DNA of 64,000 bases from Burkholderiaceae bacterium (GTDB lineage Bacteria > Pseudomonadota > Gammaproteobacteria > Burkholderiales > Burkholderiaceae_C): NCBI GenBank assembly GCA_023150375.1, contig JAKLLA010000002.1, positions 248,001 through 312,000 of the forward strand, written 5' to 3'. Numbering within the stretch: position 1 is the stretch's first letter; each line of letters opens with the position of its first letter. The position numbers and the translations under genes are program-made. The notes below the pieces were generated by a model. It was not told the DNA's origin, made no database searches, and saw only the letters and a program-made list of their open reading frames with translations. Positions 1 through 64,000 of the stretch are shown here, piece after piece.

Positions 1-2845
1 CGGCCTGCAGTCGCTCGAGCAGGCCCTGCGCCTGCACGCGCAGCAGGCTGCGCGCGTCGGCGCGCGACAGGCCGCGGGGGTTGAGCAGCAGCGCCGCGAT
101 GCGCCCGACATGCTCGCGCTGCAGCTCGCGCCGTGCGGCCGCAATGTCGCCGCGCGGTGCCGCCAGCTCGGCCCAGATCTCGCGCTCCAGCCGGGCCAGC
201 AGCTCGCTCAGGCGCAGGCTCTGGCCGGGCGCATCGACCTTGCCTTCGGCATCGAGCAGGCGCTGCGCGACACCGTCGCTCATCAGCTGCGCGAGCAGGG
301 CGCGCTGCAGGTCGAAGAGCTGCTGGCGCGGCACGAAGGTGGTGCTGACGTCGGCCCCGCCCTCCTCCAGCGCATCACGGCGCTCGAGGAAGTCGGGCGC
401 CAGACGTCGCTGCAGCGCCGGCGACAGCTGCAGGCCGTCGGCCGCGAAGACCCCGCGAGCCAGCAGGTCGAGCGCGGCGCGCTGGCGCTCGGCCGGCACC
501 GGCTGCAGCGGGTCGCGCCCGGTGCCCGGTGCGTCGCGCAGGGTGCGCAGTCCGCCGATCTGGCGCGCCAGCACGCCCGCGGCACGGCCGGTGTCGCGCA
601 GCGCGTAGCTCACGACGCGGCGCAGCGCGCCCCAGTCGCGCTCGCCGTCGAAGGAGCGGCGCTCCAGCCGGGCCAGCAGGTCGCGCGTGATCTCGAAGCG
701 CTTGGCGGCGAAGGCCACCGGGTCGTCGCCGAGGTCGAAGTGCAGCGCCTCGGGGTCGATGCCCAGGTAGTTGTCCTCGTCGGTGCCGTAGGCCAGCTCC
801 GGCTCGGCGCTGCGCGCGGCGATGCGCGCCAGCTCGGCGGCCTCCTGCGCGGGATCGAGCGGCCGGTAGGCGTACTCGATGGCCCAGTAGTCGTAGGGGC
901 CCAGCGTGGTCTGGAAGGGGGCCGACAGCGGCGCCCCCGGGCGCGGCAGGTTGATCGGCGCGTACTCCATCACCGAACCGGTGAAGGCGCGCCGGCGGCC
1001 GAACTCGGGGTCGGCCACCTGCGCCTCGCCGTACACCCGCGAGGCCCGGAAGTTGTGCCGCAGCCCGAGGGTGTGGCCCACCTCGTGCATCGTCACGTCC
1101 TTCATGTAGGCCTGCACGAAGGCGTCGGCCTCGGGGCCGGCAGGGTCGAGCCCGTCGCGCAGCAGCAGCAGGTCCAAGGCGTAGCCGAGCTGCTCGGCCG
1201 CCTGGTCGGCATGCTGGCAGGCCGCGTCGTGCCCATGCGTGCCGGCCAGGCCCTCCAGCGGCGAGCGCCGCGCGGCGAAGTCGCCGGCAGCCGCGGCGCC
1301 GGCGGCAGCCGCCTCGCGCTGCGCATCGGCGGCCTGCAGCAGGCCCAGCCACTCGGCGCCGGGCCGCGCCAGCACCTGCGCGCGCAGGGCACGCAGGGCA
1401 CGCGAGGACAGGCTCTCGAAGGCGATGTCGGCATCGAGGATCTCGCCGCTGCGCGGATCGACGTGGCTGGGGCCGATCGCGCCGAAACTGGGCGAGGCAT
1501 TGACCATCCAGCGCAGCGAGGCGTAGCCGGTGTCCAGCGTGTCGAAGTCGGCATCGTCGGGCTGCTGGCGCACCACGATCGCGTCCTTGAAGCCGATCGC
1601 CTCGAAGGCCTTGTTCCACTCCAGCACGCCGGCCCGGATGGCTTCGCGGTACTTGGGCGGCACGTTTCGGTCGATCCAGTAGGTGATCGGGCGCACCGGT
1701 TCGGACAGGGCCGCCGCCGGGTCCTTCTTCTCCAGCCGCCAGCGCGTGATGTGGCGCAGCCGCGGGCTGCGCAGCAGGTCGTCGCTGAAGTCGTTGGTGG
1801 TGACCACGAAGTGGCCGATGCGGCCGTCCGCGGCGCGCGCACGCATCGGCTGCTCGGGCAGCCGCGTGAGCGAGTACTGCAGGCCGACGAACAGGCTGCG
1901 CGCATCCGGCAGAGTCTGCGGCGTGGTGGGCTGCGGCGCCCCGGCCGGCGCGCCGGGCTGCGGCAGGGCCAGCGAGGCGGCGGCGAAATGCTGCTGCACC
2001 TGCAGCACCAGCTCGTCGCGGTGGCCGCGCGCCAGGGTGATCGCGCTGTGCCGGCCATCGAGCCCGTAGCCCTGCCGGTAGCGCTGCTGCAGCGCCATGC
2101 CCAGGCCGAGCAGGTCGCCCAGGAAGAGGCTGTTGGCCTCGACCAGCACCGTCTTTCGCTCCGGGTGCGGCTGGCTGGCCACCGTCGTGCTCGCCAGCAG
2201 GCTGGGCGAGAAGCCGGCCTGCACCGCGCGCGCGGCCGGACTGCCCTCGCGGGCGATGTACTCGGTGTTCTCGGCGATCAGCTGCACCTGGTTGTGCACC
2301 CGGCGCAGCCGCACCATCTGCGGACGGCCGTGGTTGCCCCAGCGGCTGGCCATCAGGCCGCCGAGCAGCGCCCCCTCGCCGATGCCGCTGGCGATCTTGG
2401 GCGACAGGAACATCGGCCGGCCGAAGTCCTGCTCGGACAGTTCGAGCCAGAACTTGTCCTCCTTCTGCCAGACCGGCAGCATCGCCTCGATGCGCCGCGC
2501 GTCCTTGGTCACCGCCGCGAAGGCCGGTGGCTGGCCCGGCGCCGGGGCCGCCCCTGCAGGTCCGGCAGCCGGCGCCTTCGCCGGTGCCGCCGCCGAGGCG
2601 GCAGACGCGGCCGCGGCCGGGCTCAGCGCCGCGCGCTGGCCGGGCGAGCCGGCTGCGCTGCGGCCCTGCAGCGCCGGCGCGGAGGCCGCGCTCGCGGAAA
2701 CCGCCGCGGCAGCCCCCGACGCGGCCGGCGCGGCCGGCGCCGATCCCCCGGGCAGCGAGGCGCAGGCCCCGAGCAGCAGGGTCAGGCTCAGGGCCGCCGC
2801 AGCCGTCGGGCGCAGCGGGCCGGGAAGCAGGGTCGATGGGGGCAT
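1..2845 (-). CDS. zinc-dependent metalloprotease lipoprotein (DUF4953/DUF5117 type), C-terminus off window
   Basis: This frame is open from an ATG at 2845 to the window edge, so it is absent from the ORF track; the C-terminus is missing and 948 residues are visible. The N-terminus is a lipoprotein signal ending in LLLGAC (Cys28), followed by an Ala/Pro-rich linker, which predicts a membrane-anchored protein facing the periplasm. The zincin motif HEVGHTLGLRHNF sits at about residues 587-599 and contains the HExxH zinc site (His587, Glu588, His591) plus the third ligand region. This motif and the length match the zinc-dependent metalloprotease family with DUF5117 and DUF4953 domains. The substrate is unknown. 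The + strand 942-residue ORF over the same bases is a shadow. nadE lies just upstream on the same strand, with a 62-base gap, so the two may be co-transcribed. Confidence 0.88.
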   Translation of the reverse strand, partial: MPPSTLLPGPLRPTAAAALSLTLLLGACASLPGGSAPAAPAASGAAAAVSASAASAPALQGRSAAGSPGQRAALSPAAAASAASAAAPAKAPAAGPAGAAPAPGQPPAFAAVTKDARRIEAMLPVWQKEDKFWLELSEQDFGRPMFLSPKIASGIGEGALLGGLMASRWGNHGRPQMVRLRRVHNQVQLIAENTEYIAREGSPAARAVQAGFSPSLLASTTVASQPHPERKTVLVEANSLFLGDLLGLGMALQQRYRQGYGLDGRHSAITLARGHRDELVLQVQQHFAAASLALPQPGAPAGAPQPTTPQTLPDARSLFVGLQYSLTRLPEQPMRARAADGRIGHFVVTTNDFSDDLLRSPRLRHITRWRLEKKDPAAALSEPVRPITYWIDRNVPPKYREAIRAGVLEWNKAFEAIGFKDAIVVRQQPDDADFDTLDTGYASLRWMVNASPSFGAIGPSHVDPRSGEILDADIAFESLSSRALRALRAQVLARPGAEWLGLLQAADAQREAAAAGAAAAGDFAARRSPLEGLAGTHGHDAACQHADQAAEQLGYALDLLLLRDGLDPAGPEADAFVQAYMKDVTMHEVGHTLGLRHNFRASRVYGEAQVADPEFGRRRAFTGSVMEYAPINLPRPGAPLSAPFQTTLGPYDYWAIEYAYRPLDPAQEAAELARIAARSAEPELAYGTDEDNYLGIDPEALHFDLGDDPVAFAAKRFEITRDLLARLERRSFDGERDWGALRRVVSYALRDTGRAAGVLARQIGGLRTLRDAPGTGRDPLQPVPAERQRAALDLLARGVFAADGLQLSPALQRRLAPDFLERRDALEEGGADVSTTFVPRQQLFDLQRALLAQLMSDGVAQRLLDAEGKVDAPGQSLRLSELLARLEREIWAELAAPRGDIAAARRELQREHVGRIAALLLNPRGLSRADARSLLRVQAQGLLERLQA

Positions 2846-2907
2846 GGTGGTCGATTTCTCCGGAAGGTCGAGGCCAGGACGGGCGGCGCGGTCGCTCGGG
2901 CGCCGCG

Positions 2908-4629
2908 TCAGGCGCGGAAACGCGAAGTGATCGGGTAGCGCCAGTCGCGCCCGAAGGCGCGGTGCGTGATGCGGATGCCCACCGGCGCCTGGCGGCGCTT
3001 GTATTCGTTGAGCTTGATGAGCCGGGTGACGCGCTCGACGTCGGCCGGGGAGAACCCGGCCGCGACGATCTCCTCGAGGCTGCGGTCCTGCTCCATGTAC
3101 AGCGCCAGGATGGCGTCCAGCACCTCGTAGGGCGGCAGGCTGTCCTGGTCGGTCTGGTCGGGGCGCAGCTCGGCCGAGGGCGGCCGCGTGATGATGCGCT
3201 CGGGAATCACCGGCGCCTGGCCGGCGGCCACCGCCTGCGCGTTGCGCCAGTTCGCCAGCCGCCACACCAGGGTCTTGGCCACGTCCTTGATCACCGCGAA
3301 GCCGCCGGCCATGTCGCCGTAGAGCGTGCAGTAGCCGGTGGCCATCTCGCTCTTGTTGCCGGTGGTCAGCACGATCGAGCCGTACTTGTTCGACAGCGCC
3401 ATCAGCAGCGTGCCGCGGATGCGCGCCTGGATGTTCTCCTCGGTGGTGTCCTCGGGCCGTCCGGCGAACTCCGCGGCCAGCGTGGCGCGGAAGGCGTCGA
3501 ACATCGGCACGATCGACATCTCGTCGTAGCGCACGCCCAGGCGCTGCGCCATCTCGCGCGCATCGACCCAGGAGATCTCGGCGGTGTAGGGGCTGGGCAT
3601 CATCACGCAGCGCACCTTGTCGGCGCCCAGTGCATCCACCGCCACCGCCAGCACCAGCGCGGAGTCCACCCCGCCGGACAGGCCGATGATGGCCCCCGGA
3701 AAGCCATTCTTGCCCAGGTAGTCGCGCACGCCGGTGACCAGCGCGTCCCAGGCCTGCGCCTCGTGGGAGGGATGCGGGCAGAGCTCGCCGGCCAGTGCCA
3801 GTGCGCCGTCGGCGGGGCGGATCTCGACGATGGCCTCGGCCTCGGCGAAGGTCACGGCGCGGCTGCGCACGGCCCCGGTCGCGTCCAGCGCAAAGGAGGC
3901 GCCGTCGAAGACGATCTCGTCCTGCCCGCCCACCAGGTGGGCATACAGCAGCGGCAGGCCGAGGTGGCGGGCCCGCTCGGCCATGCGCTCCTCGCGCTCC
4001 AGCGCCTTGCCCAGATGGAAGGGCGAGGCGTTGAGCACCAGCAGCACCTGCGCACCGGCGGCCCGGACGGCCTCGCCGGGTTCGTCGAACCAGGCGTCCT
4101 CGCAGATGTTCACGCCGAAGCGCAGCCCGCCGGCCTCGAACACCAGCGGCCCGAAGCCGGGCGCCGCCGCGGCGTCACGGCCGGACACGAAATAGCGCCG
4201 CTCGTCGAAGACCTGGTAGTTGGGCAGTTCGCGCTTGGCATAGCGGCCCAGCACCCGGCCTTCGCCCAGCAGCGAGGCGGCATTCACACAGGTCGGCACG
4301 GACCAGGAGCGCGTGCGAACATCCGCACGCCGAACCTGGCCGGGCAGTGCCTGCGGGTGCCCGACCACCAGCCGGAAGCCCGGCAGGTCGGCCAGCTGGG
4401 CGGCGCAGTCGGCCAGCGCCTGTTCGCAGGCGGCCAGGAAGGCCGGGCGCAGCAGCAGGTCCTCGGGCGGGTAGCCGGTCAGGGCCAGCTCGGGCGCCAC
4501 CGCCAGGCAGGCCCCCTGGGCCTGCGCACGCCGCGCTGCCGCGACCAGCCGGCGCACGTTGCCGGCCAGGTCGCCGACGGTGGGATTGATCTGCAGCAGG
4601 GCCACCCGCACGGGGTTTGCAAGGGACAT
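2908..4629 (-). CDS. nadE: glutamine-dependent NAD+ synthetase
   Basis: The 573-residue protein makes NAD+ from deamido-NAD+, ATP and glutamine. The N-terminal half is a nitrilase-fold glutaminase with the expected Glu47, Lys132 (KRELPNYQVF) and Cys176 (NICEDAWF). The C-terminal half is the NAD synthase with the PP-loop GLSGGVDSALV near residue 314. The start was set at MSLANPVRVALLQINP, because that is where nitrilase homology begins; the longer ORF in the track adds 99 residues of low-complexity shadow. The start codon overlaps the possible ATG of the divergent acyltransferase at the CATG palindrome 4627-4630. The size is normal for the glutamine-dependent class. Confidence 0.96.
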   Translation of the reverse strand: MSLANPVRVALLQINPTVGDLAGNVRRLVAAARRAQAQGACLAVAPELALTGYPPEDLLLRPAFLAACEQALADCAAQLADLPGFRLVVGHPQALPGQVRRADVRTRSWSVPTCVNAASLLGEGRVLGRYAKRELPNYQVFDERRYFVSGRDAAAAPGFGPLVFEAGGLRFGVNICEDAWFDEPGEAVRAAGAQVLLVLNASPFHLGKALEREERMAERARHLGLPLLYAHLVGGQDEIVFDGASFALDATGAVRSRAVTFAEAEAIVEIRPADGALALAGELCPHPSHEAQAWDALVTGVRDYLGKNGFPGAIIGLSGGVDSALVLAVAVDALGADKVRCVMMPSPYTAEISWVDAREMAQRLGVRYDEMSIVPMFDAFRATLAAEFAGRPEDTTEENIQARIRGTLLMALSNKYGSIVLTTGNKSEMATGYCTLYGDMAGGFAVIKDVAKTLVWRLANWRNAQAVAAGQAPVIPERIITRPPSAELRPDQTDQDSLPPYEVLDAILALYMEQDRSLEEIVAAGFSPADVERVTRLIKLNEYKRRQAPVGIRITHRAFGRDWRYPITSRFRA

Positions 4630-5917
4630 GGACAGGATGGAACGCGACGTGAACAACGAGGCACCGCCGCAGGGCGGCACAGCGGAAAGCGATGGTAACC
4701 CTGCAGACCCGGGCGCGCCGGCCGGGGCCGAACTCCGTCGGCGCGCACCCGCGGCGGCGCGTGTGCGGCTGCACGACTCGCCCGCGTCGATCGACCCCGC
4801 CGCCTGGGATGCCCTGCTCGCGGCCAGCCCCAGCCCGACGCCCTTCCTGCGCCACGCCTGGCTGGCGGCGCTGCACGACTCCGGCAGCGCCTGCGCCGCC
4901 ACCGGCTGGCAGCCGCTGTTCGTCACCCTGGAGGACGACCGCGGCGCCCTGCAAGCCGGCTGCGCGCTCTACCTGAAGACGCACTCCTACGGCGAGTACG
5001 TGTTCGACTGGGCCTGGGCCGAGGCCTACCAGCGCCACGGCCTGGCCTACTACCCGAAGCTGCTGGGGGCCGTGCCGTTCACGCCCGTGCCCGGCAGCCG
5101 ACTGCTGGCGCGCGACGAGGCGGGCCGGCGGGCGCTGCTGGCCGCGCTCGATCAGCTCCTGCGCGCGCGATCCCTGTCGTCCGCCCACCTGCTCTTCCTG
5201 GACGAAGCCGACCGCGCCAGCGCCGCGGCGGCCGGCTGGCTGCTGCGCCGCAGCGTGCAGTTCCACTGGACCAACCGCCAGGTCGGCGATCCGCAGGCCG
5301 GCCCCTGGCGGGATTTCGACGATTTCCTGGCCAGCCTGCAGCGCGACAAGCGCAAGAAGATCGCCCAGGAACGCCGCCGGGTGCGCGAGGCCGGCGTGAG
5401 CTTCCGCATCCTGCGCGGCGCGCAGATCGGCGAGGCGGACTGGGACTTCTTCCACCACTGCTACACCCTCACCTACCGGGCGCACCGCAGCACGCCCTAC
5501 CTCAGCCGCGACTTCTTCCGCCGCAGCGCACAGGCGCTGCCCGAGCACTGGCTGATGTTCGTCGCCGAGCGGGCGGGCGGGCCGATCGCCGCCTCGCTGC
5601 TGGCCCTCGACATCGGCCAGGGTGTGGCCTGGGGGCGCTACTGGGGCGCCGTCGAGCCGGTGCACTGCCTGCACTTCGAGGCCTGCTACTACCAGCCGCT
5701 GCAGTGGTGCATCCAACAGGGCCTGCGGCGCTTCGAGGGTGGCGCCCAGGGCGAACACAAGATGGCCCGCGGCCTGCTGCCGGTGACCACCTGGTCGGCG
5801 CACCGGCTGTCCCACCCCGCCTTCGACGACGCAGTGGCGCGCTTCCTCGAGCGCGAGGGCGTGGGCATGGCGGCCTACGTGGACGAGCTGAACGAAAACT
5901 CCCCCTTCAAGGCCTGA
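4628..5917 (+). CDS. FemAB/GNAT-like N-acyltransferase (COG3146, DUF482)
   Basis: The protein resembles the peptidogalycan/N-acyltransferase family of GNAT-fold enzymes (COG3146). Visible blocks include PTPFLRHAWLAAL, YFPKLLGAVPFTPVPG-like YYPKLLGAVPFTPVPGSRLL, KRKKIAQERRRV and the C-terminal GAQGEHKMARGLLP, which are typical of DUF482. The acceptor is not known. Starting at 4628 gives 429 residues, longer than the usual 380-390. A GTG at 4763, in front of VRLHDSPASIDPAAW, would give 384 residues and may be the true start, because the first 45 residues are low complexity. The gene is divergent from nadE and convergent with ppa, from which it is separated by a strong hairpin. Confidence 0.85.
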   Translation: MDRMERDVNNEAPPQGGTAESDGNPADPGAPAGAELRRRAPAAARVRLHDSPASIDPAAWDALLAASPSPTPFLRHAWLAALHDSGSACAATGWQPLFVTLEDDRGALQAGCALYLKTHSYGEYVFDWAWAEAYQRHGLAYYPKLLGAVPFTPVPGSRLLARDEAGRRALLAALDQLLRARSLSSAHLLFLDEADRASAAAAGWLLRRSVQFHWTNRQVGDPQAGPWRDFDDFLASLQRDKRKKIAQERRRVREAGVSFRILRGAQIGEADWDFFHHCYTLTYRAHRSTPYLSRDFFRRSAQALPEHWLMFVAERAGGPIAASLLALDIGQGVAWGRYWGAVEPVHCLHFEACYYQPLQWCIQQGLRRFEGGAQGEHKMARGLLPVTTWSAHRLSHPAFDDAVARFLEREGVGMAAYVDELNENSPFKA

Positions 5918-5937
5918 CCTCGACCACCCGGAAACGC

Positions 5938-5963
5938 CGAAGGGCTGCCGCAGCAGCCCTTCG
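5938..5963. terminator. bidirectional hairpin between convergent genes
   Basis: A perfect 11-bp inverted repeat (CGAAGGGCTGC, loop CGCA, then GCAGCCCTTCG) lies 20 bases after the acyltransferase stop and 41 bases before the ppa stop. Its symmetry and position suit termination from both sides. There is no clear T-run on the + strand. Confidence 0.65.
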
Positions 5964-6004
5964 TCAGCGACACATCAGCCAGCCACCCGGGCCGGCCCGC
6001 GGCA

Positions 6005-6547
6005 TCACTTCTTGGCCAGTTCGGCTTCGTAGGCGGCCATGCCGTCGACGATTTCCTTCTTGGCGGCCTCCGGGCCTTCCCAGCCGGTCACCTTGACCCA
6101 CTTGCCGGGCTCCAGATCCTTGTAGTGCTCGAAGAAGTGCTGGATGCTCTTCAGGCGCATCGGGTTCATGTCCTCGGGCTTGTTCCAGCTGCTGTACAGC
6201 GGCAGGATCTTCTGGATGGGCACGGCGATCAGCTTGTTGTCGCCGCCGGCCTCGTCGTCCATCTTCAGCATGCCGATCGGGCGGCAGGTGACCACCACGC
6301 CGGGGATCAGCGGCACCGGGGTGATGACCAGCACGTCCACCGGGTCGCCGTCGGCGGCCAGGGTGTTGGGCACATAGCCGTAGTTGGTCGGGTAGTGCAT
6401 CGCGGTGGACATGAAGCGGTCCACGAACAGAGCGCCCGACTCGTGGTCCACCTCGTACTTGATCGGGTCGCCGTTCATCGGGATCTCGATGATGACGTTG
6501 AACTCGTCGGGCGCCTTGGCGCCGGGGGTGACGTTGTGCAGGCTCAT
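6005..6547 (-). CDS. ppa: soluble inorganic pyrophosphatase (family I)
   Basis: This 180-residue cytoplasmic enzyme hydrolyses PPi to phosphate and drives biosynthetic reactions forward. The family I signature DGDPVDVLV is present, as are the N-terminal block [19 protein letters not shown] and the [12 protein letters not shown] block. The length is the normal bacterial size. It is divergent from the membrane-bound pyrophosphatase gene hppA across a 329-base spacer, so two PPi-consuming enzymes of different energetics share one intergenic region. Confidence 0.97.
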
Positions 6548-6703
6548 GCGTTGCTCGCTTGCTCTGGTACGAAGGAAGGGACTTGAGACGGGTCAAGGAC
6601 TGCGCGGGATTCTACGGGGCGGCCTTGCACCTCCCTTGCTCGCGCGGTTCACTGGCAGCCGCACGCAACGTCGTACAGGCTGTTACACAGGGTTGCCCCG
6701 TGA

Positions 6704-6732
6704 TTGTCTTCACGCAAGCCATCCCCTAGCAT
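6704..6732 (+). promoter_or_regulatory. sigma70-like promoter for hppA
   Basis: TTGTCT and TAGCAT are separated by exactly 17 bases. Transcription would start near 6739, leaving a leader of about 138 bases before hppA. The rest of the 329-base ppa-hppA spacer shows no gene. I recognise no known riboswitch in the leader. Confidence 0.4.
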
Positions 6733-6876
6733 GGCCCGAGCGACCCCCGCCCGGCGGCCCGAGCCTGCTCGTGGCCGCTGCCGAGAGAACCGGCGGAGGC
6801 GTGTCGGAGAGACGGAAGTACCTGGTATCGCAACTGATTCGTTGTCTGGGCTTTTGCTCGAGGAAGGAGATCCCTC

Positions 6877-9348
6877 ATGTCGACCACTACAGCGCTCTGG
6901 GTAGCGCTGCTCTGCGGCCTCGCGGCCGTCGCCTACGGCTTCGTGCAGCGAAGCTGGATCCTGAGACAGGACGCCGGCAATGCGCGCATGCAGGAGATCG
7001 CCGGGGCGATCCAGCAGGGCGCCGCAGCCTACCTGGCGCGCCAGTACAAGACCATCGGCATCGTCGGCGTGGTGCTGGCCGTGCTGATCTTCTTCTTCCT
7101 CGGCAGCACGACCGCGGTGGGCTTCGTGCTGGGCGCGGTGCTCTCGGGTGCCTGCGGCTTCATCGGCATGAACGTGTCGGTGCGCGCCAACGTGCGCACC
7201 ACGCAGGCGGCCACCCGGGGGATCGGCCCGGCGCTGGATGTGGCCTTCAAGGGCGGCGCCATCACCGGCATGCTGGTGGTGGGCCTGGGCCTGCTGGGCG
7301 TGGGCCTGTTCTTCATGTTCCTGACCCAGGGCGGCACGGCCGACTCGGCCACGCTCAAGCCGCTGCTGGGCCTGGCCTTCGGCTCCTCGCTGATCTCGAT
7401 CTTCGCCCGCCTGGGCGGCGGCATCTTCACCAAGGGTGCGGACGTGGGCGCCGACCTGGTGGGCAAGGTGGAAGCCGGCATCCCGGAGGACGACCCGCGC
7501 AACCCGGCCGTGATCGCCGACAACGTGGGTGACAACGTCGGCGACTGCGCCGGCATGGCCGCCGACCTGTTCGAGACCTATGCCGTCACGCTGATCGCCA
7601 CGATGGCGCTGGGCGCGCTGATGGTGTCGGCCGCGGGGAGCATGGCCGCGGCGGTCTACCCGCTGCTGCTGGGCGGGGTGTCGATCATCGCCTCGATCAT
7701 CGGCTGCGGCTTCGTCAAGGCCAGCCCGGGCATGAAGAACGTGATGCCGGCGCTGTACAAGGGCCTCATCGTGGCCGGCGTGATCTCGCTGATCGCCTTC
7801 TACGGCGTCACCGTGACGATGTTCCCCGACGGCCTCGAACTGGCTGCCGGCGGCAAGGTCTCGTCGATGGCGCTGTTCGGCACCTGCGTGATCGGCCTGC
7901 TGCTGACCGCCGCGATGGTCTGGATCACCGAGTACTACACCGGCACGCAGTTCAAACCGGTGCAGCACGTGGCGCAGGCCTCCACCACCGGCCACGGCAC
8001 CAACGTGATCGCCGGCCTGGGCGTGAGCATGAAGTCCACCGCCTGGCCGGTGATCTTCGTGTGCCTGGCCATCATCGGCGCCTACTGGCTGGCGGGCCTG
8101 TACGGCATCGCCATCGCCGCCACCTCCATGCTGAGCATGGCCGGCATCATCGTCGCGCTGGACGCCTACGGCCCCATCACCGACAACGGCGGCGGCATCG
8201 CCGAGATGGCCGAACTGCCCGACAGCGTGCGCGACGTCACCGACCCGCTGGACGCCGTGGGCAACACCACCAAGGCGGTGACCAAGGGCTACGCGATCGG
8301 CTCGGCCGGTCTGGCCGCGCTGGTGCTGTTCGCCGACTACACCCATGCGCTGGAAGCGCAGGGCATGCACGTCAGCTTCGACCTGTCGAACCACATGGTG
8401 ATCGTCGGCCTGTTCATCGGCGGCCTGATCCCCTACCTGTTCGGCGCGATGGCGATGGAGGCGGTGGGCCGCGCCGCCGGCTCGGTGGTGGTGGAAGTGC
8501 GCCGCCAGTTCCAGGGCGGCGAGATCATGGCCGGCAAGAAGAAGCCGGACTACAGCGCCGCGGTCGACATGCTGACCACCGCCGCGATCAAGGAAATGAT
8601 CGTGCCGTCGCTGCTGCCGGTGGTCGTGCCGATCATCGTCGGCATGGTGCTGGGCCCGGCTGCCCTGGGTGGCCTGCTGATGGGCACCATCGTCACGGGC
8701 CTGTTCGTGGGCATCAGCATGTGCACGGGCGGCGGCGCCTGGGACAATGCCAAGAAGCTCATCGAGGAAGGCTTCACCGACAGCGACGGCAAGCTGCACA
8801 AGAAGGGCTCGGACGCGCACAAGTCCGCCGTCACCGGCGATACCGTGGGCGATCCCTACAAGGACACCGCCGGCCCGGCCGTGAACCCGCTGATCAAGAT
8901 CATCAACATCGTCGCGCTGCTGATCGTGCCGCTGCTGCCGGTCGCGGCCACCCAGGCCCCCGAAGCCGCGGCCCCGGCGGCGGCCGTCACGGCACCGGCC
9001 GCCGCGCCGGCCGAGACCGGCGGCGCCTCGGTGAAGGTGGAGAACGGCGTGGTGAAGTTCTACTTCGCCAGCGGCAGGGCCGACCTGGCCAGCGGTGCTC
9101 CCGAGGCCCTGACCGAGGTGGTCAAGGGTGTCGCCGAGGGTCGCAAGGCCGTGATCAGCGGCTACACCGACGCCAGCGGCGACCCCGCCGTCAACGAGGA
9201 GCTGGCCAAGCAGCGCGCCTTTGCGGTGCGCGACGCCCTGGCCACCCTCGGCGTGGGCGAGGACAAGGTCGAGCTGAAGAAGCCCGAGCAGCTGACCGGC
9301 AGCGGTGATGCCGCCGAGGCACGCCGCGTCGAGGTGAGCCTGCAGTAG
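6877..9348 (+). CDS. hppA: K+-independent H+-translocating membrane pyrophosphatase with OmpA-like C-terminal domain
   Basis: This 823-residue inner-membrane pump couples PPi hydrolysis to proton export. The PPi-binding motif [11 protein letters not shown] starts at Asp189, followed by [34 protein letters not shown] carries Lys466 where K+-dependent enzymes have Ala, so the K+-independent class is expected. The pump core ends with the transmembrane segment [16 protein letters not shown] around residue 670-685. An Ala/Pro linker follows, and then about 105 residues resembling an OmpA/peptidoglycan-binding domain ([20 protein letters not shown], ending RRVEVSLQ). In known pumps the C-terminus faces outside, which would place this domain in the periplasm. 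A strong Shine-Dalgarno (AGGAAGGAGA) precedes the ATG. A terminator follows. Confidence 0.96.
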
Positions 9349-9371
9349 GCCGCGCCGAGGCTCGATCCGCA

Positions 9372-9408
9372 CGGGGACCCGCGGCCGACGCCGGGGTCCC
9401 CGTTTTCG
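9372..9408 (+). terminator. Rho-independent terminator after hppA
   Basis: The 9-bp stem CGGGGACCC/GGGTCCCCG has an inner GGC/GCC pairing within its 13-base loop and is followed by TTTTCGTT. It begins 24 bases after the hppA stop. Confidence 0.8.
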
Positions 9409-9539
9409 TTGCGTCGGCGCCCGCCGGGCCGCGGGCCCGGCAAGCGCGTGAATACCGCCGCGCCGCGGCCCCAGTTCGACCCTTCGACCCACGACCGCCC
9501 CGCTACAGTGGCCGCCCAGGAGCACTCAGGGCCCACAAG

Positions 9540-10403
9540 ATGCTGGCGCGCAACATCGATCAGGAACTCGACCAGGCCCTGCAGGCCGGACCGGCGGGCA
9601 CGATCACCATTCCCCCCTGTCCGGACCTGCTGACCCGCCTGCAGACGGTGATGCGCGAGAGCGATCCGGACTGGGACGTGGTGGCCTCGATCGCCGCCAG
9701 CGACGTGGCGATGGCCGCCTCGCTGGTGCGCGCGGCCAACAGCCCCCTCTACAGCCGGCGCAGCAGCGCCGCCAGCGTGCCGCAGGCCATGGCGGTGCTC
9801 GGGCTGCGCCAGACCTCCGCCCTGCTGATGCAGTTCCTGACGCTGCGCGCGCTGCCGGTGAACCACCCGGCGCTGCAGAACTTCTGGCAGGGTTCCAGCC
9901 GGCGCGCCATGGCCATGGGCTACATCGCCCGGCAGCTCTACGGCATGCCGCCCGACCTGGCGCACACCTTCGGCCTGTTCTGCGATGTCGGCATCCCGGT
10001 GCTGCTGCAGGGCCTGCGTGGCTATGCCGGCACCCTGGCCGAAGCCCAGGCCCGGCGCGACCGCAGCTTCACGGCCACCGAGCAGGCCAACCACCGCACC
10101 GACCACTGCATCGTCGGTGCCCTGGTGGCCCGGGCCTGGCGACTGCCGGCCGAGCTGAAGGTGGCGATCCGCCTGCACCATGAACCCGAGGCCCTGGCCG
10201 ACACCGGCATCGCCGCGCCGGTGCGTGCGCTGATTGCCGCCGGCGTGATCGCCGACCACCTGGTGGCCCGCCACGAAGGTCTGCCCGAGAGCAGCGAATG
10301 GCGCGAGCGCGGCGCCGCCTGCCTGGCCCACCTGCAGGTGCGCGAGGACGAGCTGACCCTCTGGCTCGACGATCTCCAGCCCGCCCTCGGCCACCTGCAC
10401 TGA
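9540..10403 (+). CDS. HDOD domain protein
   Basis: This 287-residue soluble protein consists mainly of an HDOD domain, a degenerate HD-fold module common in bacterial signalling. Recognisable blocks are IAASDVAMAASLVRAANSPLYS, VPQAMAVLGLRQTSALLMQF and the later HRTDHCIVGALVARAWRLP with its helical tail. The HD metal ligands are not all obvious, as is usual for HDOD. No partner domain (GGDEF, EAL or kinase) is attached, so its output is unclear. It stands alone between the hppA terminator and the phaZ promoter region. Confidence 0.88.
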   Translation: MLARNIDQELDQALQAGPAGTITIPPCPDLLTRLQTVMRESDPDWDVVASIAASDVAMAASLVRAANSPLYSRRSSAASVPQAMAVLGLRQTSALLMQFLTLRALPVNHPALQNFWQGSSRRAMAMGYIARQLYGMPPDLAHTFGLFCDVGIPVLLQGLRGYAGTLAEAQARRDRSFTATEQANHRTDHCIVGALVARAWRLPAELKVAIRLHHEPEALADTGIAAPVRALIAAGVIADHLVARHEGLPESSEWRERGAACLAHLQVREDELTLWLDDLQPALGHLH

Positions 10404-10539
10404 AGCGGCCACCTCCGCAGCACCCCGGATCGACGCCACGGCCGTGGCGTGCAAGCCAAATCCCACCGCGGCGGGCCGGCTGCGCCCCCGCACTCGGGGC
10501 TGGCCCCACTTGATCGCGCGCAAGACGGCATGCATGCTG

Positions 10540-10580
10540 CTGCGCTGCAGCGAAAGCGGCATTAGAATGCTGCACTGCAG
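10540..10580 (+). promoter_or_regulatory. two PhaR-like operator sites and a -10 box upstream of phaZ
   Basis: CTGCGCTGCAG (10540-10550) and CTGCACTGCAG (10570-10580) both match the CTGC-N3-GCAG pattern reported for the PHB regulator PhaR. They start exactly 30 bases apart. A TAGAAT hexamer at 10563-10568 lies between them, touching the second site, so a repressor bound there would cover the promoter. The assignment rests on motif match and on the gene it precedes. Confidence 0.5.
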
Positions 10581-10636
10581 CAAAACTGTGGGCGACGGCA
10601 TCCCGGCGCCGCCCCTGCCCCGCCCGAGGATCCGCC

Positions 10637-11878
10637 ATGCTTTACCAGCTCTACGAAACGCAGCGCGCCTTTCTGAGCCCGTTCGCCGAATTCGCCAGCG
10701 CGTCGTCCAAGCTCTACAGCCACCCGCTGTCGCCCTTCTCCCATGCGATGGGTTCGCAGCGCATGGCCGCCGGCTTCGACCTGCTGCACCGCCTGACCAA
10801 GGAATACGAGAAGCCGCCCTTCGGCATCACCTCCGTGAACATCGGCGGCGTGGAAGTGGCGGTGCAGGAGCAGGTGGCGCAGGCCCGGCCGTTCTGCCGC
10901 CTGCTGCGCTTCAAGCGCTACACCGACAACGCCCAGGCGCTCGAGAAGATGCGCTCGCAGCCCTCGGTGCTGGTGGTCGCGCCGCTGTCGGGCCACCATG
11001 CGACGCTGCTGCGCGACACGGTGCGCACCCTGCTGCAGGACCACAAGGTGTACATCACCGACTGGGTGGACGCGCGCATGGTGCCGCTGTCCGAGGGCGC
11101 CTTCCACCTGCACGACTACGTGCACTACGTGCAGGACTTCCTGCGCCTGATCGGCCCGGACGTCAACGTGATCTCGGTGTGCCAGCCCACCGTGCCGGTG
11201 CTGGCCGCGGTGTCGCTGATGGCCTCCCACGGCGAGCCCACGCCCAAGGCGATGGTCATGATGGGCGGCCCGATCGACGCCCGCAAGAGCCCCACGGCGG
11301 TGAACGACCTGGCGATCAACCGCTCGCACGAGTGGTTCGAGAACAACGTCATCTACCGCGTGCCGGTCAACTACCCCGGCGCGGGCCGGCGCGTCTACCC
11401 CGGCTTCATGCAGTACACCGGCTTCGTCGCGATGAATCCGGACCGGCATGTGAACTCCCACTGGGACTACTTCCTGGACCTGGTGCGCGGCGACGAGGAA
11501 AGTGCCGACGCACACCGCAGCTTCTACGACGAGTACAACGCCGTGCTGGACATGCCGGCCGAGTACTACCTGGAGACCATCAAGACGGTGTTCCAGGACT
11601 TCGCGCTGGTCTATGGCACCTGGAACGTCGCCGGCGAGCTCGTGCGCCCGCAGGACATCCGGACCACGGCACTGCTGACGGTCGAAGGCGAGCTGGACGA
11701 CATCGCCGGCATCGGCCAGACCCAGGCGGCGCACGGCCTGTGCTCGGGCATCCCGGCCGAGAAGCAGGAGCACTACTCGGTGATCGGCGCCGGCCACTAC
11801 GGCATCTTCTCCGGCCGGCGCTGGCGCGAGATGGCCTATCCGGTGGTGCGCGACTTCATCGCCAAGCACCAGGGGTGA
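10637..11878 (+). CDS. phaZ: intracellular poly(3-hydroxybutyrate) depolymerase
   Basis: This 413-residue protein mobilises amorphous PHB granules inside the cell. It matches the Ralstonia PhaZ1-type depolymerases across its length, starting MLYQLYETQRAFLSPF. The nucleophile is a cysteine in SVCQPTVPVL (Cys182), in line with the Cys-Asp-His triad of this class rather than a serine lipase box. A conserved C-terminal histidine region, GAGHYGIFSGRRWRE, supplies the other end. There is no signal peptide, consistent with cytoplasmic action. The upstream PhaR-like sites suggest control by PHB status. The gene is convergent with an MFS gene and separated from it by a terminator. Confidence 0.96.
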   Translation: MLYQLYETQRAFLSPFAEFASASSKLYSHPLSPFSHAMGSQRMAAGFDLLHRLTKEYEKPPFGITSVNIGGVEVAVQEQVAQARPFCRLLRFKRYTDNAQALEKMRSQPSVLVVAPLSGHHATLLRDTVRTLLQDHKVYITDWVDARMVPLSEGAFHLHDYVHYVQDFLRLIGPDVNVISVCQPTVPVLAAVSLMASHGEPTPKAMVMMGGPIDARKSPTAVNDLAINRSHEWFENNVIYRVPVNYPGAGRRVYPGFMQYTGFVAMNPDRHVNSHWDYFLDLVRGDEESADAHRSFYDEYNAVLDMPAEYYLETIKTVFQDFALVYGTWNVAGELVRPQDIRTTALLTVEGELDDIAGIGQTQAAHGLCSGIPAEKQEHYSVIGAGHYGIFSGRRWREMAYPVVRDFIAKHQG

Positions 11879-11936
11879 GGCGCTGCGGCATCGCCGGATC
11901 CGCGGCGGCTGCCGGGTAGCAGCCACAACGTCCTAG

Positions 11937-11958
11937 AGGCCGCCTTCGGGCGGCCTTT
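11937..11958. terminator. terminator between phaZ and the MFS gene
   Basis: The stem AGGCCGCC/GGCGGCCT has a stable TTCG loop and is followed by TT on the + strand. It lies about 58 bases after the phaZ stop and 20 bases from the stop of the convergent transporter gene. Confidence 0.75.
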
Positions 11959-11978
11959 GTCATGGGGCCTCGCCAGGC

Positions 11979-13148
11979 TCAACCCGCGGTGGTCGGTCGC
12001 CGCCAGCGGATCCACGCCAGCGCCGCGCCCAGCAGGGTCAGCGGCAGCAGGCTGCCCAGGTTCATCGCCTGCCAGCCGCCGGTGGTGACCAGCGCGCCGG
12101 AGCCGAAGGCGGTGAGCGTCATCGTCGCGTAGACGCAGAAGTCCACCGCCGCCTGCGCGGTGGTGCGCTCTTCGGGCCGGTAGGCTTCGGTGGCCAGCGT
12201 GGTGCCCCCGATGTAGAGGAAGTTCCAGCCCACCCCGAGCGTGATCAGCGCGGCCAGGAAGTGCATCAGGTCCACCCCCGACAGCGCGATCGCCACGCAG
12301 ACCATGTTCAGCACCAGCCCGGCCACCAGCACCGGCCAGGCGCCCACACGCTTGATCAGCGCGCCGGTGAAGAAACTCGGCAGGTACATCGCGATGACAT
12401 GCCACTCGAGCACCAGCGCCGCGGCCGAGAAGGGGTGCGCGCACTGCGCCATGGCGATCGGCGTGGCCGCCATCAGCAGGTTCATCACGCCGTAACCCAG
12501 CGCACAGGCGGCCACCGCGACGATGAACACCGGCTGGCGGGCGATCTCGCGCAGCGGCCGGCCGACCTTCGCGACCTCGCCGGGCGGCGTCAGCGGGGGA
12601 AAGCGGATGAACTGCATCAGCACCATCGCCAGCAGCGCCAGTGCCGTCAGCGCCAGATAGGCCCCGGCGAAGGGGCGGTCGAGCGTGTCGCGCGTCGCGC
12701 TGGCCAGGTTCGGGCCGACCACACCGCCCAGGATGCCGCCGGCCAGCACCCAGGAAATCGCCTTCTCCTTGTACGACGGCGCCACCAGCTCGGCCGCGGC
12801 AAAGCGGTACAGCGCCGCATTGGCGTTGAAGTAGCCGGCCACGAAGACCGAGGCGGTGAGCAGCGCGAAGCTGCCGATCTGCACCGCCAGCGCGCACAGC
12901 CCGGCGCTGACCAGCGCCACCAGCAGGCCGAGCTGGAAGCTGCGCCGCCGCCCCCAGGTCCGCTGGGTCCAGGCCACCAGCGGCGTGGCCAGCGCACCGC
13001 CGGCCACGTAGCCGGCCACCGGCAGCGTGGCCATCCAGGCCAGCGGCGCCAGCTCCAGGCCGACCAGACCGTTCACGGCGATGAAGGTGACGTTGTTGGA
13101 CAGGAACAATCCCTGGCAGAGCGCCAGCAGCAGCAGATGTCGGTTCAT
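11979..13148 (-). CDS. MFS transporter
   Basis: This 389-residue integral membrane protein has about twelve hydrophobic segments and the loop motif [13 protein letters not shown] between segments 2 and 3, typical of major facilitator carriers. An arginine-rich central loop after segment 6 ([24 protein letters not shown]) divides it into two halves. The substrate cannot be told from sequence. It is a single-gene unit convergent with phaZ and divergent from gloA. Confidence 0.88.
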
Positions 13149-13310
13149 GCGGGGCCGCAGGAGAAGGCAGCCGGGCAGTGTAGGCGGCCGGCGGGCTGCC
13201 CGAGGTCGCCGAAGCTGCGCCGGGGAACCCCCGCCGCCGGCAGCACGACCCCGGCTGTGTCAAGCTCGCGGCCGTTGCTTTCCTCCCCCACCCATCCGCC
13301 TCACCTCGCC

Positions 13311-13712
13311 ATGCGACTGCTGCACACCATGCTGCGCGTCGGCAACCTGCCGCGCGCCATCCGCTTCTACACCGAGGGCCTGGGCATGACCCTGCTGCGC
13401 ACCACCGAGAGGCCAGCGCAGAAGTACGACCTCGCCTTCCTCGGCTACGGCCGCAACCCCGAGCACGCCGAGATCGAGCTGACCTACAACTACGGCGTCG
13501 AGTCCTACGAGCTGGGCAGCGCCTACGGGCATATCGCGCTCGGCGTGCCGGACGTGGCAGCGCTGTGCGCCCACCTGCGTGCGCACCCCGAACTGGGCGG
13601 CGCGGTCACGCGCGATGCCGGGCCGGTGCAGGGCGGCACGACGGTGATCGCCTTCGTCACCGATCCGGACGGCTACAAGATCGAGCTGATCGAGCGCCCC
13701 GTCGGGGCCTGA
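13311..13712 (+). CDS. gloA: lactoylglutathione lyase (glyoxalase I)
   Basis: This 133-residue enzyme converts the hemithioacetal of methylglyoxal and glutathione to S-lactoylglutathione. The sequence is classic for small bacterial, Ni-type Glo[27 protein letters not shown], with His5 as a metal ligand, then [21 protein letters not shown] and [15 protein letters not shown], which supply the remaining Glu/His/Glu ligands. The start was chosen at the ATG in front of [10 protein letters not shown]; the 483-residue ORF in the track merely runs into it from non-coding frame. The gene stands alone. Confidence 0.97.
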
Positions 13713-13875
13713 GGCCAGCGCCCGCCGAGGCCCCGGAAGGCGCTGCCGAGCCTGCGCGGGCAAACAAATGGCTGCGCTGCGCGTCAACCCGGGGGGTCTG
13801 CAACGGGGTGTAATGAAAGGCCTCGACGATTGCGGGGCCAGGACTGTCGCTGCGGTCCGGCCCTGACCGACCGAC

Positions 13876-15777
13876 ATGTCCACGCCCCCCGTACCGCCCC
13901 GTGCCAATGCCGCCCCCTCGCCCGAAGGCTGGGGGGATCTGGGCGAGGTCGTCCAGGCGGTGCTGCGGCACACCCGTTTCCAGCTGCGCCAGCTGCAACC
14001 GGCCTGGCTGGAGGCCTGTGTGGCCGGCCACGGCGCCGAGCTCGGCTGCACCGACCTGGCCGAATACACCGCTGTGCTGCAGCGCAGCCGCAGCGATGCG
14101 GAACGACTGCTGGCCCGCGCGCTGCAGCTGCCCGCCGCGAACCAGGAGTCCGGCCCGCTGGAGCTGCGCGCCCCCACCCGGGCCCTGCTCGACGCGCTGG
14201 CCCGCCAGCGCAGCGACGCCGAACCCCTGGACGTCTGGCTGCTGATGCCCGAGGCGCTGGTCATGGTCGAGCACCTGCGCCAGCACCTGGCCACCCGCGC
14301 ACCCGGGGCGCCGGCGCTGCGTCTGCACGGCCCTGCCGAGCTGATCGCGCAGGCCCAGGCGCGCCGCGGCAGCGCCCCCGCCGACCTGCGCGAAACCCTG
14401 CGCTGGCTGGAGCGTCAGCTGCCGCAGGACGGCTCGGGCGCGAGCGCCGACCTGATCCTGGCCGGCGAGCTCTTCACCTGCTGGCGGCCCGACCTGCAGC
14501 GGCTGTGGCTGGGCCGGCTGGCCGCCGCGCTGCGCAGCGGCGGCCTGCTGCTGCTCGGCCGGCCGAAGGCCCTGTGGCGAGCCCCGCGCGGCCTGCGCGC
14601 CCTGCATGTGGACGGCTGGCACTGGCTGCAGCGCAGTCGCCCGGCGGGCACCCCACCCCGCTCCCAGGCCCCGGCGCACGACCTGCCGGACCCCCCTGGC
14701 CTGCCGGCCACGCCGGCGGCCAGCGCAGCCGGCGGCCCGGCTGTTGCCGCCGCGGCAACGCAGCCGGCAGATCGGCCTGACACGGACCCCGCCCCCCGAT
14801 CCGACGCGTCGGGGCAGGCCGCTGCCCTGCCCGCCTGGCTGGCCAGATGGTCCGACGCCGAGCAGGCCCAGCTCGGCCGGGCCCTGGGCGGCGAGCTGGG
14901 CGCGCGCTGGCAGCTCACCCTGCAGCCCGCACAGGGCCCGGCCCTGCATCTGCAGGGCCAGCCGCTGGACGAGCCCGACGGGGTCGGAACGCACGCGGAC
15001 GACGCCCTGCAGGTGCAGACCCGCCTGGCCGGCGCGCAGGCCCGCCAGGAACTGGAGCTGCTTTATCAGCCTCAGCTGGACGTGGCCACCGGCCGGCTGC
15101 GCGCGGTCGAGGCGCTGCTGCGCTGGAACCACCCGACGCTGGGCCTGGTGGAGCCCGGCGCCTTCATTCCCTGGGCCGAGCAGTGCGGGCTGATCGTCGA
15201 GCTGGGCCGCTGGGTGCTGCAGCGCGCCTGCCGCCAGCTGCGCCACTGGCGCGACCTGGGCGTGCCGGAGGTGCCGGTGGCCGTGAACGTCTCGGCCGCC
15301 CAGCTGCAGGCGGCGGACTTCGTCGGCCAGGTCGAACAGGCCCTGGACCTGGCCGGCCTGCCGGCCGCCGCCCTGGAGCTGGAGCTCACCGAATCGCTGC
15401 TGCGCGAGCCCAGCGAGCGCATGCGCCAGCAGCTCGGCGCCTGCCGGCGGCTGGGGGTGCGCATCGCCCTGGACGACTTCGGCACCGGCCAGACCCACCT
15501 GGCCCGCCTGCACCGCCTGCCGCTGGACACCCTGAAGCTCGATCCCAGCCTGATCCGCCACCTCGGCAGCGACCGCGGTGCCCAGGCCGTGGTGCGCTCC
15601 ATGGTGGGCCTGGGCCATCAGCTCGGCCTGGCGGTGGTGGCCGAAGGCGTCGAGCAGGCGCCCCAGCTGGCCGCCCTGGACGCGGCGCACTGCGACGCCT
15701 ACCAGGGCCACCATGCCACGCCGGCCTTGTCGGCCGAGCAGCTCACACCGCACCTGCAGCGCCCGCTCGCGGCCTGA
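13876..15777 (+). CDS. degenerate CheR-like domain fused to an EAL phosphodiesterase domain
   Basis: The 633-residue protein has two parts. Residues 385-630 are an EAL c-di-GMP phosphodiesterase domain with apparently intact catalytic positions: VEALLRW (Glu412), NVSAAQL, LELTES, DDFGTG, LKLDPSLIR and AEGVE. Residues 1-240 resemble the CheR chemotaxis methyltransferase fold: RHTRFQLRQLQPAWLEACV and DLAEYTAVLQRSRSDAERLL fit the CheR N-terminal helices, and DLILAGELFTCWRPDLQRLW followed by LAAALRSGGLLLLG fits its C-terminal part. The SAM-binding GCATGEE segment is replaced by WLLMPEALVM. A Pro/Ala-rich linker joins the two. The EAL call is firm; the CheR relationship is an inference by eye. It precedes rlmJ by 60 bases. 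Confidence 0.9.
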   Translation: MSTPPVPPRANAAPSPEGWGDLGEVVQAVLRHTRFQLRQLQPAWLEACVAGHGAELGCTDLAEYTAVLQRSRSDAERLLARALQLPAANQESGPLELRAPTRALLDALARQRSDAEPLDVWLLMPEALVMVEHLRQHLATRAPGAPALRLHGPAELIAQAQARRGSAPADLRETLRWLERQLPQDGSGASADLILAGELFTCWRPDLQRLWLGRLAAALRSGGLLLLGRPKALWRAPRGLRALHVDGWHWLQRSRPAGTPPRSQAPAHDLPDPPGLPATPAASAAGGPAVAAAATQPADRPDTDPAPRSDASGQAAALPAWLARWSDAEQAQLGRALGGELGARWQLTLQPAQGPALHLQGQPLDEPDGVGTHADDALQVQTRLAGAQARQELELLYQPQLDVATGRLRAVEALLRWNHPTLGLVEPGAFIPWAEQCGLIVELGRWVLQRACRQLRHWRDLGVPEVPVAVNVSAAQLQAADFVGQVEQALDLAGLPAAALELELTESLLREPSERMRQQLGACRRLGVRIALDDFGTGQTHLARLHRLPLDTLKLDPSLIRHLGSDRGAQAVVRSMVGLGHQLGLAVVAEGVEQAPQLAALDAAHCDAYQGHHATPALSAEQLTPHLQRPLAA

Positions 15778-15825
15778 TCGGAGCGGCCGGCGGCAGATGC
15801 TGCGGCGAAACCGGCCACGGACCGC

Positions 15826-15840
15826 GACAATCGGGCCATG
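15826..15840 (+). promoter_or_regulatory. possible -10 box for a leaderless rlmJ transcript
   Basis: GACAAT lies six bases before the rlmJ ATG, and no Shine-Dalgarno sequence precedes the start. If this hexamer is used, transcription would begin at or next to the ATG. No good -35 element is visible. Confidence 0.3.
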
Positions 15841-16692
15841 TTCGCCTACCGACACGCCTTCCACGCCGGCAACCATGCCGATGTCCTCAAGCACCTGGTG
15901 CTGATCCAGGTGCTGCGCCACATGGCGCTCAAGGACAAGCCCTTCACGCTGGTCGACACCCACGCCGGCGCCGGCGCCTACCGGCTGGAAAGCAAGGAGG
16001 CCCGCAAGCATGCCGAGTGGGCCGAGGGCATCGGCCGGCTCTGGGAGCGCCGCGACCTGCCGCCCGCCGTGGCCGACTACGTCGCCCAGGTGCGCGCCTT
16101 CAACGGCCCCGGCCGCCTGCAGGCCTACCCCGGCTCACCGGTGCTGGCCATGCAGCTGCTGCGCGCCGACGACCGCCTGCGCCTGTACGAGCTGCACGGC
16201 AGCGATGTGCCGCTGCTGGCCGAGCAGGTGGCCGGCCGGCGCGAAACCGGCGTGATGCAGATCGACGGCTTCACCGCCCCGCGCGCCGAGCTGCCCCCGC
16301 CGTCGCGCCGCGCGGTGCTGCTGATCGACCCCAGCTACGAGATCAAGACCGACTACGCCAAGGTCCTGACCGCCGTGCGCGAGGGCCTGGAGCGCTTTGC
16401 CGAGGCGGTGATCCTGGTCTGGTATCCGCAGCTGCAGCGCCTCGAGCCGCACGAGATGGTCGAGCGGCTGAAGGCCACGGCCGCGGCCCGGGCGCGCAAG
16501 GGCTGGCTGAACGTGCGCCTGAACGTGCTGCCCCCCGATGCCAGCGGCTTCGGAATGATGGGCAGCGGCATGCTGGTGATCAACCCGCCGCACCCGCTGC
16601 ACGCCACGCTGCAGCAGAGCCTGCCGGTGCTGGTGCAGGCCCTGGGCCGCTACGACGGCGCGAGCTTCCGCCTCGAACAGCTGGCGCGCTGA
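15838..16692 (+). CDS. rlmJ: 23S rRNA (adenine2030-N6)-methyltransferase
   Basis: This 284-residue SAM-dependent enzyme methylates A2030 of 23S rRNA. The family start MFAYRHAFHAGNHADVLKHLVL is diagnostic for RlmJ (YhiR). The SAM region is DTHAGAGAY, and the catalytic DPPY-type motif appears as DPSYE. FGMMGSGMLVINPP near the C-terminus is also conserved. The length is close to the E. coli enzyme (280). A regulator gene follows after 10 bases, suggesting co-transcription. Confidence 0.96.
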   Translation: MFAYRHAFHAGNHADVLKHLVLIQVLRHMALKDKPFTLVDTHAGAGAYRLESKEARKHAEWAEGIGRLWERRDLPPAVADYVAQVRAFNGPGRLQAYPGSPVLAMQLLRADDRLRLYELHGSDVPLLAEQVAGRRETGVMQIDGFTAPRAELPPPSRRAVLLIDPSYEIKTDYAKVLTAVREGLERFAEAVILVWYPQLQRLEPHEMVERLKATAAARARKGWLNVRLNVLPPDASGFGMMGSGMLVINPPHPLHATLQQSLPVLVQALGRYDGASFRLEQLAR

Positions 16693-16702
16693 CGCAGCGG
16701 CC

Positions 16703-18250
16703 ATGGACGACGCCGGCCTGCGCCAGGAGCTGCGCCGACTCGCCGCGCGCATGCGCAGCGCCAGCCCGCCGGGGCTGGACGACTTCGAAGCCCGCGAGGA
16801 CGGCTTCGCGGCGGCCCGATCGCCGCTGCTGCGCGCCGAGTTCGCCCTGCTGCGCGCCCGCCTGCACGAGACACGCCGCCCGCTGGCCGAGCAGAGCGCC
16901 GCCCTCGAGACGGCCGTGCTCACCTTCGCGGCCAACGGCCGCAGCCGCGAGAAGAGCCAGTGCGTGGCCCAGCTGGCCTACTGGTACAACCTCAGCGGCC
17001 ACGAGGTCAGCGCCGTGGCGGCGGCACGCTGGGCCCTGCGCCAGCCGGAACTGCCGCTGGAGGACCGGCTGGCCCTGTTCCTTCCCGTGGCCATGGCCTA
17101 CGCCCACCAGCTGCGCCTGGGCGACGCCTGGCAGGCCTGGGAGCGTCACTTCGCGGCCGACCATGCCCGCTGCCGCAACCCCCAGCTGGCCGGCGCGCTG
17201 CGCTCGGCGCTGGCCTCGCTGCACTTCTTCTCGGCCCTGCGCGCCCGGCGACTGCCCACCGTCTACAGCCTGGATCTGGCCGAAGGTGCGCCGGACGAGG
17301 CCGCCTTCGAACGCCACATGACGCAGGTCGAAGCCCTGCTGTCGGGCGATGGCCTGCCCGGCAGCCTCACCGCCGCCGAGGAAGGCCGCCAGCGCGACCT
17401 GCGCGGCATGGTCTGCGCGCTGCGCGGCGACCTGGCCGGCCTCGAGCGGCATCTCGCCGACCCGCCCGGCCCGCCGGAGCCGGGCAACCCCCGGCACGGC
17501 CAGGTCAGCCGCCTGTACAACCTGGGCTGGGCCTGGCGCATCGCCGGTCGGCCCGAACGGGCCCTGCCCTGCCTGCGTGCGGCCCAGGCCCAGGCCGACG
17601 CGGGCAGCAAGCTTGCCGCCCGACTGCCCTACGACCTGTCCTGCACCCTCGGCGCGCTCGGGCAGGCGCAGGCCGCCCACGAGGAACTGCGGGCCTTCCT
17701 GCGGCTGCGCAGCGCCGCCGCGGCCGCCGACCTGGCCACCCTCGGCCGTCTGCAGGATCTGTCGGTACGCGCGGGGGCCGCCGCCCCGGGCGCACGCAGC
17801 GCCCTGCCGCAGGCCCGCCCGGCTGCCGCCGAGGTCGATCCGATCCGCCTGCAGCAGAGCGAGCCGCCCAGCCTGCAGCGCCTGCAGCGTCTGCTGGCCG
17901 AACCGGGCGGGCTGTATCTGAAGCCGGCCGAAGTGGCCGAGCGCCTGGGCATCAGCCTGCGCAGCCTGCAGGCCGCCCTGCAGCGCTACCGAGGCAGCTC
18001 GCTGGTGGCCCTGCAGCGTGAACAGCGCCTGCGCCAGGCCGCCGAGCACCTGCGCCACACCGATCGGCCGATCAAGGACATCGCCGAGCAGGCCGGCTTC
18101 GCCGACAGCGCCGGCTTCACGCACGCCTTCCGCCGCATGCTGGGACTGTCGCCGAGCCAGTACCGGCAGCGCGCGGCGCCCGCTCTGCCCGCCGACAGTG
18201 CGCAGGCCGATGCCCGCGCGAGTCTCGGGACGGAGGATCCGAGCCTCTGA
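16703..18250 (+). CDS. AraC-family regulator with TPR-like N-terminal half
   Basis: The 515-residue protein ends in an AraC/XylS DNA-binding domain of two helix-turn-helix units: LKPAEVAERLGISLRSLQAALQRY and PIKDIAEQAGFADSAGFTHAFRRMLGLSPSQYR. The N-terminal 370 residues are all-helical and Ala/Leu/Arg-rich, with repeated 30-40-residue units such as RLYNLGWAWRIAGRPERALPCLRAA that look like tetratricopeptide repeats rather than a cupin sensor. It may therefore respond to a protein partner. The target genes are unknown. It lies 10 bases after rlmJ. Confidence 0.87.
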   Translation: MDDAGLRQELRRLAARMRSASPPGLDDFEAREDGFAAARSPLLRAEFALLRARLHETRRPLAEQSAALETAVLTFAANGRSREKSQCVAQLAYWYNLSGHEVSAVAAARWALRQPELPLEDRLALFLPVAMAYAHQLRLGDAWQAWERHFAADHARCRNPQLAGALRSALASLHFFSALRARRLPTVYSLDLAEGAPDEAAFERHMTQVEALLSGDGLPGSLTAAEEGRQRDLRGMVCALRGDLAGLERHLADPPGPPEPGNPRHGQVSRLYNLGWAWRIAGRPERALPCLRAAQAQADAGSKLAARLPYDLSCTLGALGQAQAAHEELRAFLRLRSAAAAADLATLGRLQDLSVRAGAAAPGARSALPQARPAAAEVDPIRLQQSEPPSLQRLQRLLAEPGGLYLKPAEVAERLGISLRSLQAALQRYRGSSLVALQREQRLRQAAEHLRHTDRPIKDIAEQAGFADSAGFTHAFRRMLGLSPSQYRQRAAPALPADSAQADARASLGTEDPSL

Positions 18251-18253
18251 GCC

Positions 18254-18288
18254 CCCGGGGCCGGGCGATGCCCGTCCCGGCCCCCGGA
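18254..18288 (+). terminator. GC-rich hairpin after the AraC-type gene
   Basis: CCGGGGCCGGG pairs with CCCGGCCCCCGG with a one-base bulge, directly after the stop. There is no T-run, so it may act with Rho or as a stability element. The rest of the 259-base spacer to the next gene shows no gene. Confidence 0.35.
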
Positions 18289-18509
18289 ACGGCGCCAGCA
18301 CACCTGCCGGCCGCCCTGCGCCTTCCCGAACGGCGCGGCGGTGCTTTTTCCCGCTGCGCCACCGGTCACGCCCGAAGGCCCGCCGCAACGCTTCGGCGGC
18401 TTCATGTCCGCCGCCGAAGCGCCGATAAGGCAGCCCACAGGCCTTCGCTTGTGCGCCTGGACAGCTCCACCGGGATGCCATCCTCCGAAGGCGCACGTGC
18501 AGTATCCGG

Positions 18510-20684
18510 ATGGTGCCCATGAACCCGACTCTTCCTTCCGTTCCGATCGATCTCGCCCCCGACGAACTGGCCGACATGGTGCAGCGCCTGATGCGCATCG
18601 AACGGGATCTGGAGGCCCAGACCGACCTGCTGCGCACGGTGCTGGACGAAAGCCCGGACTTCGTCATCCTGAAGGACCATGCCGGCAACTTCCTGCTGTG
18701 CAATCGCCCGGTGGCGAACTTCTACGGCACGACGCCGGAGGCCATGGTCGGCAAGAGCGACATCGATTTCGGCTGCCCGCCCGAGATGGCCGAGTCCTTC
18801 CGCCGCAACGTCCTCGACATCATGGCGCGCGGCGAGACCGAGATCGTCTACGAAGAATCCCGCGACGCCCGCAACGGCCGCATCAACCACTTCAAGTCGA
18901 TCAAGAAGCCCTTCACCGGACCGGACGGGCTGCCGCGCATCCTGGTGATCGCACACGACATCACCGACCTGCGCGAGGCCCAGCTGCGCGTGGAGGACAG
19001 CGAGCGGCGCCTGCAGCACGCCCTCGAGGCCACCGGCGACGCGGTCTGGGACTGGCACCTGCCCAGCGGCGGCCTGACCCTGAGCCGGCGCTGGTGCGAG
19101 ATCCTCGGCTATGCGCCTGCGGACCTGGAGGGCAACCTGAGCGACTTCATGCGCTGCCTGCTCGACGAGGAATCCGCCGCCGTGGACGCAGCGCTGCGCC
19201 GCGCCCTGGAGGGCCAAGGCAGCTACCTGCACGAGCACCGCATGCGCCGCAAGGACGGCAGTGTGATCTGGGTGATCGACCGCGGCCGCGTGGTCGAGCG
19301 CGACGACCAGGGGCGCCCGCTGCGCATGGTGGGCAGCGTCTCGGACATCACCGACCAGAAACGCGCGCAGGATCTGATCTGGCAGCAGGCCAACTTCGAC
19401 ACCCTCACCGGACTGCCCAACCGGCACATGTTCCAGGACCGGCTGGCCGGACAGATGCGCGCCAGCGACCGCAGCGGCCGCCCCTGTGCCCTGCTGATGC
19501 TCGACCTCGACCAGTTCAAGGAGATCAACGACTCGCTCGGCCACGCCTGGGGCGATGTGCTGCTGCAGGAGGCCGCCCAGCGGCTGCGCTACTGCGTGCG
19601 CGATACCGACCTGGTGGCACGGCTGGGCGGCGACGAGTTCATGGTCCTGCTGGGCGAGCTGACGGACTCGCAGGCGGTGGCCCGGGTGGCGCACGAGGTG
19701 ATGCAGGCCCTGGCGCAACCCTTCCGGCTCGGCGCCGACCTGGTCTACGTGACCGCCAGCGCCGGGGTGACCTTCTATCCGCACGATGCGGCCAGCCCCG
19801 AGGAGCTGCTGCGCAACGTCGACCAGGCGATGTACGCGGCCAAGCGCAGCGGCCGCAACGCCTGCCGCTACTTCACCCCGGCGATGCAGGTGGCCGCGCA
19901 GGACCGCATGCGGCTGATCTCCGACCTGCGCCTGGCGCTGGCGCAGCAGCAGTTCCACCTGTGCTACCAGCCCATCGTCGAGCTGACCGGCGGGCGCATC
20001 CGCAAGGCCGAGGCGCTGATCCGCTGGCAGCACCCGGAGCGCGGCTTCATCAGCCCGGCCGAGTTCATCCCGGCAGCCGAGGCCACCGGGATGATCCACG
20101 AACTGGGCGACTGGGTGTTCCACGAGGCGGCGCGGCAGGTCGCGCGCTGGCGTCGCAGCCACCCGACCTTCCAGGTCAGCGTGAACGTCTCGCCGCTGCA
20201 GTTCCAGAACGGGCGGCTGGCGCTGGCGGCCTGGCTGCACCACCTGACCAGCCTGGGCACCGACGGCCACAGCATGGTGGTGGAGATCACCGAGGGCCTG
20301 CTGATGGAGGCCGGTCCCGAAGTGACGCAGCAGATGCTGCGCTTTCGCGATGCCGGCGTGCAGGTCGCGCTGGACGACTTCGGCACCGGCTACTCGTCGC
20401 TGGCCTACCTGAACCGGCTGGACATCGACTACATCAAGATCGACCGCTCCTTCGTCTGCAACCTGCGGCCGGACTCGCCCGACCTGGCGCTGTGCGAAGG
20501 CATCGTGATGATGGCCCACAAGCTGGGCCTGAAGGTGGTGGCCGAGGGCGTGGAGACGCCCGAGCAGCTCGCCCTGCTGCGCAGCGCCGGCTGCGACTAC
20601 GGCCAGGGCTATCTGTTCTCGCGGCCGGTGACCGCCGACCGGCTGGACCAGCTGCTGGCGCAGCCGCAGGCCCTGGCGGCCTGA
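18510..20684 (+). CDS. PAS-PAS-GGDEF-EAL c-di-GMP turnover protein
   Basis: The 724-residue soluble protein begins with a short coiled segment and a first PAS domain ([20 protein letters not shown] to [10 protein letters not shown], about 40-160). A second PAS/PAC follows ([19 protein letters not shown] to [12 protein letters not shown]). The GGDEF domain has an intact [12 protein letters not shown] active site and an inhibitory RxxD site (RDTD) five residues before it. The EAL domain is also intact: [44 protein letters not shown]. Both activities could therefore work, with direction set by the PAS input. The start may be the ATG at 18519 (MNPTLP). It is convergent with ftsB. Confidence 0.96.
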
Positions 20685-20697
20685 AGCGCGCCTGCGA

Positions 20698-20752
20698 ACC
20701 CGCGGTCGCGGGTCGGTGGCCTCGGCCCACCCGGCGCCGCCGGGCTTCGGCC
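20698..20752. terminator. paired GC hairpins between convergent genes
   Basis: ACCCGCG-GT-CGCGGGT (20698-20713) is followed by CCCGGC-GCC-GCCGGG (20730-20744) flanked by GGCC arms. They fill the 68-base gap between the GGDEF-EAL gene and ftsB. No T-run is present. Confidence 0.4.
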
Positions 20753-21031
20753 TCAGCGCGTCGGGTGGGTGTACTGCACCAGCAGTTCGTCCGGGCGCAG
20801 CATGCCGAGTTCGGCGCGCGCCTTCTCCTCGATGATCTCGCGGCCGGTCTGCAGGTCGGTCACCTCGGCCTGCAGCCGTTCGTTGCGCGCGCGCGCCTGC
20901 TCGTTGAGGGCCTGCTGCTCGTTGACCTGGGCACGCAGCTCCAGGACGCGCGGCAGGCCGCTGCGCCCGAACCACAGCTCGGCATGCACGTAGCCGAGCA
21001 GGGCGAGCAGGACGAGCGTGACGCCGCGCAT
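20753..21031 (-). CDS. ftsB: cell division protein FtsB
   Basis: This 92-residue bitopic membrane protein has one N-terminal membrane segment (GVTLVLLALLGYVHAELWF), a coiled coil (residues 30-68, LRAQVNEQQALNEQARARNERLQAEV) and the conserved C-terminal block ARAELGMLRPDELLVQY. FtsB joins FtsL and FtsQ in the divisome and helps switch on septal peptidoglycan synthesis. It lies 19 bases after eno, as the last gene of the pyrG-kdsA-eno-ftsB group, an arrangement common in betaproteobacteria. Confidence 0.95.
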   Translation of the reverse strand: MRGVTLVLLALLGYVHAELWFGRSGLPRVLELRAQVNEQQALNEQARARNERLQAEVTDLQTGREIIEEKARAELGMLRPDELLVQYTHPTR

Positions 21032-21050
21032 GGCCGGCCTGGCTGCCCGA

Positions 21051-22355
<1,305 letters not shown>

Positions 22356-22455
22356 TCAAAAATTCGTCGCGCGCATGGTGCCGCAAAGACGGTGGGGCGC
22401 GCGGGCCCGGCCGTCGGGGCGACGCGTCACCCGTGCAAAGTTGGGCGGCGCTTGA

Positions 22456-25072
<2,617 letters not shown>

Positions 25073-25088
25073 GGAGGTCGGACATGCC

Positions 25089-25114
25089 GACGACCGGCCC
25101 GCGGGCCGGTCGTC
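25089..25114. repeat. 26-bp perfect palindrome between the acyltransferase gene and the pyrG promoter
   Basis: The half-site GACGACCGGCCCG is followed at once by its exact reverse complement. It is 31 bases after the stop of the membrane acyltransferase gene, so it could be its terminator hairpin (without a T-run), and it also covers the -35 region of pyrG. Confidence 0.6.
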
Positions 25115-25144
25115 ACGCCGGGCTGCACGTGGCAGTGGCCCCGC

Positions 25145-26251
25145 TCAGGCTCGGCGCAGGCGGGCGGAGCTCTCGGGATCGAAGGGCACGGCCGGCACGC
25201 GGTGCGACTTCAGCCGCGCCCAGTTGGGCCGCTCGTACAGGAAGCCCAGCCCGATGCGGCGCGCCACCTCGAAGAACGCGACCGAGATCGCCACGCTGCC
25301 GGCCAGCGCCACCAGGCCCACCACGCTGAGCTGATGCCCCCAGCGGGTGGCCAGCATGCCCTCGACGATCAGCACCATCGGCACGTAGAAGCCCAGGTAG
25401 ACCGCGATCGAGTTGCGCCCCAGGTAGGTCACCCAGCGCGCCCAGGCGCGGTCCCAGGTGATCGCACTGAACACGATCACCGCGCTGATGCCCACGAAGG
25501 CCATCACCAGCAGGCCGGGCGACCCCTGCTCGGTCCAGCCGGCCATCACGATCGCCTTGTTCACCGCCACCCACAGCAGCAGGCCGCCGATGGCCAGGCG
25601 CACATGACCGCGGGCCCAGTCGGCCAGGGCGAAGAAATGGCGGGCGAAGCGGGCGCCGGCATAGAAGTAGAGGAAGAACACCCCGAAGCGGTCGAGGTGG
25701 TACTCGCCGGTCTGCGCCGGGAAGAGCATCAGCAGCACCGCCACCGGCGCCATGATCCAGGTCGGCACCCGCCAGGTCAGCCGCGTCACGACGCAGTAGA
25801 TCGACAGGTAGAGCAGGAACCACAGCATCGCGAAGGGCTTGCCGAACACAAGGCCGCCCAGCTGCGTGGCCGCCTCGGCCAGACTGGACGGTGTGTCGCG
25901 GCCGAACCACCACATCGCCGGGACGATGATCAGGGTCCAGAGCAGGAAGAAGTACAGGTAGTGCACCACCTTGGTGTCGAGGTAGCTCTTCCAGGGCCGG
26001 TCCATCACGCGGGACAGGAACAGCCCCGAGATCAGGAAGAAGTCCGGCATGCGAAAGGGCGCCGCGAACCAGACGAAACGGTCCAGCAGGGTGGCCTGTC
26101 CGGCCAGGAAGCCGATGTGGCGATGCTCGAATTCATGCGTGACCCACAGGGCCACGACAGCCAGGATGCACACACCCTTGGAGAAATCGACCCAGCCGAA
26201 GCGGTCCCGGGAGGTGCCAGCGCTCGATGAAGACATAAGAGAGGATTCCAT
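25145..26251 (-). CDS. acyltransferase-3 family membrane protein
   Basis: The 368-residue protein has about ten hydrophobic segments and the acyltransferase-3 start block FGWVDFSKGVCILAVVALWVTHEF, followed by FRMPDFFLISGLFLSRVMDRPW. Members of this family move acyl groups onto periplasmic or surface carbohydrates (for example OpgC-type glucan succinylation or O-antigen acetylation). The acceptor here is unknown because no polysaccharide genes are nearby. The start could also be the ATG at 26236 (MSSSSAGTS). The basic C-terminal 30 residues are cytoplasmic. Confidence 0.87.
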   Translation of the reverse strand: MESSLMSSSSAGTSRDRFGWVDFSKGVCILAVVALWVTHEFEHRHIGFLAGQATLLDRFVWFAAPFRMPDFFLISGLFLSRVMDRPWKSYLDTKVVHYLYFFLLWTLIIVPAMWWFGRDTPSSLAEAATQLGGLVFGKPFAMLWFLLYLSIYCVVTRLTWRVPTWIMAPVAVLLMLFPAQTGEYHLDRFGVFFLYFYAGARFARHFFALADWARGHVRLAIGGLLLWVAVNKAIVMAGWTEQGSPGLLVMAFVGISAVIVFSAITWDRAWARWVTYLGRNSIAVYLGFYVPMVLIVEGMLATRWGHQLSVVGLVALAGSVAISVAFFEVARRIGLGFLYERPNWARLKSHRVPAVPFDPESSARLRRA

Positions 26252-26400
26252 GCGGCGTCGAAGGACGGCACCGCGGCAGCTCGCGCCGCCGCGGGTCGGG
26301 CCGGAACCGCCATCCGGCCACAGAAGCCAGTGTCGTTCGCATGGATTAGGCCGCGCTTAAGCGCCGTCGGAGCATCCCCCCCGCGATCGAGCCCCCTGGG

Positions 26401-27213
26401 TCAGGGCCGGCTGGTCAGCTCTGCGATGAGGTCGAGCACCTCGTCGGCCGCCTGCTCGGGCCGCTCCATCGGAAAGAGATGCCCCCCCTGCAGGATGCGG
26501 ATGCGCCCGTGCGTGAGCCGACGGGTGGCCTCCAGGCCGACCGCGCGCAGTTCGCGCGAGTGATTGCCCCCGATGAACCCGACCGGGCACTGCAGCGGGC
26601 GACGGCGCAGCACCTCGCCCAGGTGGTGCGGCAGGGTGTCGTAGATGCGGCTTTCGGTGCTGCGGTCGAAGGCCAGGCGCACGCCGCCCTGGGGATCGGG
26701 CTCGGTCCCGGCGGCCACATAGTGGTCCAGCACCCGGGCGTCCCAGTTCGCGAAGACGGACTTGGCGGCATAGTGGGCCCGGCAGGCCTCCTCGCTGGGC
26801 CAGTGCTGGCGGCGCCGCTCGGCCACCCGCGCCGGCGAGAGGCGATGGATCAGCCTCGTCGCCTTGGCCAGGCGCAGGCTCTGGGCGCGCCAGCCGGCGA
26901 TCAGCGGCGAGTCGAGCAGCACGATCGCCCGCGCCAGGTCGCTGCGGTGGCTGGCAGTCAGCAGGCTCAGGAAGCCGCCGAGCGAATGCCCCACCAGCAC
27001 CGGCGGGCCGTCCAGTTTCAGGGCGTCGATGAAGTGCGCCAGCTCCTCGCGCAGCCGGGGCCAGTTGCTGCTGACCGGCCAGCGCGGGTCGTGGCCGAAC
27101 TTCTCCACCGCCTCGACCCGCCAGCCGGCCGCCCGCCAGCGCTCGAACAGGACCCGGTAGGTGCCGGCCGGAAAGCCGTTGGCATGGCTGAAGACGAGGG
27201 TGGGCGGGGACAT
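26401..27213 (-). CDS. alpha/beta hydrolase
   Basis: The 270-residue single-domain protein has an alpha/beta-hydrolase fold. It opens MSPPTLVFSHANGFPAGTYRVLFERW, where the HANGFPAGTY motif supplies the oxyanion region. The nucleophile elbow is VLVGHSLGGFLSLL, a catalytic acid probably lies in CPVGFIGGNHSRELR, and the histidine is in LQGGHLFPMERP. The substrate is unknown. The start was set at the ATG before SPPTLVFSHANG; the longer ORF in the track is shadow upstream. It lies 101 bases downstream of the Anbu gene on the same strand. Confidence 0.92.
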   Translation of the reverse strand: MSPPTLVFSHANGFPAGTYRVLFERWRAAGWRVEAVEKFGHDPRWPVSSNWPRLREELAHFIDALKLDGPPVLVGHSLGGFLSLLTASHRSDLARAIVLLDSPLIAGWRAQSLRLAKATRLIHRLSPARVAERRRQHWPSEEACRAHYAAKSVFANWDARVLDHYVAAGTEPDPQGGVRLAFDRSTESRIYDTLPHHLGEVLRRRPLQCPVGFIGGNHSRELRAVGLEATRRLTHGRIRILQGGHLFPMERPEQAADEVLDLIAELTSRP

Positions 27214-27314
27214 GGGGGAGGCACGGGAATCGGATGGCCCGCAGCTTAGGCTGTGCGCAGCCCGCTGCCTGTCGAGGCAGCGACACCCCTGGGCAATCCC
27301 GGGGCCTTCGTCGC

Positions 27315-28142
27315 TCAGATGACCCGCTCGCCCGGCGAGCCGATCTTCTTCAGCGGCTCGTAGCGCTCGGAGCGGGCGATCAGCGGATGGGTGGCGTCGC
27401 CGCCGTCCCAGCGCGGGTCGTCGATGCCGTCGAACACCTCGCGCAGGCGCTGCCCCCAGGTGCTGTGGATCATCTGGAAGTAGGGGTTCTGATCGTCGAT
27501 GCAGACGATCTGGTCGGCCGCCAGCTCGCCGGCCCGGTAGACCAGCAGGTCCAGCGGCAGGCCCACCGAGAGGTTGGACTTGAGCGTCGAGTCCATCGAC
27601 ACCAGCGCCGCCTTGGCCGCCACGTCCAGCGGCGTGGTCGGGGTGAGCATGCGGTCCAGGATGGGCTTGCCGTACTTGCTCTCGCCGATCTGGAAGAAGC
27701 AGGTCTCGCGCGTGGCCTCGATGAAGTTGCCGGCCGAATAGACCAGGAACATGCGCATGCCCTCGCCGCCGATCTGGCCGCCGAGGATGAAGCTGGCCAC
27801 GAAGTCGATGCCGTTGTTGCGCAGCGCCGCACCGTCCTGCTCGTAGACGCGCCGCACCGCCGCGCCGAGCACGCGGGCCACGTCGAACATGCTCTTGGCA
27901 TTCCAGATCGTGATCGGGTCCTCGCCATCCGGGCCGGCGATCTTCTCGACCTGCAGGATCTCGCGCACCGACTGCGAGATGCTCAGGTTGCCGGCCGACA
28001 GCAGGCACATGAAGCGGTCGCCCGGCTTCTCGTAGACGATCATCTTGCGGAAGGTGCTGATCGAGTCGATCCCCGCGTTGGTGCGCGAATCGGAGAGGAA
28101 CACCAGGCCGGCGTTCAGGCGGATGCCGATGCAGTAGGTCAT
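27315..28142 (-). CDS. Anbu-type proteasome homologue (COG3484)
   Basis: The 275-residue protein belongs to the Ntn-hydrolase superfamily and begins MTYCIGIRLNAGLVFLSDSRTNAG. Removal of Met would expose Thr2 as the nucleophile, with Asp and Lys in the DSRTNAG and FRKM segments matching the Anbu ('ancestral beta subunit') family. These proteins form dodecameric or helical assemblies; peptidase activity is reported as weak or absent and the natural role is unclear. In many bacteria anbu sits with ATP-grasp, alpha-E and transglutaminase-like genes, but none is present here. It follows mutS by 46 bases and may be co-transcribed with it. Confidence 0.92.
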   Translation of the reverse strand: MTYCIGIRLNAGLVFLSDSRTNAGIDSISTFRKMIVYEKPGDRFMCLLSAGNLSISQSVREILQVEKIAGPDGEDPITIWNAKSMFDVARVLGAAVRRVYEQDGAALRNNGIDFVASFILGGQIGGEGMRMFLVYSAGNFIEATRETCFFQIGESKYGKPILDRMLTPTTPLDVAAKAALVSMDSTLKSNLSVGLPLDLLVYRAGELAADQIVCIDDQNPYFQMIHSTWGQRLREVFDGIDDPRWDGGDATHPLIARSERYEPLKKIGSPGERVI

Positions 28143-28188
28143 GACGGGTCGAAAGGACGGGAAACCGGAGCGGTGAGCGCGGACGTTC

Positions 28189-30879
28189 TCACGCGTCCGG
28201 GGCCAGCGCCTTCAGTCGGTACAGCAGTTCCAGGGCCGCGCGCGGCGTGAGCGCGTCGGGGTCGATCTCGGCCATCGCACGCTCCAGCGCGCTGGGTTCG
28301 GCGGGGGCCAGGGCGGCCGCTATTGTCGTCGCGGCAGGCGCGGCCGGCTCCGGCAGCGCAGCGCTCATGCCGATCTCGTCGGGGGCGCCGAACAGGTCGA
28401 TCTGCGCGGTGGCGGCGCGCTGCTGCGCCTCCAGCGACTCGAGCGTGCCGCGCGCCTGGCGCAGCACCGGCGCGGGCATGCCCGCCAGCCGGGCCACCTG
28501 CACGCCGTAGCTGCGGCTGGCCGGCCCGGGCTCGATGGCGTGCAGGAAGACGATGTCGTCCCCGCTCTCCGCCGCCGAGACGTGCATGTTCAGCGCATGC
28601 CGGTGCCGTGCCGGGAACTCGGTCAGCTCGAAGTAGTGCGTGGCGAACAGCGTGAAGCTCTTGTTGCGGTCGTGCAGGTGGCTGGCGATCGCGCCGGCCA
28701 GCGCCAGGCCGTCGAAGGTGGAGGTGCCGCGGCCGATCTCGTCCATCAGCACGAGTGAGTGCTCGCTCGCGCTGTGCAGGATGGCGCTGGCTTCGGTCAT
28801 CTCCAGCATGAAGGTGGACTGCGCGTTGGCCAGGTCGTCGGCCGCGCCGATGCGGGTGTGGATCGCGTCGATCGGCCCGAGCCGGCAGCGCGTGGCCGGC
28901 ACGTAGCTGCCGATGGCCGCCAGCAGCACGATCACCGCGACCTGGCGCATGAAGGTGCTCTTGCCGCCCATGTTCGGGCCGGTAAGGACGATCATGCGCC
29001 GCGCCGCATCCAGCCGGCAGTCGTTGGCGATGAAGCTGCCGCCGCCCGTCTCGGCCAGCCGGGCTTCGACGACGGGGTGGCGGCCCTGCTCGATTTCCAG
29101 GCAGGGGGGGTTGACGAACTCCGGCGCGCACCAGTTCAGCGTCGCGGCGCGCTCGGCCAGGGCGGCCAGCACGTCCAGGCTGGCCAGCGCCCGGCCCACC
29201 TCGGCCAGCGCCACCAGGTGCGGCTGCAGCGCATCGAGCAGCTGCTCGTAGAGCCACTTCTCGCGCGCCAGCGAGCGCTCCTGCGCGCTCAGCGCCTTGT
29301 CCTCGAAGGCCTTGAGCTCCGGGGTGATGAAGCGCTCGGCATTCTTCAGCGTCTGGCGGCGCTGGTAGTTCAGCGGCACGCGGTCGAGACCGGACGTTGT
29401 CACCTCGATGTAGAAGCCGTGCACCTTGTTGTACTGCACGCGCAGGTTGCCGATGCCGGTGCGGGCCCGCTCGCGCGCCTCCAGCTCGAGCAGGAAATCG
29501 TCGCAGTGGGTGGCGATGCCGCGCAGCTCGTCCAGCTCGGCGTCGAAGCCCGGGGCGATCACCCCGCCGTCGCGCAGCAGCACCGCCGGCTCGGCGGCAA
29601 TGGCCTGCTGCAGCAGCGTGGCAATCGCCGTGTCCGGCGTCAGCGCGGCGTGCAGCTCGTCGAGCAGCGCGGTGCCGGTGGGCACGCGCTCGCGCAGCGT
29701 CGGCAGGCCCAGCAGCGTCTCGCGCAGGCCGGCCAGCTCGCGCGGGCGCACCTGGCGCAGCGCGGTGCGCGCGGTGATGCGCTGCACGTCGCTGACCTGG
29801 CGCAGCGCGTCGCGCAGGCGCTCGGTGGCCCCCGACGCGAGCAGCACGCCGATGGCGGCCTGGCGCTCGCGCGCGGTGCTGCGCTCGCGCAGCGGGTGCG
29901 TCAGCCAGTGGCGCAGCAGCCGGCTGCCCATGCCGCTGCGGCAGGTGTCCAGCAGGCTCAGCAGCGTCGGCGCCGTCTCGCCGCGCAGCGTGACGGTCAG
30001 CTCCAGGTTGCGGTGCGTGGCCGGCGGCAGCTCCAGCAGCGCGCTGGCGCGCTCCACGCTGAGGCTGTTGACGTGCGCCAGCGCACGGCCCTGGGTGTGC
30101 TCGGCGTAGCTCAGCAGCGCGGCGGCGGCGGCGTGGGCCACGTGCAGGTCCTGCGCGTTGAAGCCGGCCAGGTGCGCCACGCGCAGCTGCTCGCGCAGCT
30201 TGCGCTCGCCCAGCGTGCTGTCGAACTGCCAGCCCGGCCGGCTGGTCTGCGGCGCCGGGCAGGCGCGCAGCGCGGCGGGGCGCTGCTCGGCTTCCGTCTC
30301 GGCGCTGACCAGGATCTCCGCCGGCGCCAGCCGCGCCAGCCAGGCGGCCAGCTCGCGACCGCTGCACTCGGTCAGCCCCAGCTGGCCGCTGGCCAGCGCC
30401 AGCCAGGCCAGGCCGTAGGTGGGCGACGCGGGCGGGCCCTTGGCCGCGATCGCCAGCAGCCGCGTGTCCTCCCGCTCGGCCAGCAGCTCGGTGTCGGTCA
30501 CGGTGCCGGGCGTGACCACCCGCACCACCTTGCGCTCCACCGGGCCCTTGGCAGCGCCCACCTCGCCCACCTGCTCGGCGATCGCCACCGCCTCGCCCAG
30601 CTTGATCAGCTTGGCGAGGTAGGCCTCCACCGAGTGCACCGGCACCCCGGCCATCACCACCGGCTCGCCGTTGCTCTGCCCGCGGGTGGTGAGGGTGATG
30701 TCCAGCAGCCGGTTGGCCTTGCGGGCATCGTCGTAGAACAACTCGTAGAAGTCGCCCATCCGGTAGAACACCAGCGTGTCCGGAAAGTCGGCCTTGATGC
30801 GCAGGTACTGCGCCATCATCGGCGTGTGGCCGGCGAAATCTTGGACGGCGGCGCGGGGGCTGCCGGAGGGAGCGTGCAT
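28189..30879 (-). CDS. mutS: DNA mismatch repair ATPase MutS
   Basis: The 896-residue protein recognises mismatches and recruits MutL. The mismatch-binding motif is seen as [17 protein letters not shown] near residue 38 (Phe-x-Glu). The ATPase domain has the Walker [16 protein letters not shown] and the Walker B/signature region [19 protein letters not shown], followed by [10 protein letters not shown]. The C-terminal clamp region is present. The start [29 protein letters not shown] leaves a short N-terminal extension. mutL is in the same window about 20 kb away. Confidence 0.99.
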
Positions 30880-31133
30880 GGGCGGAGACTCGGGAGATCG
30901 GCGCGGCGCTCCGGCGGGAGCGCGAGGACGCGGATCTTAGGCGAGCGGCAAAGCTCGCCCGACCCGCCTGCCGGCCCGCTGGACCGGACCCGTCGAATCT
31001 CGAACCCGCTGCCCGTGCGGGCCATCGGGATGCAGGACTGCCGGACCAGAGGAGCGCATTTCCAGCCTTCACGCCACCCGCCTCACGCCTAGAGTGTCAG
31101 GGCGTCCCACCCAAGTCCGGGCACACCTCGACC

Positions 31134-32264
31134 TTGTCTGCCTCGCTGTCCTCCCCCACCCTCACCCGCCTGCGCTGGCATCGCTGGCTGCCCGCCGATC
31201 CGAAGCGGCGGCTGCGGGCCGGGCAGACCGCCCTGGCCTGTCTGTTCAGCCTGGCGTCGGTGGCCTTCATGGCCTACGGCGTCGCGGTGGATCTGGTGTC
31301 GGCGCAGGCGCTGTGGATCTGGGTGCTGCTGGTGAGCGCCGGCAGCGCCGGCTTCGTCACCGCGATTGCCAGCGGCTGGTCGGAGCGCTTCGCCGACCCT
31401 TCGCTGACCGTGGCGCAGATGGCCTACGCGATCGGCTGCTGCGCCTGGGCCTACGCCGTGGCCGGGCCGCTGCGCGGCGGCCTGTTCCTGCTGCTGATGG
31501 TGGTGATGATGTTCGGCATGTTCGCCCTGCCGCTGCGGCGGATGCTGGGCGTCTGCGCGGTCTCGGTGCTGACGATGGGCCTGGCGATGGTCTGGCAGGT
31601 GAACCAGCCCCAGGGCGGCACGCCTGCGGCCGTCGAGGCCGGCCACCTGCTGATGCTGCTGGTCACACTGCCGGCGGTGGCGCTGCTGGCCGCTCGGCTG
31701 CGCCAGATGCGCAAGCGGCTGCTGCGGCAGAAGGCCGAGCTGGCCGAGGCGCTGGCGCGCATCCAGTACCTGGCCACGCGCGATGCGCTGACCGGGCTGG
31801 TCAACCGCGGCCACCTAGGCGAGCTGCTGGCGCGTGAAGTGCAGCGCCAGCGCCGCAAGGGTGCGCGGCTGAGCGTACTTCTGATCGATGTGGACCACTT
31901 CAAGCAGGTCAACGACCGCCACGGCCACGCCTGCGGCGACGCGGTGCTGCGCAGCCTGGCCGAGCGGTCCCTGGACTGCGTGCGCGCCAGCGATACGCTG
32001 GGCCGCTGGGGCGGTGAGGAGTTCCTGCTGCTGATGCCCGACACCGGACTGGAGGACGCCCGCACCGGCGCCGAGCGGCTGCGCCTGCACCTGGCCCGCG
32101 AGGCGGTGCAGCATCAGGGCCTCACGGTCCCGGTGACCATGTCGGGCGGTCTGGCCGAGCTGCGCGACGGGGAGTCGCCCGAGGCCCTGCTCGAGCGCGC
32201 CGACCAGGCGCTCTACCGCGCCAAGGCGCTGGGGCGCAACCGGGTCGAGGCCGCAGCGGGCTGA
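31134..32264 (+). CDS. membrane-anchored diguanylate cyclase
   Basis: The 376-residue protein has about six N-terminal membrane segments (residues 30-190), a short coiled linker (LRQMRKRLLRQKAELAEALARIQ) and a GGDEF domain. The active site is RWGGEEFLLLMPDTG, preceded by an inhibitory RxxD site (RASD). The start has to be a TTG at 31134, because no ATG is placed suitably before the first membrane segment. The membrane part does not resemble a named sensor. It is convergent with the acyl-CoA synthetase gene. Confidence 0.92.
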   Translation: MSASLSSPTLTRLRWHRWLPADPKRRLRAGQTALACLFSLASVAFMAYGVAVDLVSAQALWIWVLLVSAGSAGFVTAIASGWSERFADPSLTVAQMAYAIGCCAWAYAVAGPLRGGLFLLLMVVMMFGMFALPLRRMLGVCAVSVLTMGLAMVWQVNQPQGGTPAAVEAGHLLMLLVTLPAVALLAARLRQMRKRLLRQKAELAEALARIQYLATRDALTGLVNRGHLGELLAREVQRQRRKGARLSVLLIDVDHFKQVNDRHGHACGDAVLRSLAERSLDCVRASDTLGRWGGEEFLLLMPDTGLEDARTGAERLRLHLAREAVQHQGLTVPVTMSGGLAELRDGESPEALLERADQALYRAKALGRNRVEAAAG

Positions 32265-32303
32265 CGGCCACCCGCCCCGACCAGGGCCGGTGCGGTCCGC
32301 AGC

Positions 32304-33989
32304 CTACTGCCAGAGCACCTTCTGCTTGTCGGCGTACCAGCGGTGGATCTCGGGCTCGAGCATCTTCTCGATGCGGCCGCGCTTGATCTTCATCGTCGGC
32401 GTGAGGCAGCCGTTCTCGATGCTCCAGGGCTCGCGTGCGATCACCAGCATCCTCAGCTGCTCGTAGTCGGCCACCGCGGCGTTCACCTCGTCGAGCAGGC
32501 GCGACAGCTCGTTGGTCACCTCGGCGCGCACGGACGGCTCGTGCTGCCGCGGGCGCAGCGTCTCGCTGAGCAGCACCATCGCGAAGGCCGACGACTGCCC
32601 CACGCCGGAGACCAGCGACAGCTCCACCATCGGGTGGGCGTTGATGAGGTTCTCGATCGGCGCGGGCGCCACGTACTTGCCCTTGGCGGTCTTGAACAGC
32701 TCCTTGACCCGGCCGGTCAGCTTGAGCATGCCGTCGGCGGAAAACTCGCCCATGTCGCCGGTGCGGAAGAAGCCGTCCGGGGTGAAGCTCTCGGCGTCCA
32801 GGTCCGGGCGCTTGTAGTAGCCCACCAGCTGGCCGGGGCTCTTGATCAGCACCTCGCCCTCGGGGCTCAGGCGGGCCTGCACGCCCTTCATCTTCACTCC
32901 CACGTAGCCCGGTGCGTTGTGGGCGGCGTTGGAGGTGAAGGAGTAGGCGCAGTCCTCGGTCATGCCGTAGCCCTCGAACAGATTCAGGCCGATGCGGCGG
33001 TACCAGGCGATCAGGTCGGGCGGAATCGGCGCCGAGCCGCTGCCGGCCATCAGCACCTGGTCCAGGCCCAGGCCGGTGCGGATCTTCTTTGCGACGATCT
33101 TGCCGAGGAGGGGAATCTTCAGCAGCCGGTCGAGCTTGGCCGGCGGCATCTTGGCGAAGACGCCCTGCTGGAACTTCAGCCACAGCCGCGGCACGCTGAT
33201 GAACAGCGTGGGACGGGCGCGCTGCAGGTCGGCCAGGAAGGTGTCCAGCGCCTCGGCAAAGAACATCTGGGTGCGCCCGTCGACCAGCGAGAAGCCCTCG
33301 ATCCAGGTGCGCTCGAAGATGTGCGACAGCGGCAGGTACGACAGCACCCGGTTGGGCGTGTGCTGGCCGATGCGCCCGCGCAGATCCTCGTGGATGCCGG
33401 CGCAGGCGGCCGAGAAGCGCTCGAAGTTGTGCATCACGCCCTTGGGCGTGCCCGTGGAGCCGGAGGTGTACATCAGCACCGCCAGGTCGTCGGGGCGGCG
33501 CTGGGGCTGGCCGGCCATCGGCGGCGTGCGCGCGACGATCTCGTCCCAGGTCGCCAGGCCGTGGCCCTCGGGCGCGAGCGGGAAGGCGATGCAGGGCAGG
33601 TCCGCAGGCACACCGGGCTTCTGGTGCGCCCAGGTGTCGAGCTTGCCGACGAACAGCAGGCTGGCCTCGCTGTGCGACAGCACGTAGCCCACCGTCTCGG
33701 CCGTCTCGGTGGGGAAGATCGCCACGGTGGTGTAGCCGGCCATCCAGATCGCGATCTCGGCCATCACGAAGTGGGCACAGTTCTTCGACAGCATCGCGAT
33801 GCGCGCGCCCGGCGGGAAGCCGCGCGACTGCAGGTGCGCGGCCATGCGGCGCGACTGGTCCATGACCTTCGACCAGGTGTAGTCGACCACCTGCCCGTTG
33901 CCCACGGGCTGGGTCAGGAAGACCTTGTCGCCCAGGCCCTTTTCGTGGGCGTAGATGTAGTCGAGCATGAGCCTGCGGGGTTGCTCCAT
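32304..33989 (-). CDS. long-chain acyl-CoA synthetase (AMP-binding enzyme)
   Basis: The 561-residue enzyme activates fatty acids to acyl-CoA via acyl-AMP. Diagnostic blocks are the P-loop LMYTSGSTGTPKGVMHN, LSYLPLSHIFERTWIE, FEGYGMTEDCAYS, GFFRTGDMGEF and LTGRVKELFKTAKGKYVAPAPIE, the last typical of the long-chain (FACS, LC-FACS-like) group. The start is MEQPRRLMLDYIYAHEKG at 33989, with AGGAGA upstream; the 610-residue ORF in the track adds non-coding sequence. It is divergent from the alcohol dehydrogenase/reductase/WS-DGAT operon and would feed it with acyl-CoA. Unlike those three proteins it has no basic tail. Confidence 0.95.
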   Translation of the reverse strand: MEQPRRLMLDYIYAHEKGLGDKVFLTQPVGNGQVVDYTWSKVMDQSRRMAAHLQSRGFPPGARIAMLSKNCAHFVMAEIAIWMAGYTTVAIFPTETAETVGYVLSHSEASLLFVGKLDTWAHQKPGVPADLPCIAFPLAPEGHGLATWDEIVARTPPMAGQPQRRPDDLAVLMYTSGSTGTPKGVMHNFERFSAACAGIHEDLRGRIGQHTPNRVLSYLPLSHIFERTWIEGFSLVDGRTQMFFAEALDTFLADLQRARPTLFISVPRLWLKFQQGVFAKMPPAKLDRLLKIPLLGKIVAKKIRTGLGLDQVLMAGSGSAPIPPDLIAWYRRIGLNLFEGYGMTEDCAYSFTSNAAHNAPGYVGVKMKGVQARLSPEGEVLIKSPGQLVGYYKRPDLDAESFTPDGFFRTGDMGEFSADGMLKLTGRVKELFKTAKGKYVAPAPIENLINAHPMVELSLVSGVGQSSAFAMVLLSETLRPRQHEPSVRAEVTNELSRLLDEVNAAVADYEQLRMLVIAREPWSIENGCLTPTMKIKRGRIEKMLEPEIHRWYADKQKVLWQ

Positions 33990-34285
33990 GGCGGAAGTCT
34001 CCTGTGGTGACGGCATCGCACAAGGTAACCAAGGCAGCGGCTTCTCGTCCACGGTAGATACCTGGGAGGGCCGACGCCTGGGCGACACGACACCCCGCCC
34101 GGCGTGGCTCGCCGGCCACGCAGCAGGCACCTGCAACCCAGGAAAGCGCCGATGTGCCGACCCGCGCTGCCGCGGCGAGAATGCATGCGAGCATCATCCT
34201 GGTGCAAGGTTCCGTTCGCCGTCCTGCCTTTCAGGCCTGCCGGGCGCGTCCATTGCCACCCGACCCCTCGGAAGGAGGCCCCGCC
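33990..34285. promoter_or_regulatory. divergent intergenic region of the wax-ester locus
   Basis: These 296 bases separate two divergent start codons and must hold both promoters. I see no clear -35/-10 pair or operator dyad. The only firm signals are the two ribosome binding sites at its ends (AGGAGA for the synthetase, GGAAGGAGG at 34270-34278 for the dehydrogenase). Confidence 0.5.
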
Positions 34286-35701
34286 GTGAATCTCTTCGCC
34301 ACCCTGAACCAAACACTCGACCTGATCCCCGAAGGCACCCGCGCGGCCGGTCTGAGCGTGCTGATGAAGGGGGCCGGCAAGGTCACCCGCTTCCTGCCCA
34401 TCCCGCAGCCGACGCTGCTGGTCGGCCCGGGCGCCAGCCGGCGGCTGGGGCAGGCGCTGACCGGCTTCGGCCACGAGAAGCTGCTCATCGTCACCGATGC
34501 GGTGATCGTCGAGCTCGGGCTGCTGCAGGGCCTGACGCAGGCGCTCGAGGCGGGCGGCACAGCCTGGGCGCTGTTCGACGAGATCACGCCCGATGCGCCC
34601 ATTCCGCTGATCGAGCGCGGCCTGGCCCGTTTCCAGGAGGAGGGCTGCGACGCCCTGGTGGCCGTGGGCGGGGGCTCGGCGATGGATGCGGCCAAGGCGA
34701 TCGCGATCGCCAGCGCGAACCCGGCCAAGGACCTGCGCAGCCTGGCCGGCTACTTCAAGGGGCTGAGTCACCCGCCGCCGGTGTATGCCGTGCCCACCAC
34801 CGCGGGCACCGGCTCGGAGGTGACGGTGGCCGCCGTCATCGCCGATCCGCAGCGGCGCAGCAAGCTGGTCATCGTCGACACCCGGCTGGTGCCGAAGATG
34901 GCCGCGCTCGATCCGGAGCTGATGACCGGCCTGCCTCCGGCCATCACCGCGGCCACCGGGATGGACGCGCTCACCCATGCGGTGGAGGCCTTCCTGGGCC
35001 ACTGGGCCACGCCCGCCACCGACGGGCTGGCGCTGGCGGCGGTGGGCCTGATCTTCGAGAACCTGCCCCGTGCGTACCGCGAGGGCCGCGATCTGGAGGT
35101 GCGCGAGCGCATGGCGCTGGCCTCCACCTACGCGGGCATGGCCTTCACCCGCGCCAACGTCGGCTACGTGCATGCGATCGCGCACCAGTTCGGCGGGCGC
35201 TACCACACGCCGCACGGGCTGGCCAACGCCATCGTGCTGCCGCAGGTGCTGCGTTTCCTGGCGCCGGAGGTGACCGATCGCCTGGCCAGGCTGGCGCTGC
35301 GCGCCCGCCTGGGCAGCGTCGACGAGGACGAGCAGACCCTGGCCGACCGCTTCCTCGCCGCGGTGGAGGCCCTGGCGCGCGACCTGGGCATCCCGACCCA
35401 GCTGGCGGCCCTGCGCGAGCAGGACATCCCCGCGCTGGCCGAAGCGGCCCTGCACGAGGCCCACACCGGCTACCCGGTGCCGCGCTACATGAGCCGCGCG
35501 GAGTGCGAGGCACTGCTGCGCCGCCTGCTGCCGAGCGCCCCGCCGAGCGCCGCGAAGGCGGCCGAAGCGCCGCCCGAGGCACCCGCTGCGCCCGCCGCGA
35601 AGCCGAAGGCTGCCCGCGCCCCGCGCAAGGCCCGCGTGCGCAAGACCCCTCCGGCCGACCGCGACGACCGGACCGATGGACCACAGGAGGCATCCGCGTG
35701 A
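34286..35701 (+). CDS. iron-containing alcohol dehydrogenase with basic C-terminal tail
   Basis: The 471-residue protein is a group III (Fe-dependent) alcohol dehydrogenase: VAVGGGSAMDAAKA (cofactor site), VPTTAGTGSEVT, and the metal-binding HAIAHQFGGRYHTPHGLANAIVLP. The likely role here is fatty aldehyde to fatty alcohol (inference from context). The start is a GTG with a strong GGAAGGAGG site; the track's upstream extension is not needed. The enzyme domain ends near residue 413 and is followed by about 58 extra residues rich in Ala, Pro, Lys and Arg (AAKPKAARAPRKARVRK), absent from ordinary family members of about 385-400 residues. The stop overlaps the next start as GTGA. Confidence 0.93.
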   Translation: MNLFATLNQTLDLIPEGTRAAGLSVLMKGAGKVTRFLPIPQPTLLVGPGASRRLGQALTGFGHEKLLIVTDAVIVELGLLQGLTQALEAGGTAWALFDEITPDAPIPLIERGLARFQEEGCDALVAVGGGSAMDAAKAIAIASANPAKDLRSLAGYFKGLSHPPPVYAVPTTAGTGSEVTVAAVIADPQRRSKLVIVDTRLVPKMAALDPELMTGLPPAITAATGMDALTHAVEAFLGHWATPATDGLALAAVGLIFENLPRAYREGRDLEVRERMALASTYAGMAFTRANVGYVHAIAHQFGGRYHTPHGLANAIVLPQVLRFLAPEVTDRLARLALRARLGSVDEDEQTLADRFLAAVEALARDLGIPTQLAALREQDIPALAEAALHEAHTGYPVPRYMSRAECEALLRRLLPSAPPSAAKAAEAPPEAPAAPAAKPKAARAPRKARVRKTPPADRDDRTDGPQEASA

Positions 35702-38148
35702 AGAAGGTCACCACCGTTTCCCTGGGCTCGTCGAAGCAGGACTTCGAGTTCGAGACCCGGTTCCTCGGCCAGCCCTTCCGGGTGCGTCGCATGGGCGCGG
35801 ACGACGACATCGGCCGGGCCTGGGAACTGATGCGCCGCCAGCAGGCCGAGTGCGATGCCATCGGCCTGGGGGAAGTGGGCGACCACTACCACGTCGGCCA
35901 GGACACCCGCATCGACAAGGAAACGCAGCGCCTGCTCAAGGTGGTCACGCGCGTGCCGGCCACCACCGGCGCCACGCTGCGCCGGCTGCTGCAGGTGCGG
36001 GCCGTGCGCCAGGTGCACAACCAGCTCGGGCACTACTTCGACAACAACCTGGTGCTGTTCCTGTCGGGCATGCGCAACTACGACATGGCCGTGGCCCTGT
36101 CGGATTACACCCCGAACCTGAAGTTCGCCGATGCGCTGGCGCAGACGGGCGCCCCGACGATGCTGACCTCGCTGCTGCAGCTCGAGCTCTACGCCAGGGG
36201 CAGCGGCCTGGTGCTCGGCGGCCGGCCCGGCGAGATGCTCGAGGCCGCGCTGACCGGCTTCAAGCGCACGCGCCTCGCCGCCGAGGTGGAGCGCGCCCAC
36301 GTCGTGGTGGGCACCTTCCACGAACTCGAGCAGGTGGGCAGCCCGAAGAACCTGGCCGGCAAGACCGTCGTCACCTCGGCGGTGGACGAGCGCCGGCTGG
36401 CCTTCTTCAAGCGCTGCCGGGTCAACCTGGTGGTCGACGTCTCCCCGCAGCTGTTCGACCGCGTGGTGGGCACCAACGTCATCGAGGCCATGATCCTGGC
36501 CGCGCTGGACAAGCCCGCCGAGGCCGTGTCGGACGACGACTTCCTCGAGATCATCGACGAACTCGGCCTGCAGCCGCGCCTGCTGCACCCCACCGGGCGC
36601 TTTCGCAACATCCGCCGCTTCGCCTTCGTCATCCACCCGCTCAGCCAGGAGTTCATCCGCAAGGGCCTGCCCATCCCCCAGGGCACACCCAGGTTCCTGA
36701 TGGACCGGGTGGAGACCCTCGCGGCGCACATGCCGCCGATGGTGTACTGCAAGATGGAGAACATCGTCTCGCCCACCGGCGCAGAGGCCGAAGGCTGGCT
36801 GATCTCGGTGGGCGGCACACCCCGGGAGATGCTCGCACGCAGCCCGGAGTTCACCTACCGCCGCCTGCTGGCCGCCGCCGAGATGGCCGAGAAGCTGGGC
36901 GCACAGATCATGGGCCTGGGCGCCTTCACCAAGGTGGTGGGCGACGCCGGCGTCACGGTGGCGCGGCGCGCGCGCATTCCCATCACCACCGGCAACAGCT
37001 ACTCGGCCTCGGGCGCGCTCTGGGCCGCGGCCGACGCGATGAAGCGCATGGGCCTGGTGAAGCTGCACCCGCAGACGAAGAAGGTGATGGGCCGCACCAT
37101 GGTCATCGGCGCCACTGGCTCGATCGGCTCGGTCAGCGCCCGGCTGCTGGCCATGGCCTTCGACCAGGTGGTCATCGCCGGGCGCGACCTGGACAAGCTC
37201 GAGCAGCTCAAGGCCTCGATCCTGAAGGACACGCCCGAGGCGAACGTGCTGTGCTCGACCGACTACGACCGCCTGCTCGGCGAGATGGACATGATCGTCA
37301 CCAGCACCTCCGGGGCCGGCAAGAAGATCCTGGACATCATGAAGGTCAAGCCCGGCTGCGTCATCACCGATGTGGCCCGCCCGCTGGACCTGCCGCCCTC
37401 CGAGGTGGCCAAGCGCCCGGACGTGCTGGTGATCGAGTCGGGCGAGATCGAGCTGCCCACGCCGGTGAAGGGCCTCAAGAGCATCGGCCTGCCGCCCAAC
37501 GTGATCTACGCCTGCCTGGCCGAGACCATCGTGCTGGCACTCGAGGGTCGCTTCGAGGTCTTCACCATCGGCCGCGACACCGAATGGCCCAAGGTCAAGG
37601 AGATCTACCGCCTGGGCCTGAAGCACGGCATGAAGCTGGCCGCCATCTCCGGCGCCAAGGGGGTCTACAGCGACGAGGACATCGCCCAGGTCGTGCGCCT
37701 GGCGAAGGCGGCCCTGCGCACCTGGAAACCCGACGGCAGCGCAGCAGCGCGCCCGCCCCGCAAACGCGCGGCCCGGGCGGCACTGCCGGGTCCGGCCGCA
37801 GGGGTCTCGCCGACCGTCACGCCCGACGCCCCGCCCACGCCGGAGGGCGCTCCGCCCGCCGCCAGGAAGGTGGCGCAGAAAGTGGCGAAGAAGGTGGTGA
37901 CGAAAGTGGCGCAAGAGACGGCCAAGGAGGCGGCGACAAGCGCGGCGGAGACGGCGGTGGCCGGCAAGAAGGCCGCCAGGAAGGTCGCCAGGAAGGTCAC
38001 GAAGGAGGCCCCGAAGATGGCCGCCGTGCGGACAGCCGACGCGGCTGCGGCCGGGACCGCGGCCCTCGCCCCCCCGGCGGCCGAGGTACCGGCGGGAGGC
38101 ACGCCGAGGCCGCGCCGGCCGCGGGCTGCCAAGGTGGCCGCCGGCTGA
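35698..38148 (+). CDS. long-chain acyl reductase (cyanobacterial AAR-like) with extra N-terminal region and Lys/Ala-rich tail
   Basis: Residues 308-680 align by eye with cyanobacterial acyl-ACP reductase: FAFVIHPLSQEF, LGAQIMGLGAFTKVVGD, IPITTGNSYSA, the Rossmann motif VIGATGSIGS (Gly471) and NVIYACLAETIVLALEG. Cys606 in that last block matches the acyl-thioester cysteine of AAR. This predicts NAD(P)H reduction of acyl-CoA/ACP to fatty aldehyde. Residues 1-307 are not recognised, so the protein (816 residues) is far longer than AAR (about 340). Residues 677-816 form a basic tail with repeated KVAxKVAKKV-type steps. The GTG start overlaps the previous stop (GTGA) with AGGAGG seven bases upstream. 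The 1393-residue ORF in the track is this gene plus upstream shadow. Confidence 0.85.
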   Translation: MKKVTTVSLGSSKQDFEFETRFLGQPFRVRRMGADDDIGRAWELMRRQQAECDAIGLGEVGDHYHVGQDTRIDKETQRLLKVVTRVPATTGATLRRLLQVRAVRQVHNQLGHYFDNNLVLFLSGMRNYDMAVALSDYTPNLKFADALAQTGAPTMLTSLLQLELYARGSGLVLGGRPGEMLEAALTGFKRTRLAAEVERAHVVVGTFHELEQVGSPKNLAGKTVVTSAVDERRLAFFKRCRVNLVVDVSPQLFDRVVGTNVIEAMILAALDKPAEAVSDDDFLEIIDELGLQPRLLHPTGRFRNIRRFAFVIHPLSQEFIRKGLPIPQGTPRFLMDRVETLAAHMPPMVYCKMENIVSPTGAEAEGWLISVGGTPREMLARSPEFTYRRLLAAAEMAEKLGAQIMGLGAFTKVVGDAGVTVARRARIPITTGNSYSASGALWAAADAMKRMGLVKLHPQTKKVMGRTMVIGATGSIGSVSARLLAMAFDQVVIAGRDLDKLEQLKASILKDTPEANVLCSTDYDRLLGEMDMIVTSTSGAGKKILDIMKVKPGCVITDVARPLDLPPSEVAKRPDVLVIESGEIELPTPVKGLKSIGLPPNVIYACLAETIVLALEGRFEVFTIGRDTEWPKVKEIYRLGLKHGMKLAAISGAKGVYSDEDIAQVVRLAKAALRTWKPDGSAAARPPRKRAARAALPGPAAGVSPTVTPDAPPTPEGAPPAARKVAQKVAKKVVTKVAQETAKEAATSAAETAVAGKKAARKVARKVTKEAPKMAAVRTADAAAAGTAALAPPAAEVPAGGTPRPRRPRAAKVAAG

Positions 38149-38166
38149 TCGCCGCCGGGAGGGCCC

Positions 38167-39681
38167 ATGGACGAAGTCCGCCTGAACCCGCTCGACACGG
38201 CCTGGCTGTTCACCGAGTCGCGCGCCACGCCCAACCACGTCGGCGGGCTGCTGCAGTTCCGCCTGCCGCCGCAGGCACCGCGCGATTTCCTCAGCCGGCT
38301 GATGGCCGACTTCCGGGCCCACCGCCGCTTCGCGGCCCCCTGGAACCGGCGGCTGAAATCCGCCTTCACGAAGAACCCGCTGCCCTGCTGGGTGAGCGAG
38401 GACGACGAGGCCATCGACCTCGAATATCACCTGCGCCACGCCGCGCTGCCCTGGCCGGGCGGCGAGCGCGAGCTGGGGGAGCTGGTCGGCCGCCTGCAGA
38501 GCACGCCCATCGACCTGACGCGCCCGCCCTGGGAATGCACCCTGATCGAGGGCCTGGAAGGCGGGCGCTTCGCGATGTTCGTGAAGATGCACCATGCGCT
38601 GATCGACGGGATCAGCGGCATGAAGCTGCTGGAACGGGCCATGTCCGACGACCCGCAGCGCAGCCTGGCCCTGCCGCCGTTCTGGGATCGGCCCGAGGGC
38701 GCCCACCACCGGCCCGACCGGCCCGGCGGGACCGCACGCGCCAGCCCGCTGCCGACCTGGACCGAAGCGACGGCTGCAGCCCTCGAAGGGCTGAGCCTGC
38801 AGGCCAGGGCGCTGCCGCAGCTGGTGGGGGCCTTCGCCCAGATCGTGCGCCGCATCGGCGACCCCTCCGATGGGCTGGCCGTGCCCTTCGACGCGCCGCG
38901 CTCGCTGCTCAACGGCCGGGTCCGCGAGAAGCGCCGCTTCGCCACCCAGCAGTTCGAGCTGGCCCGGCTGCGGGCGCTGGCCGATGCCACCGGCGGCACC
39001 CTCAACGACGTGGTGCTGGCGCTGTGCGGCGGTGCGCTGCGCCGCTTCCTGTCCGAGCGCGGCGAGCTGCCCGAGAAATCGCTCACCGCGGGCATTCCGG
39101 TATCGGTGCGTCCCCAGGACGACGAGGGCACCGGCAACGCCATCAGCTTCATCGTCGCCACGCTGGGCACCGACCTGGAGAACCCCGCCGAGCGGCTGAA
39201 GGCGGTGCGCGCCTCGGTGCAGCATGCCAAGGCGCATGTGCAGAGCCTGACGCGCCCGGTGATGCAGCAGTACACCCTGCTGCTGATGGCGCCCACCCTG
39301 CTGACGCTGCTCACGGGCATCGGCGGGCGCACGCCGCCGATGTTCAACGTCACGATCAGCAACGTACCCGGCCCGGCACGCACGCTGTACTTCCGCGGCG
39401 CACAGCTGCTGTCGATCTACCCGGCCTCCATCGTCACCCACGGCCAGGCGCTGAACATCACCTGCGAGAGCTACGACGGGCAGATGAACTTCGGCTTCAC
39501 CGGCTGCCACGCCTCGCTGCCCAGCCTGCAGAAGGTGGCGGTCTACGCCGCCGAGGCGCTGCAGGAGCTGGAAGCCGCCTGCCTGCCCCGCCCGCGGCGT
39601 CGCCGTGCGCCCCGGCCGGTCGACGCCGAGGCGGTCGCCCGGCCGACGCGGCGCCGCAAGGCAGCCCCCGCAGAGGGCTGA
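38167..39681 (+). CDS. wax ester synthase/diacylglycerol acyltransferase (WS/DGAT)
   Basis: The 504-residue enzyme esterifies acyl-CoA with a fatty alcohol or diacylglycerol. The start NPLDTAWLFTESRATPNHVGGLLQF and the catalytic motif HHALIDGISG (HHxxxDG) are diagnostic, as are GGTLNDVVLALCGGALRRFL (the NDV block) and FNVTISNVPGP (the conserved PLW/NVPGP region). The last 32 residues (LPRPRRRRAPRP onward, TRRRKAAPAEG) are a basic Pro/Arg-rich tail outside the usual domain. It starts 18 bases after the reductase gene behind GGGAGGG and is probably in the same operon. Wax ester, triacylglycerol or both may be products. Confidence 0.96.
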   Translation: MDEVRLNPLDTAWLFTESRATPNHVGGLLQFRLPPQAPRDFLSRLMADFRAHRRFAAPWNRRLKSAFTKNPLPCWVSEDDEAIDLEYHLRHAALPWPGGERELGELVGRLQSTPIDLTRPPWECTLIEGLEGGRFAMFVKMHHALIDGISGMKLLERAMSDDPQRSLALPPFWDRPEGAHHRPDRPGGTARASPLPTWTEATAAALEGLSLQARALPQLVGAFAQIVRRIGDPSDGLAVPFDAPRSLLNGRVREKRRFATQQFELARLRALADATGGTLNDVVLALCGGALRRFLSERGELPEKSLTAGIPVSVRPQDDEGTGNAISFIVATLGTDLENPAERLKAVRASVQHAKAHVQSLTRPVMQQYTLLLMAPTLLTLLTGIGGRTPPMFNVTISNVPGPARTLYFRGAQLLSIYPASIVTHGQALNITCESYDGQMNFGFTGCHASLPSLQKVAVYAAEALQELEAACLPRPRRRRAPRPVDAEAVARPTRRRKAAPAEG

Positions 39682-39700
39682 GGACGAGGCCGCCCGCGCC

Positions 39701-42196
39701 TCAGCGTGGGTGCGGGCCGTCGCGGCGGCCGAACACACCGCGCAGGCCCTGGCCGGCATGGAAGCGCCGCGGCGCCTCCTCGCCGCGCGCATCGCAGGCG
39801 CGCCGGTAGGCCTGCAGGCTGCGCTGCGCCCGGCCGAGCACGCTGTCGGCCGGGTAGCCCTCGGCAGCGTGGGTGCCCGTCGCCAGCTCGCCGTAGGGAT
39901 GGCCGGTCAGCAGCGCCAGGCCCTCGCCGGCGCTCTCGGCCGTGTAGAGGTGGAAGCGCCCCGCGGCCACCGCCTCGACCACCGGCGCATCGAGCATCAG
40001 GTGGCGGCGGTTGCGCGCCGGGATCAGCACGCCCTGGCGGCCGTCCAGGCCGAGCGCCTCGCAGCAGCGGAACCAGCCCTCGATCTTCTCGTTGATGCCG
40101 CCCACCGGCAGCATCTCGCCGTGCTGGTTGATCGCCCCGGTGACCGCGATGCCCTGTGCCACCGGCAGGCCCGACAGGCTCGACAGCAGGGCATAGAACT
40201 CGGCGCAGGAGGCCGAGTCGCCCTCCACGCCGCTGTACTCCTGCTCGAAGACCACCGCGCCGGTCAGCGCCAGCGGCGCGATGTGGGCGAACAGCGCCGA
40301 GAGGTGGCTGGCCAGGATCAGCACGCCCTTGCTGTGGATCGGGCCGGCCATCTCGACCTCGCGCTGGATGTCCAGCAGCCCCTCCTCGCCGGCGTGGGTG
40401 CGTGCGCTCACCCGCACCGGGAAGCCGAAGCGGTAGTCGCCCAGGTCGATCACGGTCAGGCCGTTGACCTGCCCGACCGCCTGGCCGGCCAGGCTGATCA
40501 GGCGCTCGCCGTCGACGATGCTCTCGCGCAGGCGCTGCTCGGGATGGTCGTGGCGCAGCCGGTGCGCCTGCTGCGCGCGGGCGACGTCGACCGCCTCGAG
40601 GCGCGCCGCGCCGCGTTGCTGCGCCAGCGCCGCCGCCTCCAGCAGCAGGGCCTCGCTGCGGCCGAACAGGGCACTCTGGCGGCGCTGGTCCTCGGCCTCG
40701 CGGTGGCTGGCCTCGAGCAGCGCGGCCACCGCCGCAGCCGAGGCCGGCGGCAGGGCCCGCCGCGCGCAGAGCTGGGCCACGAAGATCGCGGTGGCACGGT
40801 AGGACGCGGGCGAGGCCGCGAAGCTCTCGACGAAGTCCACCTTGCAGCGAAAGCGCCGGGCGAACTCGGGGTCGGCCTCCTGCACCAGGTAGTAGTCCTC
40901 CACCGAGGCGACCAGCACGATCTTGACCTCCACATCCACCGGCTCGGGCTGCAGCGACACCGCGGCGATCGGCGCCTGCACCATGCCGGGCTCCTCGATC
41001 TGCAGCCGGCCGCTGCGCAGGAAGCGGCGCAGCTTCTCCCACACCGGCGGATCGGCCATCAGGTCGCGCAGGTGCAGCATCAGGAAGCCGCCGTGCGCGC
41101 GCAGCAGGCTGCCGGCGCGCACCCGCGAGAAGTCGGTGACCAGCACATCGTTCTCGCTCTCGTACTCGATGCTGCCGAAGAGGGCGCGGAAGACCGGGTT
41201 GTCCTCGACGATCACCGGCGCGCCGCGCTGCCCGAGCTCGTCCTCGTGGTGGTCGACCACCACGTTGACGCGCAGCCGGGCGGTCAGCGCCAGCAGCCCG
41301 GCGACCCGCTCGGACTCGTCCAGGTCCTCGGCGGGCTGGAACAGCGCCAGGTTGTCCAGCAGGTCGGCCTGGACCCCCTCGAGGTACTGGGCGAGCTTGC
41401 GCGCATCCTTGATGCCGCGGCGCAGCGCCGCGCGGATCTTCTGCAGCTCGCGCTCGAGCAGCGGCTGCACCCACTGGCGGCGCAGCGTGGCCAGCGCCTC
41501 GCGGCGCGCCGCCTCGCGCAGCTGCATGGCCTCCAGGTGCGGGGCGATCTCGGCACGCAGGGCGGCCTCGGCGGCCTCGTTGGCGGCACGCCGCGCCGGC
41601 TCCAGCGTGAGAGCCTTGGCGGCGGTGAGCGGTTGGCCCGCCTCGTCGAGCTGGGTGAAGACGAAGTGCCCTTGCTCGCGCAGCAGGGTGAAGCCGTGCG
41701 CCTGGGCGCAGGCCGACAGCGCGACAAGGCTGCGCTCGTCCTCGGCCTGGCCGGCGGCCTCGAGGCGGTCGATGGCGGCCTTGGCCTCGGGCGCGGCCAG
41801 CCGACGGGGGATCTGCTCGTGCAGCGTGCGGGCGAACTCGCCCATCAGCTGGCGCAGCAGCCGGCCCTCGCCGGCGGGCAGGCGCAGCGCGCGCGGCTGC
41901 TCGGGATGCTCGAAGTGGTGCAGGTAGACCAGATCGGGCGGCACCGGCCGGGCTGCAGCCAGCGTGTGCATCATCTGCTGCATCAGCGTGCTGCGGCCGC
42001 TGCCGACCTCGCCGAGCACGAAGAGGTGGTAGTCCGGTGCCTGCATCGTCAGGCCGAAGCGCGCCGCCTGCTCGGCACGCTCCTGGCCGATCCAGGGCAG
42101 CGGCTGGCCGGCCAGCTCGGCCGTGTCGGCGAAGGGCAGCGTGGCCGGGTCGATCGTCAGGCGCAGGGCGGCGGGGGCAAGGGCGGCAGCAGGCAT
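39701..42196 (-). CDS. Lon-family ATP-dependent protease (LonB/YcbZ-like)
   Basis: The 831-residue protein has an N-terminal ATPase part with the P-loop FVLGEVGSGRSTLMQQ, a long charged helical insert (residues 130-290) and a C-terminal Lon protease domain. The catalytic dyad is clear: serine in GVEGDSASCAEFYALLSSLSGLP and lysine in VGGINEKIEGWF. This domain order fits the ATP-binding Lon-related proteases (COG1067) rather than classical Lon, since the N-terminal substrate domain is absent. GSGRST has Arg in place of the Walker A lysine. The start is MPAAALAPAALRL at 42196. It is convergent with WS/DGAT (19-base gap). Confidence 0.93.
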   Translation of the reverse strand: MPAAALAPAALRLTIDPATLPFADTAELAGQPLPWIGQERAEQAARFGLTMQAPDYHLFVLGEVGSGRSTLMQQMMHTLAAARPVPPDLVYLHHFEHPEQPRALRLPAGEGRLLRQLMGEFARTLHEQIPRRLAAPEAKAAIDRLEAAGQAEDERSLVALSACAQAHGFTLLREQGHFVFTQLDEAGQPLTAAKALTLEPARRAANEAAEAALRAEIAPHLEAMQLREAARREALATLRRQWVQPLLERELQKIRAALRRGIKDARKLAQYLEGVQADLLDNLALFQPAEDLDESERVAGLLALTARLRVNVVVDHHEDELGQRGAPVIVEDNPVFRALFGSIEYESENDVLVTDFSRVRAGSLLRAHGGFLMLHLRDLMADPPVWEKLRRFLRSGRLQIEEPGMVQAPIAAVSLQPEPVDVEVKIVLVASVEDYYLVQEADPEFARRFRCKVDFVESFAASPASYRATAIFVAQLCARRALPPASAAAVAALLEASHREAEDQRRQSALFGRSEALLLEAAALAQQRGAARLEAVDVARAQQAHRLRHDHPEQRLRESIVDGERLISLAGQAVGQVNGLTVIDLGDYRFGFPVRVSARTHAGEEGLLDIQREVEMAGPIHSKGVLILASHLSALFAHIAPLALTGAVVFEQEYSGVEGDSASCAEFYALLSSLSGLPVAQGIAVTGAINQHGEMLPVGGINEKIEGWFRCCEALGLDGRQGVLIPARNRRHLMLDAPVVEAVAAGRFHLYTAESAGEGLALLTGHPYGELATGTHAAEGYPADSVLGRAQRSLQAYRRACDARGEEAPRRFHAGQGLRGVFGRRDGPHPR

Positions 42197-42323
42197 GGGG
42201 CGGCGGGCGCCGCGCGGGGCGACGCAAGGTGGGCCGCAGGATTGTGCGCGGTCCGGCGCCGACCGGCCAGCCGGCGCGCGCCGACCGCGCGGAGCGAGCG
42301 GGGCGATCGGCGGCGGGGGCGGT

Positions 42324-43292
42324 TCAGGCCCCGGCCTCGAACAGCGCCCGCAGCCGCTCGCCCAGCCAGGCCTGCGCGGCGTCGGGCGCACGCCGCCGCG
42401 AGGCGTGCAGCGAGACGACGAAGCGCGGCCAGTGCCCGGGCAGTTCCTGCTGCACGAAGTCGCCGGCGCGCACCCACTCGCGCGCCAGCTCGGCGGGCAT
42501 CACGACACCCAGGTCGCTGCGCTGCACGATGGCCGGCAGGGCCAGGAAGTGCGAGGCCGACAGGCGCACCCGGCCGGACAGATCCAGGCTGTGCAGCACG
42601 GCCAGCGTCTCGGAGTGCGAGCGCACCACGCCGTAGCCCAGGCCGGCGAGCACCTCGCGCAGGGCTGCGTCGTCGCCCCGGGCATGCGCCAGGGCGGCCT
42701 GCACGGGATGGCCCCGGCGCAGCAGCAGGGTGTAGTGGTCCTCGACCAGCGGCCAGGCACGGGTGGGCTGCGCGGCGCCGCCGGCCTTCAGGCTCGGCAG
42801 GTAGCCGAAGGCGAAGTCGAGCTCGCCGCTGTCGAGCAGGCCGGCGATGCGCTCGGGCTCGACGACGCGGCAGTCGACCGTCACGCCCGGGGCGCGCTGC
42901 CCCAGGTCGGCCATCAGCGCGGGCAGGAAGCGTGCCTCGCCGATGTCGCTCAGGTGCAGGCGGAAGTGGCGGCGCGAGCGGGCAGGCTCGAAGCGCAGCG
43001 AGTCGCCCAGCGCATCGTCCAGCAGGGCCAGCGCCTGGCCGACCGCCAGCGCCAGCCGGTCGGCCGTGGGCGTGGGACGCACGCCGTGGTGGGCGCGGGC
43101 GAACAGCGGATCGCGCAGCTCACGACGCAGGCGGGCGATGGCGCTGCTGGCAGCCGGCTGGCTCATGCCCAGCAGCTCGGCCGCGCGGCTGACGCTGCGG
43201 GTGCGGTGCACCGCCTCGAAGACGCGCAGCAGGTTGAGGTCGAGCCGGGTCGGGTCGAGGGCATCGAAGGCGTCGGCGGCCGTGTTATCCAT
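42324..43292 (-). CDS. LysR-family transcriptional regulator
   Basis: The 322-residue protein has the N-terminal winged helix DLNLLRVFEAVHRTRSVSRAAELLGMSQPAASSAIARLRRELRDPLFARAHHGVRPTP and a two-lobe effector domain. NodD-like features (RLDLNLL, TPTADRLA) place it near the PcpR/NodD/LinR branch. It is divergent from iorA across 115 bases, which makes control of iorAB the natural inference; the effector is unknown but could be an aryl-pyruvate or aryl-acetate. The start MDNTAADAFDALDP was preferred over the upstream ATG at 43319. Confidence 0.92.
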   Translation of the reverse strand: MDNTAADAFDALDPTRLDLNLLRVFEAVHRTRSVSRAAELLGMSQPAASSAIARLRRELRDPLFARAHHGVRPTPTADRLALAVGQALALLDDALGDSLRFEPARSRRHFRLHLSDIGEARFLPALMADLGQRAPGVTVDCRVVEPERIAGLLDSGELDFAFGYLPSLKAGGAAQPTRAWPLVEDHYTLLLRRGHPVQAALAHARGDDAALREVLAGLGYGVVRSHSETLAVLHSLDLSGRVRLSASHFLALPAIVQRSDLGVVMPAELAREWVRAGDFVQQELPGHWPRFVVSLHASRRRAPDAAQAWLGERLRALFEAGA

Positions 43293-43340
43293 GAGGCGAA
43301 TATCACTTAGTCGGCTCATTCTATTGATGCCCTGAACCCG
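43293..43340 (+). promoter_or_regulatory. LysR-iorA control region
   Basis: This short relatively AT-rich stretch (AATATCACTTAGTCGG and TCATTCTATTGATG) lies between divergent lysR and iorA starts, with ATCA and TGAT ends 27 bases apart. It is the likely regulator-binding and promoter site. I cannot fix an exact T-N11-A box. Confidence 0.35.
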
Positions 43341-43407
43341 AGCACCGACACTGCGGCGCTGCCCCGAGAGCCCGACGCGCGACGCGCGCCACGAGAGGAG
43401 AGAGCCG

Positions 43408-45603
43408 ATGGAAGTGTCATTCAGCCGCGAGATCGAGAAGCTGCGCCAGGGCGCGGGCAGCACCTTCCACGGCGAGGGCATCCTGGCGATCACCAAGGCG
43501 CTGCTGCAAAGCGGCGTGTCCTACGTCGGCGGCTACCAGGGCGCGCCGATCTCCCACCTGCTGGACGTGATGGTGCAGGCGCGCCCCTACCTGGACGAGC
43601 TGGGCGTGCACGTGCAGGCCTGCTCGAACGAGGCCTCGGCCGCGGCGATGCTGGGCGCGTCGATCCACTACCCGGTGCGCGGCGCGGTGACCTGGAAGTC
43701 CATCGTCGGCACCAACGTGGCCAGCGACGCGCTGTCGAACCTGGCCTCGCCGGGCGTGACCGGCGGCGCGCTGATCGTCGTCGGCGAGGACTACGGCGAG
43801 GGCGCCAGCGTGATCCAGGAGCGCACGCACGCCTTCGCGATGAAGAGCGGCATGCTGCTGCTCGACCCGCGCCCGGACCTGGCGCGCATGGTGGAGATGG
43901 TGGAGCACGGCTTCGCGCTGTCCGAGGCGTCGAACATGCCGGCGATCCTGGAGCTGCGCATCCGCGCCTGCCACGTGCAGGGCAGCTTCGAGTGCCGCGA
44001 CAACCGCGCCCCGGCGATCTCCACCCGCGCGCTGCAGGCCGAGCCGGCCGCCTTCGACTACATGCGCCTGGCGCACCCGCCGGTGACCTTCCGCCACGAG
44101 AAGCTCAAGGGCGAGCAGCGCCTGCCCGCCGCGCGCCGCTACATCGCCGAGCACCGGCTGAACGAAACCTTCCCGGGCACGCACGCCGACCTGGGGATCA
44201 TCGTGCAGGGCGGCCTGTACAACGCGGCGATCCGCGCGCTGCAGCAGTTCGGCCTGGCCAACGCGTACGGCGACAGCGAGATCCCCATCCACGTGCTCAA
44301 CGTCACCTACCCGCTGGTGCACGACGAGCTGCTGGACTTCTGCCGCGGCAAGCGCGGCGTGCTGCTGCTGGAAGAGGGGCAGCCAGAGTACATCGAGCAG
44401 GAGCTGGCCACGCTGCTGCGCCGGCAGGACCTGCCCACGCCGCTGCATGGCAAGGGAGCCGGGAACGGCACCGGCACCGGCACCGGCACCGGCACCGATG
44501 GGCTGCCCAACGGCGGCGAGTACACGGTGGAGGTGATCGCCCAGGGGCTGGCGCCCTTCGTGGCGCGTTACCTGCCGCGCCATGACGCCAGCGCCGCCAC
44601 CGCCTGGCTGGCCGGCAATCGCCAGCGGCGCGAGCAGGCGGCGCAGGCGCTGGGCGCACCGCTGCCGCCCCGCCCGCCCTCGTTCTGCGTCGGCTGCCCG
44701 GAGCGGCCGGTGTTCTCGGCGCTGAAGCTGGCGCAGCAGGAGGTCGGCCGGGTGCACATCGCCGCGGACATCGGCTGCCACGCCTTCGCGACCTTCGAGC
44801 CTTTCTCGTCGGGCCACTCCATCCTCGGCTACGGCATGAGCCTGGCCAGCACCGCGGGCATCTCGCCGCTGATGGCGCGGCGCACGCTGGCCATCGTGGG
44901 CGACGGTGGCTTCTGGCACAACGGCCTGGTCACCGGCGTGCAGAGCGCGCTGTTCAACGGCGACGACGTGGTGCTGCTGATCTTCAAGAACGGCTACACC
45001 TCCGCCACCGGCACGCAGGACATCATCTCCACGCCCGACGAGGAGATCAAGGCGGCGGCGGCCGACAAGCACCAGAGCCTGGTCGACCGCAACCGCACCA
45101 TCGAGGAGACGCTGCGCGGCCTGGGCGTCACCTGGCTGCGCAGCGTGCACAGCTACGAGGTCGGTGCGATGCGCGACACGCTGGTCGAGGCCTTCACCAC
45201 CGCGCAGGGCGGGCTGAAGGTGATCGTGGCCGAGGGCGAGTGCCAGCTGGAACGCCAGCGCCGCATCAAGCCCTGGCTCGCCGGGCTGCTCGAGCAAGGG
45301 GCGCGGGTGGTGCGCAGCCGCTTCGGCGTGGACGACGACGTCTGCAACGGCGACCACGCCTGCATCCGCCTGTCCGGCTGCCCGACGCTGACGTTGAAGG
45401 ACAACCCCGACCCGCTGAAGGTGGACCCGGTGGCCACGGTGCTGGACGGCTGCGTCGGCTGCGGCCTGTGCGGCGCCAACGCCCACGCGGCCACGCTCTG
45501 CCCCAGCTTCTACAAGACCGAGGTGATCCAGAACCCGGCCTGGCACGAGCGGCTGCGCGCCGCGCTGCGCAGCGCGCTGACCCGGCCGCTGCGCGCCGCT
45601 TGA
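43408..45603 (+). CDS. iorA: indolepyruvate ferredoxin oxidoreductase alpha subunit
   Basis: The 731-residue TPP enzyme oxidatively decarboxylates aryl pyruvates to aryl-acetyl-CoA with ferredoxin. The N-terminal pyrimidine-binding domain (GEGILAITKALLQSGVSYVGGYQGAP) is followed by a central domain. The TPP domain has FCVGCPERPVFSAL and GDGGFWHNGLVTGVQSALFNGDDVVLLIFKNGYTSATG. C-terminal cysteine sets (CNGDHACIRLSGCP and CVGCGLCGANAHAATLCP) resemble two 4Fe-4S sites. A GTGTGTGT linker encoded by a hexanucleotide repeat lies before the TPP domain. AGGAGAGAG precedes the ATG. iorB follows after 24 bases. Confidence 0.95.
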   Translation: MEVSFSREIEKLRQGAGSTFHGEGILAITKALLQSGVSYVGGYQGAPISHLLDVMVQARPYLDELGVHVQACSNEASAAAMLGASIHYPVRGAVTWKSIVGTNVASDALSNLASPGVTGGALIVVGEDYGEGASVIQERTHAFAMKSGMLLLDPRPDLARMVEMVEHGFALSEASNMPAILELRIRACHVQGSFECRDNRAPAISTRALQAEPAAFDYMRLAHPPVTFRHEKLKGEQRLPAARRYIAEHRLNETFPGTHADLGIIVQGGLYNAAIRALQQFGLANAYGDSEIPIHVLNVTYPLVHDELLDFCRGKRGVLLLEEGQPEYIEQELATLLRRQDLPTPLHGKGAGNGTGTGTGTGTDGLPNGGEYTVEVIAQGLAPFVARYLPRHDASAATAWLAGNRQRREQAAQALGAPLPPRPPSFCVGCPERPVFSALKLAQQEVGRVHIAADIGCHAFATFEPFSSGHSILGYGMSLASTAGISPLMARRTLAIVGDGGFWHNGLVTGVQSALFNGDDVVLLIFKNGYTSATGTQDIISTPDEEIKAAAADKHQSLVDRNRTIEETLRGLGVTWLRSVHSYEVGAMRDTLVEAFTTAQGGLKVIVAEGECQLERQRRIKPWLAGLLEQGARVVRSRFGVDDDVCNGDHACIRLSGCPTLTLKDNPDPLKVDPVATVLDGCVGCGLCGANAHAATLCPSFYKTEVIQNPAWHERLRAALRSALTRPLRAA
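44467..44496 (+). repeat. (GGCACC)5 in-frame hexanucleotide repeat
   Basis: Five exact tandem copies of GGCACC encode Gly-Thr repeats inside iorA, in a linker between domains. Gain or loss of units would keep the reading frame. Confidence 0.95.
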
Positions 45604-45627
45604 GGCAACCCAACGGAGCCGCCCGCC

Positions 45628-47277
45628 ATGAATGCAACCCCGATGAACGACGCCGTGAACACCGACCGCCCGATCTGCCTGCTCGTCTGCGCCCTGGGTG
45701 GCGAAGGCGGCGGCGTGCTGGCCGACTGGCTGGTGGAGGTCGCCCGGCGCGCCGGCCATGCCGCGCAGAGCACCTCGATCCCCGGCGTGGCGCAGCGCAC
45801 CGGCGCCACCACCTACTACCTGGAGTTCGCGCCGCAGCCGCTGGCGCTCAGCGGCCCGAACGCCGGGCGCCGGCCGGTGTTCAGCCTCTACCCGGTGCCC
45901 GGCCAGGTGGACCTGCTGGTGTCCTCCGAACTGCTCGAAACCGCCCGGCAGGTCAGCCTGGGCGTCACCTCGCCCGAGCGCAGCCGGGTCATCAGCAGCA
46001 GCGCCCGCGCACTGACCACCGCCGAGCGCATGCCGCTGGGCGATGGCCGGCTCGACAGCGCCCGGCTGGCCGAGGTGATCCGCCAGGGCTCGCGCGAGCA
46101 TCAGTTGCTCGACATGGCGGCGCTGACGCAAAGCGCCGGCACGGTGGTGAGCGCGGTGATGCTCGGCGCGGTGGCCGCCAGCGGCGTGCTGCCCTTCGGC
46201 CGCGACCTCTATGAGGCGGTGATCGGCAGCGGCAACAAGGCCGCCGACGCCAGCCGGCGCGGCTTTGCCGCCGCCTACGCGCAGGTGCAGCGCCAGCGGG
46301 CCCAGGGCGAGGCGCTGCGCGCGATCGTCGCAGCGGCGCCCGTCGCAGCGGCGCAGCCGGCCGCGCCTGCGCTGCCCGAGGCCGCCGCAGGCCGCTTCCC
46401 GGCCGCGCTGCATCCGCTGATCGCACTGGGCCACGCCCGTCTGGTCGAGTACCAGGACGCCGGCTACGCAGCGCTCTACCTCGAGCGCCTGCAGCAGGTG
46501 CTGGACGCCGAGCGTGCCGCCGACCCGCACGCGGCGCAGTCCTTCGCGCTGACCCGCGAGATGGCGCGCTGGCTGGCGCTGTGGATGGCCTTCGACGACA
46601 TCGTGCGCGTGGCCGACCTGAAGCGCCGCGCCGACCGGCTGGCGCGCATCCGCCGCGAGGCACGCGCGGGCGACGGCGACGTGGTGCAGGTCTGGGACCA
46701 CTTCAAGCCCGGCATCCCGGAGATCGCCGGCCTGCTGCCCGCCGGACTGGACGGCGCGCTGCAGCGCTGGGACACGCGCCGCCAGCAGCGCGGCCGCAAG
46801 CCCTGGTCGCTGGCACTGCGGCTGGGCACGCACACGCTGCGCGGCGCGCTGGCGCTGCGCACGCTGTCGGCCCTGCGCGCCCTGCGCCCGCACGGACAGC
46901 GCTGGGCCGAGGAGCAGGCGCTGATCGGGCGCTGGCTGGCCGCGGTGGTCGACGCCACGGGCCGCGACTGGGCCGTGGGCCATGAGCTGGCGCTGTGCGG
47001 GCGGCTGCTCAAGGGCTACGGCAGCACACACGAGCGCGGCCGTGCCACGCTGCTGCACGTGCTGGACGAGCTGGCACAGCGGGTCCCCTTTGCCAGCCAG
47101 GCCGAACGCGCCGCGGCCATCGCCCGGGCCCGCAACGCCGCGCTGGCCGACGACAGCGGCCGCGCGCTGGACCAGGCGCTGGTCAGCGTCGGCGCGGCGC
47201 CCCGGCCGCTGCGCGAGCAGCCGATCCGCTTCGTGCGGCGGCGCCCCACCGCCGCGCAGCCGGCCGCCGGTTCTTGA
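45628..47277 (+). CDS. iorB: indolepyruvate oxidoreductase beta-family subunit with C-terminal extension
   Basis: Residues 15-200 are the pyruvate:ferredoxin oxidoreductase gamma-type domain (LLVCALGGEGGGVLADWLVEVARRAGHAAQSTSIPGVAQRTGATTYYLEF). Residues 240-549 form a helical, Arg/Ala-rich extension (WDHFKPGIPEIAGLLP, KGYGSTHERGRATLLHVLDEL) that recurs in long IorB proteins and fits DUF6537. The pair iorA-iorB thus makes a complete heterodimeric enzyme. The electron acceptor ferredoxin is not encoded nearby. Spacing to iorA is 24 bases. Confidence 0.93.
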   Translation: MNATPMNDAVNTDRPICLLVCALGGEGGGVLADWLVEVARRAGHAAQSTSIPGVAQRTGATTYYLEFAPQPLALSGPNAGRRPVFSLYPVPGQVDLLVSSELLETARQVSLGVTSPERSRVISSSARALTTAERMPLGDGRLDSARLAEVIRQGSREHQLLDMAALTQSAGTVVSAVMLGAVAASGVLPFGRDLYEAVIGSGNKAADASRRGFAAAYAQVQRQRAQGEALRAIVAAAPVAAAQPAAPALPEAAAGRFPAALHPLIALGHARLVEYQDAGYAALYLERLQQVLDAERAADPHAAQSFALTREMARWLALWMAFDDIVRVADLKRRADRLARIRREARAGDGDVVQVWDHFKPGIPEIAGLLPAGLDGALQRWDTRRQQRGRKPWSLALRLGTHTLRGALALRTLSALRALRPHGQRWAEEQALIGRWLAAVVDATGRDWAVGHELALCGRLLKGYGSTHERGRATLLHVLDELAQRVPFASQAERAAAIARARNAALADDSGRALDQALVSVGAAPRPLREQPIRFVRRRPTAAQPAAGS

Positions 47278-47340
47278 TCTGGGATAAGGCCGACACGACG
47301 TTGCCGGCAGGGTCGGCCCGCCGCGCGGGATGATCCCGCC

Positions 47341-47934
47341 ATGGCCACGTCGACGCTGCCCGTTCCCGCCGCCACGCCCGGCCCGACGCTGCCCGGCCAC
47401 CGGGCGATGTGGGTGGCGATCTGCCTGGAGTTCGTCGAGTTCGCGGTGTTCTTTGCGGTCTACTTCGCCTCGCGCTGGAACCATCCGCAGGACTTCCAGA
47501 CCGGTGCGGCCCGGCTGTGGACCCTGGGCGGCGTGCTGATCACGCTGGTGATGGTGACCAGCGGCTACCTGCTCACCCGCATGCTGCGCGCGATGCGGCA
47601 GGGCCGCCGAGTGGCGGCCGGCCGCTGGCTGCTGCTGGCGCTGCTCGTGGGCCTGGCCTACCCGGGCATCAAGCTGGCCGAGTGGCAGTGGAACCAGGGC
47701 CAGGGGCTGGATGCGGGCGCGGGCATCTTCGTGGTGGTCTATTACTACCTGACCATCAACCACTTCGTGCATTCCAGCTGGGGCCTGCTGGGCATGGCCT
47801 GGGGCTGGATGCGACTGCGCACCGGGGCCTACACGGCCGCGGACTGCCGCGGCCTGGAGTCGCTGGCCCTCTACTGGCATGCCACCGACCTGGTCTGGCT
47901 GATGATCTTCAGCCTCTTCTACGCCTTTGCCTGA
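47341..47934 (+). CDS. heme-copper oxidase subunit III family protein (NorE-like)
   Basis: The 197-residue membrane protein has five hydrophobic segments and resembles the cytochrome c oxidase subunit III family. MWVAICLEFVEFAVFFAVYFASRW and the C-terminal YWHATDLVWLMIFSLFYAFA are typical of the short NorE form. The conserved Glu of helix II (CLEFVEF) and YWHATDLVW are present. NorE is linked to nitric-oxide reductase maturation or function in denitrifiers, but no norCB lies in this window. The next gene is NorF-like and begins 11 bases later. Confidence 0.88.
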   Translation: MATSTLPVPAATPGPTLPGHRAMWVAICLEFVEFAVFFAVYFASRWNHPQDFQTGAARLWTLGGVLITLVMVTSGYLLTRMLRAMRQGRRVAAGRWLLLALLVGLAYPGIKLAEWQWNQGQGLDAGAGIFVVVYYYLTINHFVHSSWGLLGMAWGWMRLRTGAYTAADCRGLESLALYWHATDLVWLMIFSLFYAFA

Positions 47935-47945
47935 GGAGCCCGACG

Positions 47946-48215
47946 ATGCATCGGCCGAGTTCGACGACCCTGGCCTGGTGGGCGCTGATGCTGCTGACCG
48001 GCCTGAGCGTGGCCGCCGCCGGAGGGGCGCACGCGGGCAACGCACGCCTGTGGATGACCGCCGCGGTGGCGGCCATCGCCTGGGTCAAGGCCCAGCTGCT
48101 GCTGCGCGAGTACCTCGAGCTCGGGCGCGCGACGCCGACGTTGCGGCGGCTGATCCAGGGTTTCGCCGCACTGGCGCCGCTGGGGCTGCTGCTGTGCGCC
48201 TGGCACGAGCTCTGA
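47946..48215 (+). CDS. cytochrome c oxidase subunit IV/NorF-like small membrane protein
   Basis: The 89-residue protein has three hydrophobic segments (TLAWWALMLLTGLSVAAAGG, LWMTAAVAAIAWVKAQLLL, GFAALAPLGLLLCAW). The middle one carries the AWVKAQLLLREYLELG block of the prokaryotic COX IV/NorF family. It is probably co-transcribed with the NorE-like gene. The start was set at the ATG at 47946; the 268-residue ORF in the track begins in the wrong context. Confidence 0.82.
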   Translation: MHRPSSTTLAWWALMLLTGLSVAAAGGAHAGNARLWMTAAVAAIAWVKAQLLLREYLELGRATPTLRRLIQGFAALAPLGLLLCAWHEL

Positions 48216-48249
48216 CAACCCGCGAACGACCCCGGGCACCTCACCGCGC

Positions 48250-48278
48250 CGCCTGCCGAGCCGGCACAGCGGCAGGCG
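48250..48278. terminator. hairpin between norF-like gene and dedA
   Basis: A 9-bp stem (CGCCTGCCG/CGGCAGGCG) with an 11-base loop lies between two convergent genes. There is no T-run. Confidence 0.4.
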
Positions 48279-48287
48279 CACCCGCGC

Positions 48288-48962
48288 TCAGCGCGCCTGC
48301 GCGGCGGCCGGCGTCCGGGCCGCGGCTTCCTTGCGGCGCGCCCGCCAGGCGCCGAAGATCGCCAGCAGCCCCGGCACGATGATCAGCGCCCAGATGATCT
48401 TCGACAGGTTCGCCTGCACCCAGGGCAGGTTGCCGAAGAAGTAGCCGGCCGTGACGATGCCCACCACCCAGAGCAGCGCACCGGTGACGTTGTAGAAGCT
48501 GAACTTGGCACGCGTCATCTCCGCCACGCCGGCCACGAAGGGCACGAAGGTGCGCACGAAGGGCATGAAGCGGGCGATGACGATGGTGATGCCGCCGTAG
48601 CGCTCGTAGAACTCGTGCGCCTGGTCGAAGGCACGGCGGTTGAAGAAGCGGCTGTTCTCCCAGCCGAACACCTTCGGCCCGATGTAGCGGCCGATGCTGT
48701 AGTTGGCCTGATCGCCCAGGATGGCCGCCAGCAGCAGCAGCACCACCACCAGCGGATAGCTCAGCAGCCCCGCGCCGGCCAGGGCGCCGACGACGAAGAG
48801 CAGCGAATCGCCCGGCAGGAAGGGCATCACCACCACGCCGGTCTCGACGAAGACGATCAGGAACAGCAGCGCATAGATCCAGGGCCCGTAGGCTGCCACG
48901 AAAGCCTGCAGGTGGCGGTCCACGTGCAGCACGAAGTCGATCAGGGAAAGCAGCAGGTCCAT
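48288..48962 (-). CDS. DedA family membrane protein
   Basis: The 224-residue inner-membrane protein belongs to the DedA/Tvp38 family, members of which flip lipid carriers such as undecaprenyl phosphate or phospholipids. Family marks are the acidic FVETGVVVMPFLPGDSLLFVVGAL, NYSIGRYIGPKVF, and ARFMPFVRTFVPFVAGVAEM with its two key arginines (RFMPFVR), then FYNVTGALLWV. The tail is basic (RARRKEAAAR). The ATG has no Shine-Dalgarno sequence and lies very close to a promoter-like pair, suggesting a near-leaderless message. Confidence 0.95.
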   Translation of the reverse strand: MDLLLSLIDFVLHVDRHLQAFVAAYGPWIYALLFLIVFVETGVVVMPFLPGDSLLFVVGALAGAGLLSYPLVVVLLLLAAILGDQANYSIGRYIGPKVFGWENSRFFNRRAFDQAHEFYERYGGITIVIARFMPFVRTFVPFVAGVAEMTRAKFSFYNVTGALLWVVGIVTAGYFFGNLPWVQANLSKIIWALIIVPGLLAIFGAWRARRKEAAARTPAAAQAR

Positions 48963-48971
48963 GGGGCGGCG

Positions 48972-48998
48972 ATTATCCGGTCAGGCCGGCGCAGTCAA
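48972..48998 (-). promoter_or_regulatory. promoter of dedA
   Basis: On the minus strand TTGACT and GATAAT are 15 bases apart. The -10 box ends ten bases before the ATG, so the leader would be only about three bases. Spacing is short but both hexamers are good. Confidence 0.45.
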
Positions 48999-49097
48999 GT
49001 TGCGCACTCGTGCACGCCGGGGCCCCTCGGGTGAACCCGGATCGGCCGCGCCCCCGGCTCCGGGGGGCACACTCCCGGCAGTCCCCCCACTTCCGCC

Positions 49098-50213
49098 ATG
49101 CGCCGCCGCCTGCTCCTTGCCTCTCCCGCTCCCCTGCTGCTGCCGGCCCGACCGAGCCGGGCGGACAGCGCCGACCTGGTGATCGCCCAGTTCGCCCCGA
49201 TGAGCGGGCCGCTGGGCTCGCGCATGGCCGCCTTCGATGCGGCAGCCCGACGGGTTTTCGACGGGGTGAACGCGGCCGGCGGCATCCGCGGCCGGCGCCT
49301 GCGTTTCCTCGCGGTGGACGATCACGGCCGCGTCGAGGAGTCGGTGGCCGCCACGCGCCGCTTCCTGCAGCGCGAGCGCGCCGGCGTGCTGTTCGGCTGC
49401 GTGGGCAGCGAGGCCACCCGCGCGGTGCTGCCGCTGCTGCGCCAGGCGGGCGTGCCCGCGCTGGCCGGCCAGGAGCTCAGCGACGCGGTGCGCCTGGAGG
49501 GCAGCCGCCTGATCTTCCCGCTGCGCGCCGGCCTGGGCCGCGAAGCCGAGGCGCTGGCCCAGCATCTGGCCGACGTCGGGCTGCGCAGCGTGGCCATCCT
49601 GCACGAGCCCGGCCCCGCCGGCGGCGCGCTGCTGCGCCTGCTGGGCGACGCCTGCGTGGCGCGGCAGCTGCGCGTGGTCGGCAGCGCTGCGGTGACGGCC
49701 GACCCCGGCGTGCCGCAGGAGGCCGCGCGCAAGCTCGCCGCGCTGGCGCCGCAGGCGCTGCTGCTGGCCGTGCCGGGCCGGCTGGCAATCGCGGTGCTGC
49801 AGGCGGGGGCCTCGGTGGCGCCGCTGCCGGCGGCCTTCGGACCCTCGCTGGTGGCCGAGGACGGCCATGTGCTGCGCCTGGGTGAGCGCGGCGGCAGCCT
49901 GGCCGTGGCGCAGGGCGTGCCCAACCCGTGGAACCCGCACGACGCGACGCTGATCGAGTACCGCCGCCAGGCCACCGCCGCGCGGGTGCCGATCGGCTAC
50001 CCCAGCCTGGAAGGCTGGCTGAGCGCCCAGGTGCTGGTCGAGGCGCTGCGCCGCTGCGGCCGCGACACCAGCCCGGCGCGGCTGCACGCGGTGCTGGACA
50101 CGCTGAAGATGACGATCGCCGGCATGGAGATCGACTTCGGCCGCCGCGAGCTGGCCGGCTCGCGCTTCGTCGAGCTGGTGCAGGTCACCCCCGACGGACG
50201 CTGGCGCAGCTGA
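49098..50213 (+). CDS. periplasmic binding protein, branched-chain amino acid (Leu/Ile/Val) type
   Basis: The 371-residue protein has a short export signal (MRRRLLLASPAPLLLPARPSRA, cleavage likely after SRA). It continues with a type I periplasmic-binding fold: DLVIAQFAPMSGPLGSRMAAFDAAARRVFDGVNAAGGIRGRRLRFLAVDD is the usual opening of ABC-type amino-acid receptors. There are no permease or ATPase genes adjacent, so it is an orphan. It may serve a distant transporter or act as a sensor. The ligand is unknown. It precedes mutL by 70 bases. Confidence 0.9.
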   Translation: MRRRLLLASPAPLLLPARPSRADSADLVIAQFAPMSGPLGSRMAAFDAAARRVFDGVNAAGGIRGRRLRFLAVDDHGRVEESVAATRRFLQRERAGVLFGCVGSEATRAVLPLLRQAGVPALAGQELSDAVRLEGSRLIFPLRAGLGREAEALAQHLADVGLRSVAILHEPGPAGGALLRLLGDACVARQLRVVGSAAVTADPGVPQEAARKLAALAPQALLLAVPGRLAIAVLQAGASVAPLPAAFGPSLVAEDGHVLRLGERGGSLAVAQGVPNPWNPHDATLIEYRRQATAARVPIGYPSLEGWLSAQVLVEALRRCGRDTSPARLHAVLDTLKMTIAGMEIDFGRRELAGSRFVELVQVTPDGRWRS

Positions 50214-50269
50214 AGCCGGGACGCGCCGCCGCACGAGGCCCCAGGCGCGGGTGCCGCGGCGCGGCTTCC

Positions 50270-50286
50270 TAGAATGGCGGACGATG
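50270..50286 (+). promoter_or_regulatory. -10 box directly before mutL
   Basis: TAGAAT ends eight bases before the mutL ATG and no Shine-Dalgarno is visible (GGCGGACG lies between). A start seven bases after the box would leave a two-base leader. No good -35 element is seen. Confidence 0.35.
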
Positions 50287-52284
50287 TCCGACCTTCTCCT
50301 GCCCGAGACCGACCTGGCGCTGCCGCCGGCGGTCGCCCTGCCGCCGCGCCGCGCCATCCGCGCCCTGCCCGACGAGCTGATCAGCCAGATCGCCGCCGGC
50401 GAGGTGGTGGAGCGGCCCGCCTCGGTGGTGCGCGAACTGGTGGACAACGCACTGGATGCCGGGGCGCGCCAGATCACGCTGCGCCTGAGCGCCGGCGGCG
50501 TGCGTGCCATCGTGGTGGAGGACGACGGCTGCGGCATCCCCGCCGCCGAGCTGCCGCTGGCGCTGCAGCGCCACGCCACCAGCAAGATCGGCTCGCTGGC
50601 CGAGCTGGAGCGCGTCGCGACGATGGGCTTTCGCGGCGAGGCGCTGGCGGCGATCGCCTCGGTATCGGAGCTCAGCCTGACCAGCCGCAGCGCCGAGGCG
50701 CCCCACGCCCTGCGCCTGGACGCCCGCAGCGGCGAACTCAGCCCGGCTGCGCGCGCCGTGGGCACCACGGTGGAGGTGCGCGAGCTCTTCTTCGCCACCC
50801 CGGCGCGGCGCAAGTTCCTCAAGACCGACGCCACCGAGCTGGCGCACTGCCTGGAGGCGGTGCGCCGCCACGCGCTGGCGCGGCCGGCCTGCGGCTTCGC
50901 GGTCTGGCATGAGGGCCGGCTGGTCGCGCAGTGGCGCCCGGCCCCGGCCGACCAGCGCCTGCGCGACGTGCTGGGCGAGGACTTCCTGGCTGGCAGCCGG
51001 GCGGTGGCCTGGCAGGCCGGGCCACTGACGATCGAGGGCCGCGTGGGCCTGCCCGAACTGGCGCGCGCCCGCGCGGACACTCAGTACGCCTACGTCAACG
51101 GCCGCTACGTGCGCGACCGGCTGGTGGGGCACGGCGTGCGCAGCGCCTACGAGGACGTGCTGCACGGCAGCCGGCAGCCCAGCTGGGTGCTCTTCGTCGG
51201 CATCGCGCCCGAGCGGGTGGATGTGAACGTGCACCCGACCAAGATCGAGGTGCGCTTCCGCGATGGCCGCGAGGTGCACCAGGCGCTGCGCCACGCGGTG
51301 GAGCAGGTGCTGGCACCGCCGCGCACCGGCGCGCCTGGCGAGTCCGAAGGGCCGGCCGGCAGCGCCGCCGCGGGGCCCGCCGCCACGGCAGATCCCGGTC
51401 TGCCAGGCCCACCGGCAGCGGCGCAGGCCGCGGCCCGGCCGGGCTGGCGGCAAGGCGATCGCCCGAGCCCGCGCCAGGCCGGGCTGGCGCTGGAGACGGC
51501 GGCCCTGCTGCATGCCCGCGAGGGCCTGCCGGCCTGGCCACGCACCACCGAGCCGGCACCGGCGCCCGGGGCGGGGCAACGAGAGGCCCCGGCCCCGACG
51601 GCGGCAGCGGCGACGGACGGCCCGCCCGCGGGCATGGATGCGGCCCGGGCCGCCGAAGGTCACTGGCCGCTCGGGCGCGCGCTGGCCCAGCTGGGCGGCA
51701 TCTACATCCTGGCGGAGAACGACCGGGGGCTGGTGATCGTCGACATGCATGCGGCGCACGAGCGCATCGTCTACGAGCGGCTCAAGGCCCGGCACGCCGC
51801 GGCACGTGCCGGTGAGGCCTCGGCTGGCGACGGCGCCTTCGCCTCGCAGCCGCTGCTGATCCCGGCCACCTTCGCCGCCACACCGGCCGAGGTGGCCGCC
51901 GCCGAGACGCAGGCCGCCGTGCTGGCAGAGCTCGGGCTGGACGTGGCGCCGCTGTCGCCCGGCGTGCTGGCGGTGCGGGCCCTGCCGGCCGCGCTGCGCA
52001 GCGCCGATCCGGTGGCGCTGGCACGCGCGGTGCTGGCCGAGCTGGCCGAACTGGACGGCCGCGAGGGCTCGGCGCTGGTGGCCCGGGCGCACGACGAGAT
52101 CCTGGCCACCATGGCCTGCCACGGCGCGGTGCGCGCCAGCCGGGCGCTGACGCTGCCCGAGATGAACGCGCTGCTGCGCGACATGGAGGCCACCGAGCGG
52201 GCCGACCTGTGCAACCACGGCCGGCCGACCTGGCGGCAGATCAGCCTGCGCGAGCTGGACCAGCTCTTCCTGCGCGGGCGCTGA
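50284..52284 (+). CDS. mutL: DNA mismatch repair protein MutL
   Basis: The 666-residue protein has the GHKL ATPase N-terminal domain with IRALPDELISQIAAGEVVERPASVVRELVDNALDAGA, VEDDGCGIP and TMGFRGEALAAIASVSEL. A Pro/Ala-rich linker (about residues 345-460) follows, then the C-terminal dimerisation domain (GRALAQLGGIYILAENDRGLVIVDMHAAHERIVYERL). The MutL endonuclease motif DQHA(x)2E(x)4E appears as DMHAAHERIVYE, so the key Asp/His/Glu positions are largely kept. The start was set at MSDLLLPETD at 50284, not the longer ORF. mutS is encoded about 20 kb upstream on the other strand. Confidence 0.97.
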   Translation: MSDLLLPETDLALPPAVALPPRRAIRALPDELISQIAAGEVVERPASVVRELVDNALDAGARQITLRLSAGGVRAIVVEDDGCGIPAAELPLALQRHATSKIGSLAELERVATMGFRGEALAAIASVSELSLTSRSAEAPHALRLDARSGELSPAARAVGTTVEVRELFFATPARRKFLKTDATELAHCLEAVRRHALARPACGFAVWHEGRLVAQWRPAPADQRLRDVLGEDFLAGSRAVAWQAGPLTIEGRVGLPELARARADTQYAYVNGRYVRDRLVGHGVRSAYEDVLHGSRQPSWVLFVGIAPERVDVNVHPTKIEVRFRDGREVHQALRHAVEQVLAPPRTGAPGESEGPAGSAAAGPAATADPGLPGPPAAAQAAARPGWRQGDRPSPRQAGLALETAALLHAREGLPAWPRTTEPAPAPGAGQREAPAPTAAAATDGPPAGMDAARAAEGHWPLGRALAQLGGIYILAENDRGLVIVDMHAAHERIVYERLKARHAAARAGEASAGDGAFASQPLLIPATFAATPAEVAAAETQAAVLAELGLDVAPLSPGVLAVRALPAALRSADPVALARAVLAELAELDGREGSALVARAHDEILATMACHGAVRASRALTLPEMNALLRDMEATERADLCNHGRPTWRQISLRELDQLFLRGR

Positions 52285-52318
52285 AACCCGCGCCGCGCAG
52301 CGTTGCGCAGCCCGGACG

Positions 52319-55075
52319 TCAGAGATCGGCGGCGAGCTGGCGCATCTCCTCGAGGCCGATCTTGCCGGCCAGCATCTTCTCGATGCCGTCCTGGCGCAGC
52401 GACTTCATGCCGTCCCTGACCGCCTGGCGGTGCAGGTTCCAGGCCGGCGCGCCGGCGCGCAGCAGGCGGCGCATCTCGCGGCCGACCGTCAGCAGCTCGT
52501 GCACGGCCACCTGGCGGGCCGGGGTGCCCGGGCCGCAGCGCTCGCAACCGGGGCTCTGGTAGCGGCGCAGCTTGCCTTCGCGGCCGAAGCGCTCGATCCA
52601 GCTGCGCAGCAGCGCCTCGCGGTCCGCCTCGGCGTCCTCGGCGCTGCCGCTGCTGCCGTGCAGGTAGGCGTCGAGCCACTCCTGCACCTCGTTGTCCTTG
52701 GCCGGCCGGCTCATCCGGCAGCCGCTGCACAGGCGGCGCAGCAGGCGCTGGCTGTGCACGCCCAGCAGCGCATCGGCCAGGCTCCAGCGGTCGATGCCCT
52801 GGTCGAGCAGGCGCATCAGGCCGTCGGCGGCGCCGCGTCCGGGCAGGGCCCCCAGCACCAGGCGGCCCGACAGCGCGGCGTCCACCGCAGCGCGGGCCGC
52901 CGCCGGATCACGCAGGTCGGCCACCATGACGACGTCGGCATCGCCCTGCTGCACCGCCTGAAGACCCTGCGCGAAGTCCATGCCGCCGCCGGGGCGCAGT
53001 TCCATCTGGCGCAGGCCGGGCTGGCTGAGTTCGATGCGCTCCTCGATCGACCAGAGGCGACGCTCGGGGCGGTTCAGATGCGCCAGGGCGGCATGCAGCG
53101 TGGTGGTGCGGCCGCTGCGCGGCGGCGCCACATGCAGGATCAGCCCGCTGCTGCGCGCCAGCATGGCCGTCCAGCGGCCCAGGTCGTCACCCGACAGGCC
53201 CAGCCCGTCGAGCTTCATCGGCTTGAGCACCGACGGCAGACCGATCACCAGGTCCTCCAGTCCGCCGCTGCTGGGCAGGGTGGCGACATGCAGATCGACC
53301 TTGTGCGCCGGCGCCAGCCGGCCGAACGACAGCCGGCCCTGCTGGGCGCGGCGGGTCTCGGTGGCGTCCAGTTCGGCCAGCGCCTTGATGCGCGGAATCA
53401 GCGTGTTGCGCAGCGCCGCCGGCAGCGCCGGCAGGGTTTCGAGCTGGCCGTCGCGGCGCAGGCGCACCTGCAGGCCGTCCTCGCCGGGCAGGCATTCCAG
53501 GTGGATGCGGCTGGCGCCCTTGGCCAGGGCCTCGCTGACCAGGCTGACGAAGGCCTGCACCACCGGGCTGTCGGCCCGCTCCAGGCGGGCCCGGCCGCGC
53601 AGTTCGCCACTCGCGCCGCTCACGCTGCCCGGACCGCCGGCGCCGCGCGCGCCGGCCAGGGCCGCCGCCAGGGCCGGTGCGGCCGGTGCCGCCGGGGCCA
53701 GGTCGCCCATGCGGGAGGCGCGACCCCGGCCGGGCCGGCTCTCCGTCGCGTCGAAGGGCGCCAGGCCCGAGGGCTGCGCCGGGCCGGGCCGCGAGGCGGC
53801 CGACGCGCGCGGCCGCGGCACGTCGATCAGTTCGGCGGTCAGCACCGGGAAGGCCGGCATGTCCGACGACGGCCCCGGATCGGCAGCCGGCGGTTGCAGC
53901 GCCGCGTAGGCGCGCTCGATCGCCGCCGGCAGGTCGCCGGCGCCGGCCAGCGCCGGCAGCACCGCGCACTGCGCGACATCCTTCAGGGTGGCCAGCAGGT
54001 CGTCGCGGCTGGCGTCGGCCATGGCCACCACCAGGCGGCCGCCGCGGCGCAGCAGCGGCAGCACGCCCAGGCGGCGTGCCAGGTCGCCCGGCACCAGGCG
54101 CAGCGCCTCGACATCGACCGCGAAGGTGGACACGTCCACCACCGGCACGCCCATCTTGCGCGCCAGGGCCACGCGCACCTCGTCGGCGCTGACCAGGCCG
54201 CGCTGCACCAGCACCTCGCCGATCGGCTGGGCGCGCTCGACCTCCTGCTGGTGCAGGGCCCGCTGCAGCGTGTCCTCGTCGGTGAAGCCCAGCGCCACCA
54301 GGGCCTCGCCCAGGCGCACCAGGGGCATGCGGGCCTGCTTGTCCAGCGCCACCAGCAGCTGCTCGGGCGTCACCACCTGGCGCGCCAGCAGGATGTCGCC
54401 GAGCTTCTGCGCGCGCAGCCGGCGCTGCGCCTCCACGCCCTGCTCGATCTGGCGGCTGCGCTCGAGGTCGCCCTCGGCCAGCAGATCGCCCAGGCGCTCG
54501 CCGACCTGGCTGCGCTCGATCGCCACGCGGGGGATGAAGTGCCGCTCCACCGAGCCCTGCTCGTCCTTGGGCTCGAAGAGGAACAGCCCGATGGAATTCT
54601 CGACATGGGTGACGGTGCGGCCCTGGTAGACCGTGCCGCCCACCAGCGTGACCTCGTAGGGCTGCACCGGATGGTGCGTGAGCAGCGGTGCCTGCGCGGG
54701 GTCGAGGCTGCCGGCCATCTCCGGCTGCAGCAGCAGGGCGCGCAGCGGACGCTGCAGGGTCAGGCGGCGGATCTGCGCGAAGCGCAGCGGCATCGCGGCC
54801 TTTTCGCCGGGCACCTGCACGCGCGCCACACCCTCCTGCGGCTCGAAGACGGTCAGCAGACCGGAGATGAAGCTGCCGCTGCGGCTTTCGACCACGCAGG
54901 GCTCGGGCTCGATCTGGCAGGTCGGCGACGGGTAGGCCGGCAGCGGCGGCGTCGGCCAGGCAAAAGGCTCGGCACGGCTGCCGCCGGGCGCAGCCGAGGG
55001 GGCCCCCGGGTGGGCACGGTGCAGCTCCTCGTCGAGCGGAACCAGGGTCAGCGGCGGCAGGGACAGGTCGGACAT
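52319..55075 (-). CDS. GspE/PilB-like protein with MshEN-type repeats and degenerate ATPase motifs
   Basis: The 918-residue protein is homologous to type II secretion/type IV pilus ATPases in its C-terminal half, including the zinc tetracysteine (CSGCR and CERCG). Key positions are changed: Walker A reads PPRSGRTTT (Arg656 for Lys), the Walker B region reads VVMVADLRD where active enzymes have GEIRD (Ala719 for Glu), and the histidine box LHTNDA is ALPGRGA. Residues 190-310 hold four segments spaced 30 residues apart (RLGDLL at 194, KLGDIL at 224, RLGEAL at 254, PIGEVL at 284) resembling tandem MshEN c-di-GMP-binding modules. Residues 60-190 are an unrecognised N-terminal region. No pilus or secretion genes are adjacent. 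It is convergent with mutL. Confidence 0.88.
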   Translation of the reverse strand: MSDLSLPPLTLVPLDEELHRAHPGAPSAAPGGSRAEPFAWPTPPLPAYPSPTCQIEPEPCVVESRSGSFISGLLTVFEPQEGVARVQVPGEKAAMPLRFAQIRRLTLQRPLRALLLQPEMAGSLDPAQAPLLTHHPVQPYEVTLVGGTVYQGRTVTHVENSIGLFLFEPKDEQGSVERHFIPRVAIERSQVGERLGDLLAEGDLERSRQIEQGVEAQRRLRAQKLGDILLARQVVTPEQLLVALDKQARMPLVRLGEALVALGFTDEDTLQRALHQQEVERAQPIGEVLVQRGLVSADEVRVALARKMGVPVVDVSTFAVDVEALRLVPGDLARRLGVLPLLRRGGRLVVAMADASRDDLLATLKDVAQCAVLPALAGAGDLPAAIERAYAALQPPAADPGPSSDMPAFPVLTAELIDVPRPRASAASRPGPAQPSGLAPFDATESRPGRGRASRMGDLAPAAPAAPALAAALAGARGAGGPGSVSGASGELRGRARLERADSPVVQAFVSLVSEALAKGASRIHLECLPGEDGLQVRLRRDGQLETLPALPAALRNTLIPRIKALAELDATETRRAQQGRLSFGRLAPAHKVDLHVATLPSSGGLEDLVIGLPSVLKPMKLDGLGLSGDDLGRWTAMLARSSGLILHVAPPRSGRTTTLHAALAHLNRPERRLWSIEERIELSQPGLRQMELRPGGGMDFAQGLQAVQQGDADVVMVADLRDPAAARAAVDAALSGRLVLGALPGRGAADGLMRLLDQGIDRWSLADALLGVHSQRLLRRLCSGCRMSRPAKDNEVQEWLDAYLHGSSGSAEDAEADREALLRSWIERFGREGKLRRYQSPGCERCGPGTPARQVAVHELLTVGREMRRLLRAGAPAWNLHRQAVRDGMKSLRQDGIEKMLAGKIGLEEMRQLAADL

Positions 55076-55241
55076 GATGTTCGGCGGCGCTCGGCTGTCG
55101 CCGCGTCGGCTCCCCCACGGACCCTGGCAACGACCCCCCGATGCTAGGAAGCACCGCGCCAGCCCAAGCCGCGATCAGGACGGGAAAGACCGGCCAAGTC
55201 CGCGAGGTCGCCGCCCCCGCCCACCCCGACCGTCCTTCCCC

Positions 55242-56534
55242 CTACCCGGCCGGCGCCTGCAGGCTCAGTTCGACGGCGAAGCCCTGCGGCACCGGCAGCA
55301 GCTGCAGCCGCCCGCCATGCGCGCGCGCCACCATGTCGGCCAGCATCAGGCCCAGGCCGGTGTGCCCTTCGTAGGTCTGCGCGTCCAGCGCCTGCTGCAG
55401 CGCCTCGCGGCGCGGCGCGTCCACGCCGGGCCCGTCGTCGTCCAGCCGGACCCGCCCGGCGGCGGGCAGCGACAGCCGTACCCGGCGCGCGCCGTGCCGC
55501 ACCGCGTTGTCCAGCAGGTTGACCAGCGCGGCGGTGAGCAGGTCGGGGTCGGCCACCAGCGTGGCCTCGGGCGGCACCTCGACGGCCAGCCCGTCGGCCG
55601 GCAGCCGCGCCAGCAGCGCGGCCAGTTCCACCGGCTGGAGGTGCAGCTCCGCGCCGCTGCGAAACAGCGCCAGCAGCGCGGCCACCACCCGCTGCAGGCG
55701 TGCGGCCGCCTCGCGCACCCGCTGCAGGCGCGGCTGCAGCGGCGCGGGCGCTTCGCGCAGCGCGACGGCCAGCTGCGCATCGATGCCCGCCAGCGGCGTG
55801 CGCAGGGCGTGCGCCGCATGGGCGGTGAAAGCCCGCTCGTGGCCGATGCGCCGCGCCAGACGACGGGCCAGATCGTCGATCGCGGTCTGCACCGGCTGCA
55901 GCTCGGCGCGCTCGGCCACGCCCAGCCCGGCGCCGGCCTGCAATGGATCGTGCTGCGCCAGCCGGCGGCTGAGCCGGTTCAGCGGCGCCAGCTCGTGGCG
56001 CACCCGGGCGCGCAACCAGACATGGCCCAGCAAGCCGATGGCCAGCGCCGCCAGCGCCGCGCTCAGCGCCACATCGGCCTGTGCTTCGACGCGCTCGGCC
56101 TGGGTCTGGCCCACATAGAGCATGCGCCCGCTGGCATCCAGCGGCAACCCGTAGACCCGCCAGGTGTCGAGGCTGCTGTAGCCCGACGGCGCCACCCAGG
56201 GCTGCATCGGCGCCGCGACCGAGCGCATCTGCAGCCGCGCGCCGGGCCCGACCACCTGCCAGGCGAAGCGGCCCGCGCCCGGATCGGCCACCACGCCGGC
56301 CGGTCCCGACGCCTGCGGCGGGCGGGCCAGGCCCTCGGGCGGCGGGGTCGCGGCATTGCCGTCGGCCAGCAGCGTGGCCAGCACATGCGCGGAGCTGAGC
56401 AGGGTGTCGTCCAGCAGTTCGAGGGTCTCCTCGCGCGCAGCCAGCCAGACCGCGCCGGCCACCGCAAGGCTCCAGACCACCGACCAACCCAGCAGCGCGC
56501 GCGCCAGGCGGCGTCCGATCGCCGGCAGGCTCAT
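55242..56534 (-). CDS. sensor histidine kinase (QseC/PmrB-like)
   Basis: The 430-residue inner-membrane kinase has two membrane segments (residues 12-32 and about 150-170) around a periplasmic sensor of roughly 120 residues. The phospho-acceptor block is FTAHAAHALRTPLAGIDAQL, and the ATP-binding domain shows LVNLLDNAVRHGA, LDDDGPGVD and TGLGLMLADMVARAHGG. It resembles QseC, PmrB and TctE kinases. It starts 49 bases after the response regulator. Proximity to eptA and PAP2 suggests envelope-stress or cationic-peptide sensing (inference). Confidence 0.95.
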   Translation of the reverse strand: MSLPAIGRRLARALLGWSVVWSLAVAGAVWLAAREETLELLDDTLLSSAHVLATLLADGNAATPPPEGLARPPQASGPAGVVADPGAGRFAWQVVGPGARLQMRSVAAPMQPWVAPSGYSSLDTWRVYGLPLDASGRMLYVGQTQAERVEAQADVALSAALAALAIGLLGHVWLRARVRHELAPLNRLSRRLAQHDPLQAGAGLGVAERAELQPVQTAIDDLARRLARRIGHERAFTAHAAHALRTPLAGIDAQLAVALREAPAPLQPRLQRVREAAARLQRVVAALLALFRSGAELHLQPVELAALLARLPADGLAVEVPPEATLVADPDLLTAALVNLLDNAVRHGARRVRLSLPAAGRVRLDDDGPGVDAPRREALQQALDAQTYEGHTGLGLMLADMVARAHGGRLQLLPVPQGFAVELSLQAPAG

Positions 56535-56583
56535 CGCGGCCTCCGCCGGCCAGGCTCGGCGCCGGACCCCGCGCCGTCGGGCC

Positions 56584-57243
56584 TCATGAGGGCAGCCCGA
56601 CGCGGTAGCCCAGGCCGCGCACGGTATCGATCAGCTCGCGCCCGAGCTTGCGGCGCAGGGCCGAGACATGCACCTCCAGCGCGTTGCTGGCCAGCTCGGC
56701 CTCGAAGCCCAGCACCAGCCGCTCCAGGTCGGCCTTGGAGACGATGCGCCCGGCGCGCCGCACCAGCGCCTCGAGCACCGCCCACTCGCGCGCGGTCAGC
56801 TCCACCGCCCGGCCGTCCAGCGACACGCTGCGGGCCGTGAGGTCGACCTCGACAGCGCCGAAGCGGCGCCGCGCGCTGGGGCTGCCGGCGGCACGGCGCG
56901 ACACCGCGCGCAGCCGGGCAGCCAGTTCCTCCGGCTCGAAGGGTTTGACCAGGTAGTCGTCGGCGCCGCTGTCCAGGCCCTGGATGCGGTCGCCGAGCCG
57001 GTCGCGCGCCGTCAGCATCAGCGCCGGCGTGACATCGCCGCGGTGGCGCTGCTCGCGCAGCCACTCCAGACCGGAGCCGTCGGGCAGCTGCCAGTCCACC
57101 AGCAGCGCGTCGTAGGGCTCGCCGAGGCAGGCCCGGGCCTCGGCCAGGCGGCGGCACCAGTCCACCGCGTGGCCCTCGGCGCGCAGATAGTCGCGCAGGC
57201 CTTCGCCGAGGATGTCGTCGTCTTCGAGCAGCAGCAGTCGCAT
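56584..57243 (-). CDS. OmpR-family response regulator (QseB/PmrA-like)
   Basis: The 219-residue regulator has a receiver domain (LLLEDDDILGEGL, phospho-acceptor Asp50 in LLVDWQLPDGSG, conserved Lys in DYLVKPFEP) and a winged-helix DNA-binding domain (VELTAREWAVLEALVRRAGRIVSKADLERL, ALEVHVSALRRKLG, IDTVRGLGYRV). It is divergent from eptA across 184 bases that contain a direct repeat suited to this family. The start was set at MRLLLLEDDD; the track's 392-residue version includes shadow sequence. Confidence 0.97.
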   Translation of the reverse strand: MRLLLLEDDDILGEGLRDYLRAEGHAVDWCRRLAEARACLGEPYDALLVDWQLPDGSGLEWLREQRHRGDVTPALMLTARDRLGDRIQGLDSGADDYLVKPFEPEELAARLRAVSRRAAGSPSARRRFGAVEVDLTARSVSLDGRAVELTAREWAVLEALVRRAGRIVSKADLERLVLGFEAELASNALEVHVSALRRKLGRELIDTVRGLGYRVGLPS

Positions 57244-57366
57244 GATCGGGCAGGCAGTCGGGTCGGCACCGGCCGACGACCGCAACGGTACACCAGTGCG
57301 GCCCGCCGGTACGGCCGGGACGACGGCAAAGCCTCCGGTCGGCTCCTCGCTCCCGGCCCCGGCAGG

Positions 57367-57383
57367 CTTCACCTTCGCTTCAC
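57367..57383 (+). promoter_or_regulatory. PmrA/QseB-like direct-repeat box upstream of eptA
   Basis: CTTCAC-N5-CTTCAC gives two identical hexamers in an 11-base phase, the geometry used by OmpR-family dimers (PmrA-type boxes have CTTAAT-N5-CTTAAT-like repeats). A third CTTCAT begins at 57388. The site ends 44 bases before the eptA ATG and lies between the regulator gene and eptA. Confidence 0.5.
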
Positions 57384-57427
57384 GCCACTTCATGTCGTCT
57401 TCAGTGGGCGCCGGCAAGCTCCAGCGC

Positions 57428-59134
57428 ATGAACTGGAAATTCCGTGCTGCCGGCCGTGCTGCCGGCGCCGCCGCGTCTGCCGAACGAACCGCCGCACCGG
57501 CCTTCGTCATTCCCGCCACCACCGAGCAGCTGCTCGGCCTGGCCTGCCTGTTCTGGGCCCTGGCGGCCAACCGGCTGTTCTTCGGCGCGGCCCTGAAGGA
57601 CCATTCGCTGGGCGACGCCTCCGCCTGGGGCTTCGCCGTCGCGCTGGTCGTGCTGCTGGTGAGCGTGCACTTCCTGCTGCTGGCACCGCTGGCGAACCGC
57701 TGGACCGTCAAGCCCATCGTCGCGCTGCTGATCCTGGTCAGCGCCTTCGCGACCTTCTTCATGAAGCGCTACGGCGTCTTCCTGGACCCGACGATGATGC
57801 GCAACGTGCTGCGCAGCGACCTGCACGAGGCCGGCGAGCTGCTGACCTGGACCCTGCTGCCGCACCTGCTGCTCTATGCGCTGCTGCCGATGCTGCTGCT
57901 CTGGCGGGTGCAGGTGCAGCACCGCCCCTGGCGCCGGGCGCTGGCCTGGCGGCTGGGTGTCGCGCTGCTGGCCCTGGCCGCGGCGGCCGGCGCGCTGCTG
58001 GCGGTGTTCCAGCCGCTGGCCTCGCTGATGCGCAACCACAAGGAGGTGCGCTACCTGGTGACCCCGGCCAACGCCCTGTGGTCGATCGGCGCCGTGCTCG
58101 CGTCGGACGCCCGCGGCGCCGCCCGGCCGCGCCAGCCCATCGGCGAGGACGCCCGGCCGGGGGCCACCTGGACGGCACTGGAGCGCCCGCGCCTGCTGGT
58201 GCTGGTGGTGGGCGAAACCGCCCGGGCCGCCAACTGGGGCCTGAACGGCTATGCCCGCCCCACCACGCCGTCTCTGGCGGCACTGCCGGTGATCAATTTC
58301 CCGGACGTCACCGCCTGCGGCACCAACACCGAGACCTCGCTGCCCTGCATGTTCGCCCCGGTGGGCCGGCGCGACTACGACGAAGACCGCATCCGCGGCA
58401 GCGAATCGCTGCTGCACGTGGCCGCACGCGCGGGCGTGGCGGTGCAGTGGCGCGACAACCAGTCCGGCTGCAAGGGCGTCTGCGAGGGCCTGCCCAGCGA
58501 GCGGGTGATCGATCTGCCGCCCCCGGGCCTGTGTGGTGACGGCCGCTGCCTGGACGAAGGTCTGCTGCACGGCCTGGACGCGCGGCTCGCCGCGGCCAAG
58601 GGGGTGCAGCTGCTCGTGCTGCACCCGCTGGGCAACCACGGCCCGTCCTACTTCCGCCGCTACCCGAAGGCCTTCGCCCGCTTCCAGCCGGCCTGCGAAT
58701 CGGACGACCTGCGCCAGTGCAGCCGCGAGGAGATCGTCAACGCCTACGACAACGCGCTGCTCTACACCGACCACGTGCTGGCGCGGCTGATCGGCACGCT
58801 GCAGGCGCGCGCCGACCGGGTCGACAGCGCGGTGCTGTACGTCTCCGACCACGGCGAATCGCTGGGCGAGAACAACCTCTTCCTGCACGGCGTGCCCTAC
58901 GCGATCGCCCCGCAGGTGCAGACCCGCGTGCCGATGACGCTGTGGCTGTCCGAGGGCTGGCGCCAGGCCCTGGACCTGGACCTGGACTGCCTGCAGCGCC
59001 GCGCCGGAGAGCCGACAGCGCACGACCATCTCTTCCACACCCTGCTGGGCCTGCTCGACGTGCAGACCGGCCTGTACGCCCGCGACTGGGACCTCACGGC
59101 CGGCTGCCGCCGCGACGTGGTGGCATCGCGCTGA
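57428..59134 (+). CDS. eptA: lipid A phosphoethanolamine transferase
   Basis: The 568-residue inner-membrane enzyme has five N-terminal membrane segments and a periplasmic sulfatase-fold domain. It transfers phosphoethanolamine to lipid A, which lowers surface charge and polymyxin sensitivity. Landmarks are the nucleophile in VVGETARAANWGLNGYARPTTP, VTACGTNTETSLPCMF, YDNALLYTDHVL and SDHGESLGENNLFLHG. Several cysteines in the soluble domain fit the usual disulfides. The start was placed at MNWKFRAA; an ATG at 57392 would overlap the regulatory repeat. A PAP2 gene follows after 10 bases. Confidence 0.95.
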   Translation: MNWKFRAAGRAAGAAASAERTAAPAFVIPATTEQLLGLACLFWALAANRLFFGAALKDHSLGDASAWGFAVALVVLLVSVHFLLLAPLANRWTVKPIVALLILVSAFATFFMKRYGVFLDPTMMRNVLRSDLHEAGELLTWTLLPHLLLYALLPMLLLWRVQVQHRPWRRALAWRLGVALLALAAAAGALLAVFQPLASLMRNHKEVRYLVTPANALWSIGAVLASDARGAARPRQPIGEDARPGATWTALERPRLLVLVVGETARAANWGLNGYARPTTPSLAALPVINFPDVTACGTNTETSLPCMFAPVGRRDYDEDRIRGSESLLHVAARAGVAVQWRDNQSGCKGVCEGLPSERVIDLPPPGLCGDGRCLDEGLLHGLDARLAAAKGVQLLVLHPLGNHGPSYFRRYPKAFARFQPACESDDLRQCSREEIVNAYDNALLYTDHVLARLIGTLQARADRVDSAVLYVSDHGESLGENNLFLHGVPYAIAPQVQTRVPMTLWLSEGWRQALDLDLDCLQRRAGEPTAHDHLFHTLLGLLDVQTGLYARDWDLTAGCRRDVVASR

Positions 59135-59144
59135 AGGGTTCGCC

Positions 59145-59888
59145 ATGTCGACCGGCCTGCCGCCTGCCGTCCTGCCCGTCACCTTGCCCGTCACCTTGCC
59201 TGTGACCTTGCCTGTGACCTTGCCCGCTCCCCTCGCGCGGCCCCTCTGGCGCCGCGATGCAGCCGTGGCCGTGCTCGGTCTCGTTTTGCTGCTGGCCTGG
59301 GACTTCAGCGGCCTGGACCTGGCCGTGCTGCGCCTGTTCGGCAACGCCCAGGGCTTTGCCTGGCGCAGCCACTGGCTGGCTCGCGATGTGCTGCACGAGG
59401 GCGGGCGCCTGCTGGCCTGGGCGGCCTTCTTCATGCTGTGTCTGGACCTGCGCTTCACGTTTCTGCCCGGACCGAGCCGTCGCGAGCGCGCCTGGGGCGT
59501 GGCGGCCACGCTGGCCTGCCTGGTGGCCATCCCGACGCTCAAGCGCTTCAGCGCGACGAGCTGCCCCTGGGATCTGGCCGAGTTCGGCGGCCGGGCCGAC
59601 TACGTCTCCCACTGGGCGATGGGCCTGTCCGACGGCGGGCCAGGGCACTGCTTTCCCTCCGGCCACGCGGTGGCGGCCTTCGCCTTCCTGTCGCCCTACT
59701 TCCTGCTGCGGGCGCACCGTCCGGTGGCCGCGCGCCGCTGGCTGATCGGCGTGCTGCTGGTGGGCGCAGCCTTCGGGGCCGCCCAGCTGGCGCGGGGCGC
59801 CCATCCGCCAAGTCACACGCTGTGGTCGGCCTGGCTGTGCTGGGTGATCTGCGCCGGCATGGCGGCCTGGACGGCCCGGCCACGGTGA
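59145..59888 (+). CDS. PAP2-family membrane phosphatase
   Basis: The 247-residue protein has about six membrane segments and the phosphatase motifs KRFSATSCPWDL, PGHCFPSGHAVAAFAF and the ARGAHPPSHTLWSAW region (Arg/His of motif 3). PAP2 enzymes of this type near eptA act on lipid A or undecaprenyl phosphates, and could recycle or free phosphate sites for EptA. It is probably in the eptA operon. The first 30 residues contain four VTLP repeats, so the true start may be one of the GTG codons at 59202 or 59214. Confidence 0.92.
   Translation: MSTGLPPAVLPVTLPVTLPVTLPVTLPAPLARPLWRRDAAVAVLGLVLLLAWDFSGLDLAVLRLFGNAQGFAWRSHWLARDVLHEGGRLLAWAAFFMLCLDLRFTFLPGPSRRERAWGVAATLACLVAIPTLKRFSATSCPWDLAEFGGRADYVSHWAMGLSDGGPGHCFPSGHAVAAFAFLSPYFLLRAHRPVAARRWLIGVLLVGAAFGAAQLARGAHPPSHTLWSAWLCWVICAGMAAWTARPR
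59178..59225 (+). repeat. four tandem 12-bp repeats encoding VTLP
   Basis: Units are GTCACCTTGCCC, GTCACCTTGCCT, GTGACCTTGCCT and GTGACCTTGCCC, with differences only at two positions. They sit at the very start of the PAP2 gene, before the first membrane segment. Confidence 0.95.
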
Positions 59889-60007
59889 GGTCACGCTGAA
59901 TCGCGGGCGCGGCGGCACGCAGGGCTGAAACGCGGCAAGATGGCCGGGACCCTTCCCCGCGGCGGACCGCCGCGCCAGCCTGCCCGCCCCTCACCCAGGA
60001 TCCCCGC

Positions 60008-60874
60008 ATGAAACTGCTCCGCCACGGCCCCCGGGGGGCCGAGCGCCCCGCCCTGCTCGACGCCCACGGGGTCGTCCGCGACCTGAGCGGCGTGATCACC
60101 GACCTCACCGCCGAGCACCTGTCGCCCGCCGGTCTGGACGCGCTGCGCCGCCTCGACCCGGCCACGCTGCCGGCGCTCGCCCCGCCCACCCGCCTCGGGC
60201 CGCCCTGGCGCGGCATGGGCAAGTTCATCTGCGTCGGGCTGAACTACGCCGATCACGCCGCCGAGTCCGGCCTGGCCCTGCCGAAGGAGCCGGTGCTCTT
60301 CACCAAGCACACCAGCGCGGTGATCGGCTGCAACGACCCGGTGGTGCTGCCCGCGGACGCCACCAAGGGCGACTGGGAGGTGGAGCTCGGCGTGATCATC
60401 GGCCGCACCGCCCGCTGCGTGGCCGAAGCCGATGCACTGGACCACGTGGCCGGCTACTGCGTGGTCAACGACGTGTCCGAACGCGCCTTCCAGCTCGAGC
60501 GCGGCGGCACCTGGGACAAGGGCAAGGGCTGTGACACCTTCGGCCCGGTCGGCCCCTGGCTGGTCACCGCCGACGAGGTGCCCGATCCGCAGGCCCTGTC
60601 GCTCTGGCTGGAGGTGAACGGCCGGCGCTTCCAGGACGGCCGCACGGCCGACATGGTGTTCGGCGTGGCCGCCCTGGTGGCCTACATCAGCCGCTTCTGC
60701 ACGCTGCACCCGGGCGACCTGATCGCCACCGGCACGCCCGCCGGCGTGGGCATGGGCCAGAAACCCGCCCCGGTCTTCCTGCAGCCCGGTGACGTCATGC
60801 GCCTGGGCATCGAGGGCCTGGGCGAGCAGCGGCAGACCGTGTTCGCCTGGGATCCGGCGCTGCTGGACGCCTGA
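60008..60874 (+). CDS. fumarylacetoacetate hydrolase family protein
   Basis: The 288-residue enzyme belongs to the FAH superfamily (ureidoglycolate lyase, 2-keto-4-pentenoate hydratase and acylpyruvase relatives). The fold core starts GMGKFICVGLNYADHAAESG, the divalent-metal ligands lie in GDWEVELGVIIGR, and the active-site loop is VNDVSERAFQLERGGTWDKGKGCDTFGP, followed by MVFGVAALVAYISRFCTLHPGDLIATGTPAGVG. The substrate cannot be fixed; the closest form by eye is the ureidoglycolate lyase/FAHD1 group. The start has no strong Shine-Dalgarno. It stands alone. Confidence 0.93.
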   Translation: MKLLRHGPRGAERPALLDAHGVVRDLSGVITDLTAEHLSPAGLDALRRLDPATLPALAPPTRLGPPWRGMGKFICVGLNYADHAAESGLALPKEPVLFTKHTSAVIGCNDPVVLPADATKGDWEVELGVIIGRTARCVAEADALDHVAGYCVVNDVSERAFQLERGGTWDKGKGCDTFGPVGPWLVTADEVPDPQALSLWLEVNGRRFQDGRTADMVFGVAALVAYISRFCTLHPGDLIATGTPAGVGMGQKPAPVFLQPGDVMRLGIEGLGEQRQTVFAWDPALLDA

Positions 60875-61091
60875 AGGCCGGTCGCTGCGCGGGGTCGTGA
60901 AGGGCGCACGGGGGCGCCGGCTTCGCCACGCCGCGGGCGTCGACGCGCGCCGGGAATCGCCTAAGCTGCGCGCCCACGCTCCCCCACCCCCGGACGCAGC
61001 CAGCCAGCCCTTCGCCAGCCAGGGCGCTCGCCGGGGTCGCGAGCCTGCGGCCGTTCGGGCCGCCGGCCCTTCCGACCCTCACCGCAAGACG

Positions 61092-61739
61092 ATGAAAGAC
61101 GCCCTGATGCGCTGGCTGCGCCGGGGCCGCCAGTGGATCGACCCACCGGCGCGGCAATTGCGCAGCCCCCGACTGCTGGCCGCCTACCGGGCCGGCCGCT
61201 TCCCTCTGATGGAGCGGGACGGCCTGCTCGCCTGGCACTGCCCGCCGACCCGGGCCCTGATTCCGCTGGACGAGCGCTTTCGCATCGGACGGCGACTGCA
61301 GCGCCACCTCGACCGGCCGACCTACCGGGTCAGCTTCGACCAGGCCTTCGAGGCGGTCATCCGGGCCTGCGCCGCGCCGCGCCACGAGGGCGGCCCGGTC
61401 TGGATCACTCCCGCCGTCGTCGACGCCTACCTGCAGCTGCACCGCCTGGGCCACGCCCACAGCGTGGAGGTCTGGCTGGGCGACGAACTGGTGGGCGGCG
61501 AGTACGGCGTGGCGCTGGGCGGCTTCTATTCCGGCGAGAGCATGTTCACCCGCGCCGACTACGCCGGCCGGGTGGCCATGGTGCATCTGGTGCAGCGCCT
61601 GCGCCAGCGCGGCTTCGTGCTGCTGGACACGCAGTACCTGAACGCCACCGCAAAGGAGTTCGGCGGCTACGAGGTTTCGCGCGACGACTATCTGCGCCAG
61701 CTGGCCGAGGCGCTGGCGCGGCCGGTGCACTTCGGCTGA
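61092..61739 (+). CDS. aat: leucyl/phenylalanyl-tRNA-protein transferase, divergent form
   Basis: The 215-residue enzyme transfers Leu or Phe from tRNA to N-terminal Arg/Lys of proteins, marking them for ClpS-ClpAP. The core is clear: WITPAVVDAYLQLHRLGHAHSVEVW, GGEYGVALGGFYSGESMFTR, and DTQYLNATAKEFGGYEVSRDDYL. The N-terminal region is atypical: LLAAYRAGRFPLMERDGLLAWHCPPTRALIPLD replaces the usual FPW...WWSPDPR pattern, and the protein is about 20 residues shorter than E. coli Aat. The start ATG at 61092 is the best supported. Confidence 0.9.
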   Translation: MKDALMRWLRRGRQWIDPPARQLRSPRLLAAYRAGRFPLMERDGLLAWHCPPTRALIPLDERFRIGRRLQRHLDRPTYRVSFDQAFEAVIRACAAPRHEGGPVWITPAVVDAYLQLHRLGHAHSVEVWLGDELVGGEYGVALGGFYSGESMFTRADYAGRVAMVHLVQRLRQRGFVLLDTQYLNATAKEFGGYEVSRDDYLRQLAEALARPVHFG

Positions 61740-61778
61740 GCCGCCTTTTCGGCCAGCGCGTCGGCCGGCCTCACCGGC

Positions 61779-62999
61779 TCACCAGCCGGCAAAGCGCGGC
61801 CAGCGCTGCAGGGCCGCCCCCGGCAGCCCGAGCACCTCGTAGTGCGTATGCTGTGCCGCCGTCGCGCAGGCATGGTTGGGCAGGACGCGCAGCAGCGTGC
61901 CCACCGGCAGGTCCAGCCGCCGGGTCGCATCGCCGCTGCGGTGCGTCACGATGCCATGCTCCTGGTTGGCCGCCGAGACGATCCACTCGCCGCCGCCTTC
62001 ACCCAGCACCCGCCCCTGCGCATCGCAGACCAGGCCCAGCCCGTAGTCGTCGAACTCGCCGGCCAGCCCGCGGTCGCGCGACAGCGCCATCCAGCCGGCG
62101 TCGACCAGGGTCCAGCCCCGCTGCGGCTGCTGGCCGATCACGCTGGTCAGCACGCTCAGGGCGATCTCGTCCGCACGGCACACCCCCAGCGACGCCATCA
62201 TCAGGTCCATGAAGACATGCACGCCGGCGCGCACCTCGGTGACGCCGTCGAGCTGCGCGGCGAACAGGGCGGTCGGAGTGGAGCCGACGCTGACCACCGG
62301 CGCCTCGAAGCCCGCCGCGCGCAGCCGGGCGGCCGCGTGCACCGCCGCGGCGCGCTCCTGCTCGGCCATCGCCCGCAGCGCCGCCTCGCCCCGGGCGTGG
62401 TAGGCCCCGCCGCAGTGCGTGAGCACGCCGGCCAGGCGCAGGCCCGGCCCCTGCAGGGCGGCCGCCACCGCCGGCAGCTCGGCCGCCTCGGGGCGCAGGC
62501 CGGCGCGCTGGCCGTCGGCATCGATCTCGACGAGCACCTGCACCGGGCGGCGCCAGCCCGCGGCGGCGGCGGCCGCCAGCGCCCGCGCCGCCTCGACGCT
62601 GTCCAGGATCACCGTCAGCGCCACGCCGGCCTCGAGCAGCCGCTGCACATGGGCGAACTTGTTCGGCGACAGGCCGACCGCGTAGGTGATGTCGCGCCAG
62701 CCGGCGGCGGCGAACCGGTCGGCCTCGCGCAGCGTCGACACGGTGATCGGCCCCGGCTCGGCGGCCCCCGGCACGCCGGCAGCCAGGCTGGCCCGGTCGC
62801 AGGCCTGCGCCACCTCGAGGCACTTGGCCGTCTTGACATGCGGGCGCAGGCGCACGCCCAGCGCCGCCATCTGCCGGGCCATGCGCTGCAGGTTGTGCTG
62901 CAGGCGCGCGGCATCGAGCAGCAGCGCCGGGGTTTCGATCGTGCCGAGCAGCGCCGGGTCGGCGTCGGCCATCGCCGTCGAGGACCGTGAAATCTTCAT
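61779..62999 (-). CDS. D-serine dehydratase-like PLP enzyme (alanine-racemase N-terminal fold)
   Basis: The 406-residue protein has a fold type III PLP barrel with the lysine in RLRPHVKTAKCLEVAQ, and VLVEIDADGQRAGL and VSVGSTPTALF as further cofactor contacts. The C-terminal D-serine dehydratase-like domain has a probable zinc pair His/Cys in VLPNHACATAAQH. This architecture is shared by eukaryotic-type D-serine dehydratase (DSD1) and D-threonine aldolase, so the exact reaction (dehydration or retro-aldol of a D-hydroxy amino acid) is open. A start at MADADPALLGTIETPALLLD (nine residues downstream) is possible. It is convergent with aat. Confidence 0.9.
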   Translation of the reverse strand: MKISRSSTAMADADPALLGTIETPALLLDAARLQHNLQRMARQMAALGVRLRPHVKTAKCLEVAQACDRASLAAGVPGAAEPGPITVSTLREADRFAAAGWRDITYAVGLSPNKFAHVQRLLEAGVALTVILDSVEAARALAAAAAAGWRRPVQVLVEIDADGQRAGLRPEAAELPAVAAALQGPGLRLAGVLTHCGGAYHARGEAALRAMAEQERAAAVHAAARLRAAGFEAPVVSVGSTPTALFAAQLDGVTEVRAGVHVFMDLMMASLGVCRADEIALSVLTSVIGQQPQRGWTLVDAGWMALSRDRGLAGEFDDYGLGLVCDAQGRVLGEGGGEWIVSAANQEHGIVTHRSGDATRRLDLPVGTLLRVLPNHACATAAQHTHYEVLGLPGAALQRWPRFAGW

Positions 63000-63573
63000 C
63001 CGCGCGACTGTATCCTGCGTCCGCCGCGGGTCGGCAGACGGAAAGGGCCGGCCGCGGGATGAATCTGAATTAACATAGATTCTTATTCACATTCACCCAG
63101 CGAGATCGCGCGCCAGCCCCTTGCCAGCCAGGGCGGCTCGCCAGGGTGCGAACGCACCGGCCACTTCCGCCGGTCGAGTCGCATCCGGACGTCTTGCGAC
63201 CGGTCTGTCCGGACCGGCCGCCTCGACGCCGCGCGGCCGACCGGTTGCAGGCGTGCCGGTCCCACCGGACGCCGCGAACCGTGATCGAAGCTGCATGACC
63301 TCCTGCCAGTGGCCGGGCCCCCCGGGAATCGCCGCCACGCCCCCGCGAGGCAGCGGCCGCCCGCCGGGCGCAGCGCAGGTTCCCCCGAGCCGGCGACACG
63401 AATCCGCCCGACTCGACCCGCGCAGATCCCGGGACGAACGGCCGCAGCACGCGCCGGGCGGGCTCGCGGCCGGGCCCCGGCCTCCAGTTTCCGGCCCGCT
63501 GGCCGATGCCCAGGTCTGTCCGGTCACGCGCTGCGAGCGCATGCCGCCCGTGCGCCCGGCCCTCTGTCCCCCC
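63000..63573. other. 574-base intergenic region with an AT-rich inverted repeat
   Basis: No convincing coding frame is seen; the short ORFs in the track have Arg/Gly/Ala-rich compositions of shadow type. The notable element is an AT-rich patch at 63061-63095 with the inverted repeat GAATCT-N10-AGATTC (63061-63082). It lies 62 bases before the PLP enzyme start on that strand and about 490 bases before the + strand acetyltransferase, so it most likely holds the promoter or an operator of the PLP enzyme gene. Confidence 0.5.
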
Positions 63574-64000
63574 ATGTCACCCGCCGTGCAAGCCACGCGA
63601 TCGCCGTCCACCCCGCAAGCTGCCGACGCCGCCCTGTCGGCCCGACTGCTGCGCGGCCACGGGGCCCTCGAGCAGCTGCGCCCGCAGTGGCAGGCCGCCC
63701 TCGAGCGTATGGCCGCACCGAGCGTCTTCGTCGGCCCGACCTACATCGCGGCCACGCTGCGGCATCTGAGCGAGCCCGGTGACGAGCCCTGGTTCGTCAC
63801 CGTGTGCCAGGGACAGAACCTGGTCGGGCTGCTGCCGCTGCTGCGCCGGCGCGTTCGCTTGCTGGGCTGGCCGGTGCACCGACTGGAGCACGCCGGCACG
63901 ATCTCCGGCGATCGTCCCGGCATCGTCTGCCTGGGCGATCCCGAAGAGATCTGGGCAGCGATGCTGGCGGTGCTGCGGCAGCATCGCCGCGAATGGCAGC
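63574..64000 (+). CDS. CelD/BcsL-like GNAT acetyltransferase, N-terminal part
   Basis: The frame is open from ATG 63574 to the window end, so it is not in the ORF track; 142 residues are visible. After a low-complexity start, FVGPTYIAATLRHL and LVGLLPLLRRRVRLLGWPVHRLEHAG match the N-terminal half of the CelD/BcsL family of acetyltransferases associated with cellulose and exopolysaccharide synthesis. The catalytic GNAT part would lie beyond the window. The alternative starts are not resolved. Confidence 0.75.
   Translation, partial: MSPAVQATRSPSTPQAADAALSARLLRGHGALEQLRPQWQAALERMAAPSVFVGPTYIAATLRHLSEPGDEPWFVTVCQGQNLVGLLPLLRRRVRLLGWPVHRLEHAGTISGDRPGIVCLGDPEEIWAAMLAVLRQHRREWQ

Follow-up and report, generated by a model that had tools for sequence, protein, structure and literature searches.

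A candidate genus-wide pseudo-ATPase of the PilB/GspE family that keeps its c-di-GMP motif

The stretch of DNA analysed here (the window, 64,000 nucleotides from a Burkholderiaceae bacterium) encodes on its reverse strand a protein of the PilB/GspE (T2SSE) family (Table 1). The sequence-only reading of this DNA had seen in it a PilB/GspE homologue that retains the ATPase fold, and the profile searches agree: the protein was matched by PF00437 (Pfam) with an E value of 1.3e-63 (215 bits, cut-off 24.9) and by Pfam MshEN with an E value of 4.1e-15 (56 bits, cut-off 23.1), and the NCBIfam MshE-related c-di-GMP motif was found in three stretches (80.5 bits, cut-off 38). T2SSE, MshEN and the zinc site are parts that are already known. 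The protein stays far below the cut-offs of the NCBIfam equivalogs for PilB (295 of 676 bits) and GspE (256 of 630 bits), which an intact orthologue also fails to reach (547 and 483 bits), and its nearest solved structures are those of Thermus thermophilus PilF and G. metallireducens PilB. A structure prediction for the whole protein, made from a two-row alignment, gave a pLDDT of 39 and the model was discarded. The window's genome also carries intact PilB, GspE and MshE.

Table 1. Features of the putative pseudo-ATPase gene, in window coordinates
Feature	Residues	Position	Strand	Basis
Gene for putative PilB/GspE (T2SSE) family pseudo-ATPase, 918 aa		52319..55075	(-)	ORF and domain profiles; orthologues in 13/13 genus genomes, 12 complete
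N-terminal domain, weakly DUF6982-like; first half predicted Sm/Hfq-like beta-barrel	53-192	54500..54919	(-)	PF22478; AF2; Foldseek
MshEN-type segment 1 (RLG..), degenerate at position 10	194-217	54425..54496	(-)	motif comparison
MshEN-type segment 2 (KLG..Q)	224-247	54335..54406	(-)	motif comparison
MshEN-type segment 3 (RLG..Q), best c-di-GMP motif match	254-277	54245..54316	(-)	motif comparison
MshEN-type segment 4 (PIG..K)	284-307	54155..54226	(-)	motif comparison; Pro also in T. thermophilus GSPII-C (PMC11731258)
MshEN/GSPII C-terminal subdomain	308-392	53900..54154	(-)	PF05157
T2SSE (PilB/GspE) ATPase-fold region	501-911	52343..53575	(-)	PF00437
Lost arginine finger, Gly612 (R286 of G. 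metallireducens PilB)	612	53240..53242	(-)	alignment; PMC5424180
Degenerate Walker A, APPRSGRTT (K656R)	650-658	53102..53128	(-)	alignment
Altered Asp box, IEERIE (E682 kept)	677-682	53030..53047	(-)	alignment
Walker B region, DADVVMVADLRD (catalytic Glu = D720)	712-723	52907..52942	(-)	alignment
Lost His box, SGRLVLGALPGRGA (H738R, H745P, N747R)	736-749	52829..52870	(-)	alignment
Zinc site part 1, C783 and C786	783-786	52718..52729	(-)	alignment
Zinc site part 2, C844 and C847	844-847	52535..52546	(-)	alignment

Residue roles were taken as published for G. metallireducens PilB (PMC5424180), and residues were counted in an alignment of the 12 complete copies from the genus, 113 orthologues of other genera and the genome's own GspE, PilB and MshE. 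The window copy reads PPRSGRTT at Walker A, IEERIE at the Asp box and VMVADLRD at Walker B. The Walker A lysine is replaced by arginine (K656R) in all 12 genus copies and kept in 111 of the 113 homologues from other genera; the catalytic glutamate at 720 has given way to D, G, H, T or Q throughout the genus (12/12) and is kept in 112/113 outside. Both histidines of the His box have been lost from every genus copy, the first to arginine (H738R; His in 112/113 outside) and the second to P, T or Q at position 745, and N747R is likewise common to all 12, the ancestral residue standing in 110/113 outside. The arginine in Walker A, the ADLRD sequence in the Walker B glutamate region and the loss of the His box had all been recognised in the sequence-only reading. 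A further loss, which it had not mentioned, is that of an arginine finger: position 612, the equivalent of R286, is Gly or Thr in 12/12 genus copies, with the ancestral residue in 112/113 outside. At the second arginine finger (R271 equivalent) the window copy has histidine (H596), and 10 of the 12 genus copies have arginine. The genome's own GspE, PilB and MshE paralogues all keep the ancestral residue at 656, 720, 612, 738 and 747.

The claim that all ATPase motifs are degenerate has, however, to be softened to nearly all. The Mg-binding glutamate of the Asp box (E682, E357 of G. metallireducens PilB) is present in the window copy and in 11 of the 12 genus copies, and GRTT, the skeleton of Walker A (T657/T658), persists in the window copy; since both persist, some nucleotide binding is possible. 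Arg575 is retained in 12/12 genus copies, as are the four zinc cysteines (C783, C786, C844 and C847), in line with the retained zinc site described earlier. The same losses in all 12 copies of the genus, nearly absent elsewhere, put the pattern far beyond chance, and identical changes in 12 genomes rule out an error of sequencing or assembly. The sequence-only reading had looked to orthologues for the same substitutions and had held that intact Walker motifs there would tell against it. We found both: five losses are fixed within the genus and nearly absent outside, where the intact Walker A lysine is the rule, which marks a loss in one lineage and is no argument for activity of the window protein. 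The pseudo-ATPase interpretation is well supported, by losses fixed in the genus at five catalytic positions and by purifying selection on the gene (below), and catalysis has very probably been lost from the window protein.

The gene was found in all 13 genomes of the genus examined, one copy (G007) being truncated at the edge of its contig. Orthologues that share the N-terminal domain and whose motifs are mostly intact are widespread, 79 of the 141 sampled genera of the family matching an N-terminal query, some of them weakly; one orthologue comes from an Ideonella MAG. In the tree the genus copies form one clade (support 100*), nested among the intact orthologues and borne on a long stem (1.02). 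A second, intact orthologue copy was not found in the genus, the next best matches being the PilB, GspE and MshE relatives at ~34-39%. Between close pairs within the genus dN/dS was 0.14-0.32, compared with 0.12-0.28 between intact pairs, indicating that the gene is not decaying.

Conservation among intact orthologues is highest in the RecA region (mean identity 0.80) and lowest in the N-domain (0.43); within the genus the corresponding values are 0.62 and 0.57, and the second repeat stands at 0.69 within the genus and 0.70 within the intact group. Ancestrally invariant sites have been kept by the genus at 33 of 89 positions in the RecA region, at 21 of 25 in the repeats and at 16 of 21 in the C-terminal part. 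By this comparison of sequences, the ATPase core of the genus has lost its extra constraint and the c-di-GMP motif has kept its own. Several lost sites have been fixed to a new residue in the genus (656R, 680R, 738R, 747R, 764W and 766L), and about one third of the lost sites are re-fixed to one new residue across the 12 species, which favours altered function over mere decay. Outside the genus, the orthologue of G014 (L107) has lost every motif, and that of G254 (L205) has GSGTTT at Walker A and a broken His box, three members of the latter's genus (G024, G171 and G323) being intact. These two orthologues have degenerated independently of the window's genus in two other lineages; with at least two such additional losses, the change from motor to non-motor seems to be one that evolution can make repeatedly.

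Ahead of the ATPase region, the four RLG/KLG-type segments noted earlier do lie at exact 30-residue steps, beginning with RLG, KLG, RLG and PIG at residues 194, 224, 254 and 284. MshEN carries two copies of the published consensus RLGxx(L/V/I)2xxG(L/V/I)2xxxxLxxxLxxQ (PMC5013675). Segment 3 fits this consensus nearly in full across the genus, and segment 4 departs from it at both ends, with Pro in position 1 and Lys in place of the final Gln; the two segments ahead of them are both imperfect, segment 1 generally. T. thermophilus GSPII-C, with Pro at motif position 1, binds c-di-GMP about as well as MshEN (PMC11731258). Residues R254, G256, L274, Q277 and G286 of the c-di-GMP motif are present in 12/12 genus copies, and sensing of c-di-GMP by the window protein would be consistent with this conservation. 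The window's genome has ~50 GGDEF matches, two of them within the window, which encodes a PAS-GGDEF-EAL protein at 18510-20684 and a GGDEF protein at 31134-32264. Stand-alone copies of the N-terminal and MshEN parts lie directly before an intact full-length gene at two loci (L122:5709-6797 and L123), and a profile search confirmed that T2SSE is absent from the sensor-only paralogue of L122; with such paralogues adjoining intact copies, the front half appears to be used alone elsewhere.

PF22478 (DUF6982) matched the N-terminal domain in 15 of 21 members (best E 3.3e-5), the window copy staying below the cut-off (14.8 bits against a gathering score of 24.5, E 0.031). In the AF2 model, which is usable for one barrel only, the first half of the domain forms a five-stranded barrel (pLDDT 72-83), and Foldseek aligned this barrel with Hfq; the best-fitting entries superposed at an rmsd of 1.6-2.0 Å across ~54 columns, and the E values were weak (~0.05-0.2). 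A profile search of the PDB with the N-terminal domain returned no solved relative by sequence. Residues 53-192 may form tandem Sm/Hfq-like barrels, which we offer as a lead only; the likeness is worth a look because Hfq binds PilB1 in Synechocystis (PMC7690835).

The earlier statement that no pilus or secretion genes are nearby is borne out by the neighbours scanned in the window. As to origin, however, it is misleading, because a PilC/GspF-like platform gene lies within ~5 kb of the orthologue in 19 other genomes of 8 genera. At four loci the orthologue is followed within at most ~45 bp by a second PilB/GspE-like ATPase and then by a GspF/PilC-like platform protein; ATPase and platform genes at orthologue loci were identified by profiles (L102, L119). 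Since orthologues adjoin a platform gene and a second ATPase, the ancestor was probably a motor, one of two ATPases in a type IV filament machine. TRAP-transporter and hydantoinase-like genes, named by reading their sequences, are conserved upstream in other genera; we set them aside as shared gene order, not function.

Within the window's genus the gene adjoins mutL at 7 of the 9 loci compared, the window included. In G002 and G008 it stands directly before a bactofilin-Roadblock cluster, beside bactofilin, TPR, receiver-like and Roadblock/LC7 genes. A cluster of bactofilin, TPR, receiver-like, 212-aa and Roadblock/LC7 genes is present both in G002 (L113) and in the window's genome (L240, on C1), with a Roadblock protein 97% identical between the species. 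As the neighbourhood varies within the genus, gene order fixes no partner. The window's genome lacks a close platform relative; platform relatives are present in G003 and G009 of the genus and missing from G000 and G001, as they are from many genomes with an intact copy, and among the genomes compared we found no link between platform presence and motif intactness. Loss of a matching platform is thus unsupported as a cause. At window positions 55242-59888, a sensor kinase and a response regulator adjoin an EptA/EptB-like phosphoethanolamine transferase and a PAP2 phosphatase, a gene order that, among the genus loci compared, only G012 shares.

The protein is like the PilB/GspE/MshE extension ATPases (PilT-like, PF00437) in its domain order (MshEN-N2D-RecA-zinc), its T2SSE score and its zinc tetracysteine; unlike them, it lacks the Walker A lysine, the catalytic glutamate, one arginine finger and the His-box histidines, has an extra N-terminal domain and scores below the NCBIfam PilB and GspE cut-offs. 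With T. thermophilus PilF, which has three GSPII domains of which GSPII-B and -C bind c-di-GMP, it shares repeated MshEN-type motifs ahead of the ATPase part and, with GSPII-C, a second motif that opens with proline. PilF, however, has a canonical Walker A and is a working ATPase, whereas the ATPase motifs have been lost here.

With the ATP-burning residues lost, the c-di-GMP part kept and the counterparts in related genera intact, the protein has probably ceased to be an engine and become a regulator. It would descend from an extension-type motor of the PilB/GspE/MshE class that served a type IV filament machine and was regulated by c-di-GMP. It would no longer complete the ATP cycle, while retaining the zinc site and many core-fold residues along with the N-terminal domain and the MshEN region for c-di-GMP binding. 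Its most likely role would be that of a c-di-GMP-gated regulatory subunit: c-di-GMP bound to the MshEN repeats would alter the contact of the protein with the cell's working motors or platforms, or with an exopolysaccharide pathway, and the altered contact would switch these up or down. We infer the lack of ATPase activity, the binding of c-di-GMP and the identity of the partner, and hold it somewhat better than an even chance that this is a genus-wide pseudo-ATPase serving as a c-di-GMP-gated regulator of pilus/secretion machinery or of exopolysaccharide control. The sequence-only interpretation holds in part.

The regulator could alternatively take a signalling form of the kind seen with Myxococcus xanthus PilB K327A, which has no ATPase activity and yet gives stronger EPS signalling than the active forms (PMC5544727). 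That case is like ours in that a PilB-class protein unable to hydrolyse ATP can still act, there in EPS control, and unlike it in that K327A is a laboratory mutant of a working motor, whereas the change found here arose in nature, is fixed throughout a genus and comes with additional losses. The joint action of two extension motors in Acinetobacter baylyi (PMC8213720) is a further precedent for the regulator reading.

Four rival explanations were weighed. If the Walker A arginine and the Mg-binding glutamate bind nucleotide, the protein could be a slow ATPase or an ATP-binding switch that moves without full hydrolysis, for which the kept T657/T658 skeleton, E682 (11/12), Arg575 (12/12) and one arginine finger (10/12) would be the remaining equipment. 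We consider this unlikely: the catalytic glutamate, the other arginine finger and both His-box histidines are gone from 12/12 copies, the K and E at the equivalent places are required for activity of M. xanthus PilB (PMC5544727), and the window copy is without the second arginine finger as well. The protein could also be a mechanical co-subunit carrying no c-di-GMP signal, placed in a mixed ring with PilB, GspE or another motor or forming a second, dependent ring. In Acinetobacter baylyi two extension motors work jointly, PilB and TfpB both being needed for normal extension (PMC8213720); like TfpB, the window protein is PilB-like and shares its cell with PilB itself, and its intact orthologues adjoin a second PilB-like ATPase gene at the four loci read. 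TfpB, however, is described as a motor, whereas the window protein lacks the catalytic residues and differs in N-terminal architecture, and in the genus loci examined the gene is not near other motor genes. We rate this reading as rather improbable.

Functionless decay after the loss of the protein's own machine might be suspected from the vanished extra conservation of the RecA region and from the absence of a close platform relative in the window's genome. We rejected the decay of a useless gene, and rate it very improbable, given the open frames of all complete copies, the dN/dS of 0.14-0.32, the one third of lost sites re-fixed in 12 species and the zinc cysteines in 12/12; nor does platform presence track intactness. 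It is barely credible, finally, that the ATP site was rebuilt for another anionic ligand. New invariant arginines would mark such a site (K656R, P680R, H738R and N747R in 12/12 and, mostly, G653R in 10/12), while other lost sites such as 720 and 745 vary; but high G+C coding favours Arg codons. A long shot along these lines is that four or five invariant arginines rebuilt the former ATP pocket for an anionic signal or a nucleic acid as a second input beside c-di-GMP, together with the predicted Sm/Hfq-like N-terminal barrels.

The ATPases that drive pili and type II secretion have been seen as engines, and Myxococcus offers hints of a signalling role for PilB as well. Here evolution seems to have separated the engine from the signal, since one family has a complete ATPase in most genera and a broken, conserved form in one. 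A literature search, covering few subscription journals, found no natural, genus-wide, conserved pseudo-ATPase of the PilB/GspE type. Intact and broken pairs allow a direct test of the function of a PilB-type protein without ATP turnover, and also of whether c-di-GMP acts via the N-terminal region alone.

The genus has a second GspE-like protein with degrading motifs, encoded in the window's genome at L161:7726-9846 (C10), with relatives at L242, L243, L244 and L245. Its Walker A reads GSGSSST in the window's genome, and GSGKTS, together with a lost His box, in G012; Asp- and His-box losses occur in G009, G001 and G004, and the copy of G001 also has Arg in Walker A.
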